A stretch of 41,257 nucleotides of DNA, from assembly GCA_947175495.1 (NCBI GenBank), contig CAMWNB010000020.1, positions 1-41,257 of the forward strand. Reading direction: 5' to 3'. The notes beneath the pieces were generated by a model. It saw nothing but the letters and a program-made list of their open reading frames with translations. It did not search any database and was not told the origin of the DNA. The translations under genes were made by a program, and so were the position numbers. The DNA is from an uncultured Porphyromonadaceae bacterium (GTDB taxonomy: Bacteria; Bacteroidota; Bacteroidia; Bacteroidales; Muribaculaceae). Shown here in pieces: positions 1 to 41,257 of the stretch (the stretch's first letter is position 1; each line of letters opens with the position of its first letter).

Positions 1-42
1 CCCCCAACCCCCCCCCAGTCCGGCGGTGGGGGGCGCGTTTTG

Positions 43-69
43 GGTAAAACCCCCCCGCTTCGGGGGGTT
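43..69 (-). terminator. Intrinsic terminator after the second ompH gene
   Basis: Positions 48-55 (aacccccc) pair with 62-69 (ggggggtt). Read leftwards the hairpin is followed by a short T run (44-47 and beyond). It lies 14 bp past the ompH stop, as expected for the end of the envelope operon. Positions 1-47 beyond it are C/G-run-rich and contain no gene that I can see. Confidence 0.7.
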
Positions 70-82
70 GGGTGGGATGTCT

Positions 83-589
83 TTACTTAATGCCGAGCTT
101 GGTCTTTACGAGGGCGGTGACGTCGGTGACATCGGTGCCGGTGTAGAGGAGCAGACCCTGCTCGTTGGGGAAGATGAAGGTGAAGCCGCCTTCCTGGCCT
201 ACAGCCTTGACAGCGTCGCCGATTTTCTGCTGGATGGGAGCCATGAGCTGCTCCTGCAGGCGGGCGAGGTCCTGGCTGGCGGTATTGCGGAACTGCTGCA
301 CTTTCTGGTCGCGCTCGGTGAGCTCGTTGAGGCGGCGCTCCTTGATGGCGTCGGGAGTAGCGGGGTCCTTCTGGAGGTTCTGGTACTCGGCGAAGAGCTT
401 GTCCACTTCTTCACGGAGTTTCTGGAACTCGTCCTCGTACTTCTTGGAGGCATCGGTGAGCTGCGTCTGTGCGGAAGCCGTTTCGGGCATTGCCTGGAAC
501 ACGTTGTCAAGGTCGACAACGCCGAATTTCTGAGCGAGAGCGGAGAAAGGCAGAGCTACGAGCACTGCAAGAATGAGTCGTTTGATCAT
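83..589 (-). CDS. OmpH/Skp family periplasmic chaperone (second copy)
   Basis: 168 residues. A signal peptide (residues 1-19, ending ALA-Q) is followed by the short beta segment KFGVVDLDNVF and then a long, heptad-rich, charged helical region (about 45-125), the layout of Skp/OmpH. The family forms jellyfish-like trimers in the periplasm that hold unfolded outer-membrane proteins for the Bam complex. It lies downstream of a paralogue and of bamA, the usual Bacteroidales order. Its own promoter overlaps the end of the upstream ompH copy, so it may be expressed separately from bamA. The two copies share layout and the KF.(V/M)VD start of the mature protein but differ widely elsewhere, so this is an old duplication. 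Family assignment is firm; division of labour between the copies is unknown. Confidence 0.92.
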   Translation of the reverse strand: MIKRLILAVLVALPFSALAQKFGVVDLDNVFQAMPETASAQTQLTDASKKYEDEFQKLREEVDKLFAEYQNLQKDPATPDAIKERRLNELTERDQKVQQFRNTASQDLARLQEQLMAPIQQKIGDAVKAVGQEGGFTFIFPNEQGLLLYTGTDVTDVTALVKTKLGIK

Positions 590-630
590 ATCTTTTATGT
601 TGGTTTTATTGTTTCGGTGTTATGACTGCG

Positions 631-661
631 CAAAGATAATAAATTATTTGGAATATCCCAA
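631..661 (-). promoter_or_regulatory. Bacteroidales-type promoter for the second ompH
   Basis: Minus-strand -7 element TATCTTTG (638 down to 631) and -33 TTG (661-659) with a 20-bp spacer fit the Bacteroidales consensus TTG-N20-TAnnTTTG. The -33 element lies inside the last codons of the upstream ompH gene, so this is an internal operon promoter. Confidence 0.7.
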
Positions 662-1159
662 GCGGGCGAGCACTTCATTGCTGATGTCGATGCGCGGAGA
701 GGCGAAAACGATGTCCGAAGCAGAAGCGCGGTCGAACACGGCCTGGTAGCCGCGCTCCTCGCTCACCTTCTTGACGGCGTTGTACACATCGTCCTGGATG
801 GGCTTGAGAAGCGTCTGGCGCTTCTGATAGAGCTCGCCTTCCGGGCCGAAGTACTTGTAGCGGAGTTCCGTGGCGGCTTTTTCCTTGGCCACGATTTCCT
901 CTTCGCGTTTCTTCACCTGCTCGGCCGTGAGGAACACCTTGTCGGCGAGGTAGCTCTGATACATGTTCTCGGCTTCCTTGCCGGCCTCCTCGACCTCGCG
1001 TTGCCAGCGCTGCGACAGCTGGTTGAGCTGCTCGTTGGCCATCTCGTACTGGGGCACGTTGCGGAGGATGTAGTCCATGTCGACCATGGCGAACTTCTGC
1101 GCGTTGGCGCCTAAGGCGGCTGCGAACGCTATCGCGAGAATAAGGATGATTTTTTTCAT
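644..1159 (-). CDS. OmpH/Skp family periplasmic chaperone (first copy)
   Basis: 171 residues. A signal peptide (1-20, ending ANA-Q) precedes KFAMVDMDYIL and a long helical, Glu/Lys-rich coiled-coil region (about 40-125), with a short beta-forming C-terminus. This is the Skp/OmpH architecture: a periplasmic holdase that delivers nascent outer-membrane proteins to BamA. It starts 57 bp after the bamA stop codon with no clear promoter between, so cotranscription with bamA is likely. It belongs to a tandem pair with the next gene. Two consecutive ompH genes after bamA are common in Bacteroidales. The start is the ATG just before the lysine-rich signal peptide. Confidence 0.92.
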   Translation of the reverse strand: MKKIILILAIAFAAALGANAQKFAMVDMDYILRNVPQYEMANEQLNQLSQRWQREVEEAGKEAENMYQSYLADKVFLTAEQVKKREEEIVAKEKAATELRYKYFGPEGELYQKRQTLLKPIQDDVYNAVKKVSEERGYQAVFDRASASDIVFASPRIDISNEVLARLGYSK

Positions 1160-1216
1160 GATTGTCTGTGAGTTGAGGGTGTTATACTCTATTAGACAAG
1201 CGACAGGGCAAAAAGT

Positions 1217-3853
1217 TTAGAACTCCTGTCCGAGAATGAAGTGGAAGTGGCTGCCGCCGCGCTCGCCGTTCACCTTGTCGAAGCCGTAGGCCCAGTCGAT
1301 ACCCATCATGCCGACCATGGGCAGATAGATGCGGGCGCCGACACCGGCCGAGCGTTTCATGTCGAACGGGTTGAACTGCTTCACGGAGGTCCAGGCGTTG
1401 CCGCCTTCCACGAAGCCAAGAGCGTAGATGGTGGTCGAGGGCTGCAGCATGAGCGGGAAGTGAATTTCCAGGCCCAGGCGGCTGTAGGCGTAGCCTTCGC
1501 GGCCCCACGGGGTGAGCTGGCCGTTGTCGTAGCCGCGCAGGGCGATGGTCTCGGTGGCGTAGGTGTAGGATCCGCTCATGCCGTCGCCGCCCACATAGAA
1601 GGTTTCGAAGGGCGACTTGAGATACTTGTTGTACGAGCCCAGCAGACCGAAGTCGGCGCGGGTCATCAGCACGGGCGTGTAGGTGCCGTTGGCGTTGCAC
1701 AGCGGCGTGTACGTGCGGCTCTTGAAGCGGAGTTTCCAGTACTCGATCCAGCGGTAGAGCTGCTTTTTGCTCTCGACGGTGTTTTCTTCGGAGAGCTTCT
1801 TCCAGTCGCGCTTGCCGAAGAGCGAGGCGGGAGGCGTGATCTGCAGGTTGAGCGAGAAGCTCGAGCCGCTGCGGGTGTAGAGAGGATTATCGATGGAGTT
1901 GCGTGCCAGGGTGAGGCCGAGCACGAGAGCGTTGGACGTACCGTTGTTCATGTAGTACAGGTAGTCCCAGTTCTTCAGATAGTACCAGTTGTAGCCCAGC
2001 TCGGCGGTGAAGGTGAAGTAGTCGTCGGGCCATTTCAGGCGCTTGCCGAAGCCTATGTTCACGCCCACCATCTGCAGCACTTTGTTGGGGTCGTAGCTGT
2101 TCTGGTAGCTGTTCTGATAGTAGTCGTTGTAGTAGTTGTTGCCGTAGCCGTAGCCCCCATAGCCGTAGCCGCCGTAGTAGCCGTAGTTATAGGAGTTGGC
2201 CCATGTGCTGTTGTAGTACGACGAGTTCACGCCTGTCTGGCGGCTGTAGTAGGCCGACACGCTGAGCGAGTTGGGGCGCTTGCCGCCGAACCACGGGTCG
2301 AGGAAGCTGACGCTGTAGGCCTGGTAGTAGCGGGCGTTGGTCTGCGCGCTGATGGTGAAGGTCTGTCCCTCGCCCTGCGGGATGATGCCGCGGTAGGTGC
2401 TGGGATAGAACAGGTTCTTGATGCTGAAGTTGGTGAACTTCAGCGACAGCTTGCCGATGATGCCCGTCTGGCCCCAGCCGAGCGAAAACTCGATTTGGTC
2501 GTTGGCCTTGCTCTCGAGGTTGAACAGGATGTCGACGGTGCCGTTCTCCTGGTTGGGCTCGGGGCGGATGTCCATGTTCTCCGGGTTGAAGTGGCCGGTC
2601 TGGGCGATTTCGCGGGCCGAGCGCATGAGGTCGGCCTTGCTGAAGAGCTCGCCGGGCTTGACGCGCAACTCGCGGCGGATCACCTTTTCGTAGAGGCGGT
2701 CGTTGCCGTTGATGATCACATTGTTGATGCGCGCCTGCGGGCCCTCGGTGATGCGCATCTCGAGCGAGATGCTGTCGCCGGTGACTTCGCGCTCTATGGG
2801 CACCAGGTCGAAGAAGAGGTAGCCGCGGTCCATGTACAGGTTGCTCACGGCGTCGTCGTCGGTGCTCAGACGCTTGTTCATGTGTTTCTGGTTGTACACG
2901 TCGCCGGGCCGCATGTCAAGGTAGGAGTTGAGCATGTCGGGGGGATAGACCGTGTTGCCCACCCACTTGATGTCCTTGATATAGTAGCGCTGTCCCTCGT
3001 CGAGGGTGATGTGTACGTCTACGGTGTTGTCGTCGAAAGGCACAATGCTGTCGGCCACGATGCGTGCGTCGCGGTAGCCCAGCTCGTTGTACTTCTCGAG
3101 TATGCGGTTGAGGTCGTCCTGGTAGTCGCTCTCCACAAACTTCTTCTGGCTGAAGAGCTTGAGGATGTTGCCTTTCTCGTTGGTTTTCTTGATGGTGCGC
3201 TTCAGCTTGGAGTCGGAGAGCACCTCATTGCCCTCAAGATAGATTTTATGCACCTTCACCTTGTCGTGGCGGTTGACGGCGATGTCGACTATCATCTCGT
3301 TGGGCGCCGACAGGTCCTCGTGGAGGGTTATGTGCACGTCGGCGTTGCTGTAGCCTTTCTGCTTGTAGTGCTGGCGGATGATGGCCTCGGCGCGGTTGAT
3401 TATGTTCTGCGTTATCTGGTTGCCTTTCATCAGCTGGAGCTTCTCCTGGATGTCGTCGCGGTCGGCCTTCTTCATGCCTATGTAGTTGACCTTGGAGATG
3501 CGCGGCTGCGTGCGCAGTGCGAGCTCTATCCACGCTTTGTCGCCGGCCGTTTTCACCACCTTCACCTGTGTCTGGGCGAAGAGCCCGTGGCGCATGAGAC
3601 GCTTGACGGCGGCCGTGAGCTCGTCGCCCGGGATGGCCAGGCGGTCGCCAACCTTCAGACCGGCGTATCCGAGCACGGTCTCGTCGTCGTAGTTGGGAGC
3701 CCCCGTCACCTCGATGCCGGCGATTTCATAGACACGCGGCATGGCGCCGTAGATTATGGGCGGGTTGAATATGGTGTCGGCCACCTGCTGTGCGCCGGCC
3801 GTCAGCGAGGAAGCGGCGCAGATGATTGCAAGGAGTAACGATTTATAGCGCAT
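1217..3853 (-). CDS. bamA: BamA outer-membrane protein assembly factor
   Basis: 878 residues. After a signal peptide (1-21, ending AGA-QQ) come five POTRA repeats (about 45-115, 117-200, 203-285, 290-370, 375-447), each with the beta-alpha-alpha-beta-beta pattern and a G(N/M)-type turn such as YLEGNEV and IINGNDR. A 16-strand Omp85 barrel follows (about 455-878). The conserved (V/L)RG(F/Y) loop-6 motif is present as LRGYDNG, and the chain ends in phenylalanine, the outer-membrane C-terminal signal. BamA folds and inserts outer-membrane proteins. It sits between uppS and ompH, the standard Bacteroidales neighbourhood. Unusual: a Tyr/Gly/Asn-rich low-complexity stretch at about residues 544-585 (positions 2095-2220), probably an extended loop of the barrel. 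Confidence 0.97.
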   Translation of the reverse strand: MRYKSLLLAIICAASSLTAGAQQVADTIFNPPIIYGAMPRVYEIAGIEVTGAPNYDDETVLGYAGLKVGDRLAIPGDELTAAVKRLMRHGLFAQTQVKVVKTAGDKAWIELALRTQPRISKVNYIGMKKADRDDIQEKLQLMKGNQITQNIINRAEAIIRQHYKQKGYSNADVHITLHEDLSAPNEMIVDIAVNRHDKVKVHKIYLEGNEVLSDSKLKRTIKKTNEKGNILKLFSQKKFVESDYQDDLNRILEKYNELGYRDARIVADSIVPFDDNTVDVHITLDEGQRYYIKDIKWVGNTVYPPDMLNSYLDMRPGDVYNQKHMNKRLSTDDDAVSNLYMDRGYLFFDLVPIEREVTGDSISLEMRITEGPQARINNVIINGNDRLYEKVIRRELRVKPGELFSKADLMRSAREIAQTGHFNPENMDIRPEPNQENGTVDILFNLESKANDQIEFSLGWGQTGIIGKLSLKFTNFSIKNLFYPSTYRGIIPQGEGQTFTISAQTNARYYQAYSVSFLDPWFGGKRPNSLSVSAYYSRQTGVNSSYYNSTWANSYNYGYYGGYGYGGYGYGNNYYNDYYQNSYQNSYDPNKVLQMVGVNIGFGKRLKWPDDYFTFTAELGYNWYYLKNWDYLYYMNNGTSNALVLGLTLARNSIDNPLYTRSGSSFSLNLQITPPASLFGKRDWKKLSEENTVESKKQLYRWIEYWKLRFKSRTYTPLCNANGTYTPVLMTRADFGLLGSYNKYLKSPFETFYVGGDGMSGSYTYATETIALRGYDNGQLTPWGREGYAYSRLGLEIHFPLMLQPSTTIYALGFVEGGNAWTSVKQFNPFDMKRSAGVGARIYLPMVGMMGIDWAYGFDKVNGERGGSHFHFILGQEF

Positions 3854-3896
3854 AAAGTGATTGGTGTATTCTGGGGCTTGTTGTACCTGTTGTACG

Positions 3897-4649
3897 TTAT
3901 TTTACTTGCTCGCCTGTGAGGCCGAAACGGCGTTGGCGGCGTTGGAAGTCGGAGATTGCGAGTCGCAGGTCGCTTGGCTGGAAATCGGGCCAGAAAGTAT
4001 CGGTCACATAGATTTCGGCGTAGGCTATCTGCCAGAGTAGGAAGTTGCTGACGCGCATGTCGCCGCCCGTGCGTATGAGCAGGTCGGGGTCGGGCATGAA
4101 GGCCGTGGCGAGGTTGCCGGCCACGGTGTCGTCAGTGATGGCGGAAGGGTCAATCTCTCCCGCGGCGGCCATGGCGGCGATGCGGCGGGCGGCGTCGGTG
4201 ATTTCCCAGCGCGACGAGTAGCTGATGGCGAGCACCAGCGTCAGGCCGTCGCCGGCCGAGGTGTCGGCCACGCAGCGGTCCAGGCGCGCAAGCGTGTCGG
4301 CCGGCATGCGGGAGCGGTCGCCCACCACGCGCAGCCGCACATGGTTCTTTATCAAGTCGGGAGTCTCGCGCTCGATGGCGGTGGCTATCAGGTGCATCAG
4401 CGCGTCCACTTCGGCCTGAGGGCGGTTCCAGTTCTCGGTGCTGAAAGCGTAGAGGGTGAGATAGCCGATGCCGAGGCGCGAGGCCTCCTCGGTGATGCGC
4501 CGCACGGTGGTGACGCCTTGCACATGGCCTGCCGAGCGGTCGAGGCCCTGCGCCTGCGCCCAGCGGCCGTTGCCGTCCATTATGATGGCGATGTGGCGCG
4601 GGAGGCGTGCCATGTCGAGCTGTATGTCGGGAGTTATTGTATTGAACAT
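3897..4649 (-). CDS. uppS: Isoprenyl transferase (undecaprenyl diphosphate synthase)
   Basis: 250 residues. The cis-prenyltransferase signatures are all present: IIMDGNGRWA (catalytic Asp25), the S.ENW.RP..EV segment (about 86-100), and near the C-terminus RTGGDMRVSNFLLWQ followed by YAEIYVTD. The enzyme condenses farnesyl diphosphate with isopentenyl diphosphates to make the C55 carrier lipid of peptidoglycan and surface polysaccharides, in the cytoplasm at the membrane. The gene begins 6 bp after the DUF6089 gene and ends 43 bp before bamA, so all are probably one transcript. The start could instead be Met13, just before LPRHIAI; the upstream ATG is kept because spacing to the preceding gene is tight either way. 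Confidence 0.95.
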   Translation of the reverse strand: MFNTITPDIQLDMARLPRHIAIIMDGNGRWAQAQGLDRSAGHVQGVTTVRRITEEASRLGIGYLTLYAFSTENWNRPQAEVDALMHLIATAIERETPDLIKNHVRLRVVGDRSRMPADTLARLDRCVADTSAGDGLTLVLAISYSSRWEITDAARRIAAMAAAGEIDPSAITDDTVAGNLATAFMPDPDLLIRTGGDMRVSNFLLWQIAYAEIYVTDTFWPDFQPSDLRLAISDFQRRQRRFGLTGEQVK

Positions 4650-4655
4650 GATCGG

Positions 4656-5348
4656 CTAATCTACATAGTGGCACGTCGCGCAGCGCTCGCCGAACTCATA
4701 GGTGAGTGCGACAGTGATGCCCGAGTACCAGTCGGTGCTTTTATAAAACTCTGTTTTTATGCCGTTGAGGTCGTGCAGGCGGTCGCCGTCAAGCTTGTCG
4801 CCGAATGCCTTCGTCATCGTGAATTCGGCCGAGAGGTTCAGCCGTTTCTGCAGCTTGAACTTCACGCCCAGGCCCATGGGCAGCGTCGGCGCGGCGGCCG
4901 TGTGCCCGTCCGACGAGCTGAGGCTCAGCCCCACGCCCAGCGTAAGATAAGGCGTCCAGCGCCGCAGCCGTTTGTAGGTCTCGCCGATGCCGTAGGGCAG
5001 GAAGTTGAACTCGTAGCGCAGGTCGAGGGCATAGACCGTGCTTTTGAAGTCGTAGGCCGCGCCGTCGGGCAGCACGTTGGCCATGTCGGCCGTGTTGCCG
5101 CTCAGCGAGCGCAGCGACAGCAGGCCGCGGAATGCCATGCGCACATTGGGGATATAGCGCATCGATGCCTCCGCCTCGAAGCCGGGATGGCTGAAAATCG
5201 AGTTGGAGGCCTCGCCAAGATAGCCGCTCATGCCTATGCCGCCGCCTATGTCGAAGCGATAGGGCGCCTCCTGCGCGGCCACGCGCGGGCAAGCAGCAGC
5301 CACGACGGCTACGGCTATCAGCAATATGCGGCGTAGGGCAATGTACAT
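4656..5348 (-). CDS. DUF6089-like outer-membrane beta-barrel protein
   Basis: 230 residues. A signal peptide (1-25, ending VAA-QEA) is followed by alternating hydrophobic/polar beta strands with Gly/aromatic turns (YRFDIGGGIGMSGYLGEA, WTPYLTLGVGLS, WYSGITVALTYEFG), consistent with a small outer-membrane beta barrel. The gene immediately before uppS and bamA in Bacteroidales is typically of the DUF6089 family, and the N-terminal GGGIG.SGYLGEA pattern fits. Its molecular role is not known. It is the first gene of the bamA operon and has a well-matched promoter at 5404-5434. The C-terminus (ERCATCHYVD) carries two cysteines beyond the last strand. Confidence 0.8.
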   Translation of the reverse strand: MYIALRRILLIAVAVVAAACPRVAAQEAPYRFDIGGGIGMSGYLGEASNSIFSHPGFEAEASMRYIPNVRMAFRGLLSLRSLSGNTADMANVLPDGAAYDFKSTVYALDLRYEFNFLPYGIGETYKRLRRWTPYLTLGVGLSLSSSDGHTAAAPTLPMGLGVKFKLQKRLNLSAEFTMTKAFGDKLDGDRLHDLNGIKTEFYKSTDWYSGITVALTYEFGERCATCHYVD

Positions 5349-5403
5349 CTAATCTTGCGCGGTTTTACCTTCTTTTTCCTTATTATACGTCGGTTTCAAC
5401 ATG

Positions 5404-5434
5404 CAAAATTAATTTTTTGCGCGCAAGTGCACAA
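5404..5434 (-). promoter_or_regulatory. Promoter of the DUF6089-uppS-bamA operon
   Basis: The -7 element TAATTTTG (5411 down to 5404) and -33 TTG (5434-5432) are separated by 20 bp. The stretch 5401-5435 matches 9302-9336, the promoter of the DUF6242 gene, at 29 of 35 positions without gaps. That is more than the shared core elements alone would give. Confidence 0.75.
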
Positions 5435-5508
5435 GCAAAACCCGACAATTATGATAATTTAGTTCAATTTTAAGTGTTTTTATAGCATTGCAGACGGGTG
5501 TGCACATG

Positions 5509-5538
5509 AAAATCCCCACCACTCATCGAGGGCGGGGA
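5509..5538 (-). terminator. Terminator after the protease/lipoprotein pair
   Basis: On the minus strand, 5538-5531 pairs with 5520-5513 (8 bp with one G-T pair, 10-nt loop), followed by TTTT (5512-5509). It sits 25 bp downstream of the small lipoprotein stop codon. The rest of 5349-5562 is AT-rich and holds only this hairpin and the promoter of the next operon. Confidence 0.65.
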
Positions 5539-5562
5539 CAATCATATTTTGGCCTCAGTCGT

Positions 5563-6234
5563 TTAGAGAGGGCGGAACGTGGCTTTCCACTCGGCTACTT
5601 GCTCGTCCGACACACGAACCATCTTGACCAAACCGAACGATTCGATGTCAACCCCCGACACGGCACCTTTTCCAGCAAGCCACAATTCGTTCTCGGTAAT
5701 GCTGACCACGCGCCAATATTTCAGCACATGTAAATCCAACACTCCTGTTGTTTCATTGTAATTGAAGGCTCCGGTGTCCGATTTATGAGAATCTTCTTCC
5801 GGCACGATTTCTCCACTTACATCGTCTATGAAGTGCACATAATAGTGTGTATATGAATTATCGTCCACAAAATAGCGGAGGTGAGCATCTCCGCCCCATA
5901 TGGAGACAGCGTCAGCTTCGTAAAACTCAAATGTGCCGTTACTGTACACTTCAAATCTGTAGAATTTGCCGAGCTCCCAGCCATGACCGCAAAGGTTTGC
6001 CATAAGCTTGTCCTTTGTCGGAGCCTCATAGTCGTTAAGATCCATGTCGAGGTGCATGACACCTTCATCGTCCGTCCAAACCGGCACAGGGAAACGTGTG
6101 TCGTAATCGCGGTTGTCAATCTCAGTGCGCGACCCGTCTCCCTCTTTCTCCGGCATCGCCGGCTCGCTCTGCGAGCAAGCAAAGAATAAGGTGGCAATAG
6201 CCATTCCCATTGTTATTTTTACAATCGTTCCCAT
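5563..6234 (-). CDS. Small lipoprotein of unknown fold, coupled to the C10 protease (candidate protease inhibitor)
   Basis: 223 residues. Residues 1-20 form a lipoprotein signal with lipobox FFAC (Cys20). The mature part is acidic and rich in Asp/Tyr/Trp/His, apparently all beta, with no motif I recognise. The ATG is 2 bp from the stop codon of the C10 protease, so the two are translationally coupled. Its first mature residues (CSQSEPAMP) are identical to those of the protease, and 26 bp of DNA are identical there (6152-6177 versus 7363-7388). In Bacteroides and streptococci, C10 proteases are encoded beside specific inhibitors, so an inhibitor or immunity role is a reasonable guess, but no inhibitor signature is visible. 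A fragment of a second copy lies at 7556-7657, upstream of the protease. Confidence 0.75.
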   Translation of the reverse strand: MGTIVKITMGMAIATLFFACSQSEPAMPEKEGDGSRTEIDNRDYDTRFPVPVWTDDEGVMHLDMDLNDYEAPTKDKLMANLCGHGWELGKFYRFEVYSNGTFEFYEADAVSIWGGDAHLRYFVDDNSYTHYYVHFIDDVSGEIVPEEDSHKSDTGAFNYNETTGVLDLHVLKYWRVVSITENELWLAGKGAVSGVDIESFGLVKMVRVSDEQVAEWKATFRPL

Positions 6235-6236
6235 GG

Positions 6237-7451
6237 TTAACTATTCTTTTTGATAAAATAAAAAGTTCTAACTCCGTATTGATAATTGGTGTCGGTATTT
6301 GGGTTCTCACCATCGCCATAGGGATCAAATGCCGTGGTTAAAAAGTATCCGTTGTACTTTCCATCCCAACCCCAATTACAATGGAACAAAAAGCGCAAAA
6401 CTTGCTTTGATACCCCTGTCAGTCGTTGTACCTGGGCACCATCAACTACCCAGCCGTGTCCAGAGAACATATAATTCATTCCGCCTACGATAAATGGCCC
6501 ATATTCCTGTATGCATTGCAGACCCGGCAAGTCAGCAAATCTTCCAGTTTCGGTTACGCTAAAACCATGTTCTTTTAAAAAAATAGGTATGCTGTCCGAG
6601 TCGACACTTGTTGATGTCTCTCCATAACTTGCATGCACATATTTTCCTATTTCACTAATATATTTAGCACTATTGTCTGCTTGTTCATAGGTGGATGGAT
6701 GAGTAAAACTTAAATGCTTCCACTGAACATCATAGCTGCCAATTTTATTGGGGTGCTTATAATAAGTTAGTAATTGTGCAATTGCAATAGGCACACATCC
6801 AGCCAATGCTTTTTCTCCAGCTGGAGTAAAGCAATACATATTATATGGGTGACCTTGTCCCCATTTTGTATTCACAGATGCAGAGTACACATGTGTCGTT
6901 ACCCATTTGGGTGAACTGGATGTTTCTACTGTTGTTTGGGGTAAATACTCTTCCGCCTCAGACAGAGGGGTGGTTTCGTTTATTTTGTTTGTTTTAAGGG
7001 CTTCGCAAAAAGATTCAAGATAAAATCTCATTCCAGGAACCTCAATATCTTCATTGGGGTCAATATTGCCTTCGTCAATAACGGCTAATACGCCTTTGAA
7101 TATCTCATTGTCAGATACAAGTACCGAGCCACCTTCGTTGGAGTAGTTTACAATATATAAAAGTGTGTCCGGCAAAGCGTCAACGCTACGGGAATATGAT
7201 TCACAGTCCTTTAAAATATCTTTTTTAAGCCAAGGACGTACAGACGAGACAAAGTTGGCGCTGCGGGATGCGGAGTTAATTGCATAATAGCTCTCTGAAG
7301 CCACTGCAATCACATCAGCATATTCACTAAATGCTTCTGATGATGAAGATTCCGCTGCTTTTGGCATCGCCGGCTCGCTCTGCGAGCAGCCCGATAGGGC
7401 GAGAGCGAAGGCTGATGCAATCAATAGTGTTTTGAAATATTTAACTTTCAT
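6237..7451 (-). CDS. C10 family (streptopain-like) cysteine protease, lipoprotein
   Basis: 404 residues. A lipoprotein signal (lipobox LSGC, Cys22) is followed by an N-terminal pro-domain (about 40-130) carrying the family pattern YIVNYSNEGGSVLVSDN. The papain-like catalytic domain starts near 190: NTKWGQGHPYN, AGCVPIAIAQL (catalytic Cys219), SGHGWVVDG (catalytic His332) and FHCNWGWDGKYNGYF, which supplies the conserved Trp. SpeB, interpain A and the Bacteroides C10 proteases share this plan: secreted zymogens that self-activate. Here the enzyme would be lipid-anchored. The gene has much lower G+C than its neighbours (44 of 120 bases at 6541-6660, against 40 of 60 at 8281-8340), which suggests recent acquisition or relaxed composition. 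The catalytic residues are intact, so it is probably active. Confidence 0.93.
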   Translation of the reverse strand: MKVKYFKTLLIASAFALALSGCSQSEPAMPKAAESSSSEAFSEYADVIAVASESYYAINSASRSANFVSSVRPWLKKDILKDCESYSRSVDALPDTLLYIVNYSNEGGSVLVSDNEIFKGVLAVIDEGNIDPNEDIEVPGMRFYLESFCEALKTNKINETTPLSEAEEYLPQTTVETSSSPKWVTTHVYSASVNTKWGQGHPYNMYCFTPAGEKALAGCVPIAIAQLLTYYKHPNKIGSYDVQWKHLSFTHPSTYEQADNSAKYISEIGKYVHASYGETSTSVDSDSIPIFLKEHGFSVTETGRFADLPGLQCIQEYGPFIVGGMNYMFSGHGWVVDGAQVQRLTGVSKQVLRFLFHCNWGWDGKYNGYFLTTAFDPYGDGENPNTDTNYQYGVRTFYFIKKNS

Positions 7452-7503
7452 GGCAGTTGGACTGTTTTCGTAAAAGTGTGTGTTATAGGGTGTTGTTTTG
7501 TGG

Positions 7504-7511
7504 CAAAGTTA
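7504..7511 (-). promoter_or_regulatory. Probable -7 element of the C10 protease gene
   Basis: TAACTTTG on the minus strand, 53 bp before the ATG, is an exact match to the -7 consensus TAnnTTTG. No TTG is found at the expected 20-bp spacing, so activity may be weak or need an activator. Confidence 0.5.
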
Positions 7512-7555
7512 ATGAAAATATTAAACGGGAATGCGAATTTAAACAAATTTAACGC

Positions 7556-7657
7556 TCATCCTGTTTTGTGTTTTCTTGAGAGGGGAGATGGAGTGCTTGC
7601 AGCAGATTCTTCCTCCACGGTTTCTCCACTTTCATCTATGAAATAGCGGAGCCGTGC
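7556..7657 (-). pseudogene. Remnant of a second copy of the small lipoprotein gene
   Basis: Between stop codons at 7658-7660 and 7556-7558, one minus-strand frame reads ARLRYFIDESGETVEEES and then an unrelated tail. The first part matches two blocks of the lipoprotein at 5563-6234: HLRYFVDD and IDDVSGEIVPEEDS, with the 13 residues between them missing. The DNA also aligns (7605-7654 against 5787-5884 with an internal gap). The VDD/IDD repeat at the junction suggests the gap arose by deletion between short repeats. There is no start codon or signal sequence, so this is a decayed 3' fragment. Confidence 0.65.
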
Positions 7658-7678
7658 CTATGAGGTAGGTTCTGATAC

Positions 7679-7727
7679 AAAACGGCGCAGAGCGGTGTGC
7701 TATGCAACTTGACACACTGCTCTGCGC
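7679..7727 (-). terminator. Terminator of the DUF6242 gene
   Basis: Arms 7685-7699 and 7713-7727 form a 15-bp stem with a single G-T pair and a 13-nt loop. On the minus strand TTTT follows at once. The hairpin is 33 bp past the DUF6242 stop codon. Confidence 0.8.
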
Positions 7728-7759
7728 GAAAGGTTCTGTGTATGGCTCGCGTCGGGGCG

Positions 7760-9277
7760 CTACTGGATAGGCTTGAAGGTGAAGCGGTTGATGACGCCGC
7801 GCCAGATGCCCGTGTTGAGCTTGCCGTCGGCGGTGTAGCCTCCGAAGAGGTAGATGTAGGGCGCGTCCCATTCGGTGATTGGTGCCGTGGCGCGCGAAAG
7901 CGTCGCGGCGCCGGCAAAGCGGGCGCCGATGGGCATGCGGCGGGCGGGAAGTTCCTGCCATGCGCCGGCCGAGCGGGCCACGCCGAAGGTGTGTTCTGCC
8001 ACGAGCGTCTGCGCGCCGCACACCACAGGCATATGCGTGCCCGGCTGCAGCAGCGAGTCGGCTTTTTGCCAGTGCATACCCCAGTCGCGGCTCATGTACA
8101 CTACGTCGTTGAGCTTGCCGTCGGCTTTCCTGCCACCCATGGCAAGAAGCGTGGGGAGCACGTCGACGCGCCATTCGATGGCCTTGTTGCGCAGCGAGTA
8201 GTAGGGAGCCACGGCGAGGCCTTCCATGGCCTCGGGCAGACCTTTCAGGCTGAGCTGCACCCACGAGGAACCGTCGAAGCCGAATGTCTCGGCGGTGAGA
8301 CGGCCGTCGGAGTCGCGTCCGCCGGCTATGATGAGCTGAGAGGTATTTTCGCCGTCGGCGGCGGAGAGGCACACTGCGGGCGAGAAGCCGCTGACGGGCA
8401 TGCCGGCGGGTGCGCTCGCCGGCTTGAGCGACGGATAGAGCATCACGCCGGGGGTTGCGCCGTCGTTGGCGTCGGTGCAGAGGCCCACGACTTCAGCGCC
8501 GTAAGCGCCGTAAAGACAGCTGAAATGCAGCCTTTCGCTGCTCCACGGGCCGGCGGCCTGCGTGGCGCTCCAAAGGGTGCCGTCGTTGGCGAGGGCGTAG
8601 AACTTGTCGTCGGTGGCCACAATCGAGGCCACGTCCATGGCAAAGCCGGGAGTGAAGGCTTCGGGATCCCATGTGGCGAAGTCCGATGTGGCGGCCACGT
8701 TGTAGTGCGAGCCGTCAGTGCTGAACGTGTAGGCCGCCGAGCCGCGCTGCACCGTGCGCTGCGCCGTGGCGCGGCTCGGCGCTGGCAGCGGAGCTATTGC
8801 CTCGGAGCCCCAGCAGAGCGAGTCGCTCTTTACGGTGTGCACGTTGATGCGTATGTTGTAGTTCTTGACAGTGAGACCGTTCTGCGAGGTCACCTCCAGG
8901 CGCACAGGGCCGTTGGAGAAGTCGATGGTGTCGGCGCTGTTCTTCAGATAGTCCACCACGGAGTCGCTCTGGCCGGGACGCGGGATGTAGAGCGTCACAG
9001 CCGAGGGATTGTCGGTGGTGATGGTGGCGGCGATAGCGGCGATACGCGTGCCCATGGGCAGGGAATCGGCGTTGAAAATCTCGCCGTTGACGAGGTCTAT
9101 CGAGAAATACACGCTGTCGAGATCGGCCAGCACTTTGTCGTTCTCGACGAGCGAGAAGCTCTTTACGATGGCACTGCCGTCGAGCTCGGTATGGTACTCG
9201 TAGGAGTCGGAATTGCAGGATGCGATTCCGGCCAGAGCTGCCGCCGCGGCGATGCTGATAGCTATATTTTTAATCAT
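7760..9277 (-). CDS. DUF6242-type lipoprotein with beta-propeller-like domain
   Basis: 505 residues. The lipobox IASC places the lipidated Cys at 21. Residues about 30-150 form a beta-rich domain with the DUF6242 pattern (VKSFSLVENDKVLADLDSVYFSID and a later VTSQNGLTVKNYNIRINV). From about 155 on there are repeated Kelch-like units such as SQLIIAGGRDSDG, TLLAMGGRKADG and YIYLFGGYTADG, each with a following Trp, indicating a propeller. The protein is predicted to sit in the periplasm or on the cell surface; its ligand is unknown. It has its own promoter (9305-9335) and terminator (7679-7727) and so is a single-gene transcript. The family is restricted to Bacteroidales. Confidence 0.85.
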   Translation of the reverse strand: MIKNIAISIAAAAALAGIASCNSDSYEYHTELDGSAIVKSFSLVENDKVLADLDSVYFSIDLVNGEIFNADSLPMGTRIAAIAATITTDNPSAVTLYIPRPGQSDSVVDYLKNSADTIDFSNGPVRLEVTSQNGLTVKNYNIRINVHTVKSDSLCWGSEAIAPLPAPSRATAQRTVQRGSAAYTFSTDGSHYNVAATSDFATWDPEAFTPGFAMDVASIVATDDKFYALANDGTLWSATQAAGPWSSERLHFSCLYGAYGAEVVGLCTDANDGATPGVMLYPSLKPASAPAGMPVSGFSPAVCLSAADGENTSQLIIAGGRDSDGRLTAETFGFDGSSWVQLSLKGLPEAMEGLAVAPYYSLRNKAIEWRVDVLPTLLAMGGRKADGKLNDVVYMSRDWGMHWQKADSLLQPGTHMPVVCGAQTLVAEHTFGVARSAGAWQELPARRMPIGARFAGAATLSRATAPITEWDAPYIYLFGGYTADGKLNTGIWRGVINRFTFKPIQ

Positions 9278-9304
9278 TTAGTCACTGATGATTATTTCAA
9301 GATG

Positions 9305-9335
9305 CAAAATTAAAGTTTTGCGGCCAAGTGGGCAA
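9305..9335 (-). promoter_or_regulatory. Promoter of the DUF6242 gene
   Basis: TAATTTTG (9312 down to 9305) and TTG (9335-9333) with a 20-bp spacer. The whole region 9302-9336 resembles the bamA-operon promoter at 5401-5435 (29 of 35 identical), including the spacer bases. Confidence 0.75.
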
Positions 9336-9370
9336 GAGATTGCCGGGATTTGATGTGAAATAACACTTTT

Positions 9371-10396
9371 TTATAGGTTTTTAACGTCAACAAGGGCGTT
9401 TTGGGAGTAGTAGCAGATGCTTCGTCCGTCAATATTGTCGACGCGCGCGGGCGCTGCCGGAATGGCAGGAGCCATGGCCGCTCCCTCCGCTCCGAATCTC
9501 TCCGGAGCCACCTCCACGCGGGCCACGTCCCATGCGCCGGAGTCGATGAACGAGCGCAGCACTGCCGGGCCGCCCTCCACGAGCAGCGATGTGATGCCAT
9601 GCTCGGCATAAAGCGTGTGAAGTACGGCGCGCGGCGATGTGTCGCCGGTGAGAATCAGCGGATTGCGCAGCCGGATGCGGGCGTCGGATGGCACGCGGCC
9701 GCGCCTGTCGAGCACCACGGGGAGCGGCCCGTTGCCGCCGGGCCACAGGCGTGCGTCAAGCACGGGATTGTCGGTCAGCACGGTACCGCTTCCCGCGAGG
9801 ATAGCATCGCAGCGGCTGCGCAGTCGGTGCATCAGCAGCCGCGTGAGGGGCGACGACAGCCGTGCGGCTTCCCTGTCGGGGCTTTCGCGGCGGCGGTCCA
9901 TGAAGCCGTCGGCGCTCTGCGCCCATTTGAGCACCACGAAGGGGCGTTTCTCCGTGTGGGCCGTGATAAAGCGGGCGTTCAGCCGCCGGCTTTCATCGGC
10001 GAGCACTCCGGTGCGCACCTCCACGCCTGCATCGCGCAACATGGCTATGCCGCGGCCGCTGACAGCCGGGAAAGGATCGGTGGCGGCCACTACCACGCGT
10101 GGAATCTGTCTGTCTATGATGAGCTGGGCGCACGGCGGAGTGCGGCCCCAGTGCGAACACGGCTCAAGGGTGACGTACATGGTGGCCGTGCGCAGCTCGT
10201 CGGGGTCGGCCACGGAGGCCACGGCATTCACCTCGGCGTGCGGCTCGCCGCAGCGGCGGTGCCAGCCTTCGCTTATGATGCGCCCGTCGGGCGCCACGAT
10301 CACGGCGCCCACCATGGGGTTGGGCGACGCGTGCGCCTCGCCCAGTGCGGCAAGCTCCAGCGCCCGCCGCATGTACGCTTCGTCAGAGGTCTTCAT
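9371..10396 (-). CDS. ribD: RibD, bifunctional riboflavin deaminase/reductase
   Basis: 341 residues. The N-terminal cytidine-deaminase-like domain carries the zinc motif H53-A-E55 and PC80...PPC89, preceded by the substrate-binding S.NPMVGAV segment. The C-terminal reductase domain (about 150-341) begins with VVLKWAQSADGF and includes LLVEGGPAVLRSF. RibD deaminates and then reduces 2,5-diamino-6-ribosylamino-4(3H)-pyrimidinone phosphate in cytoplasmic riboflavin synthesis. No other riboflavin gene is nearby. The start codon lies 14 bp inside the end of the upstream zinc peptidase gene, so translation is probably coupled. A second Met at residue 9 is possible, but MKTSDEAYMRRALELA fits the family N-terminus better. 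Confidence 0.95.
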   Translation of the reverse strand: MKTSDEAYMRRALELAALGEAHASPNPMVGAVIVAPDGRIISEGWHRRCGEPHAEVNAVASVADPDELRTATMYVTLEPCSHWGRTPPCAQLIIDRQIPRVVVAATDPFPAVSGRGIAMLRDAGVEVRTGVLADESRRLNARFITAHTEKRPFVVLKWAQSADGFMDRRRESPDREAARLSSPLTRLLMHRLRSRCDAILAGSGTVLTDNPVLDARLWPGGNGPLPVVLDRRGRVPSDARIRLRNPLILTGDTSPRAVLHTLYAEHGITSLLVEGGPAVLRSFIDSGAWDVARVEVAPERFGAEGAAMAPAIPAAPARVDNIDGRSICYYSQNALVDVKNL

Positions 10397-11252
10397 AGGC
10401 GGGGGTGAAGGTGTCGCCCTGGAGAGGATCGCCGGTGGCGAGCCCCTTTTTGAGCCAGGCTACGCGCTGGGCCGAACGGCCGTGGTTGAACGAATCGGGC
10501 ACTTCGCGGCCCGTGGCCTTGCGCTGCAGGTAGTCGTCGCCGATTTTCGACGCGGCCTCGATGGCACGCTCGGCGTCGCCGGGCTCAAGCGAGCCGAACA
10601 TCTCGTTGTCGAGCGCCGCCCACACGCCGGCGTAGAAGTCGGCCTGCAGCTCCAGGCGCACGCTCATGCGGTTGCTCTCGCGCTCGCTCATGCGGCTCAT
10701 GGCCGAGTGGGCGTCGTCGAGCGTGCCGAGCAGGTGCTGCACATGGTGTCCCACCTCGTGGGCTATCACATAGGCATATGCGAAATCTCCGCCTGCTCCG
10801 ATGTTGCTCTCCATGTCGCGGAAAAAGTCGAGGTCGATATACACGGTCTCGTCGGCCGAGCAGTAGAACGGACCCATCTGCGACGTGCCGGTGCCGCATC
10901 CGCTGCTGACGCTGCCGCTGTAAATCACCATCTTGGGACACTCGTAGGTGCCCCAGCCGCGGCGTTGGAACTCGCGCGTCCACACATCCTCCGTGCCGGC
11001 CAGCACCTTCGACGCGAGGTCGAACAGACGCTGATCCTCGGCGTCGAGCTCGCGCGGCTGCGAGCCGGCTGTCTCGAAGCCGCCCTGTTGCACGATGTTG
11101 CTTACCACGTCGCCGATGTTGCCGCCGTTGAGCAGTGTCAGCACAGCCACGATGATGACGCCGACAATGCCGCCGCCGATGCCCAGCCTGCGGCCTGTGC
11201 TGCCGCGCCGGTCGCTCACATTGGAGCTCGTTCTACGTCCGTCTAATCTCAT
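10383..11252 (-). CDS. YpfJ-type neutral zinc metallopeptidase
   Basis: 289 residues. A basic cytoplasmic N-terminus (1-22) is followed by one membrane segment (about 23-41, IGGGIVGVIIVAVLTLL) and an extracytoplasmic peptidase domain. The zinc motif HEVGH (165-169) follows the family pattern DLDFFRDM...AYAYVIAHEVGHHVQ. Downstream elements typical of the family include SVRLELQADFYAGVWA (third ligand region) and DAERAIEAASKIGDD. Cys115-type spacing (GCGTGTSQMGPFYC) also fits. This is the putative neutral zinc metallopeptidase family of E. coli YpfJ, whose substrates are unknown. It overlaps ribD by 14 bp. The only promoter signal is TATCTTTG at 11279-11272. Confidence 0.9.
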   Translation of the reverse strand: MRLDGRRTSSNVSDRRGSTGRRLGIGGGIVGVIIVAVLTLLNGGNIGDVVSNIVQQGGFETAGSQPRELDAEDQRLFDLASKVLAGTEDVWTREFQRRGWGTYECPKMVIYSGSVSSGCGTGTSQMGPFYCSADETVYIDLDFFRDMESNIGAGGDFAYAYVIAHEVGHHVQHLLGTLDDAHSAMSRMSERESNRMSVRLELQADFYAGVWAALDNEMFGSLEPGDAERAIEAASKIGDDYLQRKATGREVPDSFNHGRSAQRVAWLKKGLATGDPLQGDTFTPAYEDL

Positions 11253-11271
11253 GTCGCAAAGTTTTAGCTTA

Positions 11272-11279
11272 CAAAGATA
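11272..11279 (-). promoter_or_regulatory. Probable -7 element for the zinc peptidase-ribD pair
   Basis: Minus-strand TATCTTTG matches TAnnTTTG and lies 20 bp before the ATG. The -33 region has no clear TTG. Confidence 0.45.
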
Positions 11280-11315
11280 AACAAATAATTCCGTCCGTAA
11301 GTCGAATCCGGTCTT

Positions 11316-11352
11316 AAAAAGCGGGGCGCTCCGGCATGGGGCGCCCCGCTTT
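11316..11352 (-). terminator. Terminator of the lamin-tail protein gene
   Basis: Perfect 12-bp inverted repeat (11318-11329 with 11341-11352, 11-nt loop). On the minus strand a T run follows (11320-11316). It lies 17 bp downstream of the stop codon. Confidence 0.85.
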
Positions 11353-11368
11353 GCTTTGTGGGATGGGG

Positions 11369-13198
11369 TCAGCGGCGGATTTCCTTGCGGGCAGTGCCGT
11401 CGCTCATGCGCACTATCACGATGCCTGTGGCCGTGGCGTCGTCGATGCGGCGGCCGGCAAGGTCGTAGGTGCCTGTCGGCTGCGCGTCGGAGCTGTCGCC
11501 GGTGATATCGGCGATGCCGGAATAGTTGCCTGCGCGGATTTCAGCCGACACCGGCGTCTTGCGCTCGCCGGAGAAGCCCTGCACGGTGTAGAAGCACGGC
11601 GTGGCGTCTGGTATGCCCTCGATGCGGGCCGAGGTGGTGCCGCGCTCAAGGGTCAGCGTCTTTATTATGCGCTTCACCGGGCCCGTGGCGTCGAGGCAGT
11701 GCTGGCCGTAGCCCTCGCAGTAGTCCATCTCGTGCACATCCCATTGCGAGGCAATGAACTTGTCCGTGGGTTCGTAGATGTTGCTCTTGCGGTAGAACGA
11801 CTTGTCCTGGCCCCAGTTGCCGCTCACTTCGTCGTTCACGTCGATGCTCTCGTAGCCGAGCAGGTCGATGAGACGGCCGTCGGGGGCGAACAGGCCTATC
11901 GCGTCGTCGCCCGTGAAGGTGGTGATATTGGCGTAGCCGCCGTTGTTGAAGCCAATGGTCACGCTGGCGATGTCGCGCAGGGCGGAGTAGTTGGAGTTGC
12001 ACACGGTGAATGTGGCTCCGGCGGGAATCACGGCGATGTCCGGGAAGACATATTCGCCGAAGGTGAGGCCGCCCGAGCCGTTGCTCTCCATGCGCAGGGC
12101 GTAGCCGGCAAGGTCGATGTCCTCCGGCGTGCCGTTGAAGATTTCAAGGGCGCGGTTGTTGCTCTTGCCTTCGATGTATTTTGTGAACATAAGGTCGGTG
12201 GCCACGAGCGGAGCCTGGTCGTAGGTGTAGACGTTGAGCACGATGTGGTCGTAGCCGTCCACGCGGTGCCAGTTGGCCGTGAAAGCGTTGGCTGTCACGT
12301 CGGTGGCCGCGTCGGCAATGGGGGCGTACACCTTCGAGTGGCCGTAGGCCACGATGCTTTGAGAGGCGGCGCCGGCCTTGATGGTGATGGTCTCGTCGTG
12401 GCTCGCGGCTATGGCGGGGTCGAATGTGATGTCGAGTGTGCCGCCCTTGCGGTTGTCCCATCCGGCCGCCTTCTCCACCTTGAAGGCCGAGCCTTCCTGC
12501 TGCTCGATGGTGATGTCGGAGGCAAGGCCGGTGCCGGCAACAGCCACATAGCGGTGCTCGCTTTCGTTGCCTATCATCAGATCGTCGAAACGCTGGTAGC
12601 CGGCGCCTGTGCAGATATGTGCGCCGGAGGGCTGTTCCTGTTCCTCGAGAATCACCACGTCGGAGAGGAACCAGCGGTCGGTCACGGCGCCTTCCTTCTT
12701 TTCGGGGAAGAAGCGGAATTTTGCTCCGTCGGGCACATTTGTGAATGTCATTTCAAACGGAGCTTCATTGCGCTCCGACACATTGCTGGATGCATTGCCG
12801 TCGATTTTCTGCACGGTCGAGGCATCGCCCTCCACCTGCACGCACACGTTCACGAGGTCGTCCTTGTGGGCCCATGCCTGGGCACGAAAACGAACCACCA
12901 CGGTGGATGCCGTGGTGGTTGAGAAGTTCAGAGCGGGAGTCACTACGTAGCCGGCAGGCTTCGTCTTGGCGCTGAATTTCACCGCGCGCTCGCTCACATA
13001 AGCGTTGTTCGACGTCCAGCCTGCATTGTCGGCGTGGTCCTCGGCCGTGAAATAGTAGTTCTCGGCAAGATAGCCGCCCTGGATAGTGGTACTGGTGCAT
13101 CGGGAGAAGTTTTCCTGGAGCACAGGCACAAGCTCGCCCGCACCGGCAGCCATCGTCGAAATGGCAGCCAGTGAGAAACTGATGAATAATTTCTTCAT
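11369..13198 (-). CDS. Secreted protein with lamin-tail domain and C-terminal sorting tail
   Basis: 609 residues. A signal peptide (1-20) precedes a beta-sandwich region (about 25-150, beginning ENFSRC) and an Ig-like stretch (about 195-285). Residues about 290-330 (AFTANWHRVDGYDHIVLNVYT) look like the first half of a fibronectin type III fold. A lamin-tail domain follows (about 333-500), with FTKYIEGKSNNRALEIFNGT, LAGYALRMESNG and VIPAGATFTVCNS. Residues about 505-560 look like the second half of the FnIII fold. The end (YDLAGRRI...GIVIVRMSDG, then a basic tail) resembles Bacteroidetes C-terminal secretion tails. Probably a cell-surface or released adhesive/nuclease-accessory protein; no catalytic domain is seen. 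A terminator and promoter make it monocistronic. Confidence 0.82.
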   Translation of the reverse strand: MKKLFISFSLAAISTMAAGAGELVPVLQENFSRCTSTTIQGGYLAENYYFTAEDHADNAGWTSNNAYVSERAVKFSAKTKPAGYVVTPALNFSTTTASTVVVRFRAQAWAHKDDLVNVCVQVEGDASTVQKIDGNASSNVSERNEAPFEMTFTNVPDGAKFRFFPEKKEGAVTDRWFLSDVVILEEQEQPSGAHICTGAGYQRFDDLMIGNESEHRYVAVAGTGLASDITIEQQEGSAFKVEKAAGWDNRKGGTLDITFDPAIAASHDETITIKAGAASQSIVAYGHSKVYAPIADAATDVTANAFTANWHRVDGYDHIVLNVYTYDQAPLVATDLMFTKYIEGKSNNRALEIFNGTPEDIDLAGYALRMESNGSGGLTFGEYVFPDIAVIPAGATFTVCNSNYSALRDIASVTIGFNNGGYANITTFTGDDAIGLFAPDGRLIDLLGYESIDVNDEVSGNWGQDKSFYRKSNIYEPTDKFIASQWDVHEMDYCEGYGQHCLDATGPVKRIIKTLTLERGTTSARIEGIPDATPCFYTVQGFSGERKTPVSAEIRAGNYSGIADITGDSSDAQPTGTYDLAGRRIDDATATGIVIVRMSDGTARKEIRR

Positions 13199-13238
13199 TG
13201 GAAAAGGATTGAGATGAAAGGAGTGGAAAATTAAGGCG

Positions 13239-13268
13239 CAAAGTTACGAATAATTGTTGTCAGAGCAA
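13239..13268 (-). promoter_or_regulatory. Promoter of the lamin-tail protein gene
   Basis: TAACTTTG (13246 down to 13239) and TTG (13268-13266), spacer 19 bp. It is divergent from the ferritin promoter, whose -33 element is 10 bp away. Confidence 0.7.
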
Positions 13269-13277
13269 AAAAAATAT

Positions 13278-13308
13278 TTGCACTTCTCATCGTATTGCCG
13301 TACATTTG
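13278..13308 (+). promoter_or_regulatory. Ferritin gene promoter
   Basis: TTG at 13278-13280 and TACATTTG at 13301-13308 with exactly 20 bp between them, 40 bp before the ATG. The AT-rich leader lacks a Shine-Dalgarno run, as is normal for Bacteroidales. Confidence 0.75.
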
Positions 13309-13348
13309 TGTTATTAATTAAACAACATTTTAATAAACAGGAAAAATC

Positions 13349-13867
13349 ATGCTGAACAATAAGATTGTCGATGCCCTTAACGCTCAGATTAATGCCGAGC
13401 TCTGGAGCGCTTATCTCTATCTTTCCATGGCCATGCAGTTTGAGGCCGACGGCCATCCCGGTTTCGCCAACTGGTTCAAAATCCAGTTCAAGGAAGAGCA
13501 GGCCCATGCCGAAATCTTCATGAACTACATCAACAGCCGCGGCGGCCGCGTAATCCTCAAGCCTGTCGACGCCGTCCCCTCCGAGTGGAAATGCCCCCTC
13601 TGCGCCTTTCAGGACACTCTTGCCCATGAGCAGAAGGTGACTGCCCTCATCAACAATCTCTATGCCTTGGCCGAGGCCGAGCACGACTACGCCACCCGTG
13701 GCATGCTCGACTGGTTCGTCAGCGAGCAGGTGGAAGAAGAAGAGACCGCAAAGAACATGATTGACCGTCTCAAGCTCATCGGCGACAACGGCTTCGGTCT
13801 GTATATGCTCGATCAGGAACTCGCGGCGCGTGTGTTCAACACGCCCGCCCCGCTTGCCGGCAAATAA
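13349..13867 (+). CDS. ftnA: Non-haem ferritin
   Basis: 172 residues, normal for bacterial ferritin. All ferroxidase residues are in place: Glu17, Glu50, His53, Glu94 and Gln127, with Tyr24 in the first helix. The four-helix bundle spans about 5-145, with a short fifth helix at the C-terminus. Ferritin oxidises Fe(II) and stores the mineral in a 24-mer shell in the cytoplasm, protecting against oxidative damage. Two cysteines (C82, C85) lie in the loop between helices B and C. The gene has its own promoter (13278-13308). Its stop codon TAA abuts a 405-bp inserted element that separates it from its likely original terminator at 14292-14332. Confidence 0.96.
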   Translation: MLNNKIVDALNAQINAELWSAYLYLSMAMQFEADGHPGFANWFKIQFKEEQAHAEIFMNYINSRGGRVILKPVDAVPSEWKCPLCAFQDTLAHEQKVTALINNLYALAEAEHDYATRGMLDWFVSEQVEEEETAKNMIDRLKLIGDNGFGLYMLDQELAARVFNTPAPLAGK

Positions 13868-14272
13868 GACCCCGTTCCCCAATATTTGTTAACGCCGGGG
13901 TCGCATATCTCTGAGTGATTTTTGTCTTGTGACGAAGGAGCGTAGCCTTAGCTACGTGACTGAGGAACAAGGCAAAAAGCACCGGAGAGATGCGATGATA
14001 AAGTAACTTTTGTATCATCGCACAATTAATTGCGCTCTGAATCAGTTATAAGGTTTTAACCGCTTCGTATAGTTCTGCCTAAACGCTAATTCATCACGAC
14101 AACATATATTCTCTGTTCTCCGTGGCATAAATTACCATCGCCTCGGCCAATCGTCATGCAGCTGCGTCCGCTTGTTTCGGTCACAATGCAACCGCATTGC
14201 TCCCTCACTGCGCGAACACATCTGCACGACGCTTGACCGCCCCGGCGGTAACAAATATTGGGGAACGGGGTC
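13868..14272 (+). mobile_element. MITE-like element with 33-bp terminal inverted repeats
   Basis: The ends 13868-13900 and 14240-14272 are inverted copies of one another with a single mismatch in 33 bp (a at 13892). They are bounded on both sides by TAA (13865-13867 and 14273-14275), which fits a 3-bp target duplication; TAAGAC also occurs at both junctions. Inside are an imperfect hairpin of about 28-29 bp arms (13902-13930 with 13967-13994), a perfect 9-bp stem (13992-14000 with 14013-14021), and a small stem near 14190. There is no credible coding sequence, so transposition would need a transposase elsewhere. The element falls exactly after the ferritin stop codon. Confidence 0.75.
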
Positions 14273-14291
14273 TAAGACAAGAAAAATGACA

Positions 14292-14332
14292 TGCGCCGCG
14301 GCTTTAAAGCTTGCGGCGCATTTATTTTTTTT
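14292..14332 (+). terminator. Terminator, probably the original ferritin terminator
   Basis: Perfect 8-bp stem tgcgccgc/gcggcgca (14292-14299 with 14313-14320) followed by a T-rich tract (14321-14332). It lies just right of the inserted element, 425 bp from the ferritin stop but about 20 bp from it if the element is removed. Confidence 0.8.
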
Positions 14333-14364
14333 GAGAAAAACTTACGTTTTTTCATTATAATGAC

Positions 14365-14372
14365 TAACTTTG
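14365..14372 (+). promoter_or_regulatory. -7 element of the secreted 448-residue protein gene
   Basis: TAACTTTG, an exact TAnnTTTG match, 34 bp before the ATG at 14407. At the 20-bp spacing the -33 position reads TTA rather than TTG. Confidence 0.55.
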
Positions 14373-14406
14373 CGGCGTATTTTTAAAAATCATTACACAA
14401 TTGCTT

Positions 14407-15753
14407 ATGAAAAGATTTACTATTATTATGGCCGCATGTGCGCTTATTGCCGCCGGCAGTGACGCGCAGGCCCGCCGTCTGGCCAAGCCTGTGAAGCACA
14501 CGGCCCGTATGGCGTCGGTCATCGACAAAAAAGAAGCTGCGAAGCGCGCAGTGGAGGCTGCTGCCAAATGGTGCGCCACCACCGAAAAAGTCTATGTATG
14601 GAACGGCGACTGGACCCTCGAAGACCATTACGAAACGCAATACAACGACCGGGCCCTCCCGGCGGTGCGCACATGCACCGAGGCCGACGGATATATCTCG
14701 CGCACTCAGTACGCCTACGATGCCAACGGCATGAAGACATTTGAACTCACCGAAGTGTCGGAGGACGATGGCGCAAGTTTCCGCAACAGCTCGAAGCTGG
14801 AGCGCACCTACGACGAGCGCGTCACCGACTTCATCACCCTCAACAAGCCCTACACCTGGCTGATGGACGCATGGCAGGCTTCCGGCAACAACTACACGCA
14901 GACGCTGACACGCAACGCCGACGGCAACGTCACGCTCATGGAACGTGCAATCTTCTTCGGTGGCGTCTATGACCCCACCACACGCATAGCCGTGACCTAC
15001 GGCGAAGACGGAAAGGCAACCGCCATCACGGAGAGCAACCTCGACTACAGCTACTCGACCGGACAATATTTCTGGACCGAGGGCATGAGCTATACCGACA
15101 TCGTGTGGGATCGCACCGACGGCCAGATCACATCCAACGAGAACCTCCTGTTCGGCGCCAACCGCATCAGCTCCGCCAAGATGGTCGACGATGAGGATGT
15201 CATTGAGGTCACGGTGACTTACGACGCCAAGGGCGGCTACGTCGCCAACATGTCCGGCACCGACGGCGAGGACACCTTTGAAAGCGTTGTCACATACACC
15301 GTGCTCGACGACAACGGCAGCTACAAGGTGGTCACCGACACCGAGTACTCCTACGAAGGCGACCCGTATTGGTCGGAAAGTTTCACCGAAGTATATGAAT
15401 ATGACGCATACGGTCTTATCGTGAAGGAATCCGCCGAATTCTCCGACGGCACCTACAGCGAAATCGAAGCGCTCATGGAAGGCGCCATCGAGTACGACCC
15501 CACCTACGGCTATCCTCTGACCTACACCTTGCAGGAATATGACGTCGATGAAGAGGAAATGATCAACTACATGCGTGTGGAGTTCTCCAACTATGTGGAT
15601 GTTGCAGGCATTGACGACATCACCGCCGACGGCGGCTCCGACGCTCCCGTAGAGTACTTCAACCTGCAGGGAATCCGCGTGGACAATCCCGCTGCAGGCC
15701 AGGTCTACATCCGTCGCCAGGGCGCCAATGTGGCCAAAGTGCTTGTGAAATAA
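14407..15753 (+). CDS. Secreted protein with YD-like repeats and C-terminal sorting tail
   Basis: 448 residues from the ATG at 14407; a TTG two codons earlier is in frame but is a poorer choice, because the ATG begins a standard lysine-led signal peptide (MKRFTIIMAACALIAAG). The mature protein contains several short units of the form Y(D/E)..G plus a Thr/Glu strand (YAYDANGMKTFELTEVS, VTYDAKGGYVANMSG, YEYDAYGLIVKESAEFS), similar in rhythm to YD repeats but not canonical. The last 35 residues (EYFNLQGIRV then VYIRRQG) are a tail type common on exported Prevotella/Muribaculaceae proteins. Function is unknown; exported or surface location is inferred. A strong terminator follows at 15779-15810. 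Confidence 0.78.
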   Translation: MKRFTIIMAACALIAAGSDAQARRLAKPVKHTARMASVIDKKEAAKRAVEAAAKWCATTEKVYVWNGDWTLEDHYETQYNDRALPAVRTCTEADGYISRTQYAYDANGMKTFELTEVSEDDGASFRNSSKLERTYDERVTDFITLNKPYTWLMDAWQASGNNYTQTLTRNADGNVTLMERAIFFGGVYDPTTRIAVTYGEDGKATAITESNLDYSYSTGQYFWTEGMSYTDIVWDRTDGQITSNENLLFGANRISSAKMVDDEDVIEVTVTYDAKGGYVANMSGTDGEDTFESVVTYTVLDDNGSYKVVTDTEYSYEGDPYWSESFTEVYEYDAYGLIVKESAEFSDGTYSEIEALMEGAIEYDPTYGYPLTYTLQEYDVDEEEMINYMRVEFSNYVDVAGIDDITADGGSDAPVEYFNLQGIRVDNPAAGQVYIRRQGANVAKVLVK

Positions 15754-15778
15754 TCATCGAACCCCGAGAATACCAGAC

Positions 15779-15810
15779 GCGCACCGGCATTGCCGGTGCG
15801 CGCTTTTTTT
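15779..15810 (+). terminator. Terminator of the secreted repeat protein gene
   Basis: Perfect 10-bp stem gcgcaccggc/gccggtgcgc (15779-15788 with 15792-15801, 3-nt loop) followed by TTTTTTT (15804-15810). The convergent DUF6048 gene ends 17 bp further on, and the same stem may end that transcript too. Confidence 0.88.
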
Positions 15811-15826
15811 ATTGTCGGATAGGCTT

Positions 15827-16705
15827 TTAGTTTGCTTCCGCCTCGGGATGCTTTTTATGGTGCAGCGGCAGCGTATAGGTGATGTAGAACGCGCCGGTGA
15901 GGGCGCCGCTGCGCGAGCCGTAGCCCGGCACATAGTAGGGCTGTCCGTAGGCGGTGGTGGTGCAGTGCAGCATCGAGTGATATTTCAGCATCCAGCCTGC
16001 CGACACCGGCCCCCACAGCTTCACGCGCAGCCCGAAGCACACCTCGAGCCAGCCGGCCGTCGAGCTCTGCGACGGGATGTTGAAAGTGGCCGTTTCGTCC
16101 CAGTAGGGCGAATCGACGGTGACATCGCGCACGTCCCAGCGGAACGAGGAGAAGCCGTAGCGCAGCCCGGCCACGAGCATATAGTCGGGGTTGCTGTTGT
16201 ACAGGAAATTGTAGTTGGCGCCTATGCGGAAATAGGGCGACACGGCCGAGCGGTAGTCATAGCCTCCTCCCGATGGTTTGTGGGAGGCTGTGCCCAGACC
16301 CGCCTCCAGCACGGGAATATAGCGGTTGTGCAGGTTCAGCTCGGCGGCAAAACCCGCGAGGCCGTAGTCCTGGCCGAAAAGCCGCATGGCGGCGTCCCAG
16401 ATGTCGACCGACACGGCCACGGAGTGCAGCAGCGGATATTGCATCTTGGGGATGCCCGACGTGACGGCGAGCGAATCCACCCATTTGTCGCCGGTGATGG
16501 TGTCGACCCACACCACCATGCCCTTGTCGTCGACATAGCTGACGGAGGCGGCGCGGCGCTCGGCGTTGATGCGGGCGGTGTCGCCGCGCAGTTCGTTGCG
16601 GCTCTGCGTGGTCGTGGCAGGCGTGTTGACAGGCGTGGCGCGCCGCTGGGCGGGTGCGCAGAGTGCCACCGCGGCCAGAGCGAAGGCAATGACGAGGCGC
16701 ATCAT
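15827..16705 (-). CDS. DUF6048-like outer-membrane protein
   Basis: 292 residues. The start is the ATG at 16705, whose ATGA overlaps the stop of the DUF6452 gene by 4 bp; it directly precedes a signal peptide (MMRLVIAFALAAVALCAPA). Upstream codons in the same frame are shadow coding for the neighbour. The mature protein has a Thr/Arg/Asn-rich linker, then beta strands with GLAGFAAELNLHNRYIPVLEAGLG, YFRIGANYNFLY and MLVAGLRYGFSSF, a small outer-membrane barrel pattern. DUF6048 and DUF6452 are usual partners in Bacteroidetes and may act together in the envelope, but no function has been assigned. It ends in a His/Lys-rich tail. Confidence 0.8.
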   Translation of the reverse strand: MMRLVIAFALAAVALCAPAQRRATPVNTPATTTQSRNELRGDTARINAERRAASVSYVDDKGMVVWVDTITGDKWVDSLAVTSGIPKMQYPLLHSVAVSVDIWDAAMRLFGQDYGLAGFAAELNLHNRYIPVLEAGLGTASHKPSGGGYDYRSAVSPYFRIGANYNFLYNSNPDYMLVAGLRYGFSSFRWDVRDVTVDSPYWDETATFNIPSQSSTAGWLEVCFGLRVKLWGPVSAGWMLKYHSMLHCTTTAYGQPYYVPGYGSRSGALTGAFYITYTLPLHHKKHPEAEAN

Positions 16706-17226
16706 TCCTCGCCCCCCTCCCCGTCGGGCCCGCCGGTGCGGAAATATATGAGTATGCTCACCTGGTCGACATTGGTGATGAGCGAGTCGGCCATCACCAC
16801 GCGGTCCACCACGTTGGTGGTGTAGTCGACGTGGGTGACGCGGTAGCGGTAAGTCGCGCCGCACTCCTCCGATGCGAAATAGGGGATGCTCTCGTAGTCG
16901 AAGCTCACCACATCTTCTATGCCGGCCTGCTCGAGGTGCTTCTGTCGGTAGATGAGCCGCCATGCGGTGTTGTTTTTGGTGGAGCGCATGGGCAGGTAGA
17001 GCTGGGTTTTCGACGGAGTGGCCTCGCTGAGCACATCGCCGTCGGGGGCATCGACGCCCACCACCTCCAGCGAGTCCACAGCGATGGCGGCCCCGGTGGC
17101 CGACGAGCGGAACTCGGCCAGAGGCAGTGCGCTCTGGTTGTCGAGGCATCCGCTGGTGTTGCAGCCGGTGGCCGCGGCCAGCGCGAGCAGAGCGGCGACT
17201 ACGGGTGTGGCTATTTTACGCCCCAT
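16702..17226 (-). CDS. DUF6452-like lipoprotein
   Basis: 174 residues. The N-terminus is a lipoprotein signal (VAALLALAAATGC, lipidated Cys22), followed by the family pattern CLDNQSALPLAEF. The rest is beta-rich (SKTQLYLPMRSTKNNTAWRLIY, ATYRYRVTHVDYTTNVVDRV). It overlaps the nitroreductase by 16 bp upstream and the DUF6048 gene by 4 bp downstream, so the three are probably translated from one message. DUF6452 proteins are lipid-anchored periplasmic proteins of unknown role. The Cys28 residue six positions after the lipid Cys is conserved in appearance (C.TSGC). Confidence 0.8.
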   Translation of the reverse strand: MGRKIATPVVAALLALAAATGCNTSGCLDNQSALPLAEFRSSATGAAIAVDSLEVVGVDAPDGDVLSEATPSKTQLYLPMRSTKNNTAWRLIYRQKHLEQAGIEDVVSFDYESIPYFASEECGATYRYRVTHVDYTTNVVDRVVMADSLITNVDQVSILIYFRTGGPDGEGGEE

Positions 17227-17747
17227 TGCAGGATGTCGTCAAGAGCCTTGCGCTTGCGTGCGGGAGCCTGCTCGTCGTAGTCGGGATAGCCTATGGGGAT
17301 GATTACGATGGGTTCTACGCCTTCGGGCAGATGCAGGTCGGCCGAGAGCGTGGCCGGATCGAAGTTGCACACCCAGCATGTGCCGAGGCCCAGAGTGGTG
17401 GCAGTCAGGCAGATGTGTTCGGTGGCGATGGAGATGTCCACGTCGGTGTGGTCCTTGCCGTCGAAAGGCCGGTGCCAGGCCTCGTCGTGGTGGCCGCACA
17501 CGATGATGAACGACGGAGCCGTGCGTATCCATTCGCGGTCGTAGGCGCGGCCGCAGATGTCGCGTCCCTGCTCGCCCTCGAGCACGATGAAGCTCCAGGG
17601 CTGGCGGTTGCATGCCGAGGGAGCGAGGCGGGCGGTGTCGAGCACGGTGCGTATGAGGTCGTGGTCCACGGGCGTGTCTTTGTACTTGCGGCAGCTGTGG
17701 CGCGACGAAACGAGGTTGGCGAATTGGGCGAAGGAGTTGAGTTCCAT
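17211..17747 (-). CDS. Nitroreductase family FMN-dependent oxidoreductase
   Basis: 178 residues. The N-terminal SRHSCRKYKDTPVD (FMN phosphate-binding region, variant of RRS.R.F) and APSACNRQPWSFIVL are the main signatures. LGLGTCWVCNFDP and PIVIIPIGYPD correspond to the second FMN-contact region and the C-terminal strand. Members reduce nitro compounds, quinones or other electron acceptors with NAD(P)H in the cytoplasm; the physiological substrate cannot be told from sequence. It precedes the DUF6452/DUF6048 lipoprotein pair with a 16-bp overlap, which suggests cotranscription rather than a shared function. Confidence 0.92.
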   Translation of the reverse strand: MELNSFAQFANLVSSRHSCRKYKDTPVDHDLIRTVLDTARLAPSACNRQPWSFIVLEGEQGRDICGRAYDREWIRTAPSFIIVCGHHDEAWHRPFDGKDHTDVDISIATEHICLTATTLGLGTCWVCNFDPATLSADLHLPEGVEPIVIIPIGYPDYDEQAPARKRKALDDILQWGVK

Positions 17748-17762
17748 GATTTTGGGTGAGAT

Positions 17763-18740
17763 TCAAATAGTTGTGGTGCTGGATTCGGCGTTGATTTCGG
17801 CGTCGATTTCGTATTGGTTTCTGCCCGGTGCGTTGCGGGCCACAAGTTCGCCTACAAAGCCGGCGAGGAACATCTGCGAGCCCAGCAGCATGAGGGTGAG
17901 GGCCAGATAGAAGTAAGGCGAGTCTGTCACAAGGATGTACGGGTGGCCGGCGTGCATGTGGTAGAGCTTGGTGAGGCCCACCACGGCCGTCGAGACAAGG
18001 CCGAGGAAGAACATCAGCGAGCCCACAAGGCCGAAGAAGTGCATCGGCTTGCCGCCGAATTTGCCGGTGAACCAGAGTGTCATCAGGTCGAGATAGCCGT
18101 TGACGAAGCGGTCAAGGCCGAATTTGGTCTTGCCGTACTTGCGGGCCTGGTGTTTCACCACCTTCTCGCCTATGCGGTGGAATCCCGCCAGCTTGGCCAG
18201 ATAGGGGATGTAGCGGTGCATGTCGCCGTACACCTCTATGTGCTTCACCACCTTGCTGCGATAGGCCTTGAGGCCGCAGTTGAAGTCGTGGAGATTGTGG
18301 ATGCCGCTGACACGGCGGGCCGTGGCGTTGAACAGCTTGGTCGGGATGGTCTTCGACAGAGGGTCGTAGCGTTTCTGCTTGTAGCCGCTCACGAGGTCGT
18401 AGCCGTCCTCGGTGATCATGCGGTAGAGCTCGGGGATTTCGTCGGGAGAGTCCTGCAGGTCGGCGTCCATGGTGATGACCACATCGCCCTTGGCGCGGGC
18501 GAAACCCACGTTGAGAGCCGGGCTTTTGCCATAGTTGCGGCGGAAGCACACGCCGCGCACGGCCGGGTTGGCCTCCGCAAGGCGTTGTATCACCTGCCAC
18601 GACTCGTCGGTGCTGCCGTCGTTGACGAATATCACCTCATAGGTGAATCCGTGGTCGCGCATCACACGCTCGATCCACTGCTCGAGCTCGGGCAGCGATT
18701 CGGCTTCGTTGTATAAAGGCACTACTACTGAGATGTCCAT
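17763..18740 (-). CDS. GT2 family glycosyltransferase with C-terminal membrane anchor
   Basis: 325 residues. A GT-A domain (1-220) shows VVVPLYNEAESL, FVNDGSTD (about 38-45) and the metal-binding DADLQD (92-97). It is followed by the acceptor region HDFNCGLKAYRS and two hydrophobic segments (about 232-255 and 275-300). This is the dolichol-phosphate mannosyltransferase/GtrB-like plan, in which a sugar is moved from a nucleotide donor to a polyprenyl phosphate at the inner membrane. The gene sits 4 bp after a DUF4199 membrane protein, a pairing seen widely in Bacteroidetes. The sugar and final glycan are unknown. Confidence 0.92.
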   Translation of the reverse strand: MDISVVVPLYNEAESLPELEQWIERVMRDHGFTYEVIFVNDGSTDESWQVIQRLAEANPAVRGVCFRRNYGKSPALNVGFARAKGDVVITMDADLQDSPDEIPELYRMITEDGYDLVSGYKQKRYDPLSKTIPTKLFNATARRVSGIHNLHDFNCGLKAYRSKVVKHIEVYGDMHRYIPYLAKLAGFHRIGEKVVKHQARKYGKTKFGLDRFVNGYLDLMTLWFTGKFGGKPMHFFGLVGSLMFFLGLVSTAVVGLTKLYHMHAGHPYILVTDSPYFYLALTLMLLGSQMFLAGFVGELVARNAPGRNQYEIDAEINAESSTTTI

Positions 18741-18744
18741 GTCG

Positions 18745-19287
18745 TCATTTCTTGGATTTGTAGCCGATGGCGCGGATGATGCCCGCGTAAATCATCGACA
18801 GGATGGAACCGGAGAACACTCCTGCCCACAGCAGCGCGAGAGCCACGTCGATGGGTCGCGGGGTGAGGCCCATGTCGATAATCTTCTGCACGTCGGAGGC
18901 CATTTTCTGCGCCTGCGGGGAGTCCAGACGGGCGTACACGTCGGCGGCGCTTGCCAGCGACGCGTTTATGAGACCCGGCTCCCACCAGCGCAGCCACACG
19001 ATCGACAACGCCGCCATCAGCAGCGAGCCGAAGAAAAAAGTGCAGATGCCGTGCATCCACAAGGCCGAGAATGTGCTCGTGCCGAGGTCGGCGCGATAGC
19101 CGCGGCGCAGCTGCACATAGGCCAGCACAGGCACCGCGATGCACAGCAGAGGGAAGGCAAGCGACGCAAGAGGCATGCGCATCGACAAGGCCCATGAGGC
19201 GAAGATGCCGCACAGCACGAGACCCATCAGCGCGCCGTCCGACGCGCCCCGGCGGTAAACATTGGGAGATTGAGTGTTCTGATTCAT
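18745..19287 (-). CDS. DUF4199-like four-helix membrane protein
   Basis: 180 residues with four hydrophobic helices (about 18-36, 40-60, 78-102, 150-172) and no signal peptidase site. A glycine/alanine-rich first helix and the segment between helices 3 and 4 (SAADVYARLDSPQAQKMASDVQKI) resemble DUF4199. The gene directly precedes a GT2 transferase with a 4-bp gap, the usual context of this family, so a supporting role in lipid-linked glycan transfer is plausible but untested. A minus-strand TAAATTTG at 19306-19299 is the likely -7 element. Confidence 0.8.
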   Translation of the reverse strand: MNQNTQSPNVYRRGASDGALMGLVLCGIFASWALSMRMPLASLAFPLLCIAVPVLAYVQLRRGYRADLGTSTFSALWMHGICTFFFGSLLMAALSIVWLRWWEPGLINASLASAADVYARLDSPQAQKMASDVQKIIDMGLTPRPIDVALALLWAGVFSGSILSMIYAGIIRAIGYKSKK

Positions 19288-19298
19288 ATATTAACCCG

Positions 19299-19306
19299 CA
19301 AATTTA
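19299..19306 (-). promoter_or_regulatory. Probable -7 element of the DUF4199-GT2 operon
   Basis: Minus-strand TAAATTTG, 12 bp before the ATG. No good TTG is seen at 19-21 bp spacing. It is divergent from, and overlaps the upstream region of, the ychF promoter. Confidence 0.5.
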
Positions 19307-19319
19307 CTAATTTTTTTAG

Positions 19320-19327
19320 TAACTTTG
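19320..19327 (+). promoter_or_regulatory. -7 element of ychF
   Basis: TAACTTTG, 39 bp before the ATG. The -33 position lies within the divergent promoter of the DUF4199 gene (19299-19306), so the two promoters may compete. Confidence 0.55.
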
Positions 19328-19366
19328 CAGTCTGAATCGATTATTTCATAAACCAATCAATATACA

Positions 19367-20470
19367 ATGGCTTTAAAATGTGGCATAGTGGGTCTGCCCA
19401 ACGTGGGCAAGAGCACCCTGTTCAATTGCCTTTCCAATGCCAAGGCCCAGTCGGCCAATTTTCCTTTCTGCACGATTGAGCCCAATGTGGGCGTGATCAG
19501 CGTGCCCGACGACCGTCTGACACGCCTTGTCGACATGTGTCAGCCACGCTCCGTGGTGCCCGCCACAGTCGAGATTGTCGACATTGCCGGTCTCGTGAAG
19601 GGAGCTTCGCGCGGCGAGGGCCTCGGCAATAAGTTCCTGGCTAACATCCGCGAGACGGATGCCATCCTGCATGTGCTCCGCTGCTTCGACGACGACAACA
19701 TCACCCACGTCGACGGCTCGGTGAATCCCGTGCGCGACAAGGAGATTATCGACTACGAGCTTCTGCTCAAGGACATGGAGACCGTCGACGGCCGTCTGGC
19801 GCGCACCGTCAAGCAGGCCCAGACCGGCGGCGACAAGGCCGCGAAGATGCAGGCTGAGGTGCTGAAGCGCATCAAGGATGCCCTCGAGCAGGGCAAGCCG
19901 GCTCGCAGCGTCAGCTTCGACACGCCCGACGAGCAGAAATTCGTGCGCGAGCTCTTCCTTCTCACATCCAAGCCCGTGCTCTATGTGTGCAACGTCGACG
20001 ACGCTTCCGCGGCCACCGGCAACGCCTACGTCGAAGCCGTGCGCGAGGCCATTGCGGCCGAAGGCGCGTCGCTGATGGTGATTGCCGCCCAGACCGAAAG
20101 CGAGATTGCCGAGCTCGACACCTACGAGGAGCGACGCGAGTTTCTCGAGAGCATCGGCCTTGAGGAGAGCGGTGTCGCACGCCTCATCCGTGCCGCCTAC
20201 GCTCTGCTCGACCTGCAGACCTACTTCACCGCAGGTCCCGACGAGGTGCGTGCCTGGACTTTCATACGCGGCAGCAAGGCTCCGCGCTGTGCCGGCATCA
20301 TCCACACCGACTTCGAGAAGGGCTTTATCCGCGCCGAAGTGATCAAGTACGACGACTATGTGCAGCTCGGCGGCGAGAATGCCGTGCGCGAGGCCGGACG
20401 TCTCGGCGTCGAAGGCAAGGACTATGTGGTGCAGGACGGCGACATCATGCACTTCCGCTTCAACGTGTAG
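19367..20470 (+). CDS. ychF: YchF/OLA1-type ATPase
   Basis: 367 residues, the standard length. The P-loop is GLPNVGKS (9-16), the switch region shows [13 protein letters not shown] and the G3 motif is [17 protein letters not shown]. The helical insert spans about 130-200, and the C-terminal TGS domain begins near 280 (LQTYFTAG...[13 protein letters not shown]). YchF binds ribosomes and hydrolyses ATP in preference to GTP; it modulates oxidative-stress responses. The gene is monocistronic with a promoter and a strong terminator (20494-20525). Confidence 0.97.
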
Positions 20471-20493
20471 GCGCACATCGTTTCATAAGCACT

Positions 20494-20525
20494 GCGGCCC
20501 GGCGGATATCCGTCGGGCCGCTTTT
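20494..20525 (+). terminator. ychF terminator
   Basis: A 13-bp stem with one G-T pair (20494-20506 with 20509-20521) and a 2-nt minimum loop, followed by TTTT. It starts 24 bp after the ychF stop. Confidence 0.85.
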
Positions 20526-20538
20526 GTTTCAGTTGCTT

Positions 20539-20592
20539 GTTTCAGTCTGTTTCACTGTTTCGGGGTGAAACAGCGAAACAAGCGAAACAGCG
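20539..20592 (+). repeat. 54-bp hairpin repeat, copy 1 (loop GGGGT)
   Basis: Shares 48 of 54 positions with 20695-20748. It is built of GTTTC units followed, after the 5-nt centre GGGGT (20562-20566), by inverted GAAAC units. The inner 13-bp stem has one mismatch. The two copies differ by the loop, which is reverse-complemented between them, and by one base (position 20574, c versus t) that repairs the stem in copy 2. Confidence 0.85.
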
Positions 20593-20606
20593 CCTGCTGC
20601 TGCGGA

Positions 20607-20636
20607 TTGTGTTTGCTTGTTTTTATAGTAACTTTG
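20607..20636 (+). promoter_or_regulatory. Orphan promoter with no gene downstream
   Basis: TTG (20607-20609), 19-bp spacer, TAACTTTG (20629-20636): as good a match as any gene promoter in the window. The next plus-strand coding region is far beyond the convergent ompA-like gene, so this may drive a small RNA. Confidence 0.6.
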
Positions 20637-20694
20637 TTTAAGTTGTTGGGTAGATGGTGGTTACGGGGCTGAGGGGACGGCAGCCACGGTGTGT

Positions 20695-20748
20695 GTTTCA
20701 GTCTGTTTCACTGTTTCACCCCGAAACAGTGAAACAAGCGAAACAGCG
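20695..20748 (+). repeat. 54-bp hairpin repeat, copy 2 (loop ACCCC)
   Basis: Same 54-bp unit as 20539-20592, but the 5-nt centre (20718-20722) is ACCCC, the reverse complement of GGGGT in copy 1. The inner stem GTTTCACTGTTTC/GAAACAGTGAAAC is a perfect 13 bp. The rest of the 20593-20694 interval holds the orphan promoter and one small stem. Confidence 0.85.
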
Positions 20749-20764
20749 GTGCGGATAATAGAAA

Positions 20765-20795
20765 ACCGGCCCGCCGTGTGGCGAGCCGGTCTTTT
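20765..20795. terminator. Bidirectional terminator after the ompA-like gene
   Basis: accggc-cgcc pairs with ggcg-gccggt (20765-20790) with one internal mismatch and a 4-nt loop. On the minus strand it is followed by TTTT (20765-20762) and on the plus strand by CTTTT, so it can end transcripts from both directions. Confidence 0.75.
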
Positions 20796-20817
20796 AGAAA
20801 AGTTGTGGCTTTAAAGC

Positions 20818-22002
20818 TTAGCGCTCGATGATCACAGCGCAACGGTCGAGGCTTACGAGAGCTTCGTTGTCGCCGTGGAGGTTGCCCTGTACGGGGATAG
20901 CCTTTACCTGGTCGGCGCTTACACCGCGGCTGATGAGCTGCTTGACAACGTTGCCGGCGCGCTGGTCGCGGAGGCGGTTGTTGATGGCGTCGGTGCCGGT
21001 GTAGGTGTCGGCGTAGCCCTTAACGTCGTACTTCTTGGAAGTGTCGGCCTTGAGGACGTCGGCGATAGCGTTGACGATGTTCTTGTCCTCGCGGGTGAGG
21101 CGGCTAACACCGATGGGGAAGTAGATGGTGGCGAGAGCTTCGGGCTCGGCTTCGATCACTTCGGGCTTGCGGTTGAGGCAGTCCTGGAGCTGACGCTCGA
21201 GGTCGGCTACGCGAGCTTCGGCAGCGGAGAGACGGGCGCGGAGGGCGTCGCAGTTCTCTGCGGGCGGGCAAACGGGAACGACGGGAGCGCTCCAGTTGGT
21301 CTTGCCGAGGTTGAAGGTAACGCCGAGGAAAGCGTTGAGGCTGCTGTAGATGTGGTCGGCGGGAACGTTGATGTCGTCGTTGTGGCCGTCCATGAAGGTG
21401 TAGCGCAGGTCGAGCGACAGGGCAACGCGCTTGCTGAGGTTGAAGCTGTTGATAAGGCCGACGCGACCGAAGATGTTGGTGTCGCGGATGGTCTCCCAGT
21501 CGTTGTTGAGGGTGAAGTAGCCACCGGCACCTACGTAGGCGATAGCGTTGTAAACGCGGCCGGGCTTGTAGCCGCACCACCAGTTGGTGAGGTTGATCAT
21601 GGCGTCGAAGGCCGGACCTACCTGGTTGTACTTCGTCTTGTAGAAGCCGTCGGGACGGTATTCGTCAAGAAGAGTGCCGCCAACGGGACCTGCAGCCAGA
21701 CCCTTGTTCTGCATCCAGCTTGCGCCGGCGCGGAGGGCGATTACGGGCGAGAACCACTTGCCGACGTAGATGTCGGCAGCGGGAGCGAAGCGGTCGGTGA
21801 ACTTGCGGTGCTGGTCGAACTTCGAGAAGTAAACACCAACACCACCGTCTACTGTGATGAACCAGTTGTTCTCGAACTTGTTCAGCAGGATGCCCTGTGT
21901 GGGATCTTCCACGTAGGTAACCTCCTGAGCAGGCTCCTGGGCCATGAGCGATTGTCCCATCAGAAGGGCGCAAGCGCAAGCAAAGAAAGTAGCTTTTTTC
22001 AT
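20818..22002 (-). CDS. OmpA family porin-like protein
   Basis: 394 residues. A signal peptide (1-21, ending LMA-Q) is followed by an N-terminal barrel (about 40-250) with strands such as NNWFITVDGGVGVYFSKF and NAIAYVGAGGYFTLN. A short coiled coil runs about 253-280 (CDALRARLSAAEARVADLERQL). The C-terminal peptidoglycan-binding OmpA domain (about 290-394) shows IYFPIGVSRLT, VKGYADTYTGTDAINNRL and RDQRAGNVVKQLISRGV with the conserved Asp and Arg. It is predicted to tie the outer membrane to peptidoglycan. Bacteroidales usually carry several abundant OmpA-like proteins of this design. The gene appears monocistronic, with an AT-rich leader of about 60-100 bp. Confidence 0.93.
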   Translation of the reverse strand: MKKATFFACACALLMGQSLMAQEPAQEVTYVEDPTQGILLNKFENNWFITVDGGVGVYFSKFDQHRKFTDRFAPAADIYVGKWFSPVIALRAGASWMQNKGLAAGPVGGTLLDEYRPDGFYKTKYNQVGPAFDAMINLTNWWCGYKPGRVYNAIAYVGAGGYFTLNNDWETIRDTNIFGRVGLINSFNLSKRVALSLDLRYTFMDGHNDDINVPADHIYSSLNAFLGVTFNLGKTNWSAPVVPVCPPAENCDALRARLSAAEARVADLERQLQDCLNRKPEVIEAEPEALATIYFPIGVSRLTREDKNIVNAIADVLKADTSKKYDVKGYADTYTGTDAINNRLRDQRAGNVVKQLISRGVSADQVKAIPVQGNLHGDNEALVSLDRCAVIIER

Positions 22003-22163
22003 AAATAAATAAAACTAATATTAGTGTGTAGTTGAATGCGTGATTTATGTTGTAATCGGGCGTAAAATTAGCAATTTTTTTTTAAACGGATTGTGTTTGT
22101 GTGAAAAAAAACTAATTTCAGACCAATAAAACGGCTTTTTTTGTTGTTTTCGGGCTATTTTAA

Positions 22164-22194
22164 GAAGCCGGCGGCGGAGAATACCGCCGGCTTC
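22164..22194 (-). terminator. Hairpin after the transketolase gene
   Basis: Perfect 11-bp stem (22164-22174 with 22184-22194, 9-nt loop), 8 bp past the transketolase stop codon. The following minus-strand sequence is only moderately T-rich (TTAAAAT), so termination could be inefficient. The interval 22003-22160 upstream of the ompA-like gene is very AT-rich and holds its leader/promoter region, with TAATTTTA as a near -7 match. Confidence 0.6.
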
Positions 22195-22201
22195 TATGTC
22201 G

Positions 22202-24256
22202 TCAGCGGGGCAGGTCCACGATGTCGCGGCCAAGATATTCGGCCACCACGGCAAGGATGTTGTGGGCCGTGAAGCCGAATTTCTCGTCGAGCACCTTGTA
22301 GGGGGCGGATGCGCCGAAGCGTTCGAGGCCGAACACTTTGCCGGTGAAGCCGTCGATCATCTTGAGCGTCACCGGGAGGCCGGCTGTGAGGCCGAACTGG
22401 GGCACGCCTGCGGGCAGCACCTCGGCGCGGTAGTCGGCGGGCTGCACGTTGAACAGGCCGGTGCTGGGCATCGACACCACGTCGGCGCGCACGCCTGCTG
22501 CCTCGAGCAGCACGGCCACCTCGCAGAGCAGGCTCACCTCGGAGCCGTTGGCCACGAGCACCACGTCGGGTTTTTCGGACTTGACCACGGTGTAGCCGCC
22601 TTTGAGGGCGCCGAGGGCGGCATCGTAGCGGTCGACGCCTTCCGGCGCGGGCAGGTCGGGGATGTCCTGGCGGGAGAGGATGAGGGCTGTGGGCGTGTCG
22701 TGGTTGTCCATGGCCATCTTCCATGCCACGCTGGTTTCGGCGGCGTCGGCGGGGCGCAGGGCCAGCAGCGAGGGTTTGCCGCTGAAGTTGCGGATCTGCT
22801 CCATGAGGCGTATCTGGGCTTCCTGCTCCACGGGTTCGTGGGTGGGACCGTCTTCGCCCACGCGGAATGCGTCGTGCGTCCAGATGTATTTCACGGGGAG
22901 CTCCATGAGGGCGGCAAGGCGCACTGCGGGCTTCATGTAGTCGCTGAACACGAAGAACGTGCCGCATGCTTCTTCGAGGCCGCCGTGCAGGGCGATGCCG
23001 TTCATGATGCATGCGAGGGTGAGCTCGGCCACGCCGGCCTGCAGGAATGCGCCGCCGAAGTCGCCGTTGGTGAGTGCGCGGGTCTTTTTGAGGAAGCCGT
23101 CGGTCTTGTCGCTGTTGGCGAGGTCGGCCGAGCCGACAATCATGTTGCGCACTTCCTGTGCGAGCACGCTGAGCACGTCGGCCGAAGCCTGGCGGGTGGA
23201 GGTGCCGGGCTTGTGGGCGATTGCTTTGTAGTCGATTTCGGGCAGGCGGCCTGCGAGGAATCCTTCGAGCTCGGCGGCCTGGATGGGATTGGCTGCGCTC
23301 CATGCCCGGTAGTCCTGGCGACGGATGCTCACGAGCTTGCGCAGCTCGTCGGCGCGCTCGGCATAGAGGGCTGCCACGTCGTCGAAAATCCGGAAGGGTT
23401 CTTCGGGGTTGCCGCCGAGGTTGGCGATGGTGGCTGCAAAGTCGGCGCCGCTCTTGCTGAGGGGCTGGCCGTGGGTGCTGCACTGGCCTTCGAAGCATTC
23501 GCCGTCGGCCTTGACGGCACCTTTGCCCATGGATGTGTGGCCGATGATGAGCGTGGGACGCTGGGTCTCTTTGTTGGCTTTGTCGAGAGCCTCGCAGATG
23601 GCGGCGGGGTCGTTGCCGTCGACTTCGAGCACGCTCCATCCCCAGGCGCGGTATTTTGCGGCCACGTCCTCGCGGTCCACGGCGTCGACCATGGTGCTGA
23701 GCTGCACGCGGTTGCTGTCGTAGAACATGATGAGGTTGGACAGGCCCAGGTAGCCGGCTATGCGTCCGGCGCCCTGCGAGATTTCTTCCTGCACGCCGCC
23801 GTCGCTGATGAAGGCGTAGGTCTTGTGGGCCACGACATCGCCGAAGCGGGCCTCGAGGAAGCGTTCGGCGATGGCTGCGCCTACGGCCATCGTGTGGCCC
23901 TGGCCCAGCGGTCCGGAGGTGTTTTCGATGCCGCGCATGACGTCCACTTCGGGGTGGCCGGGTGTCGGGCTTTCCCACTGGCGGAACTGCTTGAGCTCGT
24001 CGAGGGAGAACTTGCCGGTGAGTGCGAGCACGGAATAAAGCATCGGCGACATGTGGCCGGGGTCAAGGAAAAAGCGGTCGCGGAAGGGCCACTTCGGGTC
24101 GTCGGGGTCGGTGACAAGGTATTTTGCGTAAAGCACAGCGGCGAAATCGGCACCGCCCATGGCGCCACCGGGGTGGCCGGACTTTGCCTTTTCTACCATG
24201 GAAGCTGCAAGAATACGGACATTGTCGGCCGCACGAGTGAGAAGTTTCTGGTCCAT
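22202..24256 (-). CDS. tkt: Transketolase
   Basis: 684 residues, usual length. The N-terminal thiamine diphosphate domain shows SGHPGGAMGGAD, LDPGHMSPMLYSVLALTG and GPLGQGHTMAVG. The GDG motif appears as SDGGVQEEISQGAGRIA, a lineage variant seen in Bacteroidetes. The pyrimidine domain has THDAFRVGEDGPTHEPVEQ and the C-terminal domain ends with the usual VLDEKFGFTAHNI. The enzyme transfers two-carbon ketol groups in the non-oxidative pentose phosphate pathway, in the cytoplasm, with thiamine diphosphate and Mg2+. It follows a FucP-type sugar transporter but a terminator hairpin (24317-24352) separates them. No clear promoter was identified upstream of 24256. Confidence 0.97.
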   Translation of the reverse strand: MDQKLLTRAADNVRILAASMVEKAKSGHPGGAMGGADFAAVLYAKYLVTDPDDPKWPFRDRFFLDPGHMSPMLYSVLALTGKFSLDELKQFRQWESPTPGHPEVDVMRGIENTSGPLGQGHTMAVGAAIAERFLEARFGDVVAHKTYAFISDGGVQEEISQGAGRIAGYLGLSNLIMFYDSNRVQLSTMVDAVDREDVAAKYRAWGWSVLEVDGNDPAAICEALDKANKETQRPTLIIGHTSMGKGAVKADGECFEGQCSTHGQPLSKSGADFAATIANLGGNPEEPFRIFDDVAALYAERADELRKLVSIRRQDYRAWSAANPIQAAELEGFLAGRLPEIDYKAIAHKPGTSTRQASADVLSVLAQEVRNMIVGSADLANSDKTDGFLKKTRALTNGDFGGAFLQAGVAELTLACIMNGIALHGGLEEACGTFFVFSDYMKPAVRLAALMELPVKYIWTHDAFRVGEDGPTHEPVEQEAQIRLMEQIRNFSGKPSLLALRPADAAETSVAWKMAMDNHDTPTALILSRQDIPDLPAPEGVDRYDAALGALKGGYTVVKSEKPDVVLVANGSEVSLLCEVAVLLEAAGVRADVVSMPSTGLFNVQPADYRAEVLPAGVPQFGLTAGLPVTLKMIDGFTGKVFGLERFGASAPYKVLDEKFGFTAHNILAVVAEYLGRDIVDLPR

Positions 24257-24316
24257 TGGCTGAAATGGTGTGTGAAGGTTATAACAGGTGGTAAGTTAGA
24301 GCTTATATATTATTAA

Positions 24317-24352
24317 CAAAAGCGCGGACCGGATGTTTGGCCGGTCAGCGCT
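24317..24352 (-). terminator. Terminator of the sugar transporter gene
   Basis: agcgc-gaccgg (24321-24332) pairs with ccggtc-gcgct (24341-24352) with one internal mismatch and an 8-nt loop. The minus strand continues with TTTT (24320-24317). It lies 15 bp past the transporter stop codon. Confidence 0.75.
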
Positions 24353-24367
24353 TTTTGTGCGGAGAAA

Positions 24368-25720
24368 TCAGAGGTCGCGTGCGTCGGGGGTCTCGTCGTC
24401 AACGGGGATGTCCTTGTTGACGTTCTTGCTGCCTACGAGGCCGTAGAAGAGCAGATAGGCGAGCATGGCCACTACGAGCCAGTAGGAGGTCATGTAGCCG
24501 CAGCTGTTGGCGATGGCGTTCTGAATCACGGGCATGACGCCGCCGCCCACAACCATCATCATGAAGATGCCGCTGGCCTGGGCGGTGTATTTGCCGAGGC
24601 CTTCCACGGCAAGGTTGAAGATGCCGCCCCACATCACGGAGGTGCACAGGCCGCAAAGCACGAAGAGCAGGGCCTTCATGGGCACTTCGGCCATGGTGAA
24701 GCCGTCGGTGGCGCTATAGCCGGGCATCGACACGCGCACGCTGTCGGGCAGGAAGATTGCGGCGATGATCAGGCAGATGGCAACGGCGCTCACAACGATG
24801 AGCTGGGCGCGGCTGCTGACGGCGCCGGAGATTGCGCTGGAGAGCAGGCGGCCTACGAGCATGAGCAGCCAGTAGATGGCCACGACGGCGCCGGCGATGG
24901 CCGATGCGTTCACGAGGATGCCGCTGGCGGAACTGTCGGCGAGGTAGAAGTTGAGCATGCCGGGGATGCCGATTTCGATGCCCACATAGAAGAAGATGCC
25001 GACCACGCCGAGCACGGTGTGGCGGAAGTTCCAGGGGCTGTGGCTGTATTTTACTTTCTTGCCGCCTTTGTTCATGTGGGGCTCGGGGATGGCCACGAAG
25101 CTGAGCACGATGAACGCGAAGGCGAACACGCCGATGGCAATCCACAGCAGGGGAGCGACGTCGGTCATGGATGTCTGGGCGGTGACCATGCCGATGAGCG
25201 AGCCGACGAACAGGGGGGTCATGGTGCCGCTGAGGGAGTTGAGGGCGCCGCCGGTCTGTATGAGCTGGTTGCCCTTGTTGCCACCGCCGCCGAGGAGGTT
25301 GAGCATGGGGTTGACCACGGTGTTGAGCATGCACACGCAGAAGCCGCAGATGAATGCGCCCAGCAGGTAGATGATGAAGTTGAGCGTGACGGCGTCGGAG
25401 CCTACGGAGAACACTGCGGTCTCGGTGCCGACGATGCTCGAGAGATACTGGAACACGAGGCCGATGATGCCGATGACCATTGCCCAGAGGGCAGTCTTTT
25501 TGTAGCCGATTTTCACGAGCAGGTTGCCGGCGGGGATGCCCATGAACAGGTAGGCGAGGAAGTTCATGAGGTTGCCGAGCATGCCGCTCCATTCGTAGTT
25601 GTTTTTCCAGATGGTGCCGATCGGTGCCGCCAGGTTGGTGACGAACGAAATCATGGCGAAGAGGAAGAACATCGCGATGATGGCGATGAGATTGCCCTTC
25701 TGTTGCTGTTTTGTTGCCAT
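24368..25720 (-). CDS. FucP/GluP-type sugar:proton symporter (MFS)
   Basis: 450 residues from the ATG at 25720 (MATKQQQKGN); 25 upstream in-frame codons run through the promoter and are not used. About twelve hydrophobic helices are visible. Family patterns are YLFMGIPAGNLLVKIGYKKT (loop 2-3), CVCMLNTVVNPMLNLLGGGGNKGNQLIQTGGALNSLSG (split here: the NP.L..LG region and the N..GA.NS.G region) and AVEGLGKYTAQASGIFMM near helix 10. These match the fucose/glucose/galactose subfamily, which imports hexoses with protons across the inner membrane. The specific sugar is not predictable. Promoter at 25793-25800; terminator at 24317-24352. Confidence 0.92.
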   Translation of the reverse strand: MATKQQQKGNLIAIIAMFFLFAMISFVTNLAAPIGTIWKNNYEWSGMLGNLMNFLAYLFMGIPAGNLLVKIGYKKTALWAMVIGIIGLVFQYLSSIVGTETAVFSVGSDAVTLNFIIYLLGAFICGFCVCMLNTVVNPMLNLLGGGGNKGNQLIQTGGALNSLSGTMTPLFVGSLIGMVTAQTSMTDVAPLLWIAIGVFAFAFIVLSFVAIPEPHMNKGGKKVKYSHSPWNFRHTVLGVVGIFFYVGIEIGIPGMLNFYLADSSASGILVNASAIAGAVVAIYWLLMLVGRLLSSAISGAVSSRAQLIVVSAVAICLIIAAIFLPDSVRVSMPGYSATDGFTMAEVPMKALLFVLCGLCTSVMWGGIFNLAVEGLGKYTAQASGIFMMMVVGGGVMPVIQNAIANSCGYMTSYWLVVAMLAYLLFYGLVGSKNVNKDIPVDDETPDARDL

Positions 25721-25792
25721 TTTAGTGCTGTAAGTGGTATTTAAAAGGTTAGGAATTAGCGTTTTTGGCAAGGCGTAGTCCGCCCTAAGGTG

Positions 25793-25800
25793 CAAAGTTA
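25793..25800 (-). promoter_or_regulatory. -7 element of the sugar transporter gene
   Basis: Minus-strand TAACTTTG, 72 bp before the ATG. The -33 position reads TCG rather than TTG. Confidence 0.55.
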
Positions 25801-25837
25801 ATGATTTTTGCTGAAAAAAACGAAAAAAAGTGTGCGG

Positions 25838-27052
25838 CTACTGTGCCAGCGGCAGGTCTATGCGGAAAGTTGTGCCGACGCCGGGGGTGGAGCATTTCAC
25901 ATAGATGCGTCCGTCGTGGTACTGCTCCACTATGCGGCGTGCGAGGGTGAGGCCCAGGCCCCAGCCGCGCTTCTTTGTGGTGAAGCCCGGCGAGAACACG
26001 GCCTTGAAGTTTTTGCGCGGGATGCCCTTGCCGGTGTCGGCCACCTCGATGTAGGCTCGCCCTGCGGCTCGTCCGGCAGTCACAGTGATGCTGCCGGTGC
26101 CGCTCATGGCGTCGACGGCATTCTTGATGAGATTCTCCATCACCCATTCGAACAGCGGCGCGCATGCCAGCACGGGCAGCGGCTCGGAGCCGGTGCGGGC
26201 GGCGAGGGAGATACGTCCCGACACGCGTGTGGCCATATAACCGGCGGCTCCGTCGATGACGGTGCGCAGGTCGGTGGTTTCCATCTGCGGCCTGGAGCCT
26301 ATCTTGGAGAAGCGCGAGGCTATGGAGCTGAGTCGCTGCACGTCTTTGTTGAGCTCGGTCATGGTGTCGGGGTCCACGCCCATGTCGGGCAGCAGCTCCA
26401 TCCATGCCATGAGCGAGGATATGGGTGTGCCCAGCTGGTGGGCGGTTTCTTTGCTGAGGCCCACCCACACCTTGTTTTGCTCGGCTTTCTTGGTGGAGAG
26501 CACGGCGAAATACACCACGGCGATGAACACGAGCATCACTATGAGCTGCACATACGGGTAGTAGCTCAGTCGCTTGAGCATGGTGGAATCCTCGTAGTAG
26601 AGATGCTGCCGGATGCCCGGGGCTATCTCGAAGTCGATGACGTTGTGCCCTCCGGACAGATGCGCGAGCTTGCGCTGCAGAAACAGCTCGTTGGCAGGAG
26701 TCAGGTCCATGGGTGCGGGCGAGTCGCATTGCTCGGGCAGGCGGAAGTTGCGGTGCTGGAGGATGTTGCCGGCGTCGTCGGTGAGCAGCACGGGGATGGT
26801 GGTGTTCGATTCGATGATGCCGAGCAGGAAGTCGACGTCGATGGCTGCGGCTCCGGAGTCGTCGGACAGCACGCGCACCATCTCGCGCGTGGCGTCGGCC
26901 CACACCTGCATGCGCTCGCGCTCCTGGCGGGAGAGGTCGCGCACCAGGCCGTCGCTGACCCACAGGAACATGGCCACGACGGCTGCGGCCGTCACCAGAA
27001 ATGCGGTGCGGCCGAAGTGTCTCAGGCTCAGTCGGAGGCGCGCTTCGCTCAT
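25838..27052 (-). CDS. Orphan membrane sensor histidine kinase
   Basis: 404 residues. Two membrane segments (about 16-36 and 166-185) enclose an extracytoplasmic sensor of about 130 residues. The H-box is GLSKETAHQLGTPISSL with phosphoacceptor His205. The ATPase domain shows N-box ENLIKNAVDAM, G1 VADTGKGIP, F-box FSPGFTTKKRG and G2 GWGLGLTLARRIVE. There is no HAMP or receiver domain, and no response regulator gene nearby, so its partner is elsewhere. It is the last gene of the operon led by the 126-residue protein, 46 bp after the carbonic anhydrase gene. What it senses is unknown. Confidence 0.93.
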   Translation of the reverse strand: MSEARLRLSLRHFGRTAFLVTAAAVVAMFLWVSDGLVRDLSRQERERMQVWADATREMVRVLSDDSGAAAIDVDFLLGIIESNTTIPVLLTDDAGNILQHRNFRLPEQCDSPAPMDLTPANELFLQRKLAHLSGGHNVIDFEIAPGIRQHLYYEDSTMLKRLSYYPYVQLIVMLVFIAVVYFAVLSTKKAEQNKVWVGLSKETAHQLGTPISSLMAWMELLPDMGVDPDTMTELNKDVQRLSSIASRFSKIGSRPQMETTDLRTVIDGAAGYMATRVSGRISLAARTGSEPLPVLACAPLFEWVMENLIKNAVDAMSGTGSITVTAGRAAGRAYIEVADTGKGIPRKNFKAVFSPGFTTKKRGWGLGLTLARRIVEQYHDGRIYVKCSTPGVGTTFRIDLPLAQ

Positions 27053-27098
27053 TTCGGTTCTGTGGTCCGGGGCGTCGGATGCCGCCCGGCCGGATCGG

Positions 27099-27635
<537 letters not shown>

Positions 27636-27645
27636 GTGTCGTTTC

Positions 27646-29427
27646 TTAAATTGCTTGGGTTTTGGATTCGAGCCATGCGCGCGCGTCGGCGTCGAGCATG
27701 GGGGAGAGTTCGTTGCAGACGCGCTCGTTGTAGGTGTTGACCCACGACAGTTCTGCCTCGGTCATCATCTCCGTGGCGAAGAGGCGTGTGTCGAAGGGGA
27801 AGAGCGTCAGCGTCTCGAACTTGTAGAAGCGGCCGAACTCGGTGTCGAGCGCGGGCACGCACAGCACGAGGTTCTCGCAGCGGATTCCGTGCACGCCCTC
27901 GCGGTAGAGGCCGGGCTCGTTGCTGGTGATCATGCCGGGTGTGAGGGGGGCGGGCACATAGTTGAGGCGCACGCTCTGCGGGCCTTCGTGCACGTTGAGG
28001 AAATGGCCCACGCCGTGGCCGGTGCCGTGCAGATAGCTGAGGCCGTGCTGCCAGAGGAACTGGCGGGCGAGTGCGTCGAGCTGTGTGCCGCAGGTGCCTT
28101 CGGGGAAGATGGCGGTGGCCAGGGCTATGTGGCCTTTCATCACCAGGGTGAAGTCGGCGCGCTCCTGCTGGGTGGGGTCGCCGAGGCATATGGTGCGTGT
28201 GATGTCGGTGGTGCCGTCGAGATACTGGGCGCCGCTGTCGATGAGCAGCAGGCCCTCGGGGCGCAGCGTGGCGTTGCTCTTTTCGTCGGCCTCGTAGTGC
28301 ACGATGGCGCCGTGGGGGCCGTAGCCGGCTATGGTGCCGAAGCTCTCGTCGAAGAACAGCGGCTGCTCCGAGCGCTTGCGGCGCAGGATTTCGGCTACAT
28401 CCATCTCGGTGATTTTCTCGCCGGCGGCCATGCGGCTCTCCAGTTCCATGAGCGAGTGGACCAGGGCCACGCCGTCGCGCTTCATGGCTTCGCGCACGCC
28501 GGCTATCTGCACGTCGTTCTTGCATGCCTTGGGCATGGCGACGGGCGATGTGCCTTCCACGGCGCGGTCGCCGAAGGCCTCGAGGATTCCGTAGGCTGTG
28601 GAAGCCGGATCGAGAAGCACGCGGCGGCGGGTGGAGAGGTTGAAGATGAAGGATTTGACGGCGGTGTAGGGCTGCGTCGTCACGCCCTGCCTGTCAAGAT
28701 AGGCGAGCACGTCGGCGGGCAGTTTGTTGGCGTCGATGAAGAGCACGTTGCCTTCCGGGCCGAGGTAGACGAAGGAGGTGGCCACGGGGTTGTAGCGCAC
28801 GTCGCTGCTGCGGATGTTGAGCAGCCACGCCACCTGGTCGAGGGCCGACACGAACAGGGCGTCGGCGCCGTGCATGCGCGCGCCTTCGAGGGCCTCGGCC
28901 ATCTTGTCGGCGGCGCTGCGGCCGGCGTATTTCTCGTCGTGGACAAACACGGGACACTTGGGCAGCGCGGGGCGGTCGGTCCAGATGCTGTCGATGGGGT
29001 CGAATGTGGTGTTGAGGCGTATGTCGCGGGTCTTGAGGGCGGCACGCAGAGCGCGGAGGGCACCGGTGCTGAAGAGCATGGCGTCGACGCCCACGGTGGC
29101 GCCGGCGGCCAGGGTGGCGGTGAGCCAGCTTTCAATGGAGGGAGTGTCGGGCAGGCCCTCTTTCATGAGTTCTATCTCTGTGCCGGCGAGTTGCTCGGCC
29201 GCCTGCAGGAAGTAGCGGGAGTCGGTCCAGAGCAGTGCGTTGCCTTCGGCCGGGACCACCAGCGTGCCTGCCGAGCCGTTGAAGCCGCTGAGCCAGCGGC
29301 GCACCTGCCAGTGGGATGCGAGGTATTCGCCCATGTGTGGGTCGGCCTGGGGTATGATGGCTGCGTCGATGCCGGCGCGTTTCATCTCGGCGCGGAGAGC
29401 TGCGAGACGGTTGGCGGATTCGTTCAT
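27646..29427 (-). CDS. M24 aminopeptidase P family metallopeptidase
   Basis: 593 residues, the large three-domain type. Two creatinase-like N-terminal domains (about 1-300) precede a pita-bread catalytic domain (about 310-540). Metal ligands appear in LIDSGAQYLDGTTDITRT (two Asp, about 390-405), HGTGHGVGHFLNVHEGP (about 465-480), SNEPGLYREG and the final CENLVLCV...LTLFPFD region. The enzyme removes N-terminal residues preceding proline and is cytoplasmic. Its ATG is 2 bp past the yraN stop, indicating translational coupling in the seven-gene operon. Confidence 0.95.
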   Translation of the reverse strand: MNESANRLAALRAEMKRAGIDAAIIPQADPHMGEYLASHWQVRRWLSGFNGSAGTLVVPAEGNALLWTDSRYFLQAAEQLAGTEIELMKEGLPDTPSIESWLTATLAAGATVGVDAMLFSTGALRALRAALKTRDIRLNTTFDPIDSIWTDRPALPKCPVFVHDEKYAGRSAADKMAEALEGARMHGADALFVSALDQVAWLLNIRSSDVRYNPVATSFVYLGPEGNVLFIDANKLPADVLAYLDRQGVTTQPYTAVKSFIFNLSTRRRVLLDPASTAYGILEAFGDRAVEGTSPVAMPKACKNDVQIAGVREAMKRDGVALVHSLMELESRMAAGEKITEMDVAEILRRKRSEQPLFFDESFGTIAGYGPHGAIVHYEADEKSNATLRPEGLLLIDSGAQYLDGTTDITRTICLGDPTQQERADFTLVMKGHIALATAIFPEGTCGTQLDALARQFLWQHGLSYLHGTGHGVGHFLNVHEGPQSVRLNYVPAPLTPGMITSNEPGLYREGVHGIRCENLVLCVPALDTEFGRFYKFETLTLFPFDTRLFATEMMTEAELSWVNTYNERVCNELSPMLDADARAWLESKTQAI

Positions 29428-29429
29428 AG

Positions 29430-29798
29430 TCAGTATGTTTTAAGGGGAGGATAGAAGGCGTCCTCCAGGTGTTCGAGTTTGTAATTGTCGGGGGTGCCGC
29501 TGACGGCTATTATGTCGAACTGCAGCTCGTGGGGCAGCCGGCGGGCGTTGAGATAGGCCACTCCGGCGCGCACCATGGCGAGCTGTTTTTTGCGGTCGAC
29601 GGCCTCGATGGGGTCGTCGCCGGTGTCGGTGCGTGTCTTCACTTCCACGATGGCGAGCCGGCTGCCGCGCTGGGCCACTATGTCTATCTCCATGCGGCCG
29701 CATCGCCAGTTGCGGTCAACGATTGCGTAGCCTTGTCCTGCGAGATATTCCGCGGCGGCGTCTTCGCCGAATCGGCCTGTGTCGTTGTGGCGTGCCAT
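29430..29798 (-). CDS. YraN/UPF0102 family nuclease-fold protein
   Basis: 122 residues, typical length. The restriction-endonuclease-like core is present: G11-E12-D-A-A near the N-terminus, then GRMEIDIVAQRG (Glu37, Asp39) and LAIVEVKTR (Glu52, Lys54), the E..D...ExK metal site. The family role is unproven; a Holliday-junction resolvase-like fold is the accepted description. Start and stop are tightly packed: its ATG overlaps the M16 stop by one base (TGATG), and the next gene starts 2 bp after its stop. Confidence 0.93.
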   Translation of the reverse strand: MARHNDTGRFGEDAAAEYLAGQGYAIVDRNWRCGRMEIDIVAQRGSRLAIVEVKTRTDTGDDPIEAVDRKKQLAMVRAGVAYLNARRLPHELQFDIIAVSGTPDNYKLEHLEDAFYPPLKTY

Positions 29799-31054
29799 CA
29801 GCTTTCGGGTTTTATGATGAGTGTGGCGCCGTCGGATCTGAGGAATATTTTCCGGGCGGTTTCGGCCACGGATTCTATGGTCACTTTGCGGCGGCGCACG
29901 AGCTCGTCGTCAAGGTTCTCGCCGTGGATTTCGGCCGTGGCGAGACGTCGGGCCATTTCGACGGCCGACAGTCCTTCGACGGCCTGTCGGGCCTCGAAGC
30001 GATTGATGGCGCGGTCGAGCTCGTGGCGGGTGATGTTGGCCGGGACGGTGAGCGCGAAGGCCTCGCTGAGCAGGCATTCGCGTGCGCGGACGATGCTTTC
30101 GCGGGAGTTGTCGACCACGCGGCAGTCCATCAGCAGCATGCCGTCGTGCTCCGAGCCGATGATCGATGCGTCGGCCTCGGCCATGAGCTCGGGATGGCGG
30201 GCCATCACGTTGCGTCGCAGGCGCGAGGCGCGTCCGGCCGAGAGTATGTCGGTGATGATGTCGGCTTCGGTGTAGCCTTCGGCGCCGTAAGGGGCCATGG
30301 GCCACGCCAGCAGCACGAGGGGCGAGGGCACGCGGTCGTCGATTTCGCGCCACATGCCGGTGTCGCGGGCGGTGTGGTAGGCGTCGGCGGGGATGGTGCG
30401 CTCCGGCACGGCTCGGCGCGGGATGTCGCCGAACCATTTCTCCACGAGCTCGCGCACCCGTTCGGGGCCGACGTTGCCCACCACGGCCAGCACGGCGTTG
30501 TTGGGCGCATAGTGCGAGTAGAACCACGCGCGCACGTCGGCGTCGGTCACGCGCTCGATGTGGGCCGGCTCGAGGCCTATGACAGGCCACGAGTAGGGGT
30601 GGGCCGGCTTGTAGAGCATGTCGCGCAGCTCGTGCATCGCGCGTCCGTAGGGGCGGTTGAGGACTGTCTCCTTGAATTCCTCGATGACTACCGACCGCTG
30701 CACCTCAAGCACTTCGGGGCGGAACGACAGTGCCAGCATGCGGTCGCTCTCCACGCGGAGAGCTGTCTCGATGTTCTGGGCGGGCAGCAGCTCGTAGAAG
30801 TTGGTGAAGTCGGGGCTGGTCCAGGCGTTGTTCACGCCTCCGGCGCGCTCGAGGGCGCCGTTGAAGTCGGGTTCGTTGGCCGAGCCGCCGAACATCAGGT
30901 GCTCGAACAGATGGGCCATGCCTGTGAGCTCGCGCGATTCGTCGCGTGCGCCCACGTCGTACATCACATCCACCGCCACCATGGCCGTGCGCGTGTCGTG
31001 CATGTGCACCACGCGCAGGCCGTTGTCGAGAGTGAAGCGATGGATGGGCTGCAT
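29798..31054 (-). CDS. M16 family zinc peptidase
   Basis: 418 residues, a single M16 pair of domains. The inverted zinc motif HLFEH (His48, Glu51, His52) is followed by the third-ligand region EVQRSVVIEEFKE. Earlier residues LRVVHMHD and VDVMYDVGARDE match the family N-terminus. There is no signal peptide, so it may be cytoplasmic or processed by a partner; M16 enzymes degrade short peptides in a clamshell chamber. Both ends are coupled to neighbours by TGATG overlaps (cyclophilin upstream, yraN downstream). Confidence 0.95.
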   Translation of the reverse strand: MQPIHRFTLDNGLRVVHMHDTRTAMVAVDVMYDVGARDESRELTGMAHLFEHLMFGGSANEPDFNGALERAGGVNNAWTSPDFTNFYELLPAQNIETALRVESDRMLALSFRPEVLEVQRSVVIEEFKETVLNRPYGRAMHELRDMLYKPAHPYSWPVIGLEPAHIERVTDADVRAWFYSHYAPNNAVLAVVGNVGPERVRELVEKWFGDIPRRAVPERTIPADAYHTARDTGMWREIDDRVPSPLVLLAWPMAPYGAEGYTEADIITDILSAGRASRLRRNVMARHPELMAEADASIIGSEHDGMLLMDCRVVDNSRESIVRARECLLSEAFALTVPANITRHELDRAINRFEARQAVEGLSAVEMARRLATAEIHGENLDDELVRRRKVTIESVAETARKIFLRSDGATLIIKPES

Positions 31055-31947
31055 CAGTCTTTGATTTTCATTTTGATGATGCGCACGTCTTCGCGCGGGC
31101 GGTCGCCTGCGCCGGTGGGCACCTTCTCGATTTTGTCGATGACGTCCATGCCGCTGACCACTTCGCCGAACACTGTGTACTGGCCGTCGAGGTGGGGCGT
31201 GCCGCCTTCGGTGGTGTAGGCGGTGCGCTGTTCGGGAGTGAGCCTGGCGGGGTTGGCGGCCACTTCTGAGTCGGTCTCGGCGATGAGCCGCTGCTGCAGG
31301 GCGTTGAGGCCTGCCTGGTCGCCGGCCTGCTGCATCTGCATGATCTGCCGGCGCAGCTCCTGCACCTTGCGGTTGAACACGCTCTGGCGCTCTGACTGCT
31401 GCATGTACTGCTCGATGCGGGCCAGGTCGCCTTCGGCCAGTTTCTTGCCGGTGACGACGTAGAACTGCGAGCCGCTGCTCTGGCGCGTCGGGTTCACCTG
31501 GTCGCCCTGTCGGGCTGCGGCCAGTGCGCCGCGTTTGTGGAAGTGCTTGGGATATACGATCTCGGCGTCGATTTTATAGTCGGGACCTCCGGCTCCCAGC
31601 TGCTGGCCGGGCTTGGCGGTGCGCGAGTCGGGGTCGCCGGCCTGCACCATGAATTCGTTGATGACGCGGTGGAAGAGCGTGCCGTCGTAGTAGCCTTCGC
31701 GCACGAGCTTCACGAAGTTGTCGCGGTGGCGGGGTGTGTCGCCGTACAGCAGTACGGTGAAGCTGCCCATGGTGGTTTCCACCTCCACCTTCACGTTGGA
31801 GCTGTCTGTTGTCTGGGTCATGTTCTCTTGGGATTGCTGTGCCTTCCCGTCATCGGCCATGGAGGATGCGGCGGCGTCGGCCGCGGCTTGCGTGCCGCAG
31901 CTGCCGAGGCCCATGGCCACGACGAGGGGCAGGAAGAAATTCTTCAT
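31054..31947 (-). CDS. Cyclophilin-type peptidyl-prolyl isomerase lipoprotein
   Basis: 297 residues from the ATG at 31947, which begins a lipoprotein signal (MKNFFLPLVVAMGLGSC, Cys17); 80 upstream codons in frame belong to the shadow of the previous gene. The cyclophilin domain starts near 52: VEVETTMGSFTVLLYGDTP, TLFHRVINEFMVQAGDP (catalytic Arg in FHR) and SGSQFYVV, and resumes at 252-275 with LDGQYTVFGEVVSGMDVID. Between these is a Gln/Arg-rich helical insert (about 172-245). It is probably a periplasmic prolyl isomerase that helps folding of exported proteins. Coupled to M16 by TGATG. Confidence 0.93.
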   Translation of the reverse strand: MKNFFLPLVVAMGLGSCGTQAAADAAASSMADDGKAQQSQENMTQTTDSSNVKVEVETTMGSFTVLLYGDTPRHRDNFVKLVREGYYDGTLFHRVINEFMVQAGDPDSRTAKPGQQLGAGGPDYKIDAEIVYPKHFHKRGALAAARQGDQVNPTRQSSGSQFYVVTGKKLAEGDLARIEQYMQQSERQSVFNRKVQELRRQIMQMQQAGDQAGLNALQQRLIAETDSEVAANPARLTPEQRTAYTTEGGTPHLDGQYTVFGEVVSGMDVIDKIEKVPTGAGDRPREDVRIIKMKIKD

Positions 31948-31960
31948 TATAAGGTGTGGT

Positions 31961-32341
31961 TTAGAGGCTGTCGGGGCGGGGGAAGAGGCGCTGGTACATG
32001 CGGCGGAAGTTGCGGTCGGTGGCGCAGCGTTCCTCGGCGCCTTCGGCGAAGTTGTCGCCGTAGATGCCGCGTATGAGCGACGGCAGATATGCGTGCTCGC
32101 GGTCTTTGTCGATGGTGGCTGCCACGAGTTTTTCGACGGCGGCGGCGTAGCGCTCGCTGTCGATGGCGTGCAGATAGCGTGCGGCACTGGCCAGGAACTG
32201 GCCCGTGCGGTCCACGTTGGTCATGTTGTCGATTATGGCGTCGAGATCGTCGAAGCAGGTTTCGATGTTGTTGGCCAGATACTCGTAGGTGGCAAGCCCG
32301 TCGGCATCCTGTTTGAGCATTTTTATGTCTTGTTCGGTCAT
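31961..32341 (-). CDS. Conserved-looking helical protein of unknown function
   Basis: 126 residues, not recognised. It is predicted nearly all helical, acidic and soluble, without signal or membrane segment: patterns such as YEYLANNIETCFDDLDAIIDNM, GQFLASAARYLHAIDSERY and a basic C-terminal RNFRRMYQRLFPRP. It is the first gene of the seven-gene operon, with a promoter at 32362-32391 and the cyclophilin start 13 bp after its stop. Codon use matches the neighbours. Context suggests a housekeeping cytoplasmic protein, but nothing more can be said. Confidence 0.72.
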   Translation of the reverse strand: MTEQDIKMLKQDADGLATYEYLANNIETCFDDLDAIIDNMTNVDRTGQFLASAARYLHAIDSERYAAAVEKLVAATIDKDREHAYLPSLIRGIYGDNFAEGAEERCATDRNFRRMYQRLFPRPDSL

Positions 32342-32361
32342 AATGCAGAAGTATTGGTATG

Positions 32362-32391
32362 CAAAAATACAAAAAAACTCCGAACTGACAA
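32362..32391 (-). promoter_or_regulatory. Promoter of the seven-gene operon
   Basis: TATTTTTG (32369 down to 32362) and TTG (32391-32389) with a 19-bp spacer, 20 bp before the ATG of the 126-residue protein. Confidence 0.65.
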
Positions 32392-32420
32392 TATTTTGCG
32401 GGTCAGCTGCTGTGGCGGCC

Positions 32421-33047
32421 TCAGCCGAGACGCAGACGGACGTAGGATATAATGAAGTCGGCGAGGCGCTCCATCGGCATCAGCGACGAGTCCACGGTGA
32501 GGTCGTAGCTCGATGCGTCGCCCCAGGTCTTGTCCGTGTAGAAGTTGTAGAACGACGAGCGCAGCTTGTTGGCGCGCCGCGCCAGCGCGCGGGCCTCGTC
32601 GGGGCTCAGTGCGTCGTGGCGCTCGATGATGCGGCTGATGCAGTCGCGCTCGGGTGCGTGCACGAAGATGTTGATGACGCCGGGCACGTCGCGCAGCACA
32701 TAGTCGGCCGTGCGGCCCACTATCACGCAGCTCTCGCGTGCGGCGAGCTCGCGGATGAAGTCGCACTGTGCCTTGTAGATGCTGTCGGAACTGATGCTGG
32801 TGGGGTCGGAGTACCATGCCATGGGGTTGTAGCCGTGGGCGAAAGAAAACACTCCCGAGATGAAGCGTGGCATGCGCTCGTCGTTGCGCTCGAAGTATTC
32901 CGGCGCCACTCCGCTCTGGCGAGCCGCCTCAAGCAGCAGGCGCTTGTCGTAGAAGGATATGCCGAGGCGATCGGCGATAAGGCGACCGAGCACGCGTCCT
33001 CCGCTGCCGAATGTGCGCCCCACGGTGATTGTGAATTTCTTGTCCAT
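32421..33047 (-). CDS. Cytidylate kinase-like family protein
   Basis: 208 residues from the ATG at 33047 (MDKKFTITVGR); an upstream in-frame ATG at 33074 overlaps the -7 promoter element and is rejected. The glycine-rich loop GRTFGSGGR (10-18) and LADRLGISFYDKRLL-type segment match the cytidylate-kinase-like family common in Bacteroidetes and Firmicutes. ARESCVIVGRTADYVLRD and NIFVHAPERDCISRI are further conserved blocks. It is probably a P-loop nucleotide or small-molecule kinase; the true substrate of this family is not established. Monocistronic, with a strong promoter. Confidence 0.9.
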   Translation of the reverse strand: MDKKFTITVGRTFGSGGRVLGRLIADRLGISFYDKRLLLEAARQSGVAPEYFERNDERMPRFISGVFSFAHGYNPMAWYSDPTSISSDSIYKAQCDFIRELAARESCVIVGRTADYVLRDVPGVINIFVHAPERDCISRIIERHDALSPDEARALARRANKLRSSFYNFYTDKTWGDASSYDLTVDSSLMPMERLADFIISYVRLRLG

Positions 33048-33071
33048 GGCGTTGGTTTTTCGGTGATATGG

Positions 33072-33102
33072 CAAAGGTAATAAACACGCGCGACATTTCC
33101 AA
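33072..33102 (-). promoter_or_regulatory. Promoter of the cytidylate kinase-like gene
   Basis: TACCTTTG (33079 down to 33072) and TTG (33102-33100) with a 20-bp spacer, 24 bp before the ATG at 33047. It lies close to the stop codon of the thioesterase gene (33112). Confidence 0.7.
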
Positions 33103-33111
33103 ATCGCGGCG

Positions 33112-33867
33112 TCAGTCCATGTCGCGTCGCAGCTGCCAGAAGATGCGGAATGCCGCCGCGCGCGAGCCGTCGCTGCCTGCTATTTCGCACTCGGCGGTGT
33201 GTCCGTCGGGAGCCGTGGCCACGCGCAGCTCGGCGGGGTCGCCGTAGCGCAGCTCGCGGTTGAAGGCCATGTCGAGGCGCCGCACGGCGTAGCGGTCGTG
33301 GTGGTGCAGGGGCCAGTGGTTGAGCACATGGGCTATGTAGCGCACGGTGTTGACGTGGCGGTTGAAGTCGATGTCGGAGTAGCCGAAGTGCAGCGGCTCG
33401 CGTTCGGCGTTGGCAGGCAGCGCGCCCATCCTGCGCACCGGTTCCACGGGGCAGTCGCGGTCGAGGCAGGGGATGGCGTCGCGCTCGAATTCGGAGAGGT
33501 CGGCCATCGTGCGGCGGCGCATGTCTATGGCCACCCATGTGGAGCGGCCGCGGGCTATCACGTTGCCGCCTCCGTCGAGCACCTCAAAGCCGCGCTCGCA
33601 GAAGTGGCGGTTGTACGATTCTATCCAGGTGTTGAGCGCGTAGTCCTCGTTGATGGCGGGGAAGCGGTCCACTGCGAGGCTCATGCGGCTGAGCACCCAG
33701 CCGATGCCTGCCGTCTTGAGCTGTTCGTAGCCCACTTCAAGGCTGTTGGCATGGCGCGTGGCTATCTCGATGATGCGCTCCACCATGAGCGTTACGGGCA
33801 TGAGCGAGTGGGCGTCGCTTTCGCCGGCAGTGAGGTTGTAGTGGCTGTTGAAGAGGGCTTGGTGCAT
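33112..33867 (-). CDS. Acyl-ACP thioesterase
   Basis: 251 residues, two tandem hot-dog domains as in plant FatA/FatB and bacterial homologues. The N-terminal half shows LEVGYEQLKTAGIGWVLSRMSLAVDRFP and the middle FEVLDGGGNVIARGRSTWVAIDM. The second half has FGYSDIDFNRHVNTVRYIAHVLN (about 160-180), carrying the catalytic-type Asn and His. The enzyme hydrolyses acyl-ACP to free fatty acid in the cytoplasm. It has no close promoter signal in the AT-rich 28 bp before the SurA-like terminator, so promoter location is uncertain. Confidence 0.93.
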   Translation of the reverse strand: MHQALFNSHYNLTAGESDAHSLMPVTLMVERIIEIATRHANSLEVGYEQLKTAGIGWVLSRMSLAVDRFPAINEDYALNTWIESYNRHFCERGFEVLDGGGNVIARGRSTWVAIDMRRRTMADLSEFERDAIPCLDRDCPVEPVRRMGALPANAEREPLHFGYSDIDFNRHVNTVRYIAHVLNHWPLHHHDRYAVRRLDMAFNRELRYGDPAELRVATAPDGHTAECEIAGSDGSRAAAFRIFWQLRRDMD

Positions 33868-33934
33868 AATGTGTGAATCCTTTATTTAATTTAAAAACGC
33901 AGAACGGCCCGAATTGTTGTCGCGTTAAGGTATG

Positions 33935-33971
33935 AAAAAAAAGCGGCGGGGCCGGGAGGCTCCGTCGCTTT
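33935..33971 (-). terminator. Terminator of the SurA/PpiD-like gene
   Basis: A stem with two mismatches (33941-33953 region with 33959-33971) is followed on the minus strand by a run of eight T (33942-33935). It starts 24 bp after the stop codon at 33996. Confidence 0.8.
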
Positions 33972-33995
33972 CAAAATTGTTATGGCTTGAGTTGC

Positions 33996-36089
33996 TTAGT
34001 CCTGCACTGCGCTCTGCACGAAGTTGAGCGAGTAGTTCTTCACCTTGTTCTTGCCCAGCAGCAGCTGGATGGGGGTGAAGTGGTTGATGCCGAGGCTCTG
34101 GTTGAAGCGGGCGGCATATTCGTCGAAGTTGTAGGGGCGGCCTTCGGTCTTGGTGTCGAGCACTTCGAACACTACCACGGCGTTGTTGCCTGCCACGGGG
34201 CCGGTCACGGCACCCTTCTGGGCGTTGGCCACGGCGCCCTGGATGGCGCTCTCGTTGAAGCCGATGCCGGGCAGCATGGCCTGGCTGAAGACTACGTTGA
34301 TGGTGTCGACCTTCGACTCCATGGCGGCTGCATAGCCGGCCACGTTGTTGGCCTTGCCGGCGTACTTGGCTGCAAGAGCCTCGCCGCGCTTCTTGCCGAG
34401 GGCCTGCTGGCGCAGCTGGTCGTTGATGGCGGGAGCGGTGGCGGGCAGGTAGTCGCCGTCGTAGATGTCCTTCACGGCCACGGCCATGATGTAGGTCTGC
34501 TTGTTGTCCTGGAACGAGGGCGAAACCTGGCCCTTGCGGGCCTCCATGGCCCACTTCACGGCGCCGCGGCTGTCGCGTGCGTTGCCTACGCCGGCAGTCG
34601 ATGCGCTCACCATGGCGGGAATGGCGTTGTAGCCGTTCTCGGCGGCGTGGGCGCTGAAGTCGTCAGCCGACGAGTTGGCGGCCAGGAAGGTGTTGAGGTC
34701 GGTCGAGAGCTGCGCGAGCGTCTCGTTGGAGGGGTCGATGGTGTACTCGATCACGGCCAGGTCGTAGAAGGCCACGGGAGCATGGCGGCGCTCCACGCGG
34801 TAGATGCCTGCTGCCTGCTGGCCCTGGATGGAGTCGGTGTAGGCGAATGCCTCGCCCACGGTGGCGTTGGTCAACTTCTCGGCGAGGGCTTCGGGGAAGC
34901 CGCCGCCCAGCGATGTCCATGTGCTGTCGATGCCCTGCATGGTGCGGCCGTCGCTGAGCGATGCCATGGTGGCGCCGCCGCGCACTGCGGTGAGGGCGCT
35001 GTCAAGCATCTCGGGGCTCTGGGCCATGAGGTACGACACCTGGATGGAGTCGATGTTGTTTTTCTTGCCGATGAGCTTGGCCAGCGTGTAGCTGTCGTTG
35101 ACATGGCTGAGGATTACGGCCGAGCCGACGCTTGCCGTGTCGGCGAAGGCCTTGAGGGCGCGGTTGGTGATCTGCGATGCGGGAGCCTCCATGCGGTTCA
35201 CCAGGAAGCGTGTGCTGGCGCTCACGCCGTCGGTGCCGGGCTGCGAGTTGAGGGCCATGAGGGCGTCCTCCACTTCTTTCTGGCCTGCGAGGCGGTCGGC
35301 CTGCGAAGGCTCGATGCTCACGAGGATGTACTCCACGGCGCGGGTTTCGTCGTTGAGGCGGTAGGCCTCCTTGTTTTCCTGCCACACGGCCTGCACGTCG
35401 GCGTCGGTCACGTCCACGTCCGATGCCGCGCTGAGGTTCTTGGACGTGTAGGCGATGCTGCGGGCTTCGGCGCCGTCGTTGTAGACGGACTGCGCGTCAA
35501 GCTTGTTGGCGGTGAAGAGGCCGGCCACGAGGCGGTTGAACTTTTCGTTCTTCATGGCGGCTTCCACGTCGGCCTCGGTAGCGGCCCATGCGGTCTTTAT
35601 CTGGTTGCCGATCTCGGGAGTGAGACCGTATTTGGCGGGGTTCGTCATGGCGTCGTACACGGCCGAGCCCGAGGGGGCGGGCAGGCCGAGCTGCTGCGAG
35701 AGGCCCGAGATGAAGCGTGCGGCGGCGGGGTGGGGCATGTCGCCGGTCATTGCGGCGGTGAGCTCTGCGTCGGTCACGGTGATGCCGAGGCGGTCGTACT
35801 CCTTGTTGAGGAGCTGCTCCACGAGGAGTTCCTGGATTACGTTCTGGCTCATGACGTCGTTGTCGAACTGACGGCCCTGGGCCTGGTACTGCTCGCTGAG
35901 CTGCGAGAGACGTGCCTGGTAGGCGTGGTAGTCTACTTTGGCGCCGGCGGCTTCAGCCACAGTTGTGCCCGAGCCGAAGTATGTGCGGCCGGAGGTGAGG
36001 AAGTCGCCGAGGATGAATGCAAGCAGCGCCACGATGATGATGACGAAGAGCAGCACCGACTTGCTTCGGATTTTTTCTAAGGTTGCCAT
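33996..36089 (-). CDS. SurA/PpiD-type membrane-anchored peptidyl-prolyl isomerase
   Basis: 697 residues. A short basic N-terminus and one membrane segment (about 10-30, VLLFVIIIVALLAFILGDFL) anchor it to the inner membrane, facing the periplasm. A SurA N-terminal-like helical domain covers about 35-230 (YQARLSQLSEQYQAQGRQFDNDVMSQNVIQEL, split by Gln-rich turns). Parvulin-like domains occupy about 340-480 and part of the C-terminal third, in a degenerate form. It resembles the large peptidyl-prolyl isomerases of Bacteroides that combine PpiD topology with a SurA chaperone domain and help outer-membrane proteins fold. Its promoter (36134-36164) and terminator make it monocistronic. Confidence 0.92.
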   Translation of the reverse strand: MATLEKIRSKSVLLFVIIIVALLAFILGDFLTSGRTYFGSGTTVAEAAGAKVDYHAYQARLSQLSEQYQAQGRQFDNDVMSQNVIQELLVEQLLNKEYDRLGITVTDAELTAAMTGDMPHPAAARFISGLSQQLGLPAPSGSAVYDAMTNPAKYGLTPEIGNQIKTAWAATEADVEAAMKNEKFNRLVAGLFTANKLDAQSVYNDGAEARSIAYTSKNLSAASDVDVTDADVQAVWQENKEAYRLNDETRAVEYILVSIEPSQADRLAGQKEVEDALMALNSQPGTDGVSASTRFLVNRMEAPASQITNRALKAFADTASVGSAVILSHVNDSYTLAKLIGKKNNIDSIQVSYLMAQSPEMLDSALTAVRGGATMASLSDGRTMQGIDSTWTSLGGGFPEALAEKLTNATVGEAFAYTDSIQGQQAAGIYRVERRHAPVAFYDLAVIEYTIDPSNETLAQLSTDLNTFLAANSSADDFSAHAAENGYNAIPAMVSASTAGVGNARDSRGAVKWAMEARKGQVSPSFQDNKQTYIMAVAVKDIYDGDYLPATAPAINDQLRQQALGKKRGEALAAKYAGKANNVAGYAAAMESKVDTINVVFSQAMLPGIGFNESAIQGAVANAQKGAVTGPVAGNNAVVVFEVLDTKTEGRPYNFDEYAARFNQSLGINHFTPIQLLLGKNKVKNYSLNFVQSAVQD

Positions 36090-36133
36090 TTGATGATATG
36101 AGTGGTTTTATTTGTTTTTTCGATACAAGCGCA

Positions 36134-36164
36134 CAAAGATAATCAAAATCTGCAAACTATGCAA
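36134..36164 (-). promoter_or_regulatory. Promoter of the SurA/PpiD-like gene
   Basis: TATCTTTG (36141 down to 36134) and TTG (36164-36162) with a 20-bp spacer. The -33 TTG overlaps the T run of the upstream terminator, so the two transcription units abut. Confidence 0.75.
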
Positions 36165-36191
36165 AAAATGCGGGCGGGCGTCCGCATTTTT
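36163..36191 (-). terminator. Terminator of the cysteine-rich lipoprotein trio
   Basis: Perfect 10-bp stem aaaaatgcgg/ccgcattttt (36164-36173 with 36182-36191, 8-nt loop) followed on the minus strand by TTTTTT. It is 27 bp after the thioredoxin-fold gene. Confidence 0.8.
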
Positions 36192-36218
36192 GGTGATTTC
36201 GCAGGGTTTCCGCCCTTT

Positions 36219-36794
36219 TCAAAGGCCCTGCAGATAGTTGTCGGTCCGCTCATAATCGCCGTAGCGGCATGTGAAATGCCCCGTCACTTTGCCATCGGAG
36301 TTTACCTTGAACAATACGGGAGTGCCGGCGTCTTCAAAGTCTATCGGAAGTGCGTCGCACGAATAGAGCGAGAACTGAGGTCCGAAATCGGGGGCCATGA
36401 CGTAGAGGTCGCGCAGCTGCGCGTTTTTGAGAAGTACTGCAATCCTTCGGTCGGGATGAGACCGGGCGAATCGCTGCAGGGAAGCCATAAGGGCATTTAC
36501 GCACGGGCGGCAGGCGGATGTGGAGAAACGTGCCACTAAAATGCTGTCGCCTGATATGGCCGCCAGTCCCACCGGCTCGCCTTTATAATTGAGTATTTTG
36601 ACGGAGTCGTTCAGAGGCGCGCCTTCAAATTCGGCGCTGATTTCCGCCTCCATGTCGATGTCGGCGGCTGTTGCCGGCGCGGATTCTATGTCAGATTGTG
36701 GGTCTGTTGTGTGCTTTCCCATAATCTCCGACACCTGGAATCCCAGACAGAAGAGCAGCGCGCCGGCTATGACGAGCAGAATTGTCCTTTTCAT
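36219..36794 (-). CDS. Thioredoxin-fold protein with CRPC motif, membrane-anchored
   Basis: 191 residues. An N-terminal hydrophobic segment (3-21) acts as an anchor or uncleaved signal. After an acidic linker, the thioredoxin-like domain (about 65-191) contains ARFSTSACRPCVNALMASL with the redox pair Cys95/Cys98, and the cis-Pro region AGTPVLFKVNSDG. It is predicted to work in the periplasm as a thiol-disulfide or redox-sensing protein. It overlaps the propeller lipoprotein stop by ATGA and is the last member of the trio. Similar small thioredoxin-fold proteins accompany beta-propeller lipoproteins of this type in Bacteroides. Confidence 0.83.
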   Translation of the reverse strand: MKRTILLVIAGALLFCLGFQVSEIMGKHTTDPQSDIESAPATAADIDMEAEISAEFEGAPLNDSVKILNYKGEPVGLAAISGDSILVARFSTSACRPCVNALMASLQRFARSHPDRRIAVLLKNAQLRDLYVMAPDFGPQFSLYSCDALPIDFEDAGTPVLFKVNSDGKVTGHFTCRYGDYERTDNYLQGL

Positions 36795-37894
36795 TGCATT
36801 TCGCTTTTGTGGAAGGAATAGACGGCAGGGTTGGCCTCGATGTCGGCGTTGTCGCGCATCTCAAGGCGCAGGCTGTCGGCGTCCAGAAGGAAAAAAGTGG
36901 TTTGAGTGTATCGCCCGTCGGGAGATGTGAAACTGCGCACGGTGCAACTGTCGGTGCCGGTGTCGTACCGCACGATGTAGTTCCGGCGGTCGTTTCCGGC
37001 AAGGCAGAAATACAGGTTGTCGCCGTCGGGCTGCAGATAGCGGATGAGCGAGACGTATTGCCGGCCCGGATCTTTGGTGAAGAAAGCCGACATTCTTTCC
37101 TGCAGATTTCCGAGGGCCTGCAGCTGTGGCGGGAATGCGTGGTGGCCGGCGTCGAGAACGTAGAGCGGACGCACGCCGCTGTCGTCGGCTGCGAAAATCG
37201 TGTCGCGCAGCGGCTCCCAGATGAGCAGGCGGCAGCGAGCGGTGTCGAGGCACGCGCCGTCCATCAGGTAAGCGCTTTCTTTCACGTCGCGGCCGTCAAT
37301 CGGGGCACGATAAGAATAATCGCGGTTGTAGGCCGACACGAGAGGATTGCGTGCGGTGCTTCCGCCGGTCGAGCCGTTGATGGAGAGCACGTCGCCGTCG
37401 GCCATGGTGAAATATTTTCTTATGGGCTGATTCTTTCGAAACTGCGTGCGGGCGAAGGGCCGGCGCTTCTCTATGAATGTGCCGTCGGCGAGATAGACAC
37501 CAAGCGTTTTGGCGTTAGAATCGAACACGAAAATGGTGTCGCCGCGGCTCCATACGTCGGAGATGTCGGAAAAGTCGGCCTCGCCGGAGCCGTATCGGGC
37601 TATGTCGCAGATGTAGGCGCCCGTGCGGCGGTCGAAGGCGCGCAGCTTGTTGCGAGAGGCGACTACATAGCTGCTCCCCGTGGGAAGCAGATGATCAATG
37701 CCGAACAGCAGCGACTGCGCGGAGGCTTCAAGACTGACGAGGCGGGCGGAGTCTACGACGCCTGCCTTGCATCGGTCAATGTCGACGCGCAGGCTGCGCG
37801 GCGGCTCGGGGCGCGTGTCGGCGCCGCAGGAAAGCAATGTGATGAGCAGCGGCAGCAGTAATAGGGCTGCCGAAAGAGACGGGCGTAGCTTCAT
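36791..37894 (-). CDS. Six-bladed beta-propeller (BF3164-like) lipoprotein
   Basis: 367 residues from the ATG at 37894, which begins a lipoprotein signal (lipobox LLSC, Cys23); 49 in-frame upstream codons are shadow. The body has repeating propeller strands: LFGIDHLLPTGSSYVVASRNKLRAFDRRTG, GDTIFVFDSNAKTLGVYLADG and CLDTARCRLLIWEPLRDTIF, typical of the 6-bladed BF3164 group. Ligand or partner is unknown. It overlaps the cysteine-rich lipoprotein upstream and the thioredoxin-fold gene downstream by 4 bp each (ATGA), a sign of a fixed stoichiometric set. Confidence 0.85.
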   Translation of the reverse strand: MKLRPSLSAALLLLPLLITLLSCGADTRPEPPRSLRVDIDRCKAGVVDSARLVSLEASAQSLLFGIDHLLPTGSSYVVASRNKLRAFDRRTGAYICDIARYGSGEADFSDISDVWSRGDTIFVFDSNAKTLGVYLADGTFIEKRRPFARTQFRKNQPIRKYFTMADGDVLSINGSTGGSTARNPLVSAYNRDYSYRAPIDGRDVKESAYLMDGACLDTARCRLLIWEPLRDTIFAADDSGVRPLYVLDAGHHAFPPQLQALGNLQERMSAFFTKDPGRQYVSLIRYLQPDGDNLYFCLAGNDRRNYIVRYDTGTDSCTVRSFTSPDGRYTQTTFFLLDADSLRLEMRDNADIEANPAVYSFHKSEMQ

Positions 37895-38157
37895 GATTCG
37901 GGAATGCATATGCACCTGAGGCCGCAGCAGGCGTAGTAGCCGTCGTCGCATGTGACGGAGCAGCCGATGGTTGTCTCGCCGTTTATGTCGATTCCGGCAG
38001 GCACTTCGCAGGTGCTTGTGCCGGGGCCTCCGCTGTAGCATTGCGCGGTGGCTGTGGTTTCCGTTGTCGCCTTCTCCGCTTCGGAGTCCGTCTTGCAGGA
38101 TGAGATGAGGAAGAGGGCGAGATTGGCTATAAAAAGCAGAGAAATGAATTGTTTCAT
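37891..38157 (-). CDS. Small cysteine-rich lipoprotein, NVEALA-like in context
   Basis: 88 residues from the ATG at 38157 (MKQFISLLFIAN). A lipoprotein signal ends in SSC (Cys21). The mature chain is a Thr/Ala/Glu-rich spacer and then a compact domain with eight cysteines (CYSGG, STCEV, IGCSVTCDDG, ACCG, LRCIC), which could make four disulfides. Small Cys-containing peptides next to BF3164 propellers and thiol proteins occur in Bacteroides (NVEALA group), but the NVEALA sequence itself is not present, so this is a contextual resemblance. It overlaps the propeller gene by ATGA. Function unknown; a surface signal, toxin or ligand is possible. Confidence 0.75.
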   Translation of the reverse strand: MKQFISLLFIANLALFLISSCKTDSEAEKATTETTATAQCYSGGPGTSTCEVPAGIDINGETTIGCSVTCDDGYYACCGLRCICIPES

Positions 38158-38305
38158 CGTTCTATTGTTGCGCAACATTAATTGATATAAAGAATAACAA
38201 TCTAAATGCGAGATCGTTTTCGGCGATAGTCGGCGATTCTGTCGTCGGTGGCATTTTTGTTGTGCTCAAATTGAGAAGACGGGCGATCCGTGGTTATGTA
38301 ATAGA

Positions 38306-38338
38306 CAAAAAACGGGCAGACGCCGCGCGTCTGCCCGT
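38306..38338 (-). terminator. Terminator of the unknown 234-residue secreted protein
   Basis: Perfect 12-bp stem (38312-38323 with 38327-38338, 3-nt loop) followed on the minus strand by six T. The region 38158-38305 holds the leader of the trio operon, AT-rich, without a clear promoter. Confidence 0.88.
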
Positions 38339-38362
38339 GGAATGAAGCGGAGATGTCCGGAA

Positions 38363-39067
38363 TCAGTCGAGACTGTCGGTGAAGCGCTTTTTGTCGGCCT
38401 TACGCGCGGCTTTGGCCTGCTTGGGGTCGAGCGTGGCCACATCGGTGATGTCAATTGTGATGCTCACATGGCACTCTGTGGAATTTGCGTCAAACAGCCG
38501 GCGGAAATTGGCTCCGGTCGCGGTGATGTCCAGGTTCTGCCCTATGGCGCGCAGCGAGTCTGTGGAGACCGTGGCTTCATGGGTCGGCGCGTATGCACAA
38601 GTGATGGTCCATGTCTTTATTTTGGAAGCGCTTCCGGTCATGCGCATAAGTTTCTCATCGTCGGAATTGACGCGGGCGGCAACGTCGTATGACAGTATTA
38701 GCTCCGTTTCCGTATCCGACAGCACGCTGTCGGCATTGGCTGTGTTTAATGGTGTGGGCCAAAAACCGTTGAGCGCTTTTATTGCCAATGTTTCTTTGTC
38801 TATGGTTTTTCCTTGAAACGTGCCGCTTACGCTGTCGGCATATATCTTATAATCGACCTTGCCGTCGCCGTCCACATAATACACTACCGTGCCGGAAGCT
38901 GTGGCGTCAAGGCCTCCGGTAGTGTTGGCACATTCATAAACTGCATGGTATGTGCCTTCGATTCGTGTCGCGGGTCCGGCTGCCTTTGCCACGAGACATG
39001 CCGCGGCCAAAACCGTCAATGCCAAAAATTTCTTTGCAACAGAAAGCCGGGTGTGTTTGATTTGCAT
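38363..39067 (-). CDS. Secreted or lipid-anchored protein of unknown function
   Basis: 234 residues from the ATG at 39067 (MQIKHTRLSVAKKFLALTV); 50 in-frame upstream codons run through the promoter. The signal could end at AKA-A or be a lipoprotein site at AAAC. Beta-rich mature part with several Thr/Asp strands (TASGTVVYYVDGDGKVDYKIY) and a highly charged C-terminus (DPKQAKAARKADKKRF). No family recognised. Strong promoter at 39091-39122 and terminator make it monocistronic; codon use resembles the neighbours. Confidence 0.75.
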   Translation of the reverse strand: MQIKHTRLSVAKKFLALTVLAAACLVAKAAGPATRIEGTYHAVYECANTTGGLDATASGTVVYYVDGDGKVDYKIYADSVSGTFQGKTIDKETLAIKALNGFWPTPLNTANADSVLSDTETELILSYDVAARVNSDDEKLMRMTGSASKIKTWTITCAYAPTHEATVSTDSLRAIGQNLDITATGANFRRLFDANSTECHVSITIDITDVATLDPKQAKAARKADKKRFTDSLD

Positions 39068-39090
39068 AATACTTGATTGATGTTGGTGTG

Positions 39091-39122
39091 CAAATTTATA
39101 TATAATCTTTTGACCGGGCAAC
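39091..39122 (-). promoter_or_regulatory. Promoter of the unknown secreted protein gene
   Basis: TAAATTTG (39098 down to 39091) and GTTG (39122-39119) with a 20-bp spacer, 24 bp before the ATG. Confidence 0.65.
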
Positions 39123-39242
39123 TTTTTGTTTGTTTTTTTGACAAATACGTTGGATAAGTTGACGAAATCGCGAGTTTGTGTGTTTTTTGCTGATATATGT
39201 GGTCGGAGCGGAGTCATAGGGCAAATCTATCGTTCCGGGGCA

Positions 39243-39290
39243 CAAAAAAAAGCAATTGCTATGTTTGCTGAGGAAATGCAAACATAGCAA
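39243..39290 (-). terminator. metK terminator
   Basis: Perfect 13-bp inverted repeat (39256-39268 with 39278-39290, 9-nt loop). On the minus strand it is followed by a T run (39250-39243). It ends 20 bp after the metK stop. The interval up to 39123 is AT-rich and shows nothing else. Confidence 0.85.
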
Positions 39291-39310
39291 CTGCCGTTAT
39301 GTTTCCGGAA

Positions 39311-40600
39311 TTACGCGAGGCCGAAGGCGGCGCGGATGTCGTCGGCGCGGTCGAGCTTCTCCCATGCGAAGAGCTCGGCGTCGACGGTGATGGGCTCGGC
39401 GTCGTAGCGCGAGCTGAACTGCAGCTGCACGTGGCGTGGCGTGCGGCCCACATGGCCCCAGGTGGCTGTGGCGCGGTAGATGGGCTTGCGCAGGCCGAAG
39501 CGCTGTTCGATGGCGTGCGGGCGCATGTCGAAGAGCTCGGCCACCTTGGCGGAAATCTCGGCGTCGGTGGCTGCCACGCGGGCAGTGCCCTGCGTGTCGA
39601 CAAGCAGGCTCACGGGCTCGGCCTTGCCGATGGCGTAGGCCACCTGCACCAGGGCGCGGTCGGCCACGCCTGCGGCCACGAGGTTCTTGGCAATGTGGCG
39701 GGCGGCGTAGGCTGCCGAGCGGTCTACTTTGGAGGGGTCTTTGCCGGAGAAGGCGCCGCCGCCGTGGGCTCCGCGGCCGCCGTAGGTGTCGACGATAATC
39801 TTGCGTCCGGTCAGACCGGTGTCGCCGTGGGGGCCGCCTACCACGAACTTGCCAGTGGGGTTCACGAGCAGGCGGAAGTTGGTGTCCAGCAGATATTTCA
39901 TGCCTTCGGGCAGCACCTTGCGCACGCGGGGCAGCAGGATGGTGCGCACGTCGTTCTCGATGCGGCTGCGCATGGCCTCATCGGCCTCGGCCTGTGTGGT
40001 GTCGGCGTCGGGCAGGATGAATTCGTCGTGCTGCGTGGACACCACGACGGTGTGCACGCCCACGGGACGGTGCTGCTCGTCGTACTCCACCGTCACCTGG
40101 CTCTTGCTGTCGGGGCGCAGGTAGGTCATCTCGCGGCCCTCGCGGCGGATGGCGGAGAGCTCCTTGAGGATGGCGTGGGCGAGGGCGATGGTCACGGGGA
40201 TGTAGAGCGGCGTCTCGTTGGTGGCGTAGCCGAACATCATGCCCTGGTCGCCGGCTCCCTGCTCTTCGGGGTGCTCGCGCTCCACGCCGCGGTTGATGTC
40301 GCCGCTCTGCTCGTGGATGGCCGAGAGGATGCCGCAGCTCTGCGCGTCGAAGCCTATGCGGCTGTCGTTGTAGCCTATTTCGCTGATTACGCGGCGCACC
40401 ACCTCGTGGAGGTCGACGTAGGCGTCGCTTTTTATTTCGCCGGCGAGCACCACCTGGCCGGTGGTCACGAGGGTCTCGCATGCCACTTTCGACTGTGGGT
40501 CGCGGGCGAGGAACTCGTCGAGCACGGCGTCGCTGATCTGGTCGGCCACCTTGTCGGGATGGCCTTCGCTTACGCTTTCTGATGTGAAGAGATAGTTCAT
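39311..40600 (-). CDS. metK: S-adenosylmethionine synthetase
   Basis: 429 residues, normal for Bacteroidales. Signatures: SEGHPDKVADQISDAVLD (catalytic His14), GAGDQGMMFGYA, the glycine-rich GGGAFSGKDPSKVDRSAAYAAR (phosphate loop) and ATWGHVGRTPRHVQL near the C-terminus. It makes S-adenosylmethionine from methionine and ATP in the cytoplasm, and the 5' leader carries a SAM-II riboswitch followed by an intrinsic terminator, so high SAM should shut the gene off. The start is the ATG just upstream of NYLFTSESV, the invariant N-terminus. Confidence 0.98.
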   Translation of the reverse strand: MNYLFTSESVSEGHPDKVADQISDAVLDEFLARDPQSKVACETLVTTGQVVLAGEIKSDAYVDLHEVVRRVISEIGYNDSRIGFDAQSCGILSAIHEQSGDINRGVEREHPEEQGAGDQGMMFGYATNETPLYIPVTIALAHAILKELSAIRREGREMTYLRPDSKSQVTVEYDEQHRPVGVHTVVVSTQHDEFILPDADTTQAEADEAMRSRIENDVRTILLPRVRKVLPEGMKYLLDTNFRLLVNPTGKFVVGGPHGDTGLTGRKIIVDTYGGRGAHGGGAFSGKDPSKVDRSAAYAARHIAKNLVAAGVADRALVQVAYAIGKAEPVSLLVDTQGTARVAATDAEISAKVAELFDMRPHAIEQRFGLRKPIYRATATWGHVGRTPRHVQLQFSSRYDAEPITVDAELFAWEKLDRADDIRAAFGLA

Positions 40601-40622
40601 ATCTTATTGATGTAGTGATTAA

Positions 40623-40663
40623 AAACAAAAAAACAGCGGCCCTCTTGTGGTGCGGGCTGCTGT
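40623..40663 (-). terminator. Intrinsic terminator in the metK leader (attenuator)
   Basis: ACAGC (40663-40659) pairs with GCTGT (40637-40633) and GCC with GGC inside, followed by TTTTTTTGTTTTT. It lies between the SAM-II aptamer and the metK start, so it is the likely expression platform: aptamer with SAM lets the terminator form. Confidence 0.75.
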
Positions 40664-40703
40664 AGGCACATATGCTGACGGGCGCCGCTCGGGCGCTCCG
40701 GGA

Positions 40704-40758
40704 TTGCAGTTTTAGCATTTTTTCAAGTGGTTGCAAGCAGCCAAATTTTTCCACTGTG
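40704..40758 (-). promoter_or_regulatory. SAM-II riboswitch controlling metK
   Basis: Read on the minus strand, the P1 stem AGUGG (40755-40751) pairs with CCACU (40730-40726). Its loop contains the family sequence AAUUUGGCUGCUUGCAA, and after P1' comes UUGAAAAAAUGCUAAAACUGCA. The pseudoknot pairs loop GCA with tail UGC, and loop UGC with tail GCA, as in the SAM-II consensus. The alphaproteobacterial members that I recall have GGC/GCC at the second position, so this is a compensatory change. It lies 104 bp before the metK start, immediately after its promoter. SAM-II is known from Alphaproteobacteria and Bacteroidetes. Confidence 0.88.
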
Positions 40759-40762
40759 GCCG

Positions 40763-40793
40763 CAAAGTTACGCATTTTTTCCGTACCATGCAA
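40763..40793 (-). promoter_or_regulatory. metK promoter
   Basis: TAACTTTG (40770 down to 40763) and TTG (40793-40791) with a 20-bp spacer. Transcription would begin just before the SAM-II aptamer. Confidence 0.78.
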
Positions 40794-40835
40794 ATAAAAG
40801 TCGGCTTGCCGGGACCGGAACGCTGCGCAGGCGAC

Positions 40836-40871
40836 AAAAAAAATCGCCCTGCGGCGGGGCCGCAGAGCGAT
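40836..40871 (-). terminator. GAPDH gene terminator
   Basis: A 12-bp stem with one G-T pair (40843-40854 with 40860-40871, 5-nt loop), followed on the minus strand by eight T (40843-40836). It is 25 bp past the stop codon. Confidence 0.87.
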
Positions 40872-40895
40872 TTTTATGGGTGGAAGTGTGGCTGA

Positions 40896-41257
<362 letters not shown>

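Follow-up and report, generated by a model that had tools for sequence, protein, structure and literature searches.

A small cysteine-rich putative lipoprotein linked to a six-bladed beta-propeller, with an optional protein of predicted thioredoxin fold, in an uncultured member of the Muribaculaceae

Peptides of the NVEALA family (PF14055) and propeller lipoproteins recur in gut Bacteroidota and form a functionally uncharacterised kind of system. In the open-access literature we found no paper containing the word NVEALA and, among the papers listed, no functional study of BF3164, DUF5128, DUF4934 or other DUF and Pfam names; the preliminary description of the locus presented here held that NVEALA/BF3164 loci have no known function. 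In the excerpts available, BF3164 appears once, as a table entry for a putative lipoprotein (PMC1887533), and the six-bladed propeller BT0664 of Bacteroides thetaiotaomicron is listed under iron limitation with values of -4.2 and 0.353 (PMC10434189), which are not used as evidence here.

PF14055 matches were found in 2 of 59 genomes of the family and in 16 of 295 of the order, and stretches were fetched for 15 of 15 family places and 32 of 52 order places, together with propeller- and thioredoxin-centred stretches. Home-made profiles detected in them 53 NVEALA-type frames outside the cysteine-rich family described below. A same-strand propeller lies downstream within 400 bp in 42, and within 1.7 kb in 48, of the 51 frames with enough downstream DNA. 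Of all 53 frames, 26 have a thioredoxin-type gene no more than 4.5 kb away. Such loci had supplied part of the seed sequences of the profiles, and the presence of NVEALA was the reason for choosing most stretches, so that these counts describe a layout and are no blind test. Pfam analysis of six NVEALA-side thioredoxin genes placed DUF1573 over the cut-off in four, just below it in one and found none in one. Whether or not a thioredoxin gene lies within 2.5 kb makes no clear difference to the number of peptide cysteines (mean 4.0 with n=23 against 3.5 with n=30), and cysteine counts are even in 36 of the 53 frames, a weak tendency. In one genome, G055 (loci L068-L078), there are 14 NVEALA matches; generally a separate propeller gene comes after each, and several have a CxxC thioredoxin-type gene as well. 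In another (G090, L096:7346-8638), an O-antigen-ligase-type gene (PF04932) stands among NVEALA and propeller genes; in the excerpt of PMC10434189, the O-antigen ligase BT0662 and the propeller BT0664 of B. thetaiotaomicron bear near-consecutive locus numbers.

The locus described here lies in a window of 41,257 nucleotides, by which we mean the whole stretch of DNA analysed (contig CAMWNB010000020.1 of assembly GCA_947175495.1, an uncultured Muribaculaceae bacterium). It consists of three genes (Table 1) encoding a small lipoprotein (P0001), a propeller lipoprotein (P0002) and a CRPC protein (P0003), the last ending in a stop codon at 36221-36219. Re-reading of the sequence gave the same coordinates and strand as the preliminary description, and both ATGA overlaps.

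Table 1. Features of the trio and of the metK-ppiD site, in window positions.
Feature	Position	Strand	Basis
Trio, three genes	36219-38157	-	sequence and translation
Small lipoprotein gene, 88 aa	37891..38157	-	translation, family alignments
6-bladed beta-propeller lipoprotein gene, 367 aa	36791..37894	-	translation, PF17170 match
Gene of membrane-anchored CRPC protein, predicted thioredoxin fold, 191 aa	36219..36794	-	translation, structure model
ATGA overlap, small gene stop / propeller start	37891..37894	-	sequence
ATGA overlap, propeller stop / thioredoxin start	36791..36794	-	sequence
Terminator-like hairpin 3' of the gene upstream of the trio, 12-pair stem and T run	38312..38338	-	terminator scan
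3.2 kb between ppiD and metK, holding the trio and an orphan secreted-protein gene	36090..39310	.	empty site, GC
Orphan secreted-protein gene in the metK-ppiD gap	38363-39217	-	found in 1 of 49 genus genomes, its own

A separate promoter is probable for the trio, because the terminator-like hairpin follows the upstream gene; the scan returned 6 such sites where chance would give 4.3, which makes this hairpin weak evidence on its own. Scanning for sigma-70-type promoters brought up none in the stretch preceding the small gene, which tells little, as Bacteroidota promoters differ.

A small secreted protein adjoining a six-bladed propeller is the layout of NVEALA-type loci, and the window's gene order is also seen, for example, in the NVEALA loci L072, L075, L076 and L163. 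The preliminary description had called the trio related to NVEALA/BF3164 loci; this stands for the peptide-propeller-thioredoxin layout, with its small secreted cysteine-containing protein, adjacent propeller and optional thioredoxin, but not for family membership. PF14055 was not reported for P0001 at E<=1 (curated cut-off 27 bits) and gave no match in its genome, the best score among the relatives being 13.6 bits in G162. The N-V/I-E-A-L-A motif after the signal is absent from P0001, a similar DVESLS occurring in G162. With the home-made NVEALA profile, G162 scored 15.5 bits with a bias of 11.1 and P0001 was not reported at E<=100. A profile-profile alignment of the two peptide families covered six leader residues, and direct NVEALA membership was rejected; a weak, composition-biased score in one member (G162) does not establish kinship of the two families. 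NVEALA tails vary, whereas the cysteine core of P0001 is conserved, and the window's CRPC protein lacks the DUF1573 of four of the six NVEALA-side genes, the two thioredoxin types aligning weakly around the CxxC. P0002, in turn, was not reported for BF3164 (TolB_like PF15869, cut-off 29.2 bits) at E<=1. Its identification as a propeller was borne out by a PF17170 match of 35.8 bits, above the curated cut-off of 22.9, over residues 46-145 only; it thus resembles DUF5128/6-bladed beta-propeller proteins, a family without defined function. Its signal, read by eye, ends in the lipobox-like LLSC.

Judged from its sequence, P0001 is a member of an unnamed cysteine-rich domain family with the pattern GGxG...YYACC. 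Its hydrophobic signal ends, again as read by eye, in the lipobox-like ISSC (C21) and is followed by C40, C50, C66, C70, C77, C78, C82 and C84, that is, by eight cysteines in 45 residues, as had been claimed. None of the members searched reached threshold against Pfam, NCBIfam or PDB sequences. A PHROGs match of P0001 (phrog_2682, E=0.0003, residues 4-48) was disregarded, since it lies for the most part in the signal and the linker. The structure model of P0001 is of low confidence (mean pLDDT 59, strands only) and too poor for interpretation. The cysteine order C-C-C-C-CC-C-C resembles that of the WAP four-disulfide core, and the C-x3-C and C-x-C spacings resemble those of CS-alpha-beta defensins, but P0001 has no Pfam match, its low-confidence model holds only strands, and the family profiles A1 and A5 found no PDB entry at E<=1. 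Kinship with either fold was rejected.

Relatives of the small protein are scattered. A family-level search matched 9 of 198 genomes at E<=0.01, and the cysteine pattern is kept in six of these, namely the window's own genome (G000), G131, G162, G168, G176 and G118; of these, G168 is placed in the window's genus and G118 in its family. An order-wide profile search of 393 genomes matched only the window's own. Scanning genome contigs for a single strict peptide pattern turned up 27 stretches, seven of which encode relatives: two are new, L060 (Muribaculaceae) and L065, and the other five were taken as G131, G162, G168, G176 and G118. G709 and G889, which have two copies apiece, came from the search of the phylum (8 of 316 genomes), and G962 from that of the family of G709 (3 of 92 genomes). 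Plasmids gave no match to the window domain and a single weak lead, a Flammeovirga protein that keeps the motif (E=0.1); viral contigs gave two pattern stretches and no relative. Eight weaker matches are not counted: the neighbourhoods of G142, G185 and G135, the rest of the nine, and of G893, G780 and G848 from the phylum search were read and place the match in larger, opposite-strand or stop-containing frames, and G773 (a stop inside) and G787 (stops inside), also from the phylum search, were discounted. In L065 (115-846), on a contig labelled Acidobacteria, the YYACC domain sits inside a 243-aa frame that precedes a TonB-dependent-receptor-like frame.

In a 13-row alignment of the domain, the positions C, GG, G, C, C, Y, CC and C are invariant. 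Six cysteines stay, while the third and the seventh come and go as a pair: both are present in seven rows and absent in five, and one row, G962, is ambiguous, having cysteine 3 and an ending CxC that MAFFT shifts by one cysteine. The paired loss in five relatives predicts a disulfide between the corresponding residues of P0001, and C66-C82 are probably so joined. It speaks at the same time against another reading, in which the cysteine cluster would be a thiol switch or a metal site and the thioredoxin its reductase, since a structural disulfide is what such a pattern, with six cysteines retained, would be expected to reflect. This redox- or metal-sensor explanation could draw on the CxxC partner found in 4 of the 10 loci described below and on regulators just upstream of some relatives (LuxR-type in G709 and G889, AraC-type in G962), but no regulator gene adjoins the window trio, and we regard it as improbable.

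A cysteine at the end of the signal is present in the window protein only, among seven full-length members aligned. Some of the others end their signal at an A-Q junction, which fits the Bacteroidetes Q-rule as given in the excerpt of PMC5837995, and the small frame of G131 is without a clear signal sequence. The conservation of the trio is more than chance: the cysteine pattern is kept in the relatives, and in the comparison of G168 with G176 all three genes have a dN much lower than their dS (small 0.005/0.053, propeller 0.015/0.141, thioredoxin 0.089/0.529), as under purifying selection.

At ten loci the domain forms a small protein by itself (G000, L060, G131, G162, G118, G168, G176, G709, G889 and G962), and the neighbourhoods of these were compared; G168 and G176 are near-copies. 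A same-strand PF17170 propeller lies within 1.6 kb in all ten, in one by inference across contig ends, and the propellers of the nine loci other than the window's also score above the PF17170 cut-off. The two genes adjoin directly in G000, L060, G162, G709, G889 and G962, and apparently also in G131, where they lie at the ends of two different contigs; the thioredoxin stands between them in G118, and two other genes separate them in G168 and G176. An intact CxxC protein of the P0003 family is present in four loci (G000, G118, G168 and G176), always in the same-strand set. G162 retains only a C-terminal remnant of it (E=1.1e-5), with the small and propeller frames still open, and G131, G889 and G962 showed no thioredoxin. 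The G709 pair has none beside it either, the CSPC protein there being part of a divergent set next to it, and the DNA of L060 stops 211 bp past the propeller. The core of the system is therefore the small protein with the propeller, and the thioredoxin is optional. The survey thus upholds only in part the trio of the preliminary description: small protein and propeller are neighbours throughout, whereas the third gene is intact in fewer than half of the loci.

Two further genes were observed near these sets. One, directly past the small gene of G118 (L039:2708-4720), is a lipoprotein-like frame of 670 aa whose transglutaminase-like core matches PF01841 slightly above the cut-off; the other, near the G168 set, encodes a TPR protein with sub-threshold DUF6377 similarity.

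P0003 has an N-terminal hydrophobic segment and its CRPC at residues 95-98. It had been described as a thioredoxin-fold protein, and the AlphaFold model (five sequences, mean pLDDT 68), with a thioredoxin strand-helix order and the CRPC at a helix start, supports at moderate confidence a membrane-anchored protein with this predicted fold, although no Pfam or NCBIfam family matches at E<=1. Membrane anchor, CxPC and predicted fold are shared with TlpA/ResA-type thioredoxins; in the absence of a family match over threshold, the likeness is one of fold order and motif only. In the otherwise near-identical G168 and G176 sets, the dS of the thioredoxin is 0.53 against 0.05-0.14 in the other genes compared (L043:5046-5666, L044:2993-3613), as if this gene had been replaced by recombination.

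The preliminary description proposed that the CRPC protein forms or edits the disulfides of the small protein, which the propeller would then bind or export. Paired cysteine loss argues for the disulfides, and their editing by the thioredoxin is a plausible hypothesis, but the patchy retention of the thioredoxin tells against it, as does G128, in which the thioredoxin follows two propellers and no small relative was found by genome search or by eye upstream. These observations would fit an explanation in which small protein and propeller cooperate, the thioredoxin serves the propeller or the envelope generally and the disulfides form independently, as the small protein is kept where no thioredoxin was seen or where a relic is left. 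Of 16 genomes tested, 9 carry VKOR, another source of disulfides; G118, G162 and G128 are among the 9, whereas G000, G168, G176 and G131 are without it. On the other side, the intact thioredoxin never leaves the same-strand set and in G118 stands directly between propeller and small gene, the G128 propellers have few cysteines, and the window's own genome is among those without a VKOR match. This explanation is a serious but somewhat less probable competitor of the one we prefer. VKOR presence was also considered as an explanation of where the thioredoxin is kept and rejected, there being no pattern over the 16 genomes. In G162, the pair of small gene and propeller has a frame containing VKOR within a few kb (L040:12138-13262).

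The site of the trio bears on its origin. In G611 and G590, whose PpiD proteins are 79-83% identical to the window's, ppiD follows metK by about 160 bp, and the two genes are likewise adjacent in L115 and L116; metK was not found in the other 6 of the 10 fetched stretches. Third-position GC is 0.64-0.75 in the trio against 0.885-0.888 in ppiD and metK, and the nearest domain relative in the 13-row alignment, G131 (57%), belongs to another genus. From the empty site, the lower third-position GC and this relative we read the trio as gained horizontally, loss in the relatives being less likely. No convincing flanking repeats mark an insertion. The orphan secreted-protein gene of the same gap has sub-threshold LptC similarity. 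In G055 (L075:6133-8500), metK stands between an NVEALA-propeller-thioredoxin set and ppiD, and the site may possibly have been used repeatedly.

We favour, at a probability of roughly 0.4, an operon acquired by horizontal transfer whose centre is a secreted, disulfide-rich mini-protein together with a propeller dedicated to it, the CRPC thioredoxin being an accessory. The mechanism we infer is that the small protein would be exported by Sec, lipid-anchored in the window version, and would owe its fold to disulfides, with C66-C82 probably among them. Its cognate envelope partner, as a carrier, a receptor or an immunity-like binder, would be the propeller lipoprotein encoded on the same message, and the membrane-anchored thioredoxin would reduce or reshuffle wrong disulfides, a help that several lineages do without. 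As to biological use, our guess is a ligand acting on other cells. Besides the thioredoxin distribution and G128, this model has against it the longer domain carriers L065 and L184, with no propeller in the DNA available, the poor small-protein model and the unclear G131 signal. Cognate pairing also found no support in the NVEALA loci: peptide and propeller distances correlated over 39 pairs (tails r=0.33, leaders r=0.24) and less without G055 (27 pairs, tails r=0.21), but the correlation vanished when propellers were thinned to <35% identity (28 pairs, tails r=-0.05), and we therefore attribute it to recent joint duplication.

The same partnership might serve antagonism: the small protein would be an antibacterial peptide, with the propeller conferring immunity to it or carrying it. 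A small, secreted, cysteine-rich protein of patchy, horizontally moved distribution would suit this role, as would the multicopy state of the NVEALA analogues in G055. Yet the window protein is predicted to be lipid-anchored, no dedicated exporter gene lies within the set, PADLOC gave no match for the five proteins scanned, and the domain core is conserved and not diversified, so that we consider antagonism rather unlikely.

The preferred reading of a mini-protein with its own propeller would, if true, mean a bacterial disulfide-rich ligand that comes with its own partner and a folding helper. More broadly, and only tentatively, Bacteroidota may possess an extensive, so far unstudied system in which every secreted cysteine peptide is paired with a propeller lipoprotein of its own and, optionally, with a dedicated thioredoxin; the window's branch of it would be a conserved, envelope-tethered disulfide-core mini-protein. 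The trio is a variant of the NVEALA-propeller kind, and given the conserved core of cysteines, the relic of the thioredoxin and the empty site, its YYACC branch provides a small protein that can be purified and whose disulfide and partner can be tested.
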